Shown here: positions 1-64,000 of the stretch, one piece after another
How the letters are laid out: the number at the start of each line of letters is the position of its first letter
Numbering within the stretch: the first letter of the stretch is position 1
NCBI GenBank assembly: GCA_029964075.1
Contig: CM057138.1
Coordinates: 12,704,932 to 12,768,931, forward strand
DNA from: Patiria pectinifera
Taxonomy: Eukaryota; Echinodermata; Asteroidea; Valvatida; Asterinidae
Direction: 5' to 3'
DNA: 64,000 bases
Notes under the pieces: model-generated
Seen by the model: the letters and a program-made list of their open reading frames with translations, nothing else
Told to the model about the DNA's origin: nothing
The model's database searches: none
Made by a program: the position numbers and the translations under genes

Positions 1-356
1 TTAATTTATGCAGGCACTGTATAATTATGATATACACTGTACCAGGTACACTGTATAACATGGAATTAAAATATCAAATTTTGACAAACACATAAACTGG
101 TACTGGTGCATTGTAAAACTCTATTTGCAGCCACATCAGGAATGGTTGATTCTGTATTCTAAAAAGTTCTACACAATGCAGAAAAAAATGATCTCTCTCC
201 TTCCACAAAAATAATTCCAGTCCCTAATGTTCCATGCATTCTAGACTTAATCCTTCTCTGCACATTTATTTACTACTACATGTACTTTAATACATCATGT
301 ACACTGTACATGTACACAGGTACCAGTAGATGATGAACTTATGCCGCAATTATTCA
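1..356. other. Intronic sequence, nothing recognised
   Basis: AT-rich non-coding sequence in the part of NOS1AP downstream of exon 3. Only scattered ACATGTAC-type words are seen. Confidence 0.6.
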
Positions 357-357
357 A

Positions 358-1082
358 TGTACTGATTAGCCTTGGTCAAGGCGCTAGTTGTTATTCATCC
401 CGGCCGTAGCGCAGTAAACGATATCCTCGCTAGCGCTAGTACAGCACGAACAGCGACCTCACGCGGCCACCATTTTTATGCAAATCAGTTGGACCCAATC
501 TAGCGCCTTGGTTCAATCGTCGGCAAAAGCTTATTTTTTTTTATTTTGCGCTGGATTTCTAGCGCACGACCTCATATGCGAATACAGATAAGTGTAGGCG
601 GAGCTTTTATGTGAAGTGTCCAATCACACCTTGTTAAATCCGGACGTCATCAAATTATTTGCAGCTATTTGCCTTTTGCGGATGTGACAGGAACCACAGT
701 TTTTGTGCATAGGTGCCGTGTGCCGAGACACACAACGTGTACGTGGATGGATTATGTACAATGTACGGTGCCACGTTTCACTATGCAAGTTTCCACTCAA
801 CGATCGACCATTAAGAAAACGACATTTAAGGTCAGCTAAGGCTATTAACATAATGAGCACCACCCCCAAAACCTCACATGGACGATTGAACCAAGGCGCT
901 AGATTGGGTCCAACTGATTTGCATACAAATAGTGGCCGCGTGAGGTCGCTGTTCGCGCTGTATTTTTAATGCACTGCATGCATAGACATATGACTGTATG
1001 CACAGCGCTAGGGAAGATATCGTTTACCGCCTTACGGCCGGATGAATAACAACTAGCGCCTTGTCCAAGGCTATGTACTGAT
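358..1082. mobile_element. Mutator-like MITE, 707 bp, long terminal inverted repeats
   Basis: The element itself is 367-1073. It begins TAGCCTTGGTCAAGGCGC and ends with the near-perfect complement. Inverted repeats run about 160-190 bp inward (367-525 against 885-1073), with small indels between the arms. The 9-bp sequence TGTACTGAT lies directly on both sides (358-366 and 1074-1082) as a target-site duplication. Long TIRs with 9-bp duplications are typical of the Mutator superfamily. No transposase is encoded, so it is non-autonomous. The small ORFs inside are chance. Confidence 0.85.
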
Positions 1083-1781
1083 AAAAGAAACATGTTTTCC
1101 CTATCCAACATCCCCCCCCCTCTCCCCCAATTCTGTATGCCCAGCAACTCTACACACATTGCATACCAAGCAGGGATCTAAAACCACTCATTGATTTGGC
1201 CTCCCAGCTCATGATGTCAACAAGCACGCTCTTGCATTCTACATTGTAAGCGCATTTCAATAATGTGGTACCGCATGGTTGTCATGAAATCCTGGACTGA
1301 AGAAAAGGCTTCGACATGGGAGTGGAGTTTCTAAGCTGTTGAGCTAGCAACAACAAACCGAGTCGGCCCAAGAAAACAGTGGACAAAATCCCCCTAAATG
1401 GGCCTGGGATTTGAAATACGCGTACATTAAAATGCCTTTGGGCTATCAACGACTGACATACATGTACATGTAGAATATTTCAATACACACATGTACATGT
1501 ACGGTATGTAAACAGCTTACAATACATGCATGGGTATACAAAACATGTATGATCAGGCAACTGATTTTGTAATGATTGTGTTCATCATAAAACCTGTGTC
1601 CTTTCAGCGTAATATCCCTGACGCTCTTTGTAATTATTGTATTTAATTAAGTAATCATGATTTATTCAAATGCACAAGGCATGGTAATAATAATACTGTA
1701 AGCACTGTGATTTAGTTTACTAATAAGGGCGTTCTAAAATGCCAATTATTATTATTATTATTATTATTACAGGGCATGTTA
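1083..1781. other. Intronic sequence, nothing recognised
   Basis: Non-coding. Contains ACATGTACATGT words near 1460-1502 and a short (ATT)n run at about 1745-1770. Confidence 0.6.
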
Positions 1782-2306
1782 GGTACAGACTAGCCTTTAG
1801 TCAAGTCCCACGCGCCTATACCCGGACCATGCGGTCCCACGCGCCTATACCCGGACCATGCGGACACGTAACGCACCCTGGATGCTGGCACGTAAAAAGA
1901 CTAGCACGAGCGGCACAGCTGCGAGGGCCTTTACTATCTCGTGGAACTAATCACTTATTCATTTATTCACGTAATATAAATCAAGCAATATAAACCAATC
2001 ATCTAACGGTGGTTTGCGGTTACCAGCAACAGCACGCGCGCCATGGCTGTCCCAGCGCCAGATGACGGCTGCATGATTTACGTTTAGTAATTCTGCATTT
2101 TCATTGGTCAATTCACAACGGGTAATACATTATGCATGTCTACCAAATCGGTAGACAAATGTAAAGAAAAACATAAGCGTTCTCCACGAGATGGTAAAGG
2201 CCCTCGCAGCTACACCGCTCGTCCTAGTCTTTTTACGTGTCAGCATCCGGGGTGCGTCACGTGTCCGGGTAAGCGCGTGGGACTTGACTAAAGGCTAGGT
2301 ACAGAC
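1782..2306. mobile_element. Mutator-like MITE, 507 bp, second family
   Basis: The element is 1791-2297, with termini TAGCCTTTAGTCAAGTCCCA and its complement. Inverted arms (about 1791-1945 and 2183-2297) are flanked by the 9-bp duplication GGTACAGAC at 1782-1790 and 2298-2306. The left arm carries a 29-bp direct duplication (1806-1834, 1835-1863) that the right arm lacks. The terminal TAGCCTT and the 9-bp duplication match the element at 367-1073, so both were probably moved by related transposases. No coding capacity. Confidence 0.85.
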
Positions 2307-2671
2307 AGACTTAATAGAATATAACAAAACAATCAAACAAATGAAACTTCTAAGTTAGTTAAAGTGATTAACAAAGTCTAGAAACTCTCCAAATGTAAGG
2401 TCCATGGCAGTGGTGATGCCAAGTGGGAAAAAAAAGACACATTCTGCGTTCGTTTTGAACTCAGAATCGGCCACAAGTCATCACAAGTTAATAACAAACT
2501 CTCCAGTCCCAATGGTCAACTCACAAGCTAAATGAACTGTGACGACTGCGTTCCTTTGTGAATTGACTTGTGAAATGACTTGTAAGTGATGGACTCAATT
2601 ACGAGTCTGCTGAGAATTCATCTAAATATTGAATAACAAAAATGGTTGGATTCATCAATTTCATTCCTTGT
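2307..2671. other. Intronic sequence, nothing recognised
   Basis: AT-rich non-coding sequence between two MITEs. Confidence 0.6.
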
Positions 2672-3007
2672 GTTTGATGCAGTGTTTCCCCTGCCCATTC
2701 AAACGTGAGGTGGCCCACCTCGCTACGTTCAGTGACCACCTCGCTCAATTTTTGCCAATATCACCACCTCGCAGTGAAGGTTTGCAATAAAGGAAATACT
2801 CAATTATCAAAAAAAAATTATCAAGTTGTGTAAATTTATTAGCTTTTTATTAAGAACTCACAATTTAGTGAAGATGGAATCATCACGCTTTTTTGTGAGC
2901 GTGCATTCTTTTCAGTTTACAAGTATAGAATGCGTAAGTTTCAATCATCAATTTGAATTTTTACCACCTCGCTCAGTTCATTACCCGGGGGAAACACTGG
3001 TTTGATG
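2672..3007. mobile_element. hAT-like MITE, 320 bp
   Basis: The element is 2680-2999, starting CAGTGTTTCCCC and ending GGGGGAAACACTG. It is flanked by the perfect 8-bp duplication GTTTGATG (2672-2679 and 3000-3007). CAGNG termini with 8-bp duplications are diagnostic of the hAT superfamily. The interior repeats the motif CCACCTCGC several times near both ends. No coding region. Confidence 0.88.
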
Positions 3008-3170
3008 AAAAGTTTTCCTTTCCTTTTTTTTATTCGTGGTCCTTACCTGTAAACAGGGTGATGCATGATAAGCAGTTTCTCGTCATCCCAATCCCAAGAT
3101 TTCTTCTGAAAATGAAACACACAGCTGTCAATTCAGAGAGAAAGATTTCAGGCTCAATTTAAAAAGTGGT

Positions 3171-3790
3171 GTACTTTCGGTCCGTAGGTTCGATAATCCG
3201 AAGGTTCGATAGTCCGACTGGCCCATTAGTCCGAAAATAGAATAAGGTTAATTAATCCAAAGGATCGATAGTCCGAATAGACGATAGGGTTCGATAGTCC
3301 GTCCAATCGACAATAAGGTTTGATAGTCCGAATAGATGATAAGGTCCGATAGTCCGAATTGAGAATAAGGTTCGATAGTCTGAATGGGGATGGGCAATAC
3401 AATTACTCAGTATCAGTATGACGACTATCGGACCTTATGCCTCGATTCGGACCATCGGAACTTCTTTTCGGCCAATAGAACCTTATTGTCAATATGGAAT
3501 AATGAACCCGACTTCTACTATTTGGCTATTTTTTCACGGACACTATCGAACCTTTGGACTGATTAACCTTTTTCTAAATTCGGACTATCGAACCTTCAGA
3601 TAAATGAACCTTCGGACTAATGAATCTGCCGATTAATGAACCTTCGGACCATTGCATCAAATGTTTGGATTAACAAACCTTATTTCATTTTTGGACTAAC
3701 GAACCCCCTCTTATGAAAATTGTGTGCATTCCGACTATCGAACCTTCGGACTAAAGAACCTTCGGACTATCGGGCGGCCCCCGTACTTTC
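3171..3790. mobile_element. Foldback-like element made of degenerate 16-mers
   Basis: Between 3179 and 3782 the left half is a string of degenerate GGTTCGATAGTCCGAA units, and the right half carries the reverse complement, folding about a centre near 3385. The 8-bp sequence GTACTTTC occurs exactly at both edges (3171-3178, 3783-3790) and looks like a target-site duplication. It resembles foldback transposons, whose inverted arms are tandem short repeats. The ORFs at 3384-3603 are repeat translations, not genes. Confidence 0.7.
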
Positions 3791-4655
3791 ATGGGACATC
3801 TCTATTAAGCATGTCCATTAAAAAGTTACAGAGAGACGAATGAAACTCCAAATTAGCTCAGAAAAAAATAACTACATGTACATGATGATAGTCAAAACCT
3901 CTAAAATCATACAAAGTACAGCTGTCGGATATGTAAACACGGACAAAACAAAAGTGGACACCATGTGCAACATACACGTATGACAGTTTTCATACTACAA
4001 TGTACCGGTACATGTATATTCCCAAAATATAAATGTAGATGCCCCAGGTCTTACACTCTCACCTAATTTTTTTTTTGGTGTCGGCACACTGAAACCAAAT
4101 ACACACATGTACCTGGTAGGGTACAAACAATTTGTAGAGGACATATAATCTACCAGTACATGGACACATACATGTACCGGGTACATGTACATGTACATGT
4201 TACAACTTGCTAACTCCCAGCCCCGGGCCCCTAAATTGAACAGAAATATATGACAGACTTGAGTGACAAGGCACAGGTGGCTGACAGTCTGTATATTTAG
4301 CCAAGAACTCATTGCACATTTATTGGTAAGAGTCCGGATGTTTGGCCTAAAAACATGCCATTTCCTTTTCACTGATGAGTATTGAAGTGGGTTGTTGCGT
4401 ACATTTTTATGCCTGAGTGCTTCCTGAATGCGTGCTCACGTTTGTGTATCATGGTGAAAATGTACAAAAATTCCATATGTACATGGTGAATAATTTCGAA
4501 CCGGTAACTAATTTTTCAACTATTGGAAATTCTGGTCAATTACTACATGTTGTATTTGAGCCCATCAAAAGTTTCACCACAAGTACATGTTTGTATGCTA
4601 TACACGCATGTACGGTACGTCATCAGTCAATTTGAAAGTCTGGTATCAGTAACAT
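3791..4655. other. Intronic sequence with a cluster of ACATGTAC words
   Basis: No gene seen. 4160-4202 is a dense run of TACCGGGTACATGTACATGT-type palindromic words. Confidence 0.55.
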
Positions 4656-4798
4656 CAGGCATGCAACTTGGAAGAAACCAAAAAAACAAGGAAACTCCAA
4701 TCTTTACAAGACATTTCACAGTGTTTTTCAATTTTTTAATGGAAGTGTGAAGTGAAAAACGAGGACATCAGCTGATATGAGGAAAAGTTGCATGCCTG
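4656..4798. repeat. Small TIR repeat, copy 1
   Basis: Starts CAGGCATGCAACTT and ends AAGTTGCATGCCTG, a 14-bp perfect inverted repeat around about 115 bp. A diverged relative lies at 43904-44058, with matching ends and a similar interior. No clear target duplication. Probably a short MITE family. Confidence 0.55.
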
Positions 4799-6297
4799 TA
4801 TCATGTTAGAGAAAGTGAACCCTATTTTCGCAGTTCATTTGCGAGGCTGCAGGGACACGAATTGGGCCTGGATAATACGGTACATTACATAAAGGGTATT
4901 ATGGACTTGTGATGGACTCACCTACCAGTACAAGTAAATGTCATACACTGGGTTATTTCAGCCTCATTTACTGACAAGGTTGGTTTAGGAATGGTACTAG
5001 TCACATTTGATTAAATTTATGTAAGTCGACCATCAACACATGCTCATAGATTTGCTGAGTTAGATCTTTTTTCAAGGTGAACTTTGTTACTGCCCTAATC
5101 AGTAGTACATGTACATGCATGCACATGTAGCAATTTGTAGTTTTGGATTTTCTTTTTGGCTTAAAGTGGCATGGAATTGGAGCCCGGTTGGCACCTGTGA
5201 GACAGGCTTTGGTTTGATGACAGCCTGGCTAGGACAGAGATGGGATGAGTCAGAGGGGATTAGGATGACATGGTTTCACATCCTCTCTACATCCATGTCC
5301 ACAACAGACTATTTGGGGTAAAACCACTGATCTCGATATAATTTTACAAAGACTGGATAAAGCGGACAAACAGCCGCACAATGAATTCATTTAGTTTTGC
5401 ATGCCGCAGTTCCCCTTTTTTACAACCCCCTTTTTTGCAACATTTGTAAATATAATCACGACAGAAACATGTCCTTTACATGAAGATCATCACAATACAT
5501 GTACGTGATCAAAATGCGCGTCAACTCACGATACTGCACGCGCAGAACGTTTGTATATATACGCAGCCAGTTTTGAAAGACCGGGGACGAAGTGGTCAAT
5601 ATGTAACCTCAAGCCTGTGACTCGTGTATCCGCTTTCTTTATATAGAGATCAGTGGGTAAAACCGACCGAGGCAAATGGTTACTCAGTGCAAACAGCCTG
5701 GAAAACTTTCCTCTCAGTTACCGGTACATGTATGGCCGGCTCCATGCTCAAACAAGAGGGGGCGCTTTTTTACCGCTTTTGAGAAACCTGTGGATGGGGC
5801 ACACTGTGTGCACTTGCTGATTCATTCAGCATTAATTGCGTTTGAATGTCTCTCTCCAGTGGTCCCCTTCAACACTCCCTTTCTTACTGAGTTGAGGGGC
5901 TAGACGGTACTTTGTTTGAGCCGAGTGGTTACTTTTAACGGCCAAGATTTAAAAAAGTGTTTCTTAACTTTAAGAAAAAAATGTTTTAATTGTTTTTAAA
6001 AACAATCCTGCGGCTGATGTCTGCAACTCTTGCCTGGGAAAATCTCTTTTCGACACAGCTGTAGAATAATCACAAGAGACCGATACAACACTACCGGTTT
6101 ATATTCTCAGCGTACTCGTATGTGCACGTTTTTTGCTACAAAAACCTATTTGCAACTGGACTCAAACTTGGCCTCGGACTTGAAAATTTGGGCTCGGAAT
6201 TGAGCTGGACTCGGGGAAAAAATGTAGATTTGGACTTGGCTCGGACTCGAGGGTTTGTGGCGTCTGCTCGGCTTGAACTCGGATTAGACTCAACTAC
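4799..6297. other. Intronic sequence, no gene
   Basis: No coding exon was recognised. About 6150-6295 is a degenerate simple repeat of CTCGGACTT-like words into which the LINE at 6307 was inserted. Confidence 0.55.
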
Positions 6298-7834
6298 ATC
6301 ACTGATCTTCTTCTTCTTCATTCATTCCTTTTCATGATGACTTGATGAGCTGGGCCCAACTGTCCCTGTCGAGCATAGTGTTGGAAAGAGATGGACCACT
6401 CAGACCAGTTTCTAGCTCGATGGATGTTTTCAGGGTCATGTTGGGACGACCTTTTCGTCGAACTTGACTAGCTGGCTCATTATGTCGATAAACGTGACCG
6501 GCTAGCCGAAGGCGACGCTGTCTGATGGTGGTGGAGATAGGGGGAAGGGCACCATTCAGAACAGAGTTAGGGAGATGTTGTTGCCATGAAACGTTCTGTA
6601 CAGCCCGCAACAACCGTGTATATCAATGGATGCAGAGATCTGTTTGGTCAGGGTCCAGGACTCGCACCCGTAGAGGAGGATGGATTCTACTGAGGTCTTG
6701 AAGATCTTAAGTTTGGTGGTCTTGGAGATCGAGGATCTCCATACTTTGGTCAGTGCGAACAGAGCAGACCAAGCTTGAGCTTTTCTACACTCGATGTCAT
6801 GAGCTGTGTTGGTACTTGAAGTCATCAACTTTATCAAGCTTACTGCCATCTAGTGCAGTGACATCATCAGAGGTAGATGGGTTGATGACCATGTACTTAG
6901 TCTTCTTTGCGTTGAGAGAGAGACCAACGGACTTGCAGCAAGCTTCTACTTTATGGAGGAGAGATTCGGCATCAAGGAGGGTGTCGGCAAGCAGACTAAT
7001 GTCATCTGCATACTCTAGGTCGGATAGGTATTGGGCAGGGTGTCTACTACTCCTACGGCGGGAGAGGGTGAGACCATCGGTTACATTTAATGCTGTCCGC
7101 AAGGCATGATCCAGAACAATGATGAATAGGTAGGGGGCGAGAGGATCACCCTGTAGAACTCCATTGTTGACGGAGAACGAATCAGATTCACCTTCGGGAG
7201 TGAGAACAACAGCACTTGTATCCTCATACATAATTTTGATGGCATTAATGGTCTCCTCCGGGATACCGTAAGCATGCAGGATCTTAAACATTGTTGGTCT
7301 GTCAACAGAGTCAAATGCTTTACGGAAATCGATGAAAATGATGGCAGCTTCCTTCTGGTGGTTACGAATTTCCTCAATAAGGCGCCTGAGGGCAAGGATT
7401 TGAGATGAGGTTGAACGTAGAGGCCGAAAGCCACTTTGATTGGGACGGAGTATCTTCTCAACTTCCGGACGAATGCGATTTAGAAGTAGTCGATTGTAAA
7501 CCTTGGCAGCAGTTTGAGAGAGGCTGATTCCCCGGTAGTTGTCTGGGATGGTGAGGTCCCCTTTCTTTGGAACTGGGACGATGCCGGACAAGCCCCATTC
7601 TGGAGGGCGGTTACCTTCAAGGGTTGCATTGCAGAACCTTGTGAGATATTTCTTGAGTTTAGGAAGCCTCCAAACTTCAATAGGTATGTTGTCCAAACCA
7701 GGAGCCTTGCCAAGCTTCATTTGTTTAATGGCTATGTTGACCTCGGCTTGGGAGAATTTGCCAGTTGGGATGTTAGGGTTTGGATCAAAGACGGGATCAA
7801 TGGAGACTGGGTCATTGGAGGCATTATCACTGAT
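6298..7834 (-). mobile_element. 5'-truncated LINE with reverse-transcriptase fragment
   Basis: The element is 6307-7825 on the minus strand. It is flanked by the 9-bp duplication ATCACTGAT (6298-6306, 7826-7834) and ends 3' in a short GAA-rich tail beside 6307. It encodes the reverse transcriptase of a non-LTR retrotransposon: in order, KAPGLDNIPIEVW, NYRGISL, FIDFRKAFDSVD, the GVLQGDPLAP motif, and the catalytic YADD in YADDISLLA. The long RT frame stops near 6797. The C-terminal part then continues in two other frames (LLYGCESWTL near 6640, RLRLAGHVYRHN near 6480), so there are at least two frameshifts. The endonuclease half is absent because of 5' truncation. This is a dead copy. The C-terminal motifs recall RTE/CR1-type LINEs, but I cannot fix the clade. 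Confidence 0.9.
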
Positions 7835-7914
7835 ACATGTATATATATTGTGAATTATGGCTTAGATTTCAACTGCATAAACCATAGGAAACTCCAGCCT
7901 TATTTGCCACCTAC

Positions 7915-8010
7915 TTTCTTCTTTTTCTTCCGGAGGGTGACTTTGATGCCATCCACCGAGATTGTGAGGACGACTTTCTTCTTGCGGATGGCCTTGGCTT
8001 TGAATTCATA
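7915..8010 (-). CDS. NOS1AP: NOS1AP coding exon 3 (PTB domain strands)
   Basis: Encodes 32 residues, starting YEFKAKAIRKKK and ending in KVTLRKKKKK, in phase 0 at both ends. The 5' side is a good acceptor (CTTTTCAG directly before 8010) and the 3' side a donor GTAGGT at 7909-7914. The peptide aligns without gaps to the vertebrate NOS1AP segment after RRIR: YEFKAKNIKKKK, then SVDGVKV, then a lysine run. This is the middle of the phosphotyrosine-binding (PTB) domain; the basic run is a known feature of the protein. Together with exons 1 and 2 it gives residues 61-92 of the predicted protein. A donor four bases further on (AG|GTGGCA) is possible but would break the reading frame expected from the family. 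A LINE sits only about 80 bp into the following intron. Confidence 0.95.
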
Positions 8011-8013
8011 CTG

Positions 8014-9321
8014 AAAAGACAAAGAAGAAAAAAACAAAAAAAACAAAGAAAACTTAGATTTGTATTTCTTTACGCATTCATTTGTATGTTCAAACTCCGG
8101 GAAACATGCAGATTCATCAGGCGAAAGAGAAATGTTTGGTCACTGTTAGAAAGGCCGATGAACAACATGTAGTCTTTGAAACAAAATCCATATCTTTTTC
8201 TCAAAGCAACATGTACGGTACCCACGTACATGTACACAAATGTACATGTAGGACTGTCATGTAGCAGTACAATGTAACCATTCGACAGAAACATTAGGCC
8301 AACCTTATTATGGGGATTACCGGTAGATGTATCAAACTTCAAACTTTCAGAGGTGCTAACTGGCCAGCCAGCCATTGCAAATTTAAAAACTGGGGTGGGG
8401 GGGGGGGCACATGGGTCTGGACCTCATTTGATTCTTGGAGACACATTTGTTTCCCCTTTTCCTTAGATCTCTATTAATTCTTGGAGATACTTTTGATTCT
8501 CTTGCTTACATGTGTAATAGTCTTGGAACAATGCGACAATTACAACTTGTAAATTTGACATGTACCAAAACATGACCCTTTATTTTGGTTGCTTTTCTGT
8601 ACAGTATTTCAATTTAACCACGCTGAACATAAACAGAAGTTTTTGTTGGAATTGGACGCACAAGGCTTTTTATTGCAATTTTTCCTGCAAGTCAGGGCAT
8701 TCCCCCCTCCGTAAAGCCTACGGTAGATGATGTCATCGGCTGAGATAAAGTCATGACCTACACTTCAAAACTGAAAGTTTTCTGGCCGGATTTCAAAATC
8801 TGGTGGAGTCCCAGTTTCCTTGCCTAACAATGGCCTCTAGCTGACCACATATCCAACAGACCACTAGCCTTGATCGTGTAGATTAGGATACACTGTGGGC
8901 ATCATTGCTCAATTATTAACAACAACAAAAACAGTTCAGAGAATTCCCGAGCAATAATGCAGAAATTCAAATTCACCCATCAAAATCTGCTTTCCAACAT
9001 AGCTGGGAACCACTGCCAAAATCAATCCTATACCAGTTCAACACTTGTCACTTTAAATTTCCCAGCTCATATATAAAACAATTGATTGGATAATATGGCC
9101 TTTGCACCTCAAGGCAAGCAATATTGCAACACAGTGCATGACCTTACATAAACCCTGTCATGCAGTTAGATGTGGAATTTTGACCTTTCCCCCTCCAAAG
9201 TAGAGAGAATAAACAGTCCAGTTTTTGCTGAGGGATCACAACTGGATTCTTGTGTCAAATTTCTTTCCCAGTCCGATTGTTGTATGATCTATGTCTACAT
9301 GATTCATTTACACGTAATCAG
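8014..9321. other. Intron 2 sequence, nothing recognised
   Basis: Non-coding. Includes ACATGTACA words at 8210-8250 and a long G run at about 8392-8407. Confidence 0.6.
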
Positions 9322-10159
9322 TTAAAGGGAATATACAACATTTGCTTTTGCTGCAATTTTCAGAAATAAATGGATTGGAGGATTAGTACCTGAAAGTTAT
9401 AAAATATTGTTAAACTGACTTGTTTCATGTTTTGGGCTTGTATGTTTCTCTCCTGTATTAGAAACTGAAACAGCCAAAAGGTTCCCCCACCCCTGTGAAA
9501 AAAGAACCCCTGTTTCTTTTGGAAAATGATGTATGTATGTACAGGTACATCAAAAAGTTAAATAAAAAAGTTAAGAAAACAGTATTTGGATCGTATATGT
9601 ATTCATTGTTTCAAATCGTTTCTCAAATTTAATCTAAATTTAAATCAAATTTAAGTATGACACCTGCCCCATATTAATGATGATCAGTTCATAAAGGCTT
9701 GTCATTTACAAGATATTTTATAATATTCCCAAACAATTCCGGACCGGGGAACAACGTTTTTCTGATATGGTACACCATAATCTACATATCTGGCAAGTTT
9801 TATAAAATTCGGTGAACCAGATCGCCTATCTCGAAAACTAAAGCGTTTTCGGGCTCTCGTCCCACGGACTATTGTATATATGCTGGAAAAACCAAGAAAA
9901 CCTATCATGTTCTTGTAGTCTGATTCCCTGACCCCACTTAAGATGAAACGAAGCAATTAATACACTTTGGGGAATTGTAAGGTCAGAGAATCAGTCCAGC
10001 GTTGGAAAAATACAGTTTTCTTGAAAATGTCAGCCCACCAGGAGCCACGATTTTAAAGGATGCTTTAGACTGTCAGTCCCTAACAATTCAGTAAGGTATT
10101 CCGTGGTAATTTGATCATTTCGTTTTTTGATGTTTGCAAATGTTGTATTTTCCCTTTAA
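9322..10159 (+). mobile_element. TTAA MITE copy 1, with an internal insertion
   Basis: The element is 9326-10155. The TTAA target is duplicated at 9322-9325 and 10156-10159. Termini are AGGGAATATACAACATTTGC and its complement-like end. Compared with the copy at 35598-36126 it carries about 430 extra bases (9443-9871, bracketed by TTGTA) and lacks about 130 bp around the central hairpin, which looks like a deletion between the two hairpin arms. TTAA duplications with purine-first ends suggest the Kolobok superfamily rather than piggyBac. No transposase. Confidence 0.8.
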
Positions 10160-10372
10160 CATGGGTTGGTACATGTAATGATTTATTACTTCAATCGAAC
10201 AAAGAGTACTGAACTCTTCATTGAAGGTTCAAATATAAAAATTCCTGAAGCCCAACACAAAAGTAATGAAGATCTCCATACTCTTTTAAAGGCCGAGTAG
10301 ACCATTTGTAATGTGTGCATTTCCATCCCGGTTTTTAACCAATAGAAGTGCTCAAAATCTGAAGATGGATGC

Positions 10373-10896
10373 TTAAAGGGAAGATACAACATTTGCAAAC
10401 ATCACAAAACGAAATTATCGAATTATCACGAAATACCTTACTGGATTGTTAGGGAATGACAGTCTAAAACATTCTGTAAAATCGTGGCTCCTGGTTTGCT
10501 GTCTTTTTCAAGAAAAATGGGATTTTTCCAACGCTGGTCGGCCGACCAGCTTTGGAGAAAACTGGCTTTTTCTCAAAACGTGCTCCTAATTTTTCATAAT
10601 TAGTTATTCCGCGTTTTCTTTGCAATTGATTACACACCTGTAAATGGGTTCAAGCCTGCTAGGCTGATTTTCTGACCTTACAATTCCGCAAAGTTTATAA
10701 ATTGCTCTGTTTCATCTTAAGTGGGGTCAGGGAACCAGACTACAAGAATATGATAGGTTTTCATAGTTTTCCAGCATCTACAAGCCCAAATCGTGAAACA
10801 AGCCATTTTAACAATATTTGCTATTACATACTAATCCTCCAAATCCGTTTATTTCTGAAAATTGCAGCAAAAGCAAATGTTGTACATTCCCTTTAA
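10373..10896 (-). mobile_element. TTAA MITE copy 2
   Basis: The element is 10377-10892, in inverse orientation to copy 1 and 217 bp away. TTAA is at 10373-10376 and 10893-10896. The central hairpin CCAACGCTGG...CCAGC is present at 10528-10555. Non-autonomous. Confidence 0.85.
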
Positions 10897-13800
10897 TACG
10901 GTATAACTAACCGGATGAATTTTTAGCTCTGTCAATAGATTCTGGATTTTGATTTCAATCCCAAAGTTGCTGAGTCATATGCTATTTTGATTTGTGCCCT
11001 CTTCGTGAAACAATCCCGCAATCAGCATTTAGGACATGATTCTCATTCAGCCGGTTAATTGTCGGCCATTCACGGATTTGTGCCCAACTGCAAACCAACT
11101 ACGAATTAGACTTCATGGGGCGGATTCATGGAAATTCCCAAAAACGTGTCACTTGACACAGCTGTGGAAATTACCTTCTTTTATGGTTTTCTTCAAAATG
11201 ACCATGCCAATACTGGCCCAGAAGGAATAATTTCACAGGACGTCTAGTGTCATACTATCTTTAAAACCAATTAAGTAAGCCTTTTCACAAGAATCAGGTG
11301 GATAATTTTGTGGATACACACAGTAGCTGCAGATGGTATACTACCTACACTGTATAAGGTTTGAACAACGAGAAAAAGGAGTGCCTTCAATTTGGAATGC
11401 AAGACTTGTGCAGGAACTCGTTTCAATGACTCATGCTTTTCCTTGGGCCAAAGTTCCTTTCGTCAATACTCCATTGCGCATTTGCCCTTTCCTGCCATGA
11501 CCTGTTGTCATTTCTTTCTTTTTTTAGTTCTAAGACTTGAAAAGGGAAAGCCTGGAGCCGGCATCATTTATGGGTCAACTCATGCATGTGTAAGCAGGGG
11601 TCCAATTTCATACAGCTGCAATGCAGAAATTTCTGCATAAACATCTTTCTTACTCTGACAAACCTTGTTCTAAGGGTCTACTGGTACTTTCAATCTAGAG
11701 ACAACACTAGACCCTGGGAGGGTACTTGGCTACCTGTATTCTGATCCGATCATGCATCGGCAATGGATTTATGTTGTGTACAGTGATTTTATTTTCAAAC
11801 ATGTGTAACTGTAAGTGAAGGTTCATTGTGATCCTCCTTCCTAAAACAATTCTCCCATTTCAAATGTACTAATTATCCTAACGGGCAAGATCGTCAAACT
11901 AGAACTTTGGGGAAAAAAAATTCATTGCCATCTGCCCTTCCATTCATGTTTTTACTTTTTTTACGAAAAACAAATGGAATTTACATGTACTTTTGCTGGT
12001 CCCATCACGAACTGAAACTGTACTTAGGTAATGGGGCTTCAACCAGTTTTGTTTTGTCTTCATTCTTTCATGCTCATGTGGATTTATTTTCTGCTGTTCT
12101 TTCAAACACAACAAAGCATGAACATGTATTTGTGCTATAGCCTACAACAGTGCTGAGCACATTTGTGGGTTTATTTGTTAACAATGAGAATTTGGCCTGA
12201 TGATCGTCACTCCAGGGACACAAGGCCAGAAAGCTGTCTTCCCACCTAGACAAAAATATTTTTAAGATTCTTTTTTCAATTTCTTTTCCCTTTTGAAAAT
12301 CATCATTTCTCTTCTTCACGTTCTCTTGCCAATTCCATCCTCAACCTGCTACGTGTTTACATGACCAACTATAAACACCAGGCAAAAAGTAACCCCTGCA
12401 AAAGTGGTGAAGCAATGAAGTCTGAAAATGAAATTTGACGAGCTTACGGCGACCAACAATATTGATTTGAATTGGCAGGGGGGGGGGGGATTTCAGGCAT
12501 ACTAATACTAGCTGTGAAACGATTTCCAATTCCAAACTGTCCCCCGAGGATTGTTTAAGATTCACCAGCTGCCTCAAATGCATGGATTTGTTTTTCTACT
12601 TTTCTGTCCTGGCAGACCTTAAGGATTATTTTCTGTTACTCTTCATCTAGTTTTATTTTTATTTCCTGTATATTTATGAAATTGCTTCCTTCCTTTTAAT
12701 TTTTTTTTTTACAGAGATAGCGTAATAATCTTTTATTACTACATTTGATACTTCTCATTAAGCCTACATAAATTTATGTAACTTTCCTGGCATTTACAGG
12801 TACTAGGGATCATTTGCTTTTTATTATTTTGTATTTTTTTCCGTTTCAAGCAACAAAACCTGTTGTGGTTTCAGCTCTGTGGATACTCAACATTTGGGAA
12901 AACGGAGAATACATGGAAAATGTTTGGGGTGTCGTCACTTCCGTTGCTAATCGGTGCCCTAGCCTCTATAGGGCACCCTTCGCAGGGTACAAAATGTATT
13001 TGACGCAGTCCTAATTTCACTTTGAGCTAGGTTTCTGTCATTACATCGTTGCCATGATCTGCATTGAGGCCCCCAGCCTGTTTCAATGTATTTGTTTAAA
13101 ACCAGTTAAGCACTTACATGTATTTATTGCCTGATACATTGTACATACCAGTACATGCATGCATCACTCATTAACTGCTAGAGCATTTAATGACATTGTC
13201 AAATATGATTACCACACCTTAAGTATTTAATGCCTGGTTAACTGACCAATTCGCTGTTTGACACTTTCATAACCCCCGTTACTCACTGACCATGCATGCC
13301 AAATATTTCACTAATGATGTCAAGTTGAAACATCTGGCTGATAGCTTGTTAAAAAAAAAAGTGGCCAAACAGTGTTTTTGCATCATCAAGGTGTGAAACC
13401 AGCTTCTTGGAGGTTGACTAGCCTGGGGCCCTTTCACTCCTGGGAGAAAATGACCTGGAAAATATCTCTTTATCCTAAATTCATAAATACCTCAGACAGT
13501 TTAGCTATTCCTATTGATCGAGAGCCTGTCCCATGGCCGGTCTTAAACGGATGATAAAGACATGGCTAGCAGGTCTTAAACACTTTTCCAGTGTCACAAT
13601 AAAATGTGGACTCCTATAAATCCAGTGCCTCTTACCGTTTCATTGGTTGAGCGTTCACAATCCTCACGTAGGCATGCGCAACACTACCAGCGAGTCAGAA
13701 TTTTATAGTTCTAAATTTAAAACACAACGCCCCAGTTGCGTTCTGCGCGACATCACGCAGAACATGCAACGCGCGCGTCAGTCTCCATAAAAGGGTTGTT

Positions 13801-16780
13801 TACATCTTACTCGCCAGCTGAACACTTTATTATTTTGCTAGAGGGATGTTTCAAAAAGCATGAAGTGAAGTGAGGCCTCACTGATTTACTAACTGACAGT
13901 CGCTTGTGATTTTGGTTACCTATTTATTTACTATTTGGTTTATTAGTTTGCAGTGGCGTCTTGATGGTTCGATGCACTTGGGAGAAGAATGCATTAATGT
14001 ACCACTAGCCTTTAGAACTGAAATTGTAAAACTAATTTTTGAGAAAATGACATTTAAAAATCCTGCTGTTACGTGTACATCCTGTTGTGCTACAGTGAAT
14101 GAACAGTCAAAAATGTGATGAAAATACTTAGGTTTTAAAGATGTTTGATACAGAAAAAACAAATTACAGAAAGACCTGTACAAAGGGTGAAAAAAATAAA
14201 ATGGAAACCAAACACCCAAATTATATTTCCTTTTTTATTGAAATACCCTGTACATGTACATGTACGTAGCATCAAACATAATAATGACTGGAAGTTGTTG
14301 ACAGTTGTAGAAACAAGTATTCTGTGTCATTTTCTTAACATTCCAAACATTCAAAATACACAAAAATACTGCCTTTTTTAAGAAACAGGTTGTAGGGTCA
14401 TTGCGTTTAAATGATGAGTTTCTTTGAACGGATTGAGCAATTTCAGTAACATTTTTTTTTATTTAAAAGTAGCTGATGAAATTGGCTTTCCAGTCATTAT
14501 TATGTTATAATTTTTTTTCAATTATGAAATATATTGTTGGGGTTTGGGTTCCGCTTTTTTTTGTTTTTAATTCCCCCTGTAGAACAGGATTTACAGACTA
14601 AGGTTCACCTACATGTAGACACAAATACTCAACCACACCTTTAAATATTGGCTATGCCCCAACGTATTGCAAAATGGCAAGTTTCCGACTTTTAAGCTCA
14701 TCCCATGGTGACAGGCCATGTTACTAATCTCTCATGAAAACCCAAGCCGTACAGAGGGGAAAGGATTTTCAAATGGAAAGCTTGTGGCCTACAGGGCTCT
14801 GACTATTTTCAATGTGGCCTTCCTCTGGTTACATGTATCATACAGAACCAGACAGTTGAGTCAAATCGCAAACTCCAGGCGCAGTTCTTGCCAAATTCAC
14901 TACCTGGCATTTTTTAAAAGTCAGCCTGCAATAACTTTGAGTGTGAAAGGGCCTAAGAATAGGCTACCTTGCCTGCAGATTCATCCATTTTTTAATGGGA
15001 ACCACCGTACAAGGGCATGATGACAAAATAAAAAAAATCCCAAATTGAAACTCATCTTTTGTATTGCATCTGTCAATATCACACTTGAATTACTTGCTAA
15101 ACACTGCTAAAAATGATTTTCTTACATTTTTAATATATGAAATATTTCTTGTATCACGAATTTTTTTTTTATCCCACTCCCTAGAGTAAGACAAGAAAAT
15201 TTTTCTTGAAATAATTTTTTTTTTGAAATTTTAAGAATACCATTTTTAGCAGTGAAATTAAAAATGTGCCTATTTTTGAGCAAATTACGGTACATGTAGG
15301 GTGCAGCGAGGACAACACCATTATGTGGGAACCAACTAGGGCTGTCCATTTCCAAATAATTAGGTATTTGATTACTCGCAAAGTTCTGTGTTTGACCAAA
15401 TATTCGGATATTCCAAGCTGCCAGCTGCACCATGCGTGCCGCGCCGGTCAAAAGTTGCATGCAGAGCATGCCAGTTACAATTTGCATGCAGCAATCGATA
15501 TGGAGTGTTTTGTCTTTTAAGTTTTTTAATGACTGTCAAGGGGCTTAGGATTCCCTCGACAAAAAAAAGTGGCACCTGACAATAAAATGCCGCAAGTTTA
15601 TGATAATGTAACATCACAGTCATGTGTGTACCCGTATTTGCGTGAATTTTTTTTGTGTATTTAAATATATTTATATTCAAAGCAGCAAAAAGCTAATCAA
15701 ATATTCGGTTGATGATCAAACATTTGAATATTCAAATATTCGGTTTATAGTGTAGGCCTACAAGCCTAATAATATTAATAAATTGGAAAAAAAAAAGGTA
15801 GTGTAGATCTGCGTCTGTCACGCCGGCAGTTCCTCAGTGAATGCATACGTGTATATATATAGCAGTATTACAAAGCCTATCCAAGTACATGGCCTATATT
15901 TACGGGTGTATATAAACACAACAATGATATCAAAATACCGCAGATACTGGTAAACCACAGATACCGGTATGTTAATGTATAACCACAAAATGTCAGCGGG
16001 TGTAGAACATGTGGTTTTTTGACTTGGGAGATTGATACTGGTACAAGTACATGTACATGTACATGTACCAGTTTCAGTATGTGCTAAATGTCTTTAGATA
16101 AACAGTATACAATATATATTTTTGTAGCACAACTGTCACAGCAGGCACAGTCACCCCCATGATGTTTACACACAGCATACAAAAGCCCCACATTTTGTGG
16201 ATGACTGAACACACCAAAAAGCCTTTACCAACAATACCTACAGGTGTACATACCGGTAGGTGTACAATGTACGGTATGTTTGTATGCTGCACAGTAGAAC
16301 TAGAAGTCAAACCACAAAACCAAAAAAAGTACTTTTAAAGATAGAAGCCACAAAAACAACCTTGACCCAGTTTCTGGCTCGCAAATGCTTGTGTGTACAG
16401 AACTAAAAGATTTGATTCCTACCAGTACCTGTACACGTACATGTTACCACTATGGTACCGGTATCTATCATTGGTATGCATACCTTGTAAGTGTTTACTC
16501 ACTCCTATGCCAATATAATGTTTACAAGTTAATCCATCCCATTTTAGCACCTCTGACTGACAGTGGAGGTGTTAATAGCTCATTTCCATATAGCTGGCTG
16601 CAAATTGGCTTACCTGTATACTGATGACTTGCAGAGGATACCATAGGCTTATGGTTAGAAGCTGCAAGGTGTGTGACCATGCAGTGATGTACATGTGCAT
16701 GTACCGGTATGGCTGTTAACGCATTTGGCATACATTGTAGATTGAAAATGTGTGGAAACCTTTGTCTAACCCTTTTTTAA
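10897..16780. other. Intron 2 sequence, no gene
   Basis: No convincing exon was found on either strand; all ORFs are short and unsupported. Contents noted: G run at about 12478-12489, degenerate CAAATATTCGG words at about 15340-15745, ACATGTAC words at 14248-14263 and 16040-16072, and the hairpin at 13735-13770 listed separately. Confidence 0.55.
13735..13770. other. GC-rich hairpin
   Basis: GTTGCGTTCTGCG is followed after a short loop by CGCAGAACATGCAAC, giving a stem with one 2-base bulge. It sits in a CpG-rich 150-bp island within AT-rich intron. Could be a MITE relic or a structured RNA element; no evidence separates these. Confidence 0.45.
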
Positions 16781-16799
16781 CAATTGAGGCAAGGGCAGA

Positions 16800-17065
16800 T
16801 ACAGAACACACATTTTTTTGGGGGGGGCCCAAAAAAACTCCCTCAAAGGGTCAACATTACGGCATGCAGTTCAGGCCCAAAACAAATTTTGGATTCTAGA
16901 TGCACTGTGGTGCGATCTGCACAATTTCTGACCACTTTAACCATTTTTTTTTTGAGGAAAAGATAGTGGTGTACCCAGTGCCTGCCTTTATTGCGACGTC
17001 ACAAAAAAACCTAAAAGGTTTTTTTTTGGGGGGGGGGGCCATGGCCCCCCTGGATCCACCCTTGA
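16800..17065. repeat. G-run repeat fragment
   Basis: Contains two poly-G tracts (16819-16827, 17029-17038); the second is followed by CCATGGCCCCCCTGGATCC. Similar GGGGCCATGGC-type stretches occur at about 40780-40850 and 48960-49280, so this is probably a fragment of a dispersed element. Boundaries are not defined. Confidence 0.4.
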
Positions 17066-20000
17066 CAAGAGGTACACGTATCACATTTCTTGAGAAAGTT
17101 GGCCCAGACCCAATTCAGAATTCAATCTTCTCCAATCGTCATGTCTGGATCATGCCGCATCAAATCCACACTCAATTTGCCTCCCCACAAATCAATTTAA
17201 GGCCGCAATTAAAGCCCGTTAAGAAGCTGTTTCCCTGGCCAATTATCCAAGCAAATCTAATTCCAGACCACAGACAGTATGCAGATGAGGCCTGGACAAT
17301 CTGTGATGGAGCCCTGCAGCTATTGTATGCATACCGATGCGTCATCTTCAGAGGCTGGTGAGGAGGTATACCCATTTCAATGCTTCCAGCAATGGAATTA
17401 TTAATTTGTTTTTATTCCCATTGAGACCAGGCTCTTCAAATGTTATGACTGTCCTTGAATATTAAAAAAAAAATCTAATACAGAACACTTTTAAAAATGG
17501 GATTTGTCCTAAAAAATACATAAATTACTTTTAACAGAATCACAACCTTAAGACAATGTGGACAATAACATGTATACCCGAATCAGAAATGTTCAGGTTA
17601 ATTAAATTTGAAACAGTTTACAGAAAGATGTAGGTTTTGTATATATGTTTAAAGTTTTGAAGCATACAGTTTTAATTTAACAAAATGTGCAGTGTAAAAA
17701 TGTTTATTAAAAAAAAACACGAGGAAAACTTGTGCTTCTTTTATCTGGAGATGCAGAGTTGCTTTTATCTGGAGATGCAGAGTTGAGATCATCACTAGCT
17801 GTACCTGTGAGACAATACAGCTAGATTGCTTTTAAGGGTCGAAATGGGTCAGCGGGAAATGCTGCAATTCCCACGTGGCTGTGAAAAGAAGGTTAATGTT
17901 GCAGGACGGGAACTGACTGTAAACTCTTGAACTGAAGTGAATCGTGAGAAATATAACTACATGTAATGGTCAGAAAAACTGATCCGATCCAGTCTCTTTA
18001 GGACTCAAACTGACATTTGCGATTCAGATTTTTCAAGAGAGGCTAAAAGTTCTGCAATGAGTCATCCTGCAATCTGTAATTCAACTCGCTGTGATCTAGG
18101 CCATGCAGCATTATCGCTACAGGCTTGCATAGCAATCAGGTTTCTGGCCAGTGGTTGGAATAGTCTGGTTCCCAGACCAAATGATCCGAACTGACAAATA
18201 TAACATGTTGGTCAGGAAGCCACCATGACTAAAAGTAAACATGACCGAAAAAAAACAGACAGGATCCCACCCGCTTCTATTAATGTCCGAAGTTTACAGA
18301 GTACACTTCGTTGACACTGGGATACCGGTACATGTATTCGTAACACCTTGGATATTACCTGTAAAATAGTTGTTATTTTATGCCAGTGTCATGCTTGTTA
18401 TCAGTTTGAAATTTCTGAGTTCTTCAATTCATTGTAAGAATTTAATAACATTTCAATGCCAGGCGTATTGCAATATCATGTACACGTGGATTATACTGTG
18501 CATGACATTGTAGACATTGCGCCTCATGTACGGTACATACCGTACACACATACCGGTACAATGTACATTGTACTCACTGGTACGCCGCTATGAGGGCTGG
18601 GTTTTTCTGCATCATAATGTGACGGTAATATCTGACCTACCAGTACATGGATGATATCATCTTTCAGTCTGGAAACCAGACTATGGTTTTAATTGTTGTT
18701 GTGCAAGAAGCAAGTCGTGTTCACAATTTCTCCATGTTGGAAAGGTTCACCACTACACAACACATCTCCAAATTTCAGGTCACTGACATTGTGTCCCCCT
18801 CCCCCATTTTTGATTCAGCAGGAACATAAAATCCTAACAAGGGGCCAATATGGCCAAAGTAATTTTCATTTCGTTCGGCCATGCATATAACCGGCTGCTA
18901 CAATGTATGACGAGGTTGGGGTCTCCAAAGTCTTTCTTAAAAACTTGGCAAAACCAAAGCATACAACTATCCCCCATATCACTTTTTCTTCCTTCCATTC
19001 TTCATCAGTACAAATTCCACCCCAAATCTGCGACCTCAGTGTAAACACAGCACCTTGGAATGTGGGTCAATTGCCCAGCAGGGCCCCCCACCAAAAACAG
19101 TTTAGGACATTCTTGTCCTCATCAGGTTACCCCTTTGGTTAGAGGAGTACCCCCTATGGGGAAACCCCTAGGCTCTCTGCAGGCCCCTGCATGGTGGTTA
19201 AGCATGATTGATTATCTTGCTGTGGAATCTGGAGGCTTTCAGGGCCACCAGAAAAAAAGGGTATGTGGCAATAATACAATGGTTTTGGCTAGCCAGTCAC
19301 CACTGTATTGTGGGCTAGGATGCTGTGAAAAACTGAATGGGGAGGTACTGGTACTGGTGTGAATGAACTTGATGACTTTATCACACTTGCCAGGTCTAGA
19401 ACTTTAACATTGACATACATGTAGGGCAATAAACTCATCTGTAGCAACTTTCGAAATGTGCCTGCAAATCTATTGAGGAAGTAATAACAAGGAAAGTATA
19501 AAGGAAAACTGACTGTGTGAATTTAATACACAAGAGCCTGCGACAAAGTTTGAAAACTGTAAGAGAAACCCAGGAAAAAGGCAATAAGTTTTCTACTTGA
19601 AAACTATCTACATGTACATGTACATTGTACATAAAATTATCAAATGAGGCAATATACATGTACAATGTACCGGTACAAGTACATTTGTACGGTACATCTT
19701 CATTTAGACAAATTCGGTAAACAAAATTAGAAGTCATTTTTCAGGTGTCACCAAGTTGGCGCACACGCAGCACTTGTTCTAAAAGACAAAGCCAGTGCGC
19801 ATCTTACTAACACTACTGGTCCAAGGAGCCTGGAGTGTGCGGGTATTACATGCACATGAGTCTGGAGCCATCTCAGAAACTAGTCTGAATGAGCTTTCCT
19901 AAAACTCTGCATTAAAACAAAAATTTGTTTTCATACAGATATTAGCACATGAACATCTTCACTTATTATGAGTAAGAAGGCAAAAAGCAGAAATATGGGG

Positions 20001-23000
20001 GAAAACACAGTAAATCTCCATTTTGAAGTTGATTAAATACAATGTTAGTAAGGTGAGGCAATTCATGAACTTTCCCTAAACTTAGAAACTCTGCAATGTT
20101 GGCAACAAAAAATCTTCCTTTCGTTTGTTTTTTTTCACAACATTCACATCTGGCATTGTGCTTAATAAGAAAAGTACAGAATCAGAAATATGGGGAAAAA
20201 AACAAACAGCATGACTTTTTCACAAATTATTAAAAGTCCCACCTCTTACAAAAACAGACACTGTCCCAAAGTCACAGAATTGTACCATGAATTTTTCTTC
20301 ATGAGTCAAACTCATTTGGCATACAATCCATCGTTGGGCTCAAGTGTGTCACGTTTTAATAACAAAGCACAAATAATTCCAAGCACGCACAATTGGACCC
20401 ACAAACCGCACAAAGTCACCAATAATACTTTAATAGGATTGTCATGGCTCTCAATTTCACGCACGACTGCATGTTAAATGCGGTCAAAATAATCCACACA
20501 TTTGAGGAGTCATGTGGAAATAAAAATAATAAAGTTTACAATTCATGTTCAACAAGGCCAGCCAAGCGGTCAAAATAAATCAGGGGACTGTTTTTAACAG
20601 TTGAGTGCTCCCTGCCTTCATAAGGCAGGATTGACTGGCTGTGATTGTTATGAAATCTGAAGGTACCGGTACATATGTACCGGTACATGTACACTGCATG
20701 CTGTGAGATTGATAAGCCTGTGCCTATCAGTTACCTGCTTTTGTCTGTAACTGATGGAATTTGACTGTCACAGTGTCTACAGGAAATACATACGGTAGAT
20801 GCACATTTGTACCGGTATGATCTGACTGTTGGTGACTACCATGTACCGTAAAAGGCATGGCAGGGGAACAGGATTGAATGTTTGACTCTGTGATTACTGA
20901 TCAAACAAAAGAAGGGCTATTACTACATGTGGGGTAGGCTATTTATAAAGCATGCTGTGTCCACTCAGGTAGCTACTCAGTCATACCAGTACTACTACAT
21001 AATTATGTGCATTATAATTCCTTGATGGATCAATTGCATGCTACCTGTAGGCTGAGTTTTGAGTGATGCAGGGAGTAAAGGGCAGGGCAGTTTGGGGTGG
21101 TACATGTCGGTACATTCACTAAATGGTTAACACACCGGTACATGTACCGGGTATACCAGTATGTAACACATTAAATGGTTTATGGTTTGCATCAAACAAG
21201 GTGGTTTTAATAAGAATGTTACGCAAGAATTAATTAATAGCATTATTTATGGGGAAGGGGGAAGCTACAATGTATACTTGGATTCAATTACATACGAGAT
21301 TTTTCACTTTACTTTTTAATTTTCTGCCAACAATTTTTTGTTTTTTGGACTGCTTATGGTATGGTTTGCACAGTGCACTTTTATAAAACTGTGCTTTACA
21401 TTTTCTGCACAATGTTTTTTTTTAAATTTAAATGGGTTTAAAGAAATTGTTCAGGTTTTAATCTTATGGTTTATAAAAATGCCATTCTTGTTTTGTTTTT
21501 TTAACATACTGAGTATCAATATCCTTAAATCCTGAATACAAGCAAAAAGAGTTACATTAGATGTACTGCACTGTGTAGTGCTATCATTTTAATTACCGGT
21601 GTACACAAACACTATGTATCTGTGTACTAAATTACATGCGAGACATTTCAATTTAAAGGTCATCACAGTTCATACTACGGTAGCAACATCAAAGGACAAA
21701 CGTAATTTGGGTACATTCATGGACAGGACAGAGTTCGTGATGCAGCACGGCCTTCGTTGAGGAAATTCTAATTTATTAGAGCCCTTTTTCGCAAGGCTGT
21801 TATATGTATGTTAGTTAGTCATCGGTCCAAATATAGAAACTGCCAGCCATTAACCTGCACAAGCCAACATTGAATAGGACTATAGGATGCATACATTTTA
21901 AAGGTGTATTTTAGAGGGCGCACTTTTTTAGGCTCTAATATTAATTTTCAAATCAATGTACCGGTATGTATTTTTTAATAACTAACTAGTTTTTAATGTC
22001 CTGTAATTTGTATTGTTTTAATCCAGGGCCCCCAGGGAGAACAGTTCTTGAATAACTGATGGGGCTCCCCTGCCAAAATAAAATGATAAATACATAAATA
22101 TATTTAATAAATAGATAAAATAAGAAAATTATGACATTGGTCTTTCAGTTTCACTCTGAAGTTAATTGGAAGCACTGATGAAAATACAGATACCGGTAGA
22201 TTGCACACCAGCCAAGCAAAACAAGTCTTGTCTACAATACTGGTACAAATGTGGGCAATACAATACATATTTGTACTGAATGTACACACGTACCATGTTT
22301 CAAAGTCTGTCCTCCAAGCCTGCACTACCGGTATGTAATCAATTTTCCAGTATATACACCGTATCTCCTTAACAAAGCTCTAATTAAATTAGATAAAACC
22401 CCACAACACTCCAGTTCAAGATAATGAAATAGCTCTAACATGCCATGCACACGCATGTACATGTAGCATACTCAACTTCAAGGATAGAGCAAACCGAAGA
22501 GAAAAATACAGATCTATAATTTCACAATATTTCTGCTACCTCCAAGGCCAACTTCCCAGCAGCCTAGATGGCTACTGAAGACCCACATTCCACCCAGGGC
22601 AACCTTGACACAGACAATGTTAGCAGTCCTGGTGACAAATCTCATCATCTGCATGCTTCACTTTAATAACTAGAGGACTGTGACTAGTGCCCAGTAGGAG
22701 TTCATGCCCTTATTTTTTTTTTCTTAGTTACATGTACATTGTAAATATCATGTAATCCTCAGTCATGGCATACAAAACCGGGCTGGATTATTTTCAGTTA
22801 TTCCAAAAATAACCAACCAAATTATTATCAAAATGCTTTCTTGGATTAAAGATCGTACTGGAATGGTACTAATAAACACCCATAAAATGATTTCAGTTTG
22901 GCTTGCTGTAATTTCAAAGAAATGAAGAAATGTACAAAATGTAGGTTAAATTTCAAACAATCAGTGGATTGACCGATTTGTGGAATTATCAAGAGTGCTA

Positions 23001-26000
23001 CTATATATTGGCGAAATTGAAATTTCTTGATCGAAACGCTGTGCAGGAGTTTTTAGTTTTCTTGAAAAGTGGAATACCCACTGAGCTGAGACTTCAACAG
23101 GTTACGTTTTAAACACTCTTCTTTGCATTGTTGTTATTAGAAATGAACAAAAAGGCATGCATGATTGCAAATGATCCCGCCTTTAAAAGGTCATGTTTAA
23201 ATGTTTCACAATGGAAAAAACTTTATTATACACCATTGTCAGAAGATAGTATGTACCTTCTGTTCAAACTTTCTGCTACATGTACTGACGCTGTTGCAAA
23301 TTTCCGGTGCAATGTAGAAAGATGTGGACCGTACAATGCTATCAAACTGATGTGGCTTCAACCAAAAAACCTTTCAGCGAACAAAATCTGATGCACCTCT
23401 CCACTTTTGGGTGCAAAAATTTACATGTACACATGTACATGTACATGTGTCTTTTTTTTTAATTAAAAGACGATAAATTTACAACCTTCTGCATATATAT
23501 GTGCACTGTATGTACAGTACCATAATTGACATAGTGTCAAAATTCACTCAACTCAAATCAGTCTCCCTCCCCTGCCCGAGCAAATTCACCCAATTATCAA
23601 ATTGTTTTTCCGCTGCTCATTCAGCCCCCTGTTTCTCAGCATCAAATGCACGCCTAGGGTGAAAACTGGGGATGACAGCAAGTCATGGGCTGCTGGCTTG
23701 AACATGTCTCTTGCAGCCTATCGCATGCACACCCAAGAGAGATGTCTTTACAAGGCACTGTATCCTTGCATCCATGCAATGACTGATGTGCGTGCTCTTG
23801 GGAGCATTACTGTCCAACTTAATAGATTCTCCGCTGAAAGACATTGCAAGTTTAAATTCATGAGAGGGGGTATTATTAAGCAAAAATGTCTGCAGGTTCA
23901 GAACTGATCCAACTTTTTTAAAAGGTACGTGTACCTGGTACATCCATGGGAACATTTGTTTTTGTGCATTTTGTTTTTCTGTTTTTGGTTTGAGACAACA
24001 AAATTTCTCATAAATTGTAAGAAGGGTGCAATGAAACTGCATTTGTTTTGACTTGTCCTGTTTGTGTTGGTCCCTTGTCTGTGTGTGTGTACATGTAACT
24101 TAAAGTGTACATGTACATGTACACACTTGTACTTCATTGTGTAGTTACATTGTAAGTTTAAGGAACAAATGTAATTAATATATATTTTTTTACACACAAT
24201 GGACTTCTCCACTTGACAAGCTTGCTTTTTGGAGAAGCCCACTGCTTAATCTTATCCGTTTATCTACCGGTACATGTACATGTGTATTTTTAATGTCTAA
24301 ACCTTTTCCCCTCAAAATTATTACATGTAAGTGGAAATAAATATGAATGAATGAATGAATTTAGAACAATTACATGTACATGTAACTTGTTGAAGTTTCA
24401 GCTAAGTTGAGCTACCGCAGGTTTACAGTAGAGTACTAAACAGAGAAAATGCATGCCCAATTTTTGGGGTCTCGTACCTGTAACTGGATTCTGTACATAT
24501 TAAGTGCCCATCAGGACACAGTTTCTAAGACTATACTTTCATTGAATAATTACTCAGGGTACGGTATTTAAATGCATGGTACCAATGTACAGGTATATAC
24601 CGGTACATACATGTACCGGTACGTACATGTATCTTCACTTTGAGCAAGGATTTCTCGTTATTTCAGTATACATGTATGTAAATTTCAGGGTATGCCTTTA
24701 AACAGCCACTGTGCATAATGTACATCATACAAGACATCATGGACTTTTCATGTCGATAAATAATTGCCAACGATCATGAGCGCAGATAGGTGTGCGCTCA
24801 CCCTCCAATTCTGTTTTCATTAAGTCACTCTCACTTGACTGCCAGCCTCAATTAACCCAGACAAGTCACGATCACCGACGCGACGGCGGCGTCAGCGCTC
24901 GTACAGAGGGGGGGTGGGGAGAGGGGTCTTGAGACTTCTACCAAAACGGAAGAACAGGGGAAATTGCCTCTATCAGCCAGCCGACGCTCTCCCGTAAAAA
25001 ATGCCATCCTCAGTCCCCTCGGGGGCAATGTGATATAATCTCCTTGCAATCCTATACACCGGCAATATTACTCCCTGCAAATTGTTATGACCAGTAGAAG
25101 GTTTCAGTGCAGCAGGATTCTCTGCGGCTCCGGTGGCAAGTGTTGGTTTCTGTTTTCACACCGCCGCTAAATAAATCCATTTGTGTGTCATAATATTGTG
25201 ATTCAGTTTCAGTTTTATTTTCCCAGGAAATAATCAAAGTTTTGTACAGCTTTCACATGATCACAGGATGTACCGGTACTTTTGAATGAGCTTTATTAAA
25301 ACATTAAGGGGGGAGGGGTCTGATAACAAAAGAAGGGGATGGGTTACAGACATTTGAGAACAAGGATAGTTTTCTCTTGAATCACTTTGATAAGAAAATA
25401 AAACCCGATTTTTTTTTTACCCCTCCAGGAGAAATAATGAAAATGGAGTCTATACAATTTTCAAAGAATACCGTACACGTATGCATGCAAATATGCAGGA
25501 CAAGTTTTTGAACAAACCATTTTTAAATTAAATGCCCTCAGTTGTGGGAAAAATGTCAGACATTAACGTGTACAATTTGTATCATTTGTAGATTTGTATA
25601 AATTTGTATTTGTATAAATACATGTACAATGTAACTTGTAAAAATATTATTTGCATTTCAGAAATTTAACAACTTATGCATGCAAATTAATAGAAAGCAA
25701 AACATTTTTAACGTTTGTAACAAACTTAAATATCAGTGTCATCAAACTAACAGTAATGTATTTAATTACCTTTAGGCTAACTGAAAAAAGGTTGGGTTTT
25801 TTTTTCACTGTCCATTGCAAGCCCAATTGAAGCATACAATGTACATGTACATGTAACATACAATGTACATGTACTGATGCCGAATTACATGTACTGTACT
25901 TTGTCTTTTTGTTCAGGTCTCAAAACTGCAGATTGACTGAGTAATTACATGTAAAGTGTGCACTTATTACAATAGCCACAGAAGGAGAATCAATAGTGGA

Positions 26001-27520
26001 CAGCGATCGATAAACAGGCATTCACATCAAGACACTGTGAGAAAATTGAGTCTATTTAAATCATCATTAGACGTTGTGAACAAATAGGCCTAAAGAAGGT
26101 TTTTTTTTTTCTGCACAATGCACCTACATTATGTACATATCGTTGTGTGACATGGAAAAGGACATTAGCAGGCCAGGCACGCAAAAAGCACTTTTGGAGA
26201 TAATGGAGTTGAAAGTTTTTGTGCTGCCATTTCTTGATTAAAAATCACCGAAGGTTGAAATTTTATCAAAATATTACTTTGTGAAGGTATTTCAAGTTTT
26301 ATGCTAACGCCCTTTTACCGGGAACTTCCCAAGCCTTAAACACACACTTACATGTAAGCATCATGTTAAATCCATGTCCTTTTGCCGGGAACAACATTGG
26401 CTTTGCATGCCTACTCGAATGGGATGTTAGCGCGCTTCAAACTTTTTTGCTACATTAGAATGACATGCTAACGTCCTTTTGCCAAGCACAAATAATGAAA
26501 ATCCTCCTTCCATCTTTTGTTTACTGTTAATTATGTCAGAATGTCATAGCCCCTTGAGACAATAAGTACATGTACATCAAATGAAAGATATTTCCAAACT
26601 ATACCTATTGTTTGAAAAAAATCTGAATTTGACCTTTTGACCCATTTTTCGCCCATCCAACCTTCTTCCAGGCACCGGACGATTTGTAAGATACACATGT
26701 ACCCTAAAAATCCAACTCCTAAGATTTCACATGGCCACCCCCGATGACAACCTGGCACATACTGGTACACATTTTCTAACATCCTGCTGGATGGCATGTT
26801 AGATACAGATAAGCAACTGACATTAGTGACTCATGACTGTGCATGTGCTTGTACGTGTATATACTTGTCACTGTGAATGTGCTTTTATCAAAAGTGGTAA
26901 AAGTACAACTCTGTACTCTTCAAACTCGCTGCAATCAGGGGGAATTAACATGTGGTGAAATGTCTATTATGTATCCCACAGGGGATAAAACACTTTTCCA
27001 CAAGCCTCAACCACATAAAAAAAATTGGAACCCCTTTGTAATTTGACATATGACATAGGGCAATCCAATTGATACATCATGTAAAGAACACCAAGTAAAT
27101 GTATAGGCCTATGAGCCATTGAAAACCAACCAGGCAAGCACAACTGTATCAACCACACCCCTGGGCCCAATTTTACCTGGATCTGTCAATCGGGGAACCA
27201 CATAACCACACAATTCAGTATCTATCGGCTTGCATTGAATGGATAAATGCAATTAAAGTCACAATTCCTTGCCAACCCAGAAATCGAATAATATAGAAAA
27301 CACCGATACATTCGGCACATAATCGTGAAGAAAGCAGATTTTTTTACTATCTTGAACTTTCTGCTTAAATCGTGTAACGCCTCAACTATAAAATTACCCG
27401 GTACATGTACCGGTAGGCTCTCCATAATGACGTATTCATGCAGTTATGGTCAAAGACGGGATTTTTATTCCCCTATTTTGGAGCCAGTCCTGTGACAAAC
27501 ACGGTGAGTTGTCGCGGCAG
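17066..27520. other. Intron 2 sequence, no gene
   Basis: About 10 kb without a supported exon. ORFs are 60-119 residues and lack splice or homology support. Features noted: the 24-bp duplication at 17737-17784, palindromic word clusters (18530-18580, 20660-20695, 24590-24640), a short (AATG)n run at 24340-24361, a CpG-rich stretch at about 24860-25040, and a motif like GCTAACG..CCTTTTGCCGGGAAC recurring three times between 26300 and 26490. Confidence 0.5.
17737..17784. repeat. 24-bp tandem duplication
   Basis: CTTTTATCTGGAGATGCAG plus a few bases occurs twice in direct succession, second copy 17761-17784. Essentially identical, so recent. Confidence 0.8.
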
Positions 27521-27747
27521 TATCAACAAGATGAATCAAATCCAGTCTTGGCAATATTGACAGCACTACCCATGAAATTCAAAGCAAACATGTACATGTA
27601 CTGTACATTGTACATGCGTGTACAATGTACCTCAGGCACGTGCAAATACAGTGCGAGTGAGGTACATACATGTACCGGTACATGTATGATCAGAATTTCA
27701 TGGGTAGTGCCGCCAATATTTCCTGGGTTTGTTTCGTCTCGTCGATA
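27521..27747. repeat. Long-hairpin TIR element, copy 1
   Basis: Left arm begins TATCAACAAGATGAATCAAA; right arm is a diverged inverted copy ending near GTCGATA. Both arms contain GGCAATATTGACAGC-like sequence followed by a CTACCCATGAAAT-like sequence. A relative lies at 61250-61436. The loop is filled with ACATGTAC and TACCGGTA words. It lies 229 bp downstream of NOS1AP exon 2. Probably a MITE. Confidence 0.65.
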
Positions 27748-27975
27748 GCAACCTCACATGTGAAAGGCTGTATTTTGCAAGGGGAAAACAATCCAAATCC
27801 ACTAGTCTTGGACCATGGCTACTGTACATAATGACTAGACTCCAAATACCAGTACGCGTAGGGCTGCACTCCCAGCAGACGCATGTGGTAATTTTGTGCT
27901 GGTGCCATGCCGTCGGAGAACGCACAGCCCAAAACTCAATTACGAGCAGAACTCCAATAAGTAGAGGAAACTTAC

Positions 27976-28047
27976 CCGGATTCTCCGCATGGCGGTGACA
28001 ATCTCCATTCTGCTGCTCGGGCGTGGAACATCAAGCGTGCCGATATA
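27976..28047 (-). CDS. NOS1AP: NOS1AP coding exon 2 (PTB domain)
   Basis: Encodes 24 residues, [16 protein letters not shown] then VTAMRRIR, phase 0 on both sides. The acceptor is TCTCTCTGCAG directly before 28047 and the donor is a consensus GTAAGT at 27970-27975. It matches vertebrate NOS1AP (YVGSLDVPRPNSRVEI, then VAAMRRIR) with only conservative changes. It supplies residues 37-60 of the predicted protein, including the conserved YxG turn common at the start of PTB domains. Intron 1 (34.3 kb) precedes it and intron 2 (20 kb) follows. Too short to appear as an independent ORF; identified from the splice sites and the family alignment. Confidence 0.97.
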
Positions 28048-28050
28048 CTG

Positions 28051-29145
28051 CAGAGAGACGCAAATGAGGATGAGAAATTATCAACGACTAGCTGTCATCA
28101 GGGAACGTTCTTGATGAGTTCACCCAATAATTGCAAATCTGACAAACAATGTTAACCCTCACTGGATCCCTGGGCAGTTTCATAGCTTTGAGTCTTTCCG
28201 AATCCTTAAACATCTGCCACTGAGCGGGATCAACCAGGGCCACACTTTTAAAAGGCACGTGGGAACATTGGTACGGTAATTACCCGGAAACAACCTAACG
28301 AGAAAAACCTTACTCAATGTTTAAAAACACGACCGGTACCAAATACCCTCTGAAATTATTCTGCCTAAAATGATACATTCGGAGAGAAAAAAAAGTCAGT
28401 GAGGTTAGTTTTTTTAAAAGTGTGCTGACGGGCACACTTTTTATTTTCAAACATTTGACGATGAGACCACAACGTCACATACATGTACATGTAATACGTA
28501 CATGACACACTAACTTTCTGAATCAGAATAAGGTATTTCGAGAGTGCTGATTCCAGGAATTTTTTCATGAGAGAGTAAAATTCAAAATATAAAACAGCTA
28601 TTTCGAACAGTCCTGCTTAGACGCTTGCTTGCTATCCCATTTGGGGATGGCATACAGGGTGCAATCATTTTGACAAAATTTACGAGGACAAACACGTTCA
28701 TGTGAATGGAACGCACCCCTCGGTTTGGTTGTTTGACTTGGCTTGGTCTGCAGGGTTGGTACAATTAATGCACGGTACATTTGTACATGTACATGTACAT
28801 GCACATGTTTTATTTGGTTGGCTAGTTTGGCTGTGCTGGTCAAGTTATGTACTCGGACTTACATGTCTATCCGGTTCGTAAGTGTGACGTCAGTTCAGTA
28901 TAAACCACACCCATTGGCCATTAAGTAGCATTGGAACCATTGCAACCAGAAGCTACCTTAACGCAACTTGAGTGTTTATCCAATGGGCGCTACTATACAT
29001 ATTGAGTGGCTCAGTGTGGAATGGGAGGAATATTATTGCAAGGTAAAATCTGGAATTTTCCATTTCACGAGGCAAAGCCAAGTGAACTGGAAAAGTCCTA
29101 TTCCTACCATTTCACAATTTAAAGCCACTCAATATTTGTTTTATA
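28051..29145. other. Intron 1 sequence, nothing recognised
   Basis: Non-coding apart from ACATGTACATGT word clusters near 28480-28500 and 28770-28810. Confidence 0.55.
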
Positions 29146-29498
29146 TAACTGACATACATGTATACATGTAGATCCTTGTCATTTGATATTGGAATTTTTA
29201 TTTCAATACAAAATTGGTGAAAAATGTAATTTCTCTCTTCCTAACCACTCCTTCACAAAAATGTTTGAACCCAACGCTGTAGCACTGGCTCTTTGGAACA
29301 ATACGCGCTACGCGCAACGCGCACACCAGCATGCATTTGCACACAAATACAGTGCCAAGAATGATCCTAACTCAATAGTATTTCCCATCCCCCACGGGCG
29401 GATAGTACTTTTTGAGCCCCGGCGTGAATGGCAGTAATAACGAATGACACGTGATGTGAGTTCCACCAATCAAATGACAAGGATCAGTATGTCAGTTA
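29146..29498. mobile_element. MITE with ~40-bp TIRs
   Basis: The arms read TAACTGACATAC then GATCCTTGTCATTTGAT on the left, and the inverted counterpart at 29466-29498. The left arm carries an extra 13 bases (ATGTATACATGTA, 29158-29170) that the right arm lacks. The interior is CpG-rich (ACGCGCTACGCGCAACGCGC). No clear target duplication. ORF 29183-29437 within it is not a gene. Confidence 0.65.
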
Positions 29499-30191
29499 CA
29501 TAATAATCATTGGTGCACGCGTGTATGACTTACTAACGAACCGGATAATTTACCAAATCACAGCACATGCAACTCATCAGTCCTTTAAGAATGACAGTAC
29601 TAAGGTTAAGGTTCACAAACTCGGTCAAAGATCAGGAACATCCCTAGTCAGTATATGACACTGTGAGTCAACATACCCAGAGGAAACCTCTGGCATGACA
29701 CAGACATCACTAGCCAGTCAGAAGGAACTTTCAAGGGGGAAGGGGGGGTGTAGTGACTCAACGATGATCTAGCAAATGCAATTACCGGTAACTGTAGATC
29801 TTGAGAACATGTAACGTTCATGAATGAGAAACACCCAACATGTACATGACTGGCCAACTAGCTTCAATATAGAGAATAACAAAATACATGTATTGTGGCC
29901 AGCGACAGTATCGTAGCATACATAAATGTACATGTAACTCGGACCATATTCTACATGTGTACATGAACATGTACATTGCTTTTTAGTTACCGGTAGCTCC
30001 CAGACTCATTTCTTGAAACTCAATGGTTCTTAGGTCTGGAGTGCTGAACGGTAAAACATACATAATTACATGTACCATACCTGTATCTTGTACATTTTAC
30101 ATCAACAAAGGCTCACGGTCTGTCTTGCTGATCCGTACCCTCCAAGGCATGAACATGTACATATGTTCCGATTTTTAGCCCAAACACTTAC

Positions 30192-30323
30192 GTAAATCAT
30201 CTCAGATTGGGTTGTCCAGAGGTCGTTCTGCCTCATGCTGGCCATCAGCTCGCGGTTAGACGAAGACGAAGACCGCCTCCCTGGGCCAAAGTTGGACTTG
30301 CGCGCATCCACTATGACCGACAT
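30192..30323 (-). CDS. Unrecognised exon-like ORF, possible alternative first exon
   Basis: Encodes 44 residues from ATG (MSVIVDARKSNFGPG, a serine run, then LWTTQSEMIY) and ends exactly at a consensus donor GTAAGT (30186-30191) in phase 0. I do not recognise the peptide. NOS1AP exon 2, 2.1 kb downstream on the same strand, begins in phase 0 after a good acceptor, so splicing 30192 to 28047 would give a NOS1AP isoform with a different N-terminus in place of exon 1. An in-frame upstream ATG extends the ORF to 30377. A possible acceptor (CACTCTCAG before 30339) also exists, but used as a cassette between exons 1 and 2 it would shift the frame. It could instead belong to an unrelated nested gene or be chance. 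Confidence 0.45.
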
Positions 30324-30339
30324 CCTCGATAAACCAGTC

Positions 30340-30630
30340 CTGAGAGTGGTGGAGTGGTTTGGAGACTTGTCTCGCACACAGAGAGTAACAGGTTCAAATC
30401 CTTGACAGTGGGACGCAATACAAATGTCTGCTCTTTTAAACTGGGAACTCGAAGGTCATCCGAGTTGAATGCTCATGAACATTGCTACCACCAGTAGTGT
30501 GGTGTTGGTTCAAATTCAAGGTCGTTTACAACTAGAAAAATGAAAAACGGCTGCAAAGGGTATAAGGCTTGCCCTTCAATCAGTGGGTTCTGGTTCAAGT
30601 CTTGGCAGCTGGATACAACTTATTTATGGG
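30340..30630 (+). repeat. tRNA-like SINE remnant
   Basis: Sequence like an RNA polymerase III A box (TGGTGGAGTGGTTTGGAGA, about 30345-30363) is followed by a B box (GGTTCAAATCC, 30392-30402). Two more B-box-like words occur at about 30508 and 30592. It has the look of one or more decayed tRNA-derived SINE heads. The antisense strand of the A-box part supplies the possible acceptor of the exon-like ORF at 30192-30323. Confidence 0.45.
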
Positions 30631-33098
30631 TTTCGATAAGAGAGCTGCGAATACAAAGAATGCTAAACTGTGTCAACTTGGAACAGTTCTGATGCAGATT
30701 TTTGTTTGGAAAACTGTGTTCCCAAGGTTGAGGGTTACTGACTCTATTACAGTCTGCAAAAAGATTATTCAACCGATCAAGGTGAAGATACAATACAGTT
30801 GGAAAAAAATTGAAAGGAGAACCTAGGTGACACTGGTAGCTTTCAGACTCATCAATTAAACTCAAGGCACATTTTGCTTAACTGGTTATTTTTGTTTCAC
30901 AAATTGGATACTTCCATGGCAGACAACATGATCCACGCCAGGCAACATGATCAGTGCCTGTGCATCATTTAACATAACAGCTGCCAGTGGGTTATGGAAT
31001 GTTGAAGAGCATCCAATACTCATACAACAATGAAACGTACCACGGTGATGAGTTGGTGTATAAGGCAAATGATGGACCCTAGTAGGTTTGTGCACGGAAT
31101 TCCTCAGTATTTCACTTGAAAAGAACAAGAAGGAATACGGCAGATGCAGCATTCAGAGCAGTTGAAACCAGCATCCAACTTTCAAAAGCACATCTGACAC
31201 AAACGCATAATGTATACATCTAACATTACAGGAAAATTGTTCAATTTGTGAAACCCACCGAGCTAACACGGAAGGATTTCACAATCATCCACAATCATAC
31301 ACACGTTAAGCTTTTGCAGCACAAACTACTCTCAATGTCACGGACGATTACTGGAAGAGCACGGGCAATCATTCATGGCAGTTCTGGTATTTCACATATT
31401 TATCCCTCTTCATCGATAGAGAACTCTCTGAAGATATGTACATGTACACGTAGAACTAAGGCACAGTACGCTAGGAGTGGGATGCCAGCTCACACATGGG
31501 TTGCAACATTACACCAAATTTACACTTTCCCTTCCAGGGGTCCGGCTGTAAGCTTCTATTCCACCCCGGTCCCTCGCTGGTAACATCTGATTGGTTCAGA
31601 CAGCGAGATGTCAAGCCCTTGTGGAGTCTTTAATGATGTCCGATGTTTTCATTCCTAGAGATGTGAAGCAGACTTGGTGCACGGCGCACAGATAAACTCA
31701 CATCTGTTACAAAAGCAGATGGCATAGAGTTGCCTTCACAAACGCTGACGCACATGTACCGTGGGCAAACGGATGTTTGTGTCACTTGTAATGACTTAAT
31801 CAACTGTGTCAAGGCACCCAAACTAACAGCATACTTGTACGTGTACAATGTACATGTACATGTACGTCTGTGATGTGGCATCAAATAAGGCAATCTTCAA
31901 ATCAGGACGAAACCGGGAAGGCCAATTCAGCTGCAACTTTCCAAAGCGGTATATAATTCACAACTAGGTACTCATGACACAGGGCCGATGACATCACTTT
32001 TTAGAGGAGCTTAACATCTCCACGCCCGAAATTCACAGCCACCATTCCTAAAACCCGGTTGTTCTGAGGCGGACAAAAAAAAAACGTGACTCGTTCCCCC
32101 TGAACAACCTCACAAGTTTCTAAGTTCCATGTGTCGGCAGGAAAAGCTCTATCAACTTGGAAGTGTTGGGGGAGAGGGAGATGAAGTCAGAATCTGACCT
32201 GCTCATTTAGACTATTCCACTTTGGTTTGGTTCCAATCACAAAGGAAACGGAGGGCAGGGTTAGACTAGCTTGCAGGGTCCAGGGCTACCCGATGAAATC
32301 ATTTCCCGCCTAAGCAGAGCCCTGGGACATGAATTTCCTTGAATGTACATGTCAAGCACTTGTTCAGACAAAGGACTCGCAGAAGTAGTGTTTTTGGTTA
32401 ATGCACATCTGTACTTTTAAATACCCCCTTTTTCAGGCCCTATTGCTCCCTGTCAACTGTTTTTCGCATTTTTGTTTTCATTTCCATTTCACTCCCTATT
32501 CCCAACACCTTTTCCTGCTTTTTTGTTCACACTTTAATCATTAACGTCTTGTCCTTGTTTTGTTTTTTTGACAGTGATTAACTTTCAAAGTGCAAGGGCA
32601 GCCAGTCATTTTCAAAGTTTAGACCCAAGTTGAATCATGGACGAGATTGTCAAATTAAATAGTTTAAAAATTGGATGAGAGGTCTGAAGATGTACTGCTT
32701 TCCATTCTGATGTCTTTCTCTCAGATTGAACAAATCTGATTTCAGACAAAAATCTGAAATACACTCAACCAAAAAAGAAAGTTTCCCCCGCCTTCAAATA
32801 CTTGTTTTGGGTAACTCCAATACTACTGAACACCTCACTCAAATAACAACTAACCAGTACATACATGTACATTCCGTAGCAATCCAGCCATGCTCTTTAT
32901 TTGGTTCAAAGCAGCGATAATGTGTAGAAAATCATGCAATTTACGACAAATGATACCAAAAACAGTTACACTTTTGTATACGTGCAAGTTGTGGTTCACA
33001 CTCACCTTGCACGTACAAAAGCACTTGCAACTTTTTGGGGGGTACCATTTGTCATACAGGTACATGTAACTTGCATAATTTTGTACACATTACCATTG
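30631..33098. other. Intron 1 sequence, nothing recognised
   Basis: No supported exon. ORFs at 31248-31583 (plus) and 31630-31893 (minus) lack homology or splice signals that would make me call them. Confidence 0.5.
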
Positions 33099-33874
33099 TT
33101 TTGGGCCAGGGGGGGGCGGAAGGGGTCTGGGTTTCAGACCAAAAATTCGCTGACTATTCTCTTTGGATACATTCCATTTTTAAAAGAGGTGAGCGTTGTT
33201 TTTAAAAAAAAAGGAAACCATTTTTAACGTTGAAATGCTCTCTCTATCAGCATTGAAAACATGACAGCATAGGTTCAACGAGTAATTCCAATTGATACGA
33301 TTGCTAAATTTATATAAAAATGCGTAAAAACATTAGTGAACATTTGTCATTGATTTATGCCAGGATCAACGTGCTTAACTGCTTTGAATGTGTCTAGGTG
33401 GGAAATTCATTACAAAATGTCTCCCCTGAAACGGGTACAAATATCGACATAATTTGTAAAATTGTATCGTTCATCCTCTGATTTTTTTCTCTGATCGTAA
33501 TTTTTAAGGATCGATCTTTTGTTCCTTGAAGTTTCACAAAAATCGCTCCGTACATCCTCTAGATATTTGACAGTTTTTTCCAGGGTTTGTTTGAGAAAAT
33601 GGTTTCTGCCATTTACTCAGCGCTGCACCGGCACGCGCACAAGATGTTGATGTATACGTACGTGACCCCTCGCGAGCACTCGGTTCCGTGTAACAATACG
33701 TGGAGCCCCACGGAATCGTCTGCGCTGCACACGTACACAAGTATTGGTTGGTTTGTGCACGGAGCTACGTGCGTTAACGACAGAGCTTCGAACTGCCAAC
33801 GTCGCGAGGGGGAAATGAGATCAATTTCAACGTAGAGGGCGTTACCCCTTCCGCCCCCCCCCCCTGTTTTGGGC
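33099..33874. mobile_element. hAT-like non-autonomous element, 760 bp
   Basis: The element is 33107-33866. Its ends are CAGGGGGGGGCGGAAGGGGT and the inverted counterpart CCCCTTCCGCC...CTG, flanked by the perfect 8-bp duplication TTTTGGGC (33099-33106, 33867-33874). CAGGG ends with 8-bp duplications place it in hAT. The CpG-rich ORFs at 33534-33835 lie inside it and are not host genes. Confidence 0.85.
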
Positions 33875-34286
33875 CAAACAAAGAGTCTATAGCCGGATTG
33901 CTAAGGAATTTCTGTACTGATCAGTCGTAATTTGACCAAGATGTGCCCAGTAGTTTTTGAGTTAGACACAAAAGCATTAAGGGGGGTCTTTCTTTTTTGG
34001 TCAAGTGTATTTTTTTGGCCTGTTGAATAACCATCCAGTCTCTGATGACTTAAAAGCTATGCCAGATATTCAAATATGGGTTGTTGAATATTCAATTGCT
34101 TTTATTGGGGAGTATGTCAATAAAATACACTTTTATTTAATAAAACAGAGAGAGACAAAACCAAATGTTCAATATTAGACTTCATTTAACAGTTTATTTG
34201 TTGCAAAACCAGTTCAAGTCTTTTCTTGATAATAACAGTATTGATTAATTACTTGTATTTTCGTTATTGTTCATTTTGCTCATTAT

Positions 34287-34731
34287 GAGTGCGTTCGATT
34301 ACTTCCCCCTTGCTAACTTGTGAAAGTGCGACAGCATTCGATTTACCTCTCACGTGACTTCTCGCGCTTACTCGAGCCTGGCCCAAGTAACCGACTCGCC
34401 GAGCCGGTTACTTGGGTAAGTATCCCATAATGCCATGCAATAAACATGGCTGCCAACGTGACGTCCAGCGGATGCCTCAGGCTGTGTCCGAAACGGGCTT
34501 CCAGAGCTACGGCTACGGGTCTATTGTCAGCGTTTCAATGGGCGTGAACCTTAGACCTAGCTCTAGACAGTTGATTCGGATGAAGGTGTGTCATGTCAAA
34601 GTTCAACTTTCCAGCTCTACCTGCACGAAACTTTACCCGAAACCGTTCGTTTAGTTAGCTCCACTGCGCATGTCTGTCATCACGCGAGGAGCCAGGCGCG
34701 AGTAAGCTGGGGGAAGTAATTGAACACACTC
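34287..34731. mobile_element. MITE with GAGTGYGTTC termini, 445 bp
   Basis: Left end GAGTGCGTTCGATTACTTCC, right end the near complement (one or two differences). An inner inverted pair CTCGCGCTTACTCG / CGCGAGTAAGC and a central hairpin CCCAAGTAACCG..CGGTTACTTGGG (34381-34416) add further folding. No clear target duplication. hAT-like by appearance, but not proven. Confidence 0.65.
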
Positions 34732-35593
34732 AAAAATAACATTTGGTATGTACCGCACCTGTATCCAGGTCAAAAATCCATGTGTCTGTCATGTGTTTAG
34801 AGTGAAAATCAATTGTTCGAAAAGCAAGGCACATGCATGTGTCTGTATTGCGCAGAGCACTTTCTGTATTGCGCTATCCGTTAATAATTTATACACTTCA
34901 TGTAGCAATTCAAACGGATGACACATACATTGTACAATGGGATTTGTTGCCCACAACTTAAAGGAACAAATGTAGTGGTGGGGTAAAAAAAATATGGTTA
35001 GGTTTAAAACAAAGCAGTTTTAATCTGATTGAAACAAACTAGGTCCTGCTTCGATTTTGATTTTAAAATACAAATGTACTCCATAAATGGGATATTCACA
35101 CCCCTTGTATTTCATTGAGAAGTTCTTTGCAATGTCTATTTCATAAAATGTTTACTTTGTCAAAACTCATCCAAATTTGATTGAGCCTTGATTCTTCTAC
35201 TCGTAAAACATGCTAGAGTTGTGTTCTCTGAGCTTTTACGGTTGTCAATAGTGCAGGGAAATATGTACGCATGGATTTACAGAGTACGCATCACAGATAC
35301 ACAAACGTAATACACACATATCGACAACGGACACATGGATTTTCGGCCTAATCCTCAATCTTGTTCATCAAATATAAATATTTTCCAACAATTTCAAAAC
35401 TGAATGTTAAAATTATTTGCAGATACATTGTACGTATACATGTACATGTACAGATCTCCGAAAACAGTGTTACATGTATAGTCGAGTCCATCACAAGTCC
35501 TAACAGGCCCATTACAAGTCCTTCAGTCTCAAGCTACATGCACAGTACAGTGCAACACATGTACATGTACTCAAATGAATTGTAACAAAAGTA
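34732..35593. other. Intron 1 sequence, nothing recognised
   Basis: AT-rich non-coding sequence with a few ACATGTAC words near 35430-35450 and 35560. Confidence 0.55.
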
Positions 35594-36130
35594 TTAAAGG
35601 GAATGTACAACATTTGCTTTTGCTGCAATTTTCAGAAATAAATGGATTTGGAGGATGTTATAGTTATAGTGAGTATGTTATAGCAAAAATATTGTTAAAC
35701 TGACTTGTTTCACGTTTTAGGGTTGTAGATGCTGGAAAAAACAAGAAAACCAATCATGTTCTTGTAGTCTGGTTCCCTGACTCCACTTAAGATGAAACGG
35801 AGCAAATTACAGACTTTGGGGAATTGTAAGTTCATAGAATCGGTCTAGCTGGCTTGTACCCCTTTTACAGGTGTGTAATCAACTGCAAAGAAAATGCGGA
35901 ATGACTAAATATAAAAAATTAGGAGCAGTTTTTGAAAAAAGCCAGTTTTCTCCAACGCTGGCCGACCAGCGTTGGAAAAATACAGTTTTTCTTGAAAATG
36001 TCAGCACACCAGGAGCCACGATTTTACAGGATGCTTCAGACTGTCATTCGTTAACAATCCAGTAAGGTATTTCGTGATAATTTGATCATTTCATTTTTTG
36101 ATGTTTGCAAATGTTGTATCTTCCCTTTAA
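35594..36130 (+). mobile_element. TTAA MITE copy 3 (reference-like copy)
   Basis: The element is 35598-36126 (529 bp), flanked by TTAA (35594-35597, 36127-36130). Ends are AGGGAATGTACAACATTTGC and inverted. The central hairpin CCAACGCTGG CCGA CCAGCGTTGG (35952-35975) is perfect here. It appears intact at both ends and without large insertions, so it is a useful reference for the family. Confidence 0.88.
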
Positions 36131-37927
36131 GTAACCATACTCTGTTCTTGTTCATTATCATTTACTTGTGTTAGCACTTGTGTTGAACTTTTGCCCCAAC
36201 TTGAGATGGACTTGACTATTTAAGCACTGCAAGTAGGCCTATTAATGTTTTTTTTCTTGAGTTTCAAAATACATATTGTCTCCAGCATTACATATTTGTA
36301 CAATGTACCCTCCAAACTCGCTTCAATAACTCAGAAGTCTTCAACATAATGTCCAAACTTAATGGAAATACGCGTGTACACTCTACACTTTGGTCTCATC
36401 TTACAGGATATCTTTCCTAAGGCAGGTCATATGGAGCCATTGAGCAATAACCCTAACAACTTGTGGGTCTTAAATCTCCTTTATTAAAGTCTGAGGTTTA
36501 AAAAGCCCTCAATAAATTTACACAAAAGTTTTGGCAATTGAAATTTAAGTTGCGTTCACCATGCTCTTATACAAATTTGTTGTGGTTTTTTTTTCCATTT
36601 AACATTATAATTGTCCATATTAATTATAATTTATTTTTTTTGGACGTTTGCAACCCTCTATGAAGCTCTTTTCTGTTTTGGGCACAAACAGATCCACTTT
36701 GCTAGCAGACTTACTCCCGGTCTGAACTCGGCAATACTGAAGGTGGGGTGGGAACCAGTCCATGAGAACGGATTATTGTCTGCCAGCCATTACTTCAAAA
36801 CTGTAATTAATACAGCTAATGATTAATCATGGACCAATTTTTCTTCTTCTTTTTTTGATCAATGTCTTATTCAAAAGAGAACTTACTTTAATTGCATTGC
36901 TACATGTAGGAAACAAACCTTTAGAAAAGGAATCTATTTTTCCAGATGAAATTCAAAAATAGCAAGGGGAACGCTTCTTTAACATGCATCCTCAGTTTTT
37001 CTCTGTTACTCCATTGTACTCATATGTACAGACCAGCAACATACCGGTATACTGACACTGTATTTGTAATTTAGAAGTACTGGTATGGCACATTTATTTT
37101 TTACTGACTTGGACCAGAGCTTTACATCAACCATTCAATCTGATCAGATTGGGGCGGGGGATCTGAGGGGACTTGGTCAAGTCTAGGTCACTGCAGCCCA
37201 CATTTTCCCCTCTAGATCTCCCCCTTCTCTGCAAGTCTGAGTTATGATCAGGAAGTGACTGATATCCGTTGCCACCATGACCAGGCTAGGATTCTAAGTG
37301 GCAACTGTCAAATACACGGGAATGTCTCTGAAGGTTAACAGTACACTTACCGGTAAAAGTTACAATTTCACCAAGAGGCCTTTAAACTCATATATATCCT
37401 TCCCTTGCCTCAGCATACAGTATGTCTCATGGTCCCTACAGCATTAAAATTATCCTGACAATGTGAATTTCACACTTTTCTTCCTTCCTTAAGGGAATTA
37501 ATTTTCATTTTTACAAACTGTGAACAACTAACTTTCCCCACATTTGGAAATCATTTACCACCTTTTCACACAAGTGGGAAACTGTTTTCACCCCTTTTCA
37601 CACAAGACGGAAACATTTCACACCTTTTCACACAAGTGGGAAACATTTTTACAAAATGGGAAGTGCAGGTGCAAATGCAAATGCTAATTCCTTCAACAAA
37701 TTTCCCATTCCTTTCGCAGTGTTAACCTTCAATTGCAATGTACCTGTACTGGCACTGTACAGTATCGACTCTGATCTGGGGCTTGTTCACGGTCCTTACA
37801 TTGTACATGATCAATTTATTTATTTACAGTACGCTTACAGTTACAGTACAATCTTTATAACTATATTATTCACAAATCCCCCCCCCCCCCCCAAAAAAAA
37901 AATGTCACAGTACAAACAGATACATCA
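36131..37927. other. Intron 1 sequence, no gene
   Basis: Non-coding. Includes the tandem repeat at 37561-37650 and a C run near 37879-37893. Confidence 0.55.
37561..37650. repeat. ~30-bp tandem repeat, three copies
   Basis: Unit CCTTTTCACACAAGTGGGAA plus about ten bases starts at 37561, 37593 and 37623, with minor differences between copies. Confidence 0.8.
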
Positions 37928-38294
37928 TTCCATCTGATATAAAAAGTAAGTAAAGTCTGTCATGAGCCAATGTGGCCCACCAGGCTGGCATTTATCTCTG
38001 GTTTCAGTAGCGAGAAACAGCTGAGAATATTTCTACTCCTCCTGGATGGGATGCTTCAGGTACATTGTACAATGTACCGGTAGTCCATCGCAGGTTACTC
38101 CCTAGCTAATGTCAGTACATGTACCCATTTATTATACTTCTGGGTGAGGAGAGTGTGGGTGAAGTGGCTGGCCCAAGGACACAACATAAATGTATGACCA
38201 GCAGCTGGATTCGAACCCCTGACCCTCTGATCATGAGTCACGTACCCCAACCACTATACATGTAGGCCACACTCCCTACACTTCCATCTGATAT
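37928..38294 (-). mobile_element. tRNA-derived SINE, 341 bp
   Basis: The element is 37941-38281 on the minus strand, inside a perfect 13-bp duplication TTCCATCTGATAT (37928-37940, 38282-38294). Its 5' head has A-box-like GTGGCCTACA..TAGTGG and B box GGTTCGAATCC. The body contains TGTCCTTGGGCCAGCCACTT and a CCCAGAAGTA..AAATGGGTAC module that is also in the SINE at 55647. Mobilised by LINE machinery; transcribed by RNA polymerase III when active. Confidence 0.88.
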
Positions 38295-38552
38295 GCTATG
38301 AATTGTGCAGAAATTACACTACATGTACCACCAGTATAATTACGGTGTACTTCAAATAATAACACACTTGAAATTAAGTATGTTTTTTACACACATTTGT
38401 ACATGAAGATACTACACAACAGACCTCTATCATTAAGTAATAATAATAATAATAATAATAAAATTGCATTTTTTATTATGCGCATATAAACCATAAAATT
38501 ACAAAATTTGAACAGTAGCTAAAAAATTAAAAATACAAATTCGAATTAAACA

Positions 38553-41500
38553 TTATAGTCCCTGGGATAGGGCCATTTAATCGCAAAATTTTATGATTAA
38601 TCTTAATATTGTTTTCCGTTGTAGGATACCTTGGGACATCTGAAAATGGTGCTCTTAAGTTGCACAGCCGGTATTTTTGCCTTCCAGCTCCAAAAAGCTG
38701 ATATTTTGGGGGCTTATTTTTTGAGAAACGGCTAAAATCATATTTTGGGCCTCTGCTCTCTCCAAAATGGTCCCGTCGTGACCTGTTTGCACTTTTTAGC
38801 ATCCTGATAGGATGGGTAAACAAGAAAAAATATGGTTGGTCCCAAGTTTATCCGTTTTCGTGTTCCCAGGGCATATATTGCTTTGCGGACACCCCCCAAA
38901 TCCTGTGACTTTGCCCTGTTTGGGGACAGAAATGAGTTTGAAACTCACACTTATTCCAAAGATACACACTTTCTTTATAATTTAAAAACTGCCTGAGGCC
39001 ACAAGCTTTAATTTAAGTGGTAGATAAGCTTTCTGTCTTGAAAATTTGGCTCGCTAAGGCCATTTTTGCTTCCCCTACCCCTAAATCACTCAAAACGGCT
39101 GTATAGTGGTTGGCATGGCAAACCTATTGTGCATTTTATGATAACAGTGCCAAATTTGGTGCAGAGATAGACCAATATCATATCAACAAATGTGGATATT
39201 GGAGCATCGCAGATCTGGCCCTTGATGGCCGTGAGAGCCGTCATTTTAAAAGTGCTGAGTCATGCTGAGTCAGCACTATTTTGTGCTAACATGTTTTTCT
39301 GCCTTTTTTCTACACGCTTGGATGGGAAACAGGCATAAACAATGGATTTTCTTTCAATACCTTATTGAAAAAAAAACCCTAAATAATGCCTGCCAGGTGA
39401 TGTCAGGCCTGGCTACACCTGCAAGAATTGTACTGCACTGTAATGTAGAACACAGACGTATATATGTTGTCCTACACAAAGTTCTGACTCGCCAAAAATG
39501 ACGTCCTGACAATGTTTAAGACCATCAACTATCATAGCAGAAATGGGTCTGGCAAAAACCTTGCCACACAAATAAAAATCAACTGATTTTAGTCACAAAG
39601 AATGCTGAATCAGCATTTTGTTTAAATGCAATTCTGTTTCAAGCTTCGGTGAAAAAAAAAAAAAACATTTCTAGGTCATTTTTATCACCGTTAACCTTAG
39701 TTTCCGTATACAGACATGCTTGTAAAATGCAGCGATGGTGATTCTTTGTTATTTATTGGGTGTCGAGGGACAAGCTGGCTAAAAGTTGGAGGGGGTGGGG
39801 GCGGGGTTTGGACTGTGAACAATATCTATGCACATTCTAATATGTTGCATTTGTTGTCTATTATGTACAAATAAGTGAAAATATGTCATGGGAACACCAT
39901 TTGGGGAAAACTTACAGAGCACATTTATAACAATATATATTTGCTAAAAGAAAAGGCCTGTATGGTTGCAGACCAGTAAATAAACTTCCACAGACCCCAA
40001 TGGTGAATGCTCCCACTTCAGAAATTCGGGAAAAATACTCACAACACTCCAAGGTGTTCGAGACACACATCAAATTAAAGCTTATTTCATTATCTTTCAT
40101 TTTCTTTTCAATTTTTTTGGGGGGTCGGTCATCTGATGACTTTTAGGAGACATTTCTATCCGAAGATGATCACCACTGAAAATAGTCCTGAAGCCCATCG
40201 CCATTATAAAAAACGATGCCTACACTCCATTGCAAAATAGAGCGCTTTGCCCCAATTTATCCAAATTGAACGGAACTACAAGCTCACAGTCCTGTGCACG
40301 GCTTCCACCCATATTTTTTACAAACACTCAAGTTCATGACCCACAGCATACTCAAATACTGAAGATTTTGAGGGCATGCAAATCGTGATTTGGCCGGCGA
40401 AGGCAATTTCGGACCGATTTACTGGTCTGCAACCATGCACTGGGATAATTGTTTCGGGGGGGGGGGGGGCAGAACACGATCCCGCCTCCCCCACGATCCT
40501 TTCTCCCCCGGGGCCATGTCCAAAATTCTCGGATTGGTTTGTATAATGTATTTCATTAATTACACGTTTTTAGTGCAGCCCGGGCATGTTGGTCAGTGAC
40601 AGGTCCAACTTAACGAAGTCTTACAGCTACAGAAACTTTTCTAAATTGCTTCCACACAACGAAATAAGCAAAACGAATACAACCAATGGATTTTGATATT
40701 TTAGTTGGTTTGGGAAAAACGGATGACAAAATGTGGCATAGTAGGGACCCCCTGCAAACTGACCTCCCTCAACGGTGGATTAAAGAAGGAGGGCGGGGGG
40801 GGGGGGGACAACGGGGCCACGCCCCCCTTTGTTTTTAGTTACGTCGCTCAAAAAGGCAGCTATTGCGTACACCGCCCACAAAACTCAACAAAAACAATAA
40901 ACCTGTACCCACTCCCCTTGTTTTCCATATTAAACACATTTTTTTTGGGGGGGGGGATCTAGTTGAAGAAAAAATATGTCCAAAAATGTCCGCCCCAAAT
41001 TTAATAGAAAAACATGGGGAGGAGGTGCACATTTATTGTTTTTGTTGAGTTTTGTGAGTGATGTATGCAATAGCTGCCTGTTTAGCGACGTAACTAGAAA
41101 GAAAGAGGGGCGTGGCCCCATTGCCTCCCCTCCCCCGCCCTCCCCCTTTAATCCGCCGTTGGGGGAGGTCAGTTTGTGGGGTTTCACCCCACTATGCCAC
41201 TGTTTGTCATCCGTTTTTTTTCCAAACCAACAGAAATGTCATATCTCTAATTCATTGGTATCATTTTGCTTATTTTGTTGTGTGGAAGAAATTTCAAAAA
41301 GTTTCTATAGCTATATAAGACTTCGTTAAGTTGGACCCGTTTACCATGCGTGCCCGGGCTGCACTAAAAAACGTGTAATTAATTAAATACATGTACAAAA
41401 AAAATCAATTTTTTTATGGACAGATTGGACACGATCGGGAATGTGGGGCATTGCCCCAGGGGAGGGAGGATCGTGGGGGAAGGTGGGGTCATGTTCGCCC

Positions 41501-42985
41501 CCCCCCCCCTGAATAAAATTATCCTAGTGCGTATATATAGGCCATATTTTTTTTAGCAAATGTACATTGTAACGGTATACCTAAATGTGTTATGTAAGTT
41601 TTCCCTAACTGGTGTTCCCATGACATATTTACACCCATTTGCACATACTAGACCACATGTACTAGGAATTTGATATGCATAGATATTGTTGATAGTCCAA
41701 ACCCCACCCCCTGCGCCCCCCCCCACCCCTCCAACCTTTAACCACCTTTTCCTTCGACACCCCACAAATCACCATCACTGCATTTTACAAGCATGTCTGT
41801 AAACAGATACCATGGTTAACTTTATGAACATGACCTAGCAATCTTTTTTTTTTCACCTAAGCTTGAAACATAATTGCATTTAAAAAATGCTGATTCAGCA
41901 TTTTTTGTGACTAAAATCAGTTGATTTCTATTTGTGGAGCAAGGTTTTTGCCAGACCCATTCCTGCTATGATAGTGGATGGTCTTACACATTGTCAGAAC
42001 GTCATTTTTGGCGAGTCAGAACTTGAATTCCCAACTAACTTTGTGTAGGACAATACGTCTGTATTCTACATTACAGTGCAGTACAATTCTTGCAGGTGTA
42101 GCCAGGCCTGACATCACCTGGCAGGCATTATTAAGTTTTTTTCAATGACGTATTAAAAGAAAATCCATTGTTTATGTCTGTTTCGCCTCCAAGCGTGTAA
42201 AAAAAAAAGCCAGAAAAACATGTTAGCCTCCATATTGCACGAGAAAACGCATTGCAAAATAGTGCTGACTCAGCATGACTCAGCACTTTTAAAATGATGG
42301 CTCCCACGGCCATCAAGGGCCAGATCTGCGATGCTTCAATATCCACATTTGTTGATATGATATTGGTCTATCTCTGTACCAAATTTGGCACTGTTATCAT
42401 AAAATGCACAATAGGTTTGCCATGCCAACCACTATACAGCCGTTTTGAGTGATTTAGGGGTAGGGGAAGCAAAAATGGCCATAGCGAGCCAAATTTTCAA
42501 GACAGAAAGCTTATCTACCACTTAAATTAAAGCTTGTGGCCTCAGGCAGTTTTTAAATTATAAAGAAAGTGTGTATCTTTGGAATAAGTGTGAGTTTCAA
42601 ACTCATTTCTGTCCCCAAACAGGGCAAAGTCACAGGATTTGGGGGGTGTCCGCAAAGCAATATATGCCCTGGGAACACGAAAACGGATAAACTTGGGACC
42701 AACCATATTTTTTCTTGTTTACCCATCCTATCAGGATGCTAAAAAGTGCAAACAGGTCACGACGGGACCATTTTGGAGAGAGCAGAGGCCCAAAATATGA
42801 TTTTAGCCGTTTCTCAAAAAATAAGCCCCCAAAATATCAGTTTTTTGGAGCTGGAAGGCAAAAATACCGGCTGTGCAACTTAAGAGCACCATTTTCAGAT
42901 GTCCCAAGGTATCCTACAACGGAAAACAATATTAAGATTAATCATAAAATTTTGCGATTAAATGGCCCTATCCCAGGGACTATTA
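38553..42985. mobile_element. 4.4-kb palindromic (long-TIR) element
   Basis: 38556 to 42982 reads as one giant inverted repeat. It begins TAGTCCCTGGGATAGGGCC and ends with the exact complement; a 3-bp TTA on both sides may be the target duplication. Arms of roughly 2.0-2.4 kb meet around 40950-40990. The outer 700 bp match almost perfectly, the inner parts only about 85% by eye, with several indels. One 475-bp insertion is present in the left arm only. The paired ORFs at 38527-38823 and 42715-43014 are just the two arms of the palindrome. No transposase was recognised. Superfamily unknown; foldback-type non-autonomous transposon is the best description. Confidence 0.8.
39962..40436. mobile_element. 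475-bp TIR element nested in the palindrome's left arm
   Basis: Begins ATGGTTGCAGACCAGTAAAT and ends with the exact complement (20 bp). The corresponding place in the right arm (about 41535-41555) reads straight through without it, so the right arm is the empty site. Non-coding interior. The target duplication is at most 2 bp (AT or TA), which would fit mariner-like or Harbinger-unlike insertion, not resolvable here. Confidence 0.7.
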
Positions 42986-43128
42986 ATCTTACATGTAAAT
43001 GTAAAAACCACTAGATATTTAAGAAAACACTGTCATAGCAATGAAACTTAAAATTACAAAAACAAGACCTACATTTAAAATAGATAATAGTAAAACCTTA
43101 TACGAATGCCTTTGTAAAAAGAAAAGTC

Positions 43129-43662
43129 TTAAAGGGAATGTACATCATTGGCTTTTGCTGTAATTTTCAGAAATGAACTATTTGAGGGGTTATTATAATA
43201 GATCAAATATTGTTACACTGACATTTTTGAAGTTTTGTGTTTGAAAAGGTTGGAAAAACCAAGAAAAAACAAAAATGTTCAAGTAGTCTGGTTCCCTGAC
43301 TCCACAAAAGATAAAATGGATCAATTTATAGATGATGGAAAACTGTAAGGCAATGGAACCAGTCTAGCTGGCCTGCACCCGTTCATGAACATGTAACCAA
43401 TAGCAAACAAAATTTGGACTGAAAAAATGGTCAATTTGAAGCACTAGTTGAAAAATAGTTAGGTTTTTCCAACGCTGGTCGGCCGACCACCGTTGGAAAT
43501 GTATACAAAACTACCATTTTCTTGAAAATGACTTCACACCAGGTGCCATAATTTTACAAGATGCTTGAGACTGTCATTAACCAACATCCTAGAAAGGTAT
43601 TTCGTAAAAACTTGGTAGTTTTATTTTTCGATGTTTGCAACTGTTGTACGGATTCCCTTTAA
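43129..43662 (+). mobile_element. TTAA MITE copy 4
   Basis: The element is 43133-43658, with TTAA at 43129-43132 and 43659-43662. The ends are more diverged than in copy 3. The central hairpin is present at 43469-43496 with one mismatch. Lies only about 145 bp right of the large palindrome. Confidence 0.85.
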
Positions 43663-43903
43663 GCTTAGTCTTAAAAACTGTTACAGACTGAACAGACTGA
43701 AGTACCGATACCAGTATGGTACACATGTACACTGTTCATGATTTGTGAGAAATGCATTAATTAGGCCCTATAACATGTACTACCGGTATGTAGTTATTTT
43801 AGTTCAGATCATAAAAATGTAATTTCTTTAAAAGTGTAGTGCAACATATGAAAATTTACACCAATAAAACCTTGGATTCAAGTTGGTTATACCCGGTATC
43901 GTA

Positions 43904-44058
43904 CAGGCATGCAGCTGGGAATTTAGAAATAAAACACGGAAATTACAGACCACACAAGACTTTGTACAGTTTTTTTTTTTTCAATTTGTAACATTTACAT
44001 GAGAAGCAAAAAAATGAAGAAGAGGAAATCAGCGGATCCAAGGAATGCTGCATGACTG
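43904..44058. repeat. Small TIR repeat, copy 2
   Basis: Starts CAGGCATGCAGCTGGGA and ends GCTGCATGACTG. Diverged relative of 4656-4798, with an enlarged T run in the middle. Confidence 0.45.
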
Positions 44059-44097
44059 AATATATATTCTACATACGTGTACAAAATGTTGCTACTT

Positions 44098-44631
44098 TTA
44101 AAGGGAATATATATATATATACATTATTTGCTTTTGCTGTAATTTTCAGAAATGGATGGAATTGGGGGGTTGGAAATATATAGCAAATATAGTTACACTG
44201 ACTTTTGAGGTTTTGGGTTCGAAAATGCTATAAAAACCAAGAAAAACAATCATTTTCCTGTAGTCTGGTTCCCCGACTCCATATAAGAAAAAAAAGAGCA
44301 GTTTACATACATTGGGGAATTGTAAGGTCAGGGAACCCGAGTCTAGCTGGCTTGTACCCGTTCATAGGTGTGTAGTCGATTGCAAACAAGTGCGATGGTC
44401 AATTGGGGCCAGTATTTGAAAAAAAGCCAGTTGTTTCCAACGCTGGTCGGCCACGACCAGCGTTGGAAATTGATAAAAAAATACCACTTTTCTTGAAAAT
44501 GACAGTATACCAGGTGCCATGATTTAACAGGATGCTTTACACTGTCATTCACTAACAGTCCAGAAAGGTATTTCAAAATGATTTGGTAGTTTAATTTTTT
44601 GATGTTTGCAAATGTTGTATTTTCCCTTTAA
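44098..44631 (+). mobile_element. TTAA MITE copy 5
   Basis: The element is 44102-44627, with TTAA at 44098-44101 and 44628-44631. An AT dinucleotide expansion (44108-44121) has grown just inside the left end. The central hairpin is present at 44437-44466. Same orientation as copy 4, 435 bp away. Confidence 0.87.
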
Positions 44632-44667
44632 GGCACACTCATTCACTCAAAGATATGACCTCTTTAA

Positions 44668-44760
44668 TTATGTTACTGTTGGAGGCCATGGAAGAAGTTG
44701 AACAATGGGGTCTTGTGAAAGACCTAAAATGGTGGATCAAAAGGAACAAAAAATGGACGG
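44668..44760 (+). other. Weak exon-like ORF with a splice donor
   Basis: An open frame beginning near MTSLIMLLLEAMEEVEQWG and continuing through a tryptophan- and lysine-rich stretch (LKWWIKRNKKW) runs to a possible donor GTAAGA at about 44761. The composition is unlike the surrounding AT-rich noise and faintly recalls the N-terminal region of Harbinger-type transposon proteins, but I could not identify a partner exon. It may be chance. Confidence 0.2.
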
Positions 44761-44840
44761 GTAAGAGCTACATGTAGTACATGTTTGCTCCTTCAAATCT
44801 TACAATATTTACGCCTCCACGTACACATACAGGTACAGAT

Positions 44841-44961
44841 ATCATACAAATTTAGCAACATAATTTAATGCAAATGAGGTACATGTACCGGTAGGTGTAC
44901 ATTCATCTCAACTCTTAAAATTTGCAAAAAGAAACTTACAAAAAATGTAATATGGACACAT
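44841..44961 (+). repeat. 121-bp direct repeat, left copy
   Basis: Starts ATCATACAAATTTAGCAACA and ends GGACACAT. The copy at 48370-48490 has the same length, the same orientation and roughly 85-90% identity by eye. The pair encloses the whole hairpin-satellite complex. Confidence 0.85.
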
Positions 44962-45870
44962 TACCAGCAAAGTACATGTTACCTCCACAAAATTGTTATG
45001 TACGTCAACTCACTACACTTGATATACTGTCCACTACTCTTCTTTAAACTGTCTAAAACATCATAAAGCTAAAATATCTAGTGCTTTTTAACATACAATG
45101 AAGTGTACAAATGTATACATCTGTGCATGTATAGTATTATTATACTGCGATATAACTACTTCGCGATTCGACGTCATGGTGACTATAATCACGTGCGTAA
45201 ACCTAGCTCAATGCAGTGACGAGTCAGGTTCCTGCCGCGCCGCACAGGGGCCAATTTAGAAGACATGATGAAAATGCAGTTACTAGTCTGTGCACGGCTA
45301 TGTGATCGATAGCGCTAGCATGGCTATACATGTATACATGTATGTTGTAGATGCATTGCAGGCACGTGCACTGTCAACTGGTCGGATTCGACATCGTAAA
45401 AATGCCAAGAAAACACAGATGGAGAAGGAACATTTTTGCAAGTTAATTCACAGAATTGATCCAGCTTGTGTATGTACATGTACCGTATTTTCAGTGTTCA
45501 AGAGTTCATTTTACATGTAAGGTCGCACTACTCGTACGTGTACATTGTATTTGGAGTGATACATGCAGCGTGTTCCCGAAATTTTCGACCGTAAAAACGA
45601 GGTCTGTTGGCCACGCCCATATGCACAGTGCATCACACACTTCAGAGTTTGGCCAGCTTCCCGTCTTGACAAGCGTTGTGCATATGGTGCGAACGACCTA
45701 AATTTTCCATTATGTTGTAAGAGTTATTGAACGTAAATTTATTGACAATAATTAAGGTAGGTTTTATTCACTTTTTGTGGCCATTTTGTGTAGCTTTCGT
45801 AGTGCAATGGAAATAGTTTAGGCCAAAACTTCACCCATTCAGCAGTTCTACTGTTAACAAAAATAATTTG

Positions 45871-46260
45871 CATACCGATACGTGATCAATTGTTGCAAAA
45901 AATTGGGGCTTACCCGCATTTCGCAACACAATACGCAGCAATGGTCAACATTAGGGGTAAAAAAAATTCAGCGCTTTCTTAGTCCAAAAAAAAAAAATAT
46001 GGTAATCATACCAGTACGTGATCAATTGTTGCGAAATAGAGGGACTTACCCACATTTCGCAATGCAGCACAATAAACAGCATGCAGGTACACATGCTTTA
46101 TTGAGATGTGGGAAAAAGGCAACCTCAGCAGTTCCACAGTTAACCCCCCCCCCCCAAAAAAAATGCATACCGGTACGTGATCAATTGTTGCGAAATAGTG
46201 GGACTTACAAAATGTGTACCCACATTTCGCAACACAACACAATTATACACAGCATGCACT
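45871..46260. repeat. Satellite unit A, first block
   Basis: Three units of a ~150-170-bp repeat with core GATCAATTGTTGCGAAATAG. The first unit (from 45871) is degenerate; those from 46003 and 46165 are clearer. Each carries an inverted pair TTGCGAAAT..GTGGG / CCCAC..ATTTCGCAA that can form a 16-bp stem with a short loop. Confidence 0.8.
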
Positions 46261-46289
46261 CATCGATTGTAGAGAGGAGAGACATATGA

Positions 46290-46550
46290 ATTTAAAGCTT
46301 CCGTATACGTGATAAATTATCGCAGTAACACGGTATCCAGGAATAGGTATCTCTGATTTCTGGATTTCTGTGATAAATTATCACAGTAACGCGGTATCGC
46401 GGAAGGAAATTTCTCTGATTTCTGGATTTCTGTGATAAATTATCGCAGTAACACAGTATCGAGGAATATCTAGGTACATGTATCTCTGATTTCTTGATTT
46501 CTGCGATAAATTATCGCGGTAACGCGGTATCACGGTATCACGGAAGGCAA
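46290..46550. repeat. Satellite unit B array, forward
   Basis: About four copies of a 62-65-bp unit containing GATTTCTGTGATAAATTATC and ending GTAACGCGGTATCG. The heart of each unit is a palindrome such as GCGATAAATTATCGC. The array ends in GGCAATTCAAGCTTCCGTAG, a junction sequence that recurs. Confidence 0.85.
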
Positions 46551-47424
46551 TTCAAGCTTCCGTAGTTAAACCCCCCCCCCCCAAAAAAAAAATAAGCATA
46601 CCGGTACGAGATCAATTGTTGCGAAATAGTGGGACTTACCCACATTTCGCAACAATTAAAGCACAATACACAGCATGCAGATGTACACATGAAATGAGGG
46701 AACAAAAGCAACCTCAGCAGCTCCACAGTTTCCCCCCCCCCCCCCCAAAAAAAAATAAGCATACCGGTAGGCCTATGTGATCAATTGTTGCGAAATAGTG
46801 GGACTTACCCTCATTTCGCAACACAACACAATATACACAGCATGCAGGTTTACATGCTTTATTGACATGAGGGGAAAAAAAGCAACCTCAGCAGTTCCAC
46901 AGTTAACCCCCCCCCCCCCCCCAAATAAATAAGCATACCAGTACCTGATCAATTGTTGCGAAATAGTGGGACTTACCCACATTTCGCAACAAAGCACAAT
47001 ACACAGCATACAGGTACACATGACATGAGGGGGAAAAAGCAACCTCAGCAGTTCCACAGTTAACACCCCCCCCCCCATTAAATAAGCATACCGGTAGGAG
47101 ATCAATTGTTGCGAAATAGTGGGACTTACCCACATTTAGGCCTACGTGATCAATTGTTGCAAAATAGTGGGACTTACCCACATTTCGCAACACAACACAA
47201 TATACACAGCATGCAGGTTTACATGCTTTATTGACATGAGGGAAAAAAAGCAACCTCAGCAGTTCCACAGTTAACCCCCAAAAAATAAGCATACCGGTAG
47301 GCCTACGTGATCAATTTTTGCGAAATAGTGGGACTTACCCACATTTCGCGACAAAACACAATACACAGCATGCAGGTACACATGACATGAGGGGGAAAAA
47401 GCAACCTCAGCAGTTCCACAGTTA
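46551..47424. repeat. Satellite unit A array, main block
   Basis: Six unit starts (core GATCAATTGTTGCG at about 46610, 46779, 46947, 47100, 47147, 47310); the 47100 unit is cut to about 48 bp. Units carry long C runs and the 16-bp hairpin stem. The ORFs on the minus strand here are repeat translations. Confidence 0.85.
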
Positions 47425-47690
47425 ACTACGGAAGCTTGAATTGCCTTCCGCGATACCGCGTTACTGTGATAAATTATTGCAGAAATCCGGAATTCAAAGA
47501 TAAATCCTTCCTCGATACTGCGTTACTGTGATAATTTATTACAGAAATCCAGAATTCAAAGATACTTATTCCTCGATACCGCGTTACCGTGATAATTTAT
47601 TACAGAAATTCAGAATTCAGAGATACCTATTCCCAGATACCGCGTTACCGTGAAAACTTATCGCAGAAATCCGGAATTCAAAGACAAATC
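47425..47690. repeat. Satellite unit B array, inverted
   Basis: Opens with CTACGGAAGCTTGAATTGCC, the inverted form of the junction at 46540-46565, followed by about four B units on the opposite strand. Confidence 0.85.
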
Positions 47691-48240
47691 GGTAACGAGG
47701 AAGGAATTATCTTTGAATTCTGGATTTCTGTGATAAATAATTCACGGTAACGGGGTATCGAGGAAGGGATTATCTTTGAATTCCGGATTTCTGTGATAAG
47801 TTATCGCGGTAACGCGGTATCGAGGAAGGAATTATCTCTGAATTCAGGATTTCTGTTGTAAATTATCACGGTAACGCCGCGGCGGGCGGGTATCGAGGAA
47901 TACGTATCTTTGAATTCTGGATTTCTGTGATAAATTATCACAGTAAGGCGGTATTGAGGAAGGATTTATCTTTGAATTCCGGATTTCTGTGAAAAATATC
48001 ACGGTAACGTGGTATCGAGGAAGGATTTATCTTTGAATTCCGGATTTCTGCGATAAATTATCACAGTAACGCAGTATCGAGGAAGGATTTATCTTTGAAT
48101 TCTGGAGTTATTTCTGTGATAAATTATCACGGTAATGCGGTATCGCGGAAGGCAATTCAAGCTTCCGTAGTTAGCCCCCCCCTAAAATACCGGTACGTGA
48201 TCAATTGTTGCGAAATAGAGGGATTTAGTGGGACTTTCCA
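47691..48240. repeat. Satellite unit B array, forward, with terminal A unit
   Basis: About seven forward B units, turning round head-to-head with the inverted array near 47690. It closes with the same junction (GGCAATTCAAGCTTCCGTAG at about 48150-48170) and a single partial A unit to about 48240. Confidence 0.85.
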
Positions 48241-48369
48241 GTACGTGCCGTCTGCATCACACCTGTGGAGAGGGCACCCTCTTTCGAGCACTGCTCCATC
48301 TGTAGGGCATGACGCCACAGTATTTATTGTAAAACAAACCATAATAATGATGTTTATGGAGAACAGTCC

Positions 48370-48490
48370 ATCATACAAATTTAGCAACATAATTCAATGC
48401 AAACGAGGCACATACATGTACATGTATGTATTCATTTCAACTCTTAGAATTTGCAAAAAGAAACTTACATAAAATGTAACACGGACACAT
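48370..48490 (+). repeat. 121-bp direct repeat, right copy
   Basis: Partner of 44841-44961. The interior differs mostly where an ACATGTAC word lies. Confidence 0.85.
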
Positions 48491-50584
48491 CATGTACTGT
48501 ACAATTTCAGCATAACAATTTCACCCTCATACTCTGTGTATACAAAATTTCACAGATAAAATAAACCGAACAAAACAAACTGAACAAAAATTGGTGCGTA
48601 CTCTATTTACAGTTAAAGTGTACTTCACTACAGGTACATTGTACAGGTCTGTGCATGTTTACGAAATTTGTACAAATTATTAGATTCTTACAAAAGTCTA
48701 CATACTTATGTGCACATACCATGTACCATGTGTACATGTACCGTAAACCAGTAATCATGGATGTTATATTAGTGTCCAAAGTTTCACTTGTATAAGGTAC
48801 ATGCATAATATGCTGCAAAAGTTTCAAAATTGAATTTTGTACCAGTATTTAAGAAGTCATCATCAGTGTACTAGGGTTAACTTCTGAGGGGGCACCTCAG
48901 GGTGCATACAGGTACATTTTTCAAGGGGGCAATATATTTTTGTTCAATTCAAGATTTTATTGGGTGGAGGGGGGTGGACATCTGCTTACCACCCACCCAT
49001 CCCCATGGGCTTCACGAGGGGGGGGGTCAACAGGCACTTGCCCCCCTCTTGAAAAGCAAAAAAAATAAAAAACAATAAGGTAGGGAATAATAAAAAAAAA
49101 GAGGCACAGAGTCATATTGCTATTTATTTTAATGGGTTGAAAGGGGGGGGGGGGTAAATGTTCCTGCCCCCTCGTAAAATGATAAATCGAGAATACGCTG
49201 GTAAAGTACCGGTACAGGGATTTCGGGGGGAAATGTGCTTTGCCCCCTCTAGAAAAATCCTGGCGACGCCCATGGCATGCCCCCCCCCCTTCCATCACCA
49301 ACTGATGCACATGCATTATTGTCACTGACGGTACATGTACATGTACTCGGTTGCAGAAAAAAATAATTGCTTCCTGGCCAGCTCTTTTTAATTTGTAGTG
49401 TACTCAATGAGAATGCAGCTCAAATTTGTGACTGATATTACTTGATTTTACACAAAATATCCAAGTTCATAAACAAAGAACCAACAATGTGTAACCATAC
49501 TACTACATGTACATGTATGCTTACTGGTACCAGCACATGTATACTGTACATAAAGGAACCTCACTACACACTTAGGTTCTGACTTTGTATGGTTCTGGCT
49601 TCAAAGCTATCGTCATGATAGTCCATCATTTGCAGCTATCCGAAAAGTAACTGGTGTAATTTTTGTTGAAAAACATACAATGTACTTGGTTGAAAGATAG
49701 GGACTAAACTCCCTGTGAAATTATTCTTTCTGGCAAACTGTCATTTTGAAGTAATCTACGAAAGAAGGCCTTTCCAACGGTGCTTCTTAAGACGCACCAT
49801 AGGAGATTTAAATTAGTAGTTCGTTTTGTTATTTGGCGAAGCGCGCACAAGCATTGGCACGACACACACGCACGCGCGGTTGCTACAATTCATAGGATCA
49901 GTGTGTGACATCGCGTACGGTAGAGCTCTGCAATTCAGGCCTAATTCAAAACATGATTCAGCAGCTTTTGATTTGAAATTGAGATCCTAGAATGCTGTTT
50001 TTCTAAGAATATACAACTGAAGCTGAGCTGAAACTTCATTAGGTTAGTCGTTCAGTACCATTCTTTAGATTTTGTTCAAACGAACAAAATGCACAAATTG
50101 CGAATGATGGACTATATATACTGTGTGGTTCTGGCCTGACTATATTCCATCTTGGGAGAACAGTTTTACACAGCTGAGCGAACTACATGTACATGTACAT
50201 ATGTAATATCCACTACTGTAGCCACCCAAAATAAACCATAAATATGGTCTACTTTGTTTTACACATCATTCATAATGCACCAAAACTGTCACGAAATGCA
50301 TCAGTTGCAAGTAAACGTGTGTACATGTATACATACATACCTGTGCAATTTTGTGTGTACACATGCGTGCTGCCATCTATTCATGTACCGGTACATGTAC
50401 CTGTAGCTAAGGGCTACCGGTATGTTCACACTACCCATGTGGTGCGATAGTTCTAACAGTCTGGCAGTCTGGCTTCTTCAGTCACAGGGATCCTTGAAGC
50501 TGACTGCTGAATTTTGTTTCTTCCAACCTGAGTACCTGGGTGCCTTCCTGAGAATGCTCAGTGATTTGTTGGTGCGGCATCTGA
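48491..50584. other. Intron 1 sequence between satellite complex and nested gene
   Basis: No supported exon. Contains G-run repeats (49003-49275, listed separately), ACATGTAC words and a CpG-rich stretch near 49840-49920. Confidence 0.5.
49003..49275. repeat. G-rich TIR repeat
   Basis: CCATGGGCTTCACGAGG at the left faces the inverted CCTGGCGACGCCCATGG at the right, enclosing several poly-G and poly-C tracts. It resembles the G-run fragments at 16800-17065 and 40780-40850. Probably a degenerate MITE. Confidence 0.4.
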
Positions 50585-50779
50585 CTAGCTGTCCTCGCTA
50601 GTGTTGAGACCATTGTGTCCATTGACACAGTCAGTGGCATCTGGTGGGTTCTGCAAGAGAGGCTCTTCAAGATCAGCATTGTCAGAGTGACTCTCCACTT
50701 CTCCATTGGTCATTGGTGCCTGTACTAATGGTACATCGGTCTCCTCCTGAGAAACAACAGCTTGTTGAGAGGAGGCTTT
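50585..50779 (-). pseudogene. Extra acidic-repeat block: alternative last exon or decayed repeat
   Basis: Encodes 64 residues plus a stop, beginning KASSQQAVVSQEETDV and containing DLEEPLLQNPPDATDC, clearly the same repeat as in the tail of the gene at 53084-54550. TTCAG stands directly before the first codon and the phase is 0, so exon 1 could splice straight to it, giving a different C-terminus; the pyrimidine tract, however, is poor. Between this block and exon 2, another frame (50780-50928) contains ALVEPPSLLD, again repeat-like. So the repeat may once have run on continuously through exon 2 and been interrupted by frameshifts. Both readings are open. Confidence 0.5.
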
Positions 50780-50932
50780 CTGAATATACCATAATTGTCG
50801 TCACCAATACCAACATCAACAAGTGCATCGTGAACAAGAAGATCATTGTGTTTACATGGGACATCAACAATGTGTCCATGTATGTACGTATTGTCTAGCA
50901 AACTTGGTGGCTCGACAAGAGCAAACAAATTC

Positions 50933-51103
50933 TTATCCTAAAGGTGACTGACGACAATCCATTCCCCCATCTGCCTTTGATGCATGCTCCTCAGACTCTT
51001 CCCGAGACCTGATGATGGTGGTCTGTTGTGAGAAGGCACCGTTAACATCACAGCTATCATCACAATTATTCATACGGGCAATTCCGTTAGAATGTGTACA
51101 AGG
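50933..51103 (-). CDS. Nested membrane-protein gene, exon 2
   Basis: Encodes 56 residues and a stop. The acceptor TTTTTTTCCAG lies directly before 51103. Joined in phase 0 to exon 1 (donor at 53078-53083), the peptide completes a third copy of the tail repeat: exon 1 supplies PLLPSLLDAPNC and exon 2 supplies NNCDDSCDV, AFSQQTTII and SREESEEH, matching the order DDSCD..AFLQQAIII..SQEEAED of the preceding copy. This match across the junction is the main evidence for the exon. The last 16 residues diverge from the repeat before the stop at 50933. The intron of 1,980 bp contains two MITEs. Confidence 0.75.
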   Translation of the reverse strand, partial: PCTHSNGIARMNNCDDSCDVNGAFSQQTTIIRSREESEEHASKADGGMDCRQSPLG

Positions 51104-51402
51104 CTGGAAAAAAATGGACAGTTTATGAAATGTTGAATAAAGTAAGCACCAAATAGCCCAAAATGTGGTAGGCCTACATCTAAGGGGACAACAAGAACTT
51201 TCATTTGAATGATGTGCCAGTGAGATGGAATATGGCTGGTGTATTTTTTTGTCAAACAACTGGTACATAAAACATGTGTACATGTATGTACATGTTGTCT
51301 AAAAGTATGGGTTTCAGGTAGGCCCTATTCATTTTATCACTTTGTTTTTACATGTACCGGGTATAGTGCAAAATGCAAGTATTAGGCCAAAACAAAAATA
51401 AG

Positions 51403-51743
51403 TCGGTCTCTGGTCCGCGCGCGCGTCGATTTTAATCATGCGCGTCGATCTTTTTATTTTCAAAAATGTTCCGGTAGCTCCAACAGCGCCCTCTATTTCC
51501 GCACCTCCTCAATTTTTTTTACCAAAGAGCACCAAGGAATGGGAAATTGCACCAAGGCAAATGATCGAAAGCACCAAGGCAAATAATGGAGGACACCAAT
51601 GTACATGAGGACACCAAAAAGGCAAAATAGTACCCACCTTGTCTGTACAATCCAAGCTTGAAGAAAAAAAAAAAAAGCAAAAAAAAAAAAAAAAAGCCGC
51701 GAGGCTGCATCAATTCTGGAACTTTGGTCTGACCAGAGACCGA
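51403..51743. mobile_element. MITE in the nested gene's intron, 341 bp
   Basis: 13-bp perfect terminal inverted repeats TCGGTCTCTGGTC / GACCAGAGACCGA. The interior has CpG-rich CGCGCGCGTCG, several GCACCAAGGC words and long A/T runs. No clear target duplication. Confidence 0.65.
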
Positions 51744-52227
51744 ACATTTTTTTTTTTTGCCTTATTGTGAGTTTTTGTTTAGTACTTCAATGTTTAAACT
51801 TGTACCAAAAATAGGTAGACAAACTGTAACAGATGGTACTGTAATGAAAGTCACCACCATTTAGGGTACTGGAGTGGCCAAAAGGAGATCTTCTTTATTA
51901 CCCTACATAGTAGAGTTAACAGCAAATAAAGGGTTCTTTTATCAAAGGAAGTCCAGTAGAAGGAGACTTTTGAATCAAGACCTCCGAAAAAATAAATGCA
52001 CATGTACATGTACGGTATGCTTTTCATACAAGTATAGCAAAAGTTACCAACGTTTGAACTGCTGCCCCTCCCCACCCCTGACAATAAAAAGCTTTTCAGT
52101 TTCTGTGTATTATGTTGAAACAGACAATGGAATGTGATTAATAATTTTTTTAAAAGGTAGACAGTTGAAACCAATGCTAAACGTTTGACGGTTGAAAGCA
52201 ATGCATTAAGTTGGAGACTCTTTTATG

Positions 52228-53054
52228 TGTGTCCATAGAGCAAGGACCCAAGGAGTCAGAACTCTTGGGCGATTTACATTTTGACCATTAACACACCAAT
52301 CCCCCAGGAATGTCTATAGCTACAGCAGTGTGACCGCAAGCCTTGACCATTCAAAGCGTGAATGCCAGCGGCCTTTGAACATGATGATCATCGTCGCCTT
52401 TTTAGTTGGTAACCAACAACCTCCCTATATGCTGCATAATAAGTCATGTCACGTCGCTGCTCTTTTTTGAAAAATATATTTTACGACAAGATAGGTTTTT
52501 ACAACTGCGCAGTTGTTAGATGTGAGTTATGAACTCAAGTTAGCAATGTGCAGTTGTTGGTGCTTAAAAGCGTTATCTGTCCCTGTAATTTGGAAATAAA
52601 TTGGATTTCTTTCAGAGAAGTTTTTATGTATTTTCAGACATTTTAATTGCCAATATATCATTGATGAAATGTGTTTCTTGGAAAATTTCACAAGTTTTCA
52701 CACAAAAGGTACAGAGCATTTTGTTCTTCATGAAATGATTGTTCCAGTGATGTTGACCACATTTATATACAGTATCATCCAACTGCGAACAAACACTTCA
52801 AAATCATTCATTTTAGCAATGTATGACAACTGCGCATGCGTAGTTGACCACCACGGTACTGTCTACGAAGCCATGCAAACTCCTTTTTCTGGCATTAGTG
52901 AGCGCGGATCTCTATTGTGTCGAGATTAGCGTAGTGAGCAACTGAGCAAGCTGGCGCCAGGTGCTTTCTATTGTAGTTTTCGAGCGCGGTGACCATCATT
53001 TTACTTTTGAAGTCTTGGAGTACAAACTCCTTGGGTCCTTGCTCTATGGTGTGT
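52228..53054. mobile_element. 817-bp TIR element next to a splice donor
   Basis: The element is 52233-53049, with perfect 24-bp terminal inverted repeats beginning CCATAGAGCAAGGACCCAAG. The flanks share TGTGT, a possible 5-bp duplication. Its right end is only 28 bp from the exon 1 donor (GTAAGT, 53078-53083) of the nested gene. An internal pair CAACTGCGCAGTTG (52502-52515) and CAACTGCGCATGCG is noted. No protein; superfamily not assigned. Confidence 0.75.
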
Positions 53055-53083
53055 CAAAGTGCCAAAAATTTAACGAAACTTAC

Positions 53084-54550
53084 CGGTGATTTTCCCATAT
53101 TACCATGTGCTATTGGGCTTAGTCCAGTGATACAGTTAGGGGCATCCAACAGACTAGGCAGAAGAGGCTCTTCAAGATCCTCAGCCTCTTCCTGAGAACT
53201 GATGATGATAGCCTGTTGCAAGAAGGCTTCCTTCATATCACAGCTGTCATCACCACTATTCAGATCATCTTGTGCTGTTGCACTGTGTTGACTGACACAG
53301 TCAGGGACATCCGACAGACTAGGCAGAGGAGGCTCTTCAAGATCCTCAGCCTCTTCCTGAGAATTGATGGTGATAGCCTGTTGCGAGAAGGCATCACAGC
53401 TGTCATCACGACTATTCAGATCATCTTGCGCTATTGCGCTGTGTTGGCTGACACAGACAGGGACATACGACAGACAAGGCAGAGGAGGCTCTGCAAGATT
53501 AAAATCGTTGTCTGATCCACAAGCCAAATGCTGGATCTCTTCTCCATCTGTCTTTGTAGCCTCCTCCTCTACATCAGTCCCTTCAAGGGAAACTATCGGT
53601 ATGGCAACTTGTTGAGATGGGGCTTCTTGAACATCATCATTAGTACTGCGTTCGTTTTCAACAGAATTTGGTAAATTAGGCAGGAGCAGTTCCAATTCTT
53701 CTAGATCAACAAGAAAGGCTGTGGTGTCATCAGTAATGTGGCAGGGGATGAATTGGTGTTCTTTTCTCTTGGGGTTTACAGCCAGATTTTTTCCTTCAGC
53801 GATTGCAGGACTGTCTTCATCTGAATTTGGAAAATTAGGCAGGGGCAGTTCTGATTCTTCTAGATTGACAAGAAAGGCTGGAGGGGGGATTGAGGGAGAT
53901 GAACTTTCAGCTGCACTCCTCAAGCTTGTCTTGTCAGGATGTTGTGGTAATAATGGCTCCTCAGGAAGACCAGTGGCTGTCATGGTATGGTCTTCAGACT
54001 GATCATCAAAATCCTCCAATGACTGCTGGTCCTGCGTGGCTTCTCCAAACCTGTATCTATCACTGCCGGTGGCATCAGTAGGATGGCAGGGGGTGGATTC
54101 GTGTTCTTTATTCTTGGGGTCTACAGCCACATTTTCTCCATGATCGTTTGCAGGACTGTCTTCTGTCAGGGGAAATGGTATAGCCTGCTGGATCACATCT
54201 GCCTCAGTGCAGTGGCTTGGATTCGCATCTGGGCCATCCATGCATATTTTAACCTCATCCACAGTTTGATCAGTTGCTGGGCTAATTTCTCGCCGAATTG
54301 GCTCATCAACAGTCATGCAGATTGCAGCCTCATTTGGATGTACATCATGTACTGGTATTGGCTCCCCTTCAGTTACCGGTACCAAAGTGTGACTCTCCTG
54401 ATTTACAAGCTCCGGTGGTTTCTGCATTGGTACCAGTATTTGTCGCAAACAATATTTGCACATGTATATCACAACCAGTAATACAATTATGGAGAGGATA
54501 ACTAATATAATCACAAGTACAGGTACACCTACGCTGTCTGAAGGTGTCAT
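53084..54550 (-). CDS. Nested gene exon 1: membrane protein with acidic repeat tail (unrecognised)
   Basis: 489 residues up to the donor GTAAGT at 53078-53083. The start is well supported: ACCATG context, with an in-frame stop five codons upstream. Residues 9-31 are one hydrophobic segment (VPVLVIILVILS...), followed by K32 and R36, so a six-residue exoplasmic N-terminus and a cytosolic tail are expected; there is no cleavable signal. The tail (about 450 residues) is acidic, low in order and repetitive: AFLVNLEESELPLPNFPNS at 225 and its copy at 278; KNLAVNPKRKEH at 254 and a relative at 139; EPPLPCLSYVP, EPPLPSLSDVP and EPLLPSLLDAP at 354, 406 and 461. Most repeats step by about 53 residues. 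Continues into exon 2. Lies in NOS1AP intron 1 on the same strand. I do not know its family; a receptor-like or scaffold role is only a guess. Confidence 0.8.
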
Positions 54551-54566
54551 GGTGAACTCTTTTCAA

Positions 54567-55639
54567 AGTCCCCGAGTCTCTTTGAGCACTTCAATACTCC
54601 AAATCTGATAAATAATGAACAGCAAACCTAACATTACGTACACCACACATACCGGTACATGTAGACGAAATATACAGTACATGGATACCCGGTACCTGTA
54701 CAATCATGGTACAATCGTACTGCAACGCAATGCAGTAAAAAGACCTACAGATGTATGCAACAGTTCCACAGTACAGTTACCAGTAGCGCGGTACATGTCG
54801 TATTAACCAAAATAAAATAGCAGCGTACCCCGCCCAGTATATGGTAGAGTCTGCAAATGGTATCAAGCTGGCCAATACCGGTACCGGTACCTACCGGTAC
54901 AGCGCATGGGGATACGAACACGTACCGGTACATACATTTAGCTGCACGCATCAATGATTTTCCATACTTCACTATACTCATGAGTCTCAATGCAAAATAG
55001 TACCCACACCAAATTTCCCAAACAGAACCTTTATAAGGGCCTACAGGTATATCTGCCAGTGCATAAGAAAACAAACATTCACCAAATTATCATTTATTAC
55101 AGCAAAAGAGGTGTTTCAACAGTGTTCTAGCCAGGGTGAAATGTAACAATAGTGTAAGGGCATTTAGCTCCGAGGACTATAATACTAATGCGAGCGCAGA
55201 GTGCGAACCTCTTGTGGCGTGGGAATACTCTAGAGATGCTGTGCAATCTTAGGCAATTCCTGGCCACATTTTTTTTGAGCAGAAGTTTTTTCAATTGTAA
55301 GGAGATTTTTTGTTTCATGTGTTTGAAATATACAGTAGCCTACCGATACTCTTGCTCTTATAAACTTTCTTCTGTAACTTACACGTACATGTAGTTGAAC
55401 CATATATTTTCAAAGTCAGTGCATGTATATATATTTTTTTTGGGGGGGGGGAGGAATTGTGCCGAACAGTATGCCTAATTTGTACATTGTTGGAAGGATG
55501 CTTTCTGATTTCACCTACCAGTAGGCCCTATTACATGTAGTTCCTCAATGATTTGTCCAAAGTGGAGATTTAAGTTTGAAACTTAATAAAACTAAAACAG
55601 AGGAATCAATTAGGCGTACTGGTACCGGTACCTCCTGAA
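54567..55639. other. Upstream region of the nested gene, nothing recognised
   Basis: Should contain the nested gene's 5' UTR and promoter, but no core motif stands out. Dense TACCGGTACCGGTA words occur at 54870-54935. Confidence 0.45.
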
Positions 55640-56032
55640 TGAATCATAATAATAATAATAATAACAGGTTCTTATATAGCGCTTTTAACTAAGATCAAAG
55701 CACTTTACATTATTATTACCTGTACCCTTAATCATTGGGCCAACTAAACATTCCATATAGGCCTACCATCTCAGCTCCCTGGGGAGTATAGGCTACAGCT
55801 GGATGCTGCCTGTTAGGCTCAAAGAAGCTAATTCAATCACAATAACCATCACTGCCCACATACATGTAGGTACCCATTTACTCCTGGGTGGAGAGAAGCA
55901 ATGAGTGACAAAGTGCCTTGCGCAAGGGCACACGCACCATGACCCCGCCAAGACTCGAACCCATGACCTGCAGCTTTACCCACAGACCACGAATCAGTGC
56001 CCTTAACCACGAGGCCACAGCACTCTGAATCA
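55640..56032 (-). mobile_element. tRNA-derived SINE, full length, 379 bp
   Basis: The element is 55647-56025 on the minus strand with the 7-bp duplication TGAATCA (55640-55646, 56026-56032). The head has A box TGGCCTCGTGGTTAAGGGCA and B box GGTTCGAGTCT. The body contains GTGTGCCCTTGCGCAAGGCA and CACCCAGGAGTAAATGGGTA. The 3' end reads AGCGCTATATAAGAACC and then a (TTA)n tail, as in SINEs moved by L2/CR1-type LINEs. All modules are present, so it is a complete copy. Confidence 0.93.
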
Positions 56033-57756
56033 GGCGAAGAATATTGAATAATTTGGTCGTCTGTGTTTCTCTCTCATTTTTTTGTAAGTAATTTGCAAGT
56101 TTTAGGCCCTTCCTTTTTTACAGATACTTTCTTGGTTTTAGAGTCCACTTTCCAGTTTCAAATTGAAAAGTAGGGCTAAACGTACAATGTACAGTATGTA
56201 CATGTAGTTTAGATTTTAAGTTTGAAAATAAAACCATTGATCGGCAGATGGGTGGCACTGATAAATTGTAAAAATTTGTAATCTTCATAGTTCATAAGGT
56301 AGGCCTATATGTGTGCATACTACATGTACACAAGTCCCTGACAGAAAAAAGTAATCGGTGATTGTACATGTAATTTGCACAAATTGGTAAGTGTACATAG
56401 GGGGACATGCAACCCCCCAAAAAAAAAAAAAAATCACTGCCCCCAGAAACTTGGAAATTTGGCAATCATAGACGATTAGGAATTTTCACATAAAAAGGCC
56501 TTTTCTTCACATTTTAAATGTATTTGTTTATTTTAACAAACCGTGGAATGCGTAAAGCAACCTACATTGTAAGTTCAGTGACCATGAATTCAGTTTTGAA
56601 CTTGTAACACCACACTGTGTTCCCCCTTCTCCCCCCCCCCCCCCAAGTTATTTTGAAACAGTAGAAATGCTGTTAGATTGTTTTTAAGAAAGTACAACCC
56701 TTGACCGCAAATGGTGTGGTCAAAAGAGCACTGTGTGACACTCTGGTGACATGGATGTACATTTGTATACACGTAGACGTGTGGACTGCACAGCTCAAAA
56801 CAGCATGTGGGCAATTCCACCGTGACTGACATTACAATTTTACTAATTATGAATATCAAATCACCTCTTACATGTATGTCCAGTGTTTTGGAGTACTCAT
56901 ACTCGTACTCCACATGTCGAAATTGTACTCGATCATCAAAGTACTCGTACTCGAATAACAGTAGGCTACTCGATAAAACAACGTACTCATACTCGAATAG
57001 CAGTAGGCCTACTCGATAAAAAAAGGGTATAGCACTTACGTACACGTACGTTACCACAGCCTTATTTTATCGATTCTTTGAGGTTCAAATGATCGATTAC
57101 GGAGAAATCGAAATGTTCTCTACATGTACTCTATGCACGTCCGTACAAACACAATCAACAGCTACCGGTAGCCGTGACTGGGTCTGTACATTGTATATGT
57201 CTGACTGGGCCTGGGCCAATTACCCACAATGACCCATTTGCCGTATGTGGGCACAATGGCCGATCATTGTACACACTGTACGCTGAGGTGTTCCTCACAA
57301 TGGGCGTATGATTAACTTGGGTGATTGGAGCAAAGCCGTTTTCTGAACTCCGGTTTCGGTCCTATAATACATGTTCGTGTCAAGCCCCAATGCCAATGTG
57401 CATGAATGGAAAAAGAGACACAATATCCGACATGGGGGAGGGGTTCACGTCCTTACATTACAAAACAAACTATCCAGAACTTCTGAGGAAATATGAATGA
57501 CATTGTTAAAATGTGAAAAATACATGTATACGTGTATGTATACGTGTAACATGCATTTTATTTTGTAATACCGGTAAATCAGTGTAGCCTATAGATGTTG
57601 TACAGTGTATTTACATACACCGGTACCTGTTTACATACATGTACCTGGTACATTTTCCTGAACAATTCTTCAAGGATTTATAAATTAAGCTTCTTCCTGT
57701 GTACAATGTACGTGTGGAACTTCAGGTTTCACAAGTCCCGGCACATTATATTTTTT
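56033..57756. other. Intron 1 sequence, no gene
   Basis: Non-coding. Holds the 42-bp tandem repeat at 56941-57025, homopolymer runs near 56418-56433 and 56630-56644, and ACATGTAC words. Confidence 0.5.
56893..57025. repeat. GTACTCGTACTCG tandem repeat
   Basis: Two clear 42-43-bp units (56941-56982, 56983-57025) containing GTACTCGTACTCGAATA and TAGGCTACTCGATAAA, preceded by a degenerate third (56893-56940). The ORF on the minus strand here is repeat translation. Confidence 0.8.
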
Positions 57757-58193
57757 GTACTGTAACGGGACCTTATTGGGTTCTTGTCCTCCGAGTCCGG
57801 CCAAACGCAAGAAAAGGGGACAAACACACAGGATTTCCAACTTCTGAAGAAACTCTTATTTATTAGGCACAACAACTCTGTGGTCAACCTGCCACACTGC
57901 TACCAGTACCACGACTGCTGATTCCCAGCATAGAAATACACACAGTCTGCACGAATGTATACAATTGTAACAACTTGCAATGACCCCGGCATTTTGCCAA
58001 ACCTTTCCCGCGTCCCCCAACAAAAGAAACCCACTTAAGCAACCTACACCGTATTTCCGGAGCCTATTTCCGGAGCGCGCGCCAGCCAGACCCAAAACCA
58101 GGTCAGGCTTGCGCCGCTGGAGCCCCTCCGCCGGAGCACCAGCGCTAGAAAGCAATGACAACAAAAATGTGCATAGACTGTCCGTTACAGTAC
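57757..58193. mobile_element. Solo LTR of an LTR retrotransposon
   Basis: 57761-58189 (429 bp) begins TGTAACGG and ends CCGTTACA, the short inverted ends usual for long terminal repeats. It is flanked by the 4-bp duplication GTAC (57757-57760, 58190-58193). No internal region or second LTR was found nearby, so it is a fossil left by recombination between two LTRs. Ty3/Gypsy-type is likely from duplication length and termini, but not certain. Confidence 0.75.
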
Positions 58194-61100
58194 CATACCG
58201 GTACATACATATGTATACATACGTGTACATGTACATGTACAGTGTAGTACGTGTACATGTACAGTGTTGTCACCGAACTTGCCATGAAGACCCGTTGGCC
58301 AAACTGAATGCCACTATTGAGCCCACTTTAGAAGATTAAGAAACTCCTGAGTTTCCTAGCTCCAGGGCCTCCTCTGTGACATCTTCAAGAGGTCTTCCTT
58401 GAATGAAAACATGCAATTGTGTGGCCAGGAAAATTTGTAGCCTGGAAAATTGAAGGGCCTGGATCGAGGGATTGTTCAAGGCGAAGTAGGCCTATAGAGC
58501 AGGCGACAGGGTCATAAGAGGATGACTAGATCACAAAAGATAATCTTGAGATCTTCATGTATGGAGGTGCATTGTACCTGTGCATGGTGACAGGGGATCG
58601 ACAGCCTTTGAGTGCTTTCCTAATAAAGACAGCTTTGTGATGATTAGTGTACGATTAGTGGTGAGGATTTGGGAGTGAACAATTCAGATTCAAAGCCCTC
58701 TTTGGAAAACACAATTTGCAAGTGCCTGATGAGAAGTACATGTACACGTGTACATTGTACCGGTACATGTACGTTACATGTACAATGTATGTATCGTTCT
58801 TACTAGAGATGTACAGTATACTCTGTAGCAAGTACAAAATAGTGTATACACAATGTACATGTACCGTAGTTGTACATGTACTACATTTTTTGCTTACATT
58901 TTTATGCATTGGATGCTCACAATACACAAGTTTGTATTTTGTACTGTACCCCTGGTACCAACGCCTGCCCTTGGACATGTTGGAAAGCCTACACATATGT
59001 ACATGTACACATGTACATACTACCGTAGCACATACCTTACATACATGTGTAAGTCATTTATTAATCCCAACAATCAAGTAAATCAACTTTTTGACGGTGA
59101 AGAATGACTTGCAGTGATATCCAAGTGTATGCTGCAAGGCTGAACAAAAGAAATTCCTTCAATTCAACTGTCTGTAGGGCCTACTTTGTGGGCTCCCTTT
59201 TGTGAGTGGACAACCATCCGTGGCAACAAACCTTTGAGCATAAATTTGCCAAAAAAAGCATGAAAAGACTAAATTTGTATGTATATGTACACATGTATAA
59301 TGTGAGAGTGCAGTTTCCCGATCAAACTCAGTGAATCATAAATAACGCTATGGCCAAGGCGAAATTTAGTTTCTTGATGAACCTGCACAGTCCCAATTTG
59401 TCCTTTTTCTCCAGCCTGAAGCTTTTGGACAAATTTCCATTTTCGACGGTCAAATGCCCAGTTTGTATGTACCTTGAGTTCAGACTGTTGAGTCCCCAGC
59501 AGAAGGGTGTGCATTTCACGATGAGTAAATTACAAGTCGAGATCGCAATCTCCTGGAAGCGTCCCGAGATCACACTGCCTCTCAGTAAATAAGATATGAT
59601 TTTTTTTTTTTTATTCCTCCATGATACCGTATGACAGTGGAGCATTTTGGCAGTATGGAGTTGGGGTGGATGGGGGGGCGGGGTGGATGGTCTTCATGTA
59701 TTGGTGAGTATAAGCCTATGCCCCGCGGCAAGGGGATCAGGATCTTGGCTAGAGATCTCCTGGAGTATTAGCATACATGTAAGTGATCCTCTTAATGGCC
59801 AGATACTGGGCGGTTCAAAACAGCTACGGTACTGTACATGTAGCGACGGACATACTGGTGTTCTATGTCTCACGTGGGGTAAATAAGTTCTAAATCTAAA
59901 GTTCTCTTGCATGGAGGTACATGTACATGTACCAGTACATGGAAAAATGTGTACATGTACTGGTATAGACAGGTGGGAATGTTCTACCCTTGCTTGTCGC
60001 GTCAGTTCCATTTACAAATTGTCATCTCTCAGTAATGACTCACAGTAACGAATCATATTGAATCATAATGAACACCCTATTGTGACCTATCGGTACTGGT
60101 GGGCCTACACGTCAAAGACTGAGTGATAGTCCGCAAACTACATGCACTATCGCGCTGTGGGTTGACGCGATAATTATCACGTGCGCAGTACCGGACACAG
60201 TGACTGCAAAATACCTGGTAGCTCACATGAATTTCCAAACTGTTTAATTTTTATTTTATTTTTTTTCGGTTGAGTTCGGTTTATTTCGGGTTTTTCACAA
60301 GATGGCTTAACCGACCAGACCGTCCCAAAAATCGCCAACACAAAACCGAAACCGACCCGACTGAAATAATGGAAAAACTGACCCGATCCAGACCAAAGTC
60401 GGTGTGGGTCAGGTTGGTTTCCGTTTCAGGTCAGGTTTGCACAACATTACTAGGCAAGCCTACTTCTGATACTGGTCACAGACCAACGCAGTCTAAAGGG
60501 TCTCTACAAACCTTGTACATCATCTGAGTCAAACTCTTCAAGGCCAAGGTGAAGTTTGAGCATATCTTAGTCACATTGTGACAGTCTGTCAGATACAAAC
60601 CTTTGTAGAGCCTGTAGAAAGAGGACAGGGCTGGCCTCTGAGACCAGCAAAAATCTACAAAACTGGCAGGTTTTCTTGAAATAAGAAAAGTGTATGGGCA
60701 TTTTACGATTGTGAAATTGATCCCACTTCTTAAGTAGAATTTTTCTCAACGACAGAACGTTTCGGTTGAAATCTCTGTCTGTTTTTTTTTTATTTTTTTG
60801 TCTGCATTCTCCAAAAATGTACAGGTAGCCCCTATTTATTTACAGTCGCAATGTACAATTTTTTTTTATGACAATTTCAATGAGGATGTTTTGTGTGAAA
60901 ACAATCCACTGAGCATTTTGCTTTTTTCCAAGGCCGACAACACTTTTCCACTTGAGAGATGTTTTTGTATCCCAATGCTGAACCTTGCATTGAATAAAAC
61001 TTTAAAACAACAAGAATACAAATTTACTAGTGAAGCTCTAGTGTGAGTCCTTGAGCAAGGGACTTTACTCAAACAGACTTCCTCCTGCCCAGGATTACAA

Positions 61101-61249
61101 CCAGTGAGGGATACAAATTGTAGTGAACATTTTCATCTCCGGAGAGCCTACAATGTACATGAATGTAGTCTCCAGTCCAAGAGTGGATTTGGATTGTATT
61201 CCCCTTATACAGCCTGTCTAGCTGTTGCAAGCATTCGCAAGGTCACTAC
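58194..61249. other. Intron 1 sequence, no gene
   Basis: No supported exon. About 58200-58265, 58735-58780, 58850-58880 and 58990-59020 are the densest ACATGTAC word clusters in the window. A degenerate CCGACCCGAC-type repeat with both orientations lies at about 60265-60440. Confidence 0.5.
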
Positions 61250-61436
61250 CAACAAGTTGAATCAAGTCCAGTCTTTACAATATTAGCAGCGTTACCCATG
61301 AATTTGTACCTCACGCGTGCCGTATTCATACCGGTACCGGTACTAATGTGTGCGTGCGCACGCATAGGGTATGCTCGGTATTTCCTGGGTATAGCGCTGC
61401 CAATATTGCCAGTACTGGACTTGATTCATCTTGTTG
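61250..61436. repeat. Long-hairpin TIR element, copy 2
   Basis: Left arm CAACAAGTTGAATCAAGTCC, right arm ending TTGATTCATCTTGTTG, with matching inner TACCCATGAAT / CTGGGTATAGCG portions. Relative of 27521-27747. A further partial arm (AATCAAATCCAGTCTTTG) occurs at about 61500. The loop has CpG- and TACCGGTA-rich sequence. Confidence 0.7.
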
Positions 61437-62325
61437 ATACTATCCACTGCACTTCAACAAGTTTAACGCATTTATCACGAGACTATAGGGGAATAAAAAA
61501 TCAAATCCAGTCTTTGACCAAGACTACAGAGTGCCTACAGTAGTCTGAGTATCACCCGCTATCCACAGAGCCAAGTCCTGTGTAACAGTCTGATATGTCT
61601 AGACATGCAGATGCAAGCTGCGCGCCAGCCAATCGGAGTCGACTTTACTAAATCGTGACGTCATTTCATTCCTAAATCAGGACTAAATTGGATTGATTGG
61701 TCTATTCAAATGCAGTGTTTTGTAATATACAACAACAGTCGGGCCCGATATCGCATAACATGATACAGAGCGCGTGACACATTTTTGTTTTATCCATGGA
61801 TTGTCTATGATGCGCAACGGGTGAATGACCGAAGACCCGATATAGAAAGCGCCCGCTGATTGGTCAAAATCTAGGATGTCAAGAGGCGAGGTCTTGCCTA
61901 CATGTACATTAATCAGCGAATCTGATGTACCCTGTATGTGAGAGAGTGTGGCATTTGCCACGGTCTATTACATAGAGTACAGAGTGCCGTGCAATACACG
62001 CAAATAATTAGTCCTTAAAGAGGCAATAAGTGGATATTCATGCACGTATAATTCAATATATTGAGTTTCTCCCTTCACCAACATACTTTGCGCAATGAAC
62101 GTGTACATGTACAATAGACCTGACACGTACAATGTACATGAACACAAAATCAGTCTGACGCTTGTGAGAAAAAAAAAAAGTTCCCACTGTTTCTTTGCAA
62201 TCCTGCAAAATCCTTCCAAACCTCCAAACTGCATTTTTGCAGGATTCCGGAGGATTTACTAAAAGGTTTTTTTTCTAATTTTTTTTATTCAATGTAATTT
62301 TTTTTTCTTGTGTCCCTAGCCTTAC
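61437..62325. other. Start of NOS1AP intron 1, nothing recognised
   Basis: Non-coding. T-rich stretch at 62266-62310 follows the donor of exon 1. Confidence 0.55.
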
Positions 62326-62433
62326 CTTGGCTGAGAATCCAATCCCATGTTGGAAGGCCTCCTCACTGTGCAGCGGGATGCGAGTGTCGTAAGCATCCTC
62401 CACCAAGTTGTACTTGTTCTTCTTGGAGGGCAT
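62326..62433 (-). CDS. NOS1AP: NOS1AP coding exon 1 with start codon
   Basis: Encodes the first 36 residues: [13 protein letters not shown], then [14 protein letters not shown], ending GFSAK. The donor is GTAAGG at 62320-62325 and the phase is 0. Vertebrate NOS1AP starts MPSKTKYNLVDDG, RIPLHNEDAFQHGI, CFEAK, so both the start and the splice position agree with the family. These residues begin the PTB domain. The ATG lies in GCCGAGATGC, and the sequence just upstream (62434-62560) is GC-richer than its surroundings, as expected of a 5' UTR near a promoter. The promoter itself is not identifiable by eye. Confidence 0.97.
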
Positions 62434-62956
62434 CTCGGCAGCGCTTCTCCCGCACGGCTCTCAGTCCCAGAGTCTGATCAAACCACCGCCGCGGCCTTGA
62501 CCATGAAACGGTGTTGGCTGACTGGGTGTGAAGCTTCCTCAGGGGACCGTGGGAGGTGGGCTAGGGGTTAAAAGCAGCACACGGGTTTCAATCAATCACT
62601 GGTGTGTGCGTGTGTGGATGTTTACATTGTCACTGAATTGTAACTGTTTCACTTACATTACCGGTATACAATGTAGTGTAAGTTCAGTTGCCATCCATAA
62701 ATTCCATTGGAAGACCTACATGTATCTGAAGTCACAGCCTTATAAATTTGATGTTCAAACTTTCCCCAGTGTGTTTAAAGCTGTGTGTCCGGAGAATTTC
62801 CTGGTGCCAAATCCAACTTTTTGAAGCACACATTTGAAGTAAAATACAACTCTTCACAAAAAACTTTTTGTGAGCTGTATGGTCAGATTCCATTGATTAC
62901 ACATGCAGCAAAAGGCTGAAAGTACATACTTATGTAGACATTCTACTTGTGCACCG
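62434..62956. other. NOS1AP 5' UTR and upstream flank
   Basis: Directly 5' of the start codon on the minus strand. GC-rich up to about 62560, then ordinary AT-rich sequence. No TATA box or further splice site can be assigned with confidence. Confidence 0.45.
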
Positions 62957-63598
62957 TACAGAGCGAGTCAAAAAAACGAAAACCCAAATGTCAGGACCGT
63001 TGCTTTAGTGAAGTTCTGCACGTAGCACTTTCAAAATCTAGGATACGAAAGCCCAATGCTTTCTTTTAGTACAAGAATGATTTTCAAGTCACTCATGTGA
63101 TTTTCAAGTTACGAAATTTTAAACACAATCACCATTTTAAAGTTCTGTCCACGGATCACAAAAAAATTTGTGTTCTTTCAGCAAAACGAAAACAAATCGC
63201 ATAGGGATGTGTGTGAATTGTTTTCGTTATGCTGAGAAAAAAAACGTACACCATTTTTGTGAATCTGTGGCCAGAACTGTAAAACGGTGGTTGTGTTTCA
63301 AATTCTGTAACTTGAAAGGTACATGTACATGAGTGATTTGAATGATTCTTGTACTAAAAAGGAAGCTTATTTATTTATTTATTATTTACCCTGGGGAAAC
63401 CTCTCAGTGGTACACTGTTTTCCAGAGGTGCCCAGCAATTATACAGAACAATTCATTTAAAATTACAAGTACAGAAAGCTTATGAATTGGGTTTTCATAC
63501 CGGTACATGTATATGCTAGATCTTGAAAGTGCAACATGAAGAACTTCACTAAAACAATAGTCCCGACATTTGGGTTTCGTTTTTTAACTTACCCTGTA
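62957..63598. mobile_element. Mariner-like palindromic MITE
   Basis: The element is 62959-63596, flanked by TA on both sides (62957-62958, 63597-63598), with ends CAGAGCGAGTCAAAAAAACG and the inverted CGTTTTTTAACTTACCCTG. The whole element folds on itself: ACAAGAATGATTTTCAAGTC and CAAAACGAAAACAA have inverted partners in the right half. A 105-bp retroposon fragment interrupts the right arm. Ends and TA duplication fit Tc1/mariner. It sits about 525 bp upstream of the NOS1AP start codon. Confidence 0.8.
63363..63483 (-). mobile_element. Retroposon 3'-end fragment nested in the mariner-like MITE
   Basis: 63371-63475 is flanked by AAGCTTAT on both sides (63363-63370, 63476-63483), an 8-bp duplication. 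On the minus strand it ends in a run of (AAAT)-type repeats, a LINE/SINE-like tail after CCCCAGGGTAAATA. The opposite arm of the host MITE lacks it, which confirms the insertion. Confidence 0.7.
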
Positions 63599-64000
63599 CA
63601 TATGGTCAGTAAATGGTTGTCTGGTCTGCTAGCTTTTATGGTGAATGTCAATTTGCAAATGCAGCACCCTCTGCTGTGTACAGCAGTAGGTATTCGCACC
63701 ATTCGCACTGACTGAAAGATCAAGTGAAGTGACGTGCGTATAGTACAGCCCACACAACATTCAGTGCGCATCCCGCAGGCCATTGAAGTATTGAATTATG
63801 GATTCGTTCGTGGTCTGTGCCGTGGCAATAGCCTGCAGCGTCACGGACGTGAGAGCACATTTCAAACCGACGGTTTCAGAGGGGGGCTCACTCAGTGAGC
63901 ATTTTCTGTCGGTGATTTGCAATTGCATTCTTAATACGGAATGAGATCGGGATCTTGTTGAAATCAATATGCAGACACTGCTGCACGCTCACACAGAGCT
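63599..64000. other. Sequence upstream of NOS1AP, nothing recognised
   Basis: No exon or element recognised. Moderately GC-rich near 63800-63900; further 5' regulatory sequence or an upstream non-coding exon could lie here or beyond the edge. Confidence 0.45.

Follow-up and report, generated by a model that had tools for sequence, protein, structure and literature searches.

A local tandem array in Patiria pectinifera probably struck by two copies of a dispersed foldback transposon with IS3EU-type ends

IS3EU elements usually produce a target site duplication (TSD) of 6 bp and have TA..TA ends, and the passages describing a fungal set give ends of the form TAYGG..CCRTA with terminal inverted repeats (TIRs) of over 30 bp (PMC12730594, PMC10045372). 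Styx, an element tied to IS3EU, is described with 6-bp TSDs too (PMC10853768), and a rule stated for IS3EU families is that the ends align over positions 1-11 (PMC4455052). A 6-bp TSD is also given for Polinton/Maverick elements (PMC10045372). Most foldback elements are thought to be Mutator elements, with exceptions (PMC4079207). For two oyster satellites, a link between IS3EU and tandem repeats has already been published; 'IS3EU' and 'foldback' both occur in that source, the latter in a reference title only (PMC8268682).

The window analyzed here is the whole stretch of 64,000 nucleotides at C10:12704932-12768931, and the genome searched comprises 613.5 Mb in 1020 contigs. An earlier note on this DNA had read one part of it as A units, B forward, junction, A block, inverted junction, B inverted, B forward, junction and A unit. 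The pattern was confirmed by coordinates (Table 1): A units run from about 45854, the last junction lies at 48151-48170, and a partial A unit extends to 48239. The junction described as shared, GGCAATTCAAGCTTCCGTAG, is present as an exact match at 46546(+), 47426(-) and 48151(+), i.e., two forward and one inverted. Two details were corrected: the A array starts about 17 bp earlier than had been given, and B1 opens with a 53-bp central spacer instead of plain B. TRF reports an A array with period 174 and 3.5 copies between B1 and B2, and three B arrays with period 61-62. Overall, the event appears to be an ordinary one, transposons in a minisatellite, and the element a less ordinary one, a probable IS3EU foldback. 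We consider it probable that a local A array was struck by two copies of B, a dispersed, non-coding foldback transposon of IS3EU type moved in trans.

Table 1. Features of the A and B arrays (positions in the window).
Feature	Position	Strand	Remarks
A array, first three units	45854..46258	+	first two degenerate, third cut at 46258
B1, right half of B foldback element	46256..46564	+	53-bp spacer at 46256-46308; four 62-bp units, all forward; right terminus GGCAATTCAAGCTTCCGTA at 46546-46564
GTTAAA, right-hand copy of B1 presumed target site	46565..46570	+	5/6 to GTTAAC; left copy lost
A array between B1 and B2	46565..47426	+	includes truncated unit 47063-47136
B2 left target site duplication GTTAAC	47421..47426	+	empty site CACAGTTAAC in other A units
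B2, complete foldback element, 743 bp	47427..48169	.	four inverted then seven forward units; termini TACGGAAGCTTGAATTGCC / GGCAATTCAAGCTTCCGTA
B2 right target site duplication GTTAGC	48170..48175	+	5/6 match
Last A unit, truncated	48170..48239	+	–

The A unit is about 150-174 bp long and contains a 16-bp stem. All nine matches of a 121-base A query in a BLAST-type genome search fall in this locus, as do all six genome-wide matches of a 36-base A-stem pattern allowing up to 3 mismatches. Because very common words are passed over in the BLAST-type search, more weight rests on the pattern search as evidence that A is private to the locus. Ten A cores were compared, seven of them uninterrupted and three interrupted or cut. 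The stem pairs at 16/16 positions in two of the seven uninterrupted cores, at 15/16 in four and at 13/16 in one, and no two-sided (covarying) stem changes were found among these seven. Among four A units folded, two intact ones reach -24.8 and -24.2 kcal/mol (z -8.7 and -7.8), and the first two units of the array give z values of -1.9 and -3.0. The A units at 46135, 46898, 47055 and 47266 read CACAGTTAAC without B and thus provide an internal empty site for B insertion. A looks like a pre-existing local array that was the target of B.

B is dispersed over the genome. The B query has at least 252 genomic matches, the junction terminus 264 (at up to 2 mismatches) and the 34-base B end 253 places (at up to 3 mismatches), and the reversed controls of the latter two gave none. 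With two termini each, the 264 termini would correspond to an estimated copy number of roughly 130. The inverted termini are 19 bp long, are conserved over about 34 bp and take the form TACGG...CCGTA. Pairing of termini at up to 3 mismatches within 103 loci yielded 38 copies with both flanks; this set is not the same as the 55 pairs into which the 180 termini listed of the 264 were grouped. A 6-bp TSD is perfect in 29 of the 38 paired copies (mean flank identity 0.90), and at other flank lengths (2-5 and 7-12 bp) the mean identity in the same copies falls to 0.20-0.31, no length giving more than one perfect case. TSDs are imperfect in 9/38, and at least one of these cases, L015, reflects mispairing to an inner terminus; at the outer end of L015 the TSD is perfect (CTCTCC), outside the 29/38 count. 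The 38 copies are not all independent, the flanks of L032 and L037 being nearly identical, and they do not include L105 (CCTTAT). A piggyBac-type TTAA TSD, prompted by the TTAAC flank, was rejected because the family TSD is 6 bp.

In all 38 copies the arms are long inverted blocks of direct repeats around little unique sequence, the left arm consisting wholly of inverted and the right arm wholly of forward 62-bp units; an arm has between 1 and 30 of them. Polarity was read from the B-unit profile, using best non-overlapping matches of at least 35 bp; many short opposite-strand matches are seen before this filter, as expected because the B unit contains a palindrome. The central spacers are mostly about 50, 63 or 172 bp, some reach 319 bp, and L103 carries a long insert. 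B is thus a discrete mobile unit with a 6-bp target duplication, and it is a foldback transposon. The earlier note had proposed a foldback-like complex with tandem-repeat arms: the TSDs, termini and arm polarity of the 38 copies uphold this for B, and the reading of A, B and junction as one complex finds no support. B is, by inference, a non-coding parasite that is mobilized in trans.

Other repeats were observed at some B copies. The insert in L103 (1087-2022), about 940 bp long and by eye a near-perfect palindrome, is probably another hairpin-type transposon. Arrays of a palindromic CTAATTCGTTCGCACGAATTA with 21/63-bp periods lie near the B copies of L015 (2519-2891) and L016 (369-721), and the outer flanks of these two loci are similar, in opposite orientation.

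The claim of hairpins nested at three scales, also made earlier, was overstated. The hairpin formed by the B arms is strong, the whole of B2 folding at -467 kcal/mol (z -26) with none of 20 shuffles as good. The A stem is real but shows no covariation, and the small palindrome of the B unit is unexceptional: in the two single units folded, its z values of -1.6 and -1.7 are not unusual for the composition. Rfam (E <= 0.1) gave six matches over the B2 centre, all to microRNA precursor families and all below the gathering scores; the best, MIR4374, scored 48.6 bits against a gathering score of 105 (E 7.5e-9). We read these as hairpin look-alikes.

The placement of the arrays in a NOS1AP intron was not borne out. 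The nearest PTB/PID exon, at C10:12704064-12704183 (-), is 749 bp away from the window; inside the window, PF00640 gave no match at E <= 0.001, and neither did two scans with PTB exon motifs. Elsewhere in the window, a 354-aa open frame at 6797-7861 (-) looks by eye like a reverse transcriptase fragment, and a 502-aa open frame at 53054-54562 (-) has, by eye, a hydrophobic N-terminal stretch and contains a 156-bp internal tandem repeat at 53138-53499. Tandem repeats of 16-bp to 55-bp on a TTCGGACTAA / TCCGAA theme occupy 3181-3769.

B was compared with superfamilies as they are described in the sources cited. It shares the 6-bp TSD of IS3EU/GingerRoot, its TACGG..CCGTA ends fit TAYGG..CCRTA, and its 34-base end exceeds the 30 bp given for TIRs of the fungal set. 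Polinton ends begin AG. For Polinton/Maverick the TSD length fits, but the ends of B are TA..TA and not AG..CT. A Tetris/Mutator-type TSD of 8-10 bp does not agree with B, which shows no excess at 8, 9 or 10 bp and 0/38 perfect cases at each length. The best reading is that B is likely a non-autonomous IS3EU foldback; no autonomous element was found, and the link is drawn from the ends and the TSD.

Several searches bear on an autonomous partner. Genome-wide, only two exact matches to the 19-base end continue inward with a base other than T, and one of these belongs to a listed B pair. No B-free termini were found in the loci examined, where all 90 distinct readable termini carry the B motif inside. 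The rva_4 integrase genes, which we take to be the IS3EU core, have 87 genomic matches. A distance check covered 74 of these, the other 13 being further fragments beside listed ones, and none of the 74 places comes within 59 kb of any of the 180 termini listed (of 264). A search for inverted ends with a 6-bp TSD in 4 kb of L104 returned no autonomous partner. The C7 termini at 17163213 and 17183597 were rejected as the two ends of a 20-kb element, as the flanks differ (ATTTAA vs TTCAAT). The L103 insert of about 940 bp and the L105 insert of 653 bp were rejected as transposase genes; by eye, the former is palindromic and the latter a tandem array. The rva_4 matches are concentrated on C7 (44.85 Mb), which has 38 of the 87, far above its genome share of about 7%; some of them are fragments of one gene.

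Within the window, B1 is without its left arm and left TSD, and its right end is normal and followed by GTTAAA. Its central spacer is 100% identical over 53 bp to that of another copy and meets the A unit in a 3-bp GCA overlap (46256-46258). The right arms of B1 and B2 (250-base arms, elements of at least 500 bp) share 86% identity. Against other copies, the median identity is 91% for B1 (best 95.7%) and 88% for the right arm of B2 (best 98.4%, to L002). The central spacers of B1 and B2 differ, and each of the two elements is closer to unlinked copies than to the other. As their identity lies below the family medians (88-91%), B1 and B2 look like two independent insertions. The simplest reading is that they are separate insertions at one A phase, a shared origin being possible as well.

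The steps of the proposed history would be as follows. An A tandem array would already have been present at the locus. B would have been mobilized in trans by an IS3EU-type DDD/E transposase making a 6-bp staggered cut, and slippage or unequal exchange among its units may alter the length of the arms. B1 and B2 would have arrived separately at the same GTTAAC phase in two A units, and a later deletion via the GCA overlap would have removed the left arm of B1 and part of an A unit. The TSDs in the window weigh against this history, that of B1 being lost and that of B2 matching at 5/6.

For two insertions to fall independently at a single phase of a unit of about 165 bp would be a coincidence unless the target is preferred. 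In a site matrix built from the 32 of 37 non-window copies with a TSD match of at least 5/6, GTTAAC scored with its flanks takes rank 6 among 175 positions, 3 among 187 and 2 among 154 in three A stretches; scored as a bare hexamer, it takes rank 26 among 175 and 30 among 187. The target preference for GTTAAC is therefore modest, which counts against the explanation that we favor.

A second locus, L105 (C10:9093600-9096268), offers a comparison. Here two B copies, one full and one truncated, flank an array whose units are about 95 bp long, and both right B ends and the left end meet CCTTAT at one array phase. Among the loci examined, only this one and the window have an array directly abutting B. 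The ~95-bp unit has 407 matches, with a long array in the L105 region and a smaller one near C10:7.97 Mb; among the matches listed, it is also found on C1, C2, C11, C19 and C22. Its occurrence elsewhere indicates that this array is independent of B. The two B copies are 97.2% alike, and because unlinked copies come closer to each of them (97.7% and 98.6%), they are indistinguishable from young siblings. More widely, C10:9.0886-9.1049 Mb is a long ~95-bp array with B copies embedded at one phase, and the spacing of the termini there hints that about 4.16 kb was duplicated.

Among other explanations, it is possible, if unlikely, that B inserted once and that the A array including B was then amplified by unequal exchange, with B1 and B2 as daughters. 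The common A phase of B1 and B2 agrees with this, as do the recurrence of terminus positions at about 4.16 kb at C10:9.09 Mb and the CCTTAT common to the two closely similar B copies there; the low identity of the B1 and B2 arms and their differing spacers, each nearer to unlinked copies, argue against it. A further proposal is that an IS3EU-type foldback lineage settles at a fixed phase of tandem arrays, with two subfamilies at the same GTTAAC in separate A units and the CCTTAT phase at C10:9.09 Mb. We regard this as rather doubtful; if true, the machinery would read target sequence or structure well beyond the 6-bp cut.

It is improbable that the A array arose from a B insertion whose flank was copied in the course of repair. 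TRF arrays do abut a B terminus both here and at C10:9.09 Mb, but no other examined locus has an array at 0-1 bp from B (TRF score cut-off 60; flanks mostly 300-1500 bp), the unit of the second locus is present on other contigs and as a long array among the matches listed, and degenerate A units lie to the left of both B copies. A repeat assembly artefact is very improbable: poly-C runs and repeats are difficult to assemble, but B2 has its own near-perfect TSD and an architecture seen in 37 other copies. That A and B form a single composite foldback transposon moving as a unit, as block symmetry and common junctions might suggest, is scarcely credible, since A is found nowhere else despite 264 B termini and the B2 TSD sits between B and A. 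The earlier note had asked whether A, B and the junction travel together; the genome search places A only here and B with the junction genome-wide, and this confinement of A rules it out as part of a mobile unit.

The insertion of two B copies into a local A array can be set beside known systems. Galileo (P superfamily), FB of Drosophila and TU of sea urchin belong to other superfamilies and have longer TSDs than B. The TSD is 9 bp in FB and 8 bp in TU. All three resemble B in having foldback or long internally repetitive inverted arms (sea urchin foldbacks: PMC4079207). The internal tandem repeats of Galileo hold additional transposase-binding sites (PMC4079207), and by analogy such extra sites could explain the accumulation of 62-bp B units. 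With arms of 1 to 30 units, B copies form a natural series in which the turnover of arm length can be followed, and an internal empty site is provided by the A array.

As described in the passages cited, IS3EU/GingerRoot elements are like B in their 6-bp TSD, TA..TA ends and TIRs of over 30 bp (PMC12730594, PMC10045372); B differs in that no coding sequence was seen and in its foldback arms of tandem 62-bp units. If the ends and TSDs of B are those of IS3EU, the foldback form would have arisen again in another superfamily. The oyster satellites CgiSat35 and CgiSat47 are likewise tandem repeats annotated as DNA/IS3EU, whereas their units are 690 and 129 bp and the table passage on them shows no foldback structure, ends or TSD (PMC8268682). 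Tetris of Drosophila virilis, as portrayed in its source, is like B a non-autonomous foldback element with TIRs of tandem repeats, no transposase found and a link to satellite DNA; unlike B, it has a 220-bp unit, a flanking domain outside the repeats and an 8-10 bp TSD, and it is assigned to Mutator (PMC4079207). In Tetris the element's own units became a satellite (PMC4079207), whereas here satellite A is an unrelated target.
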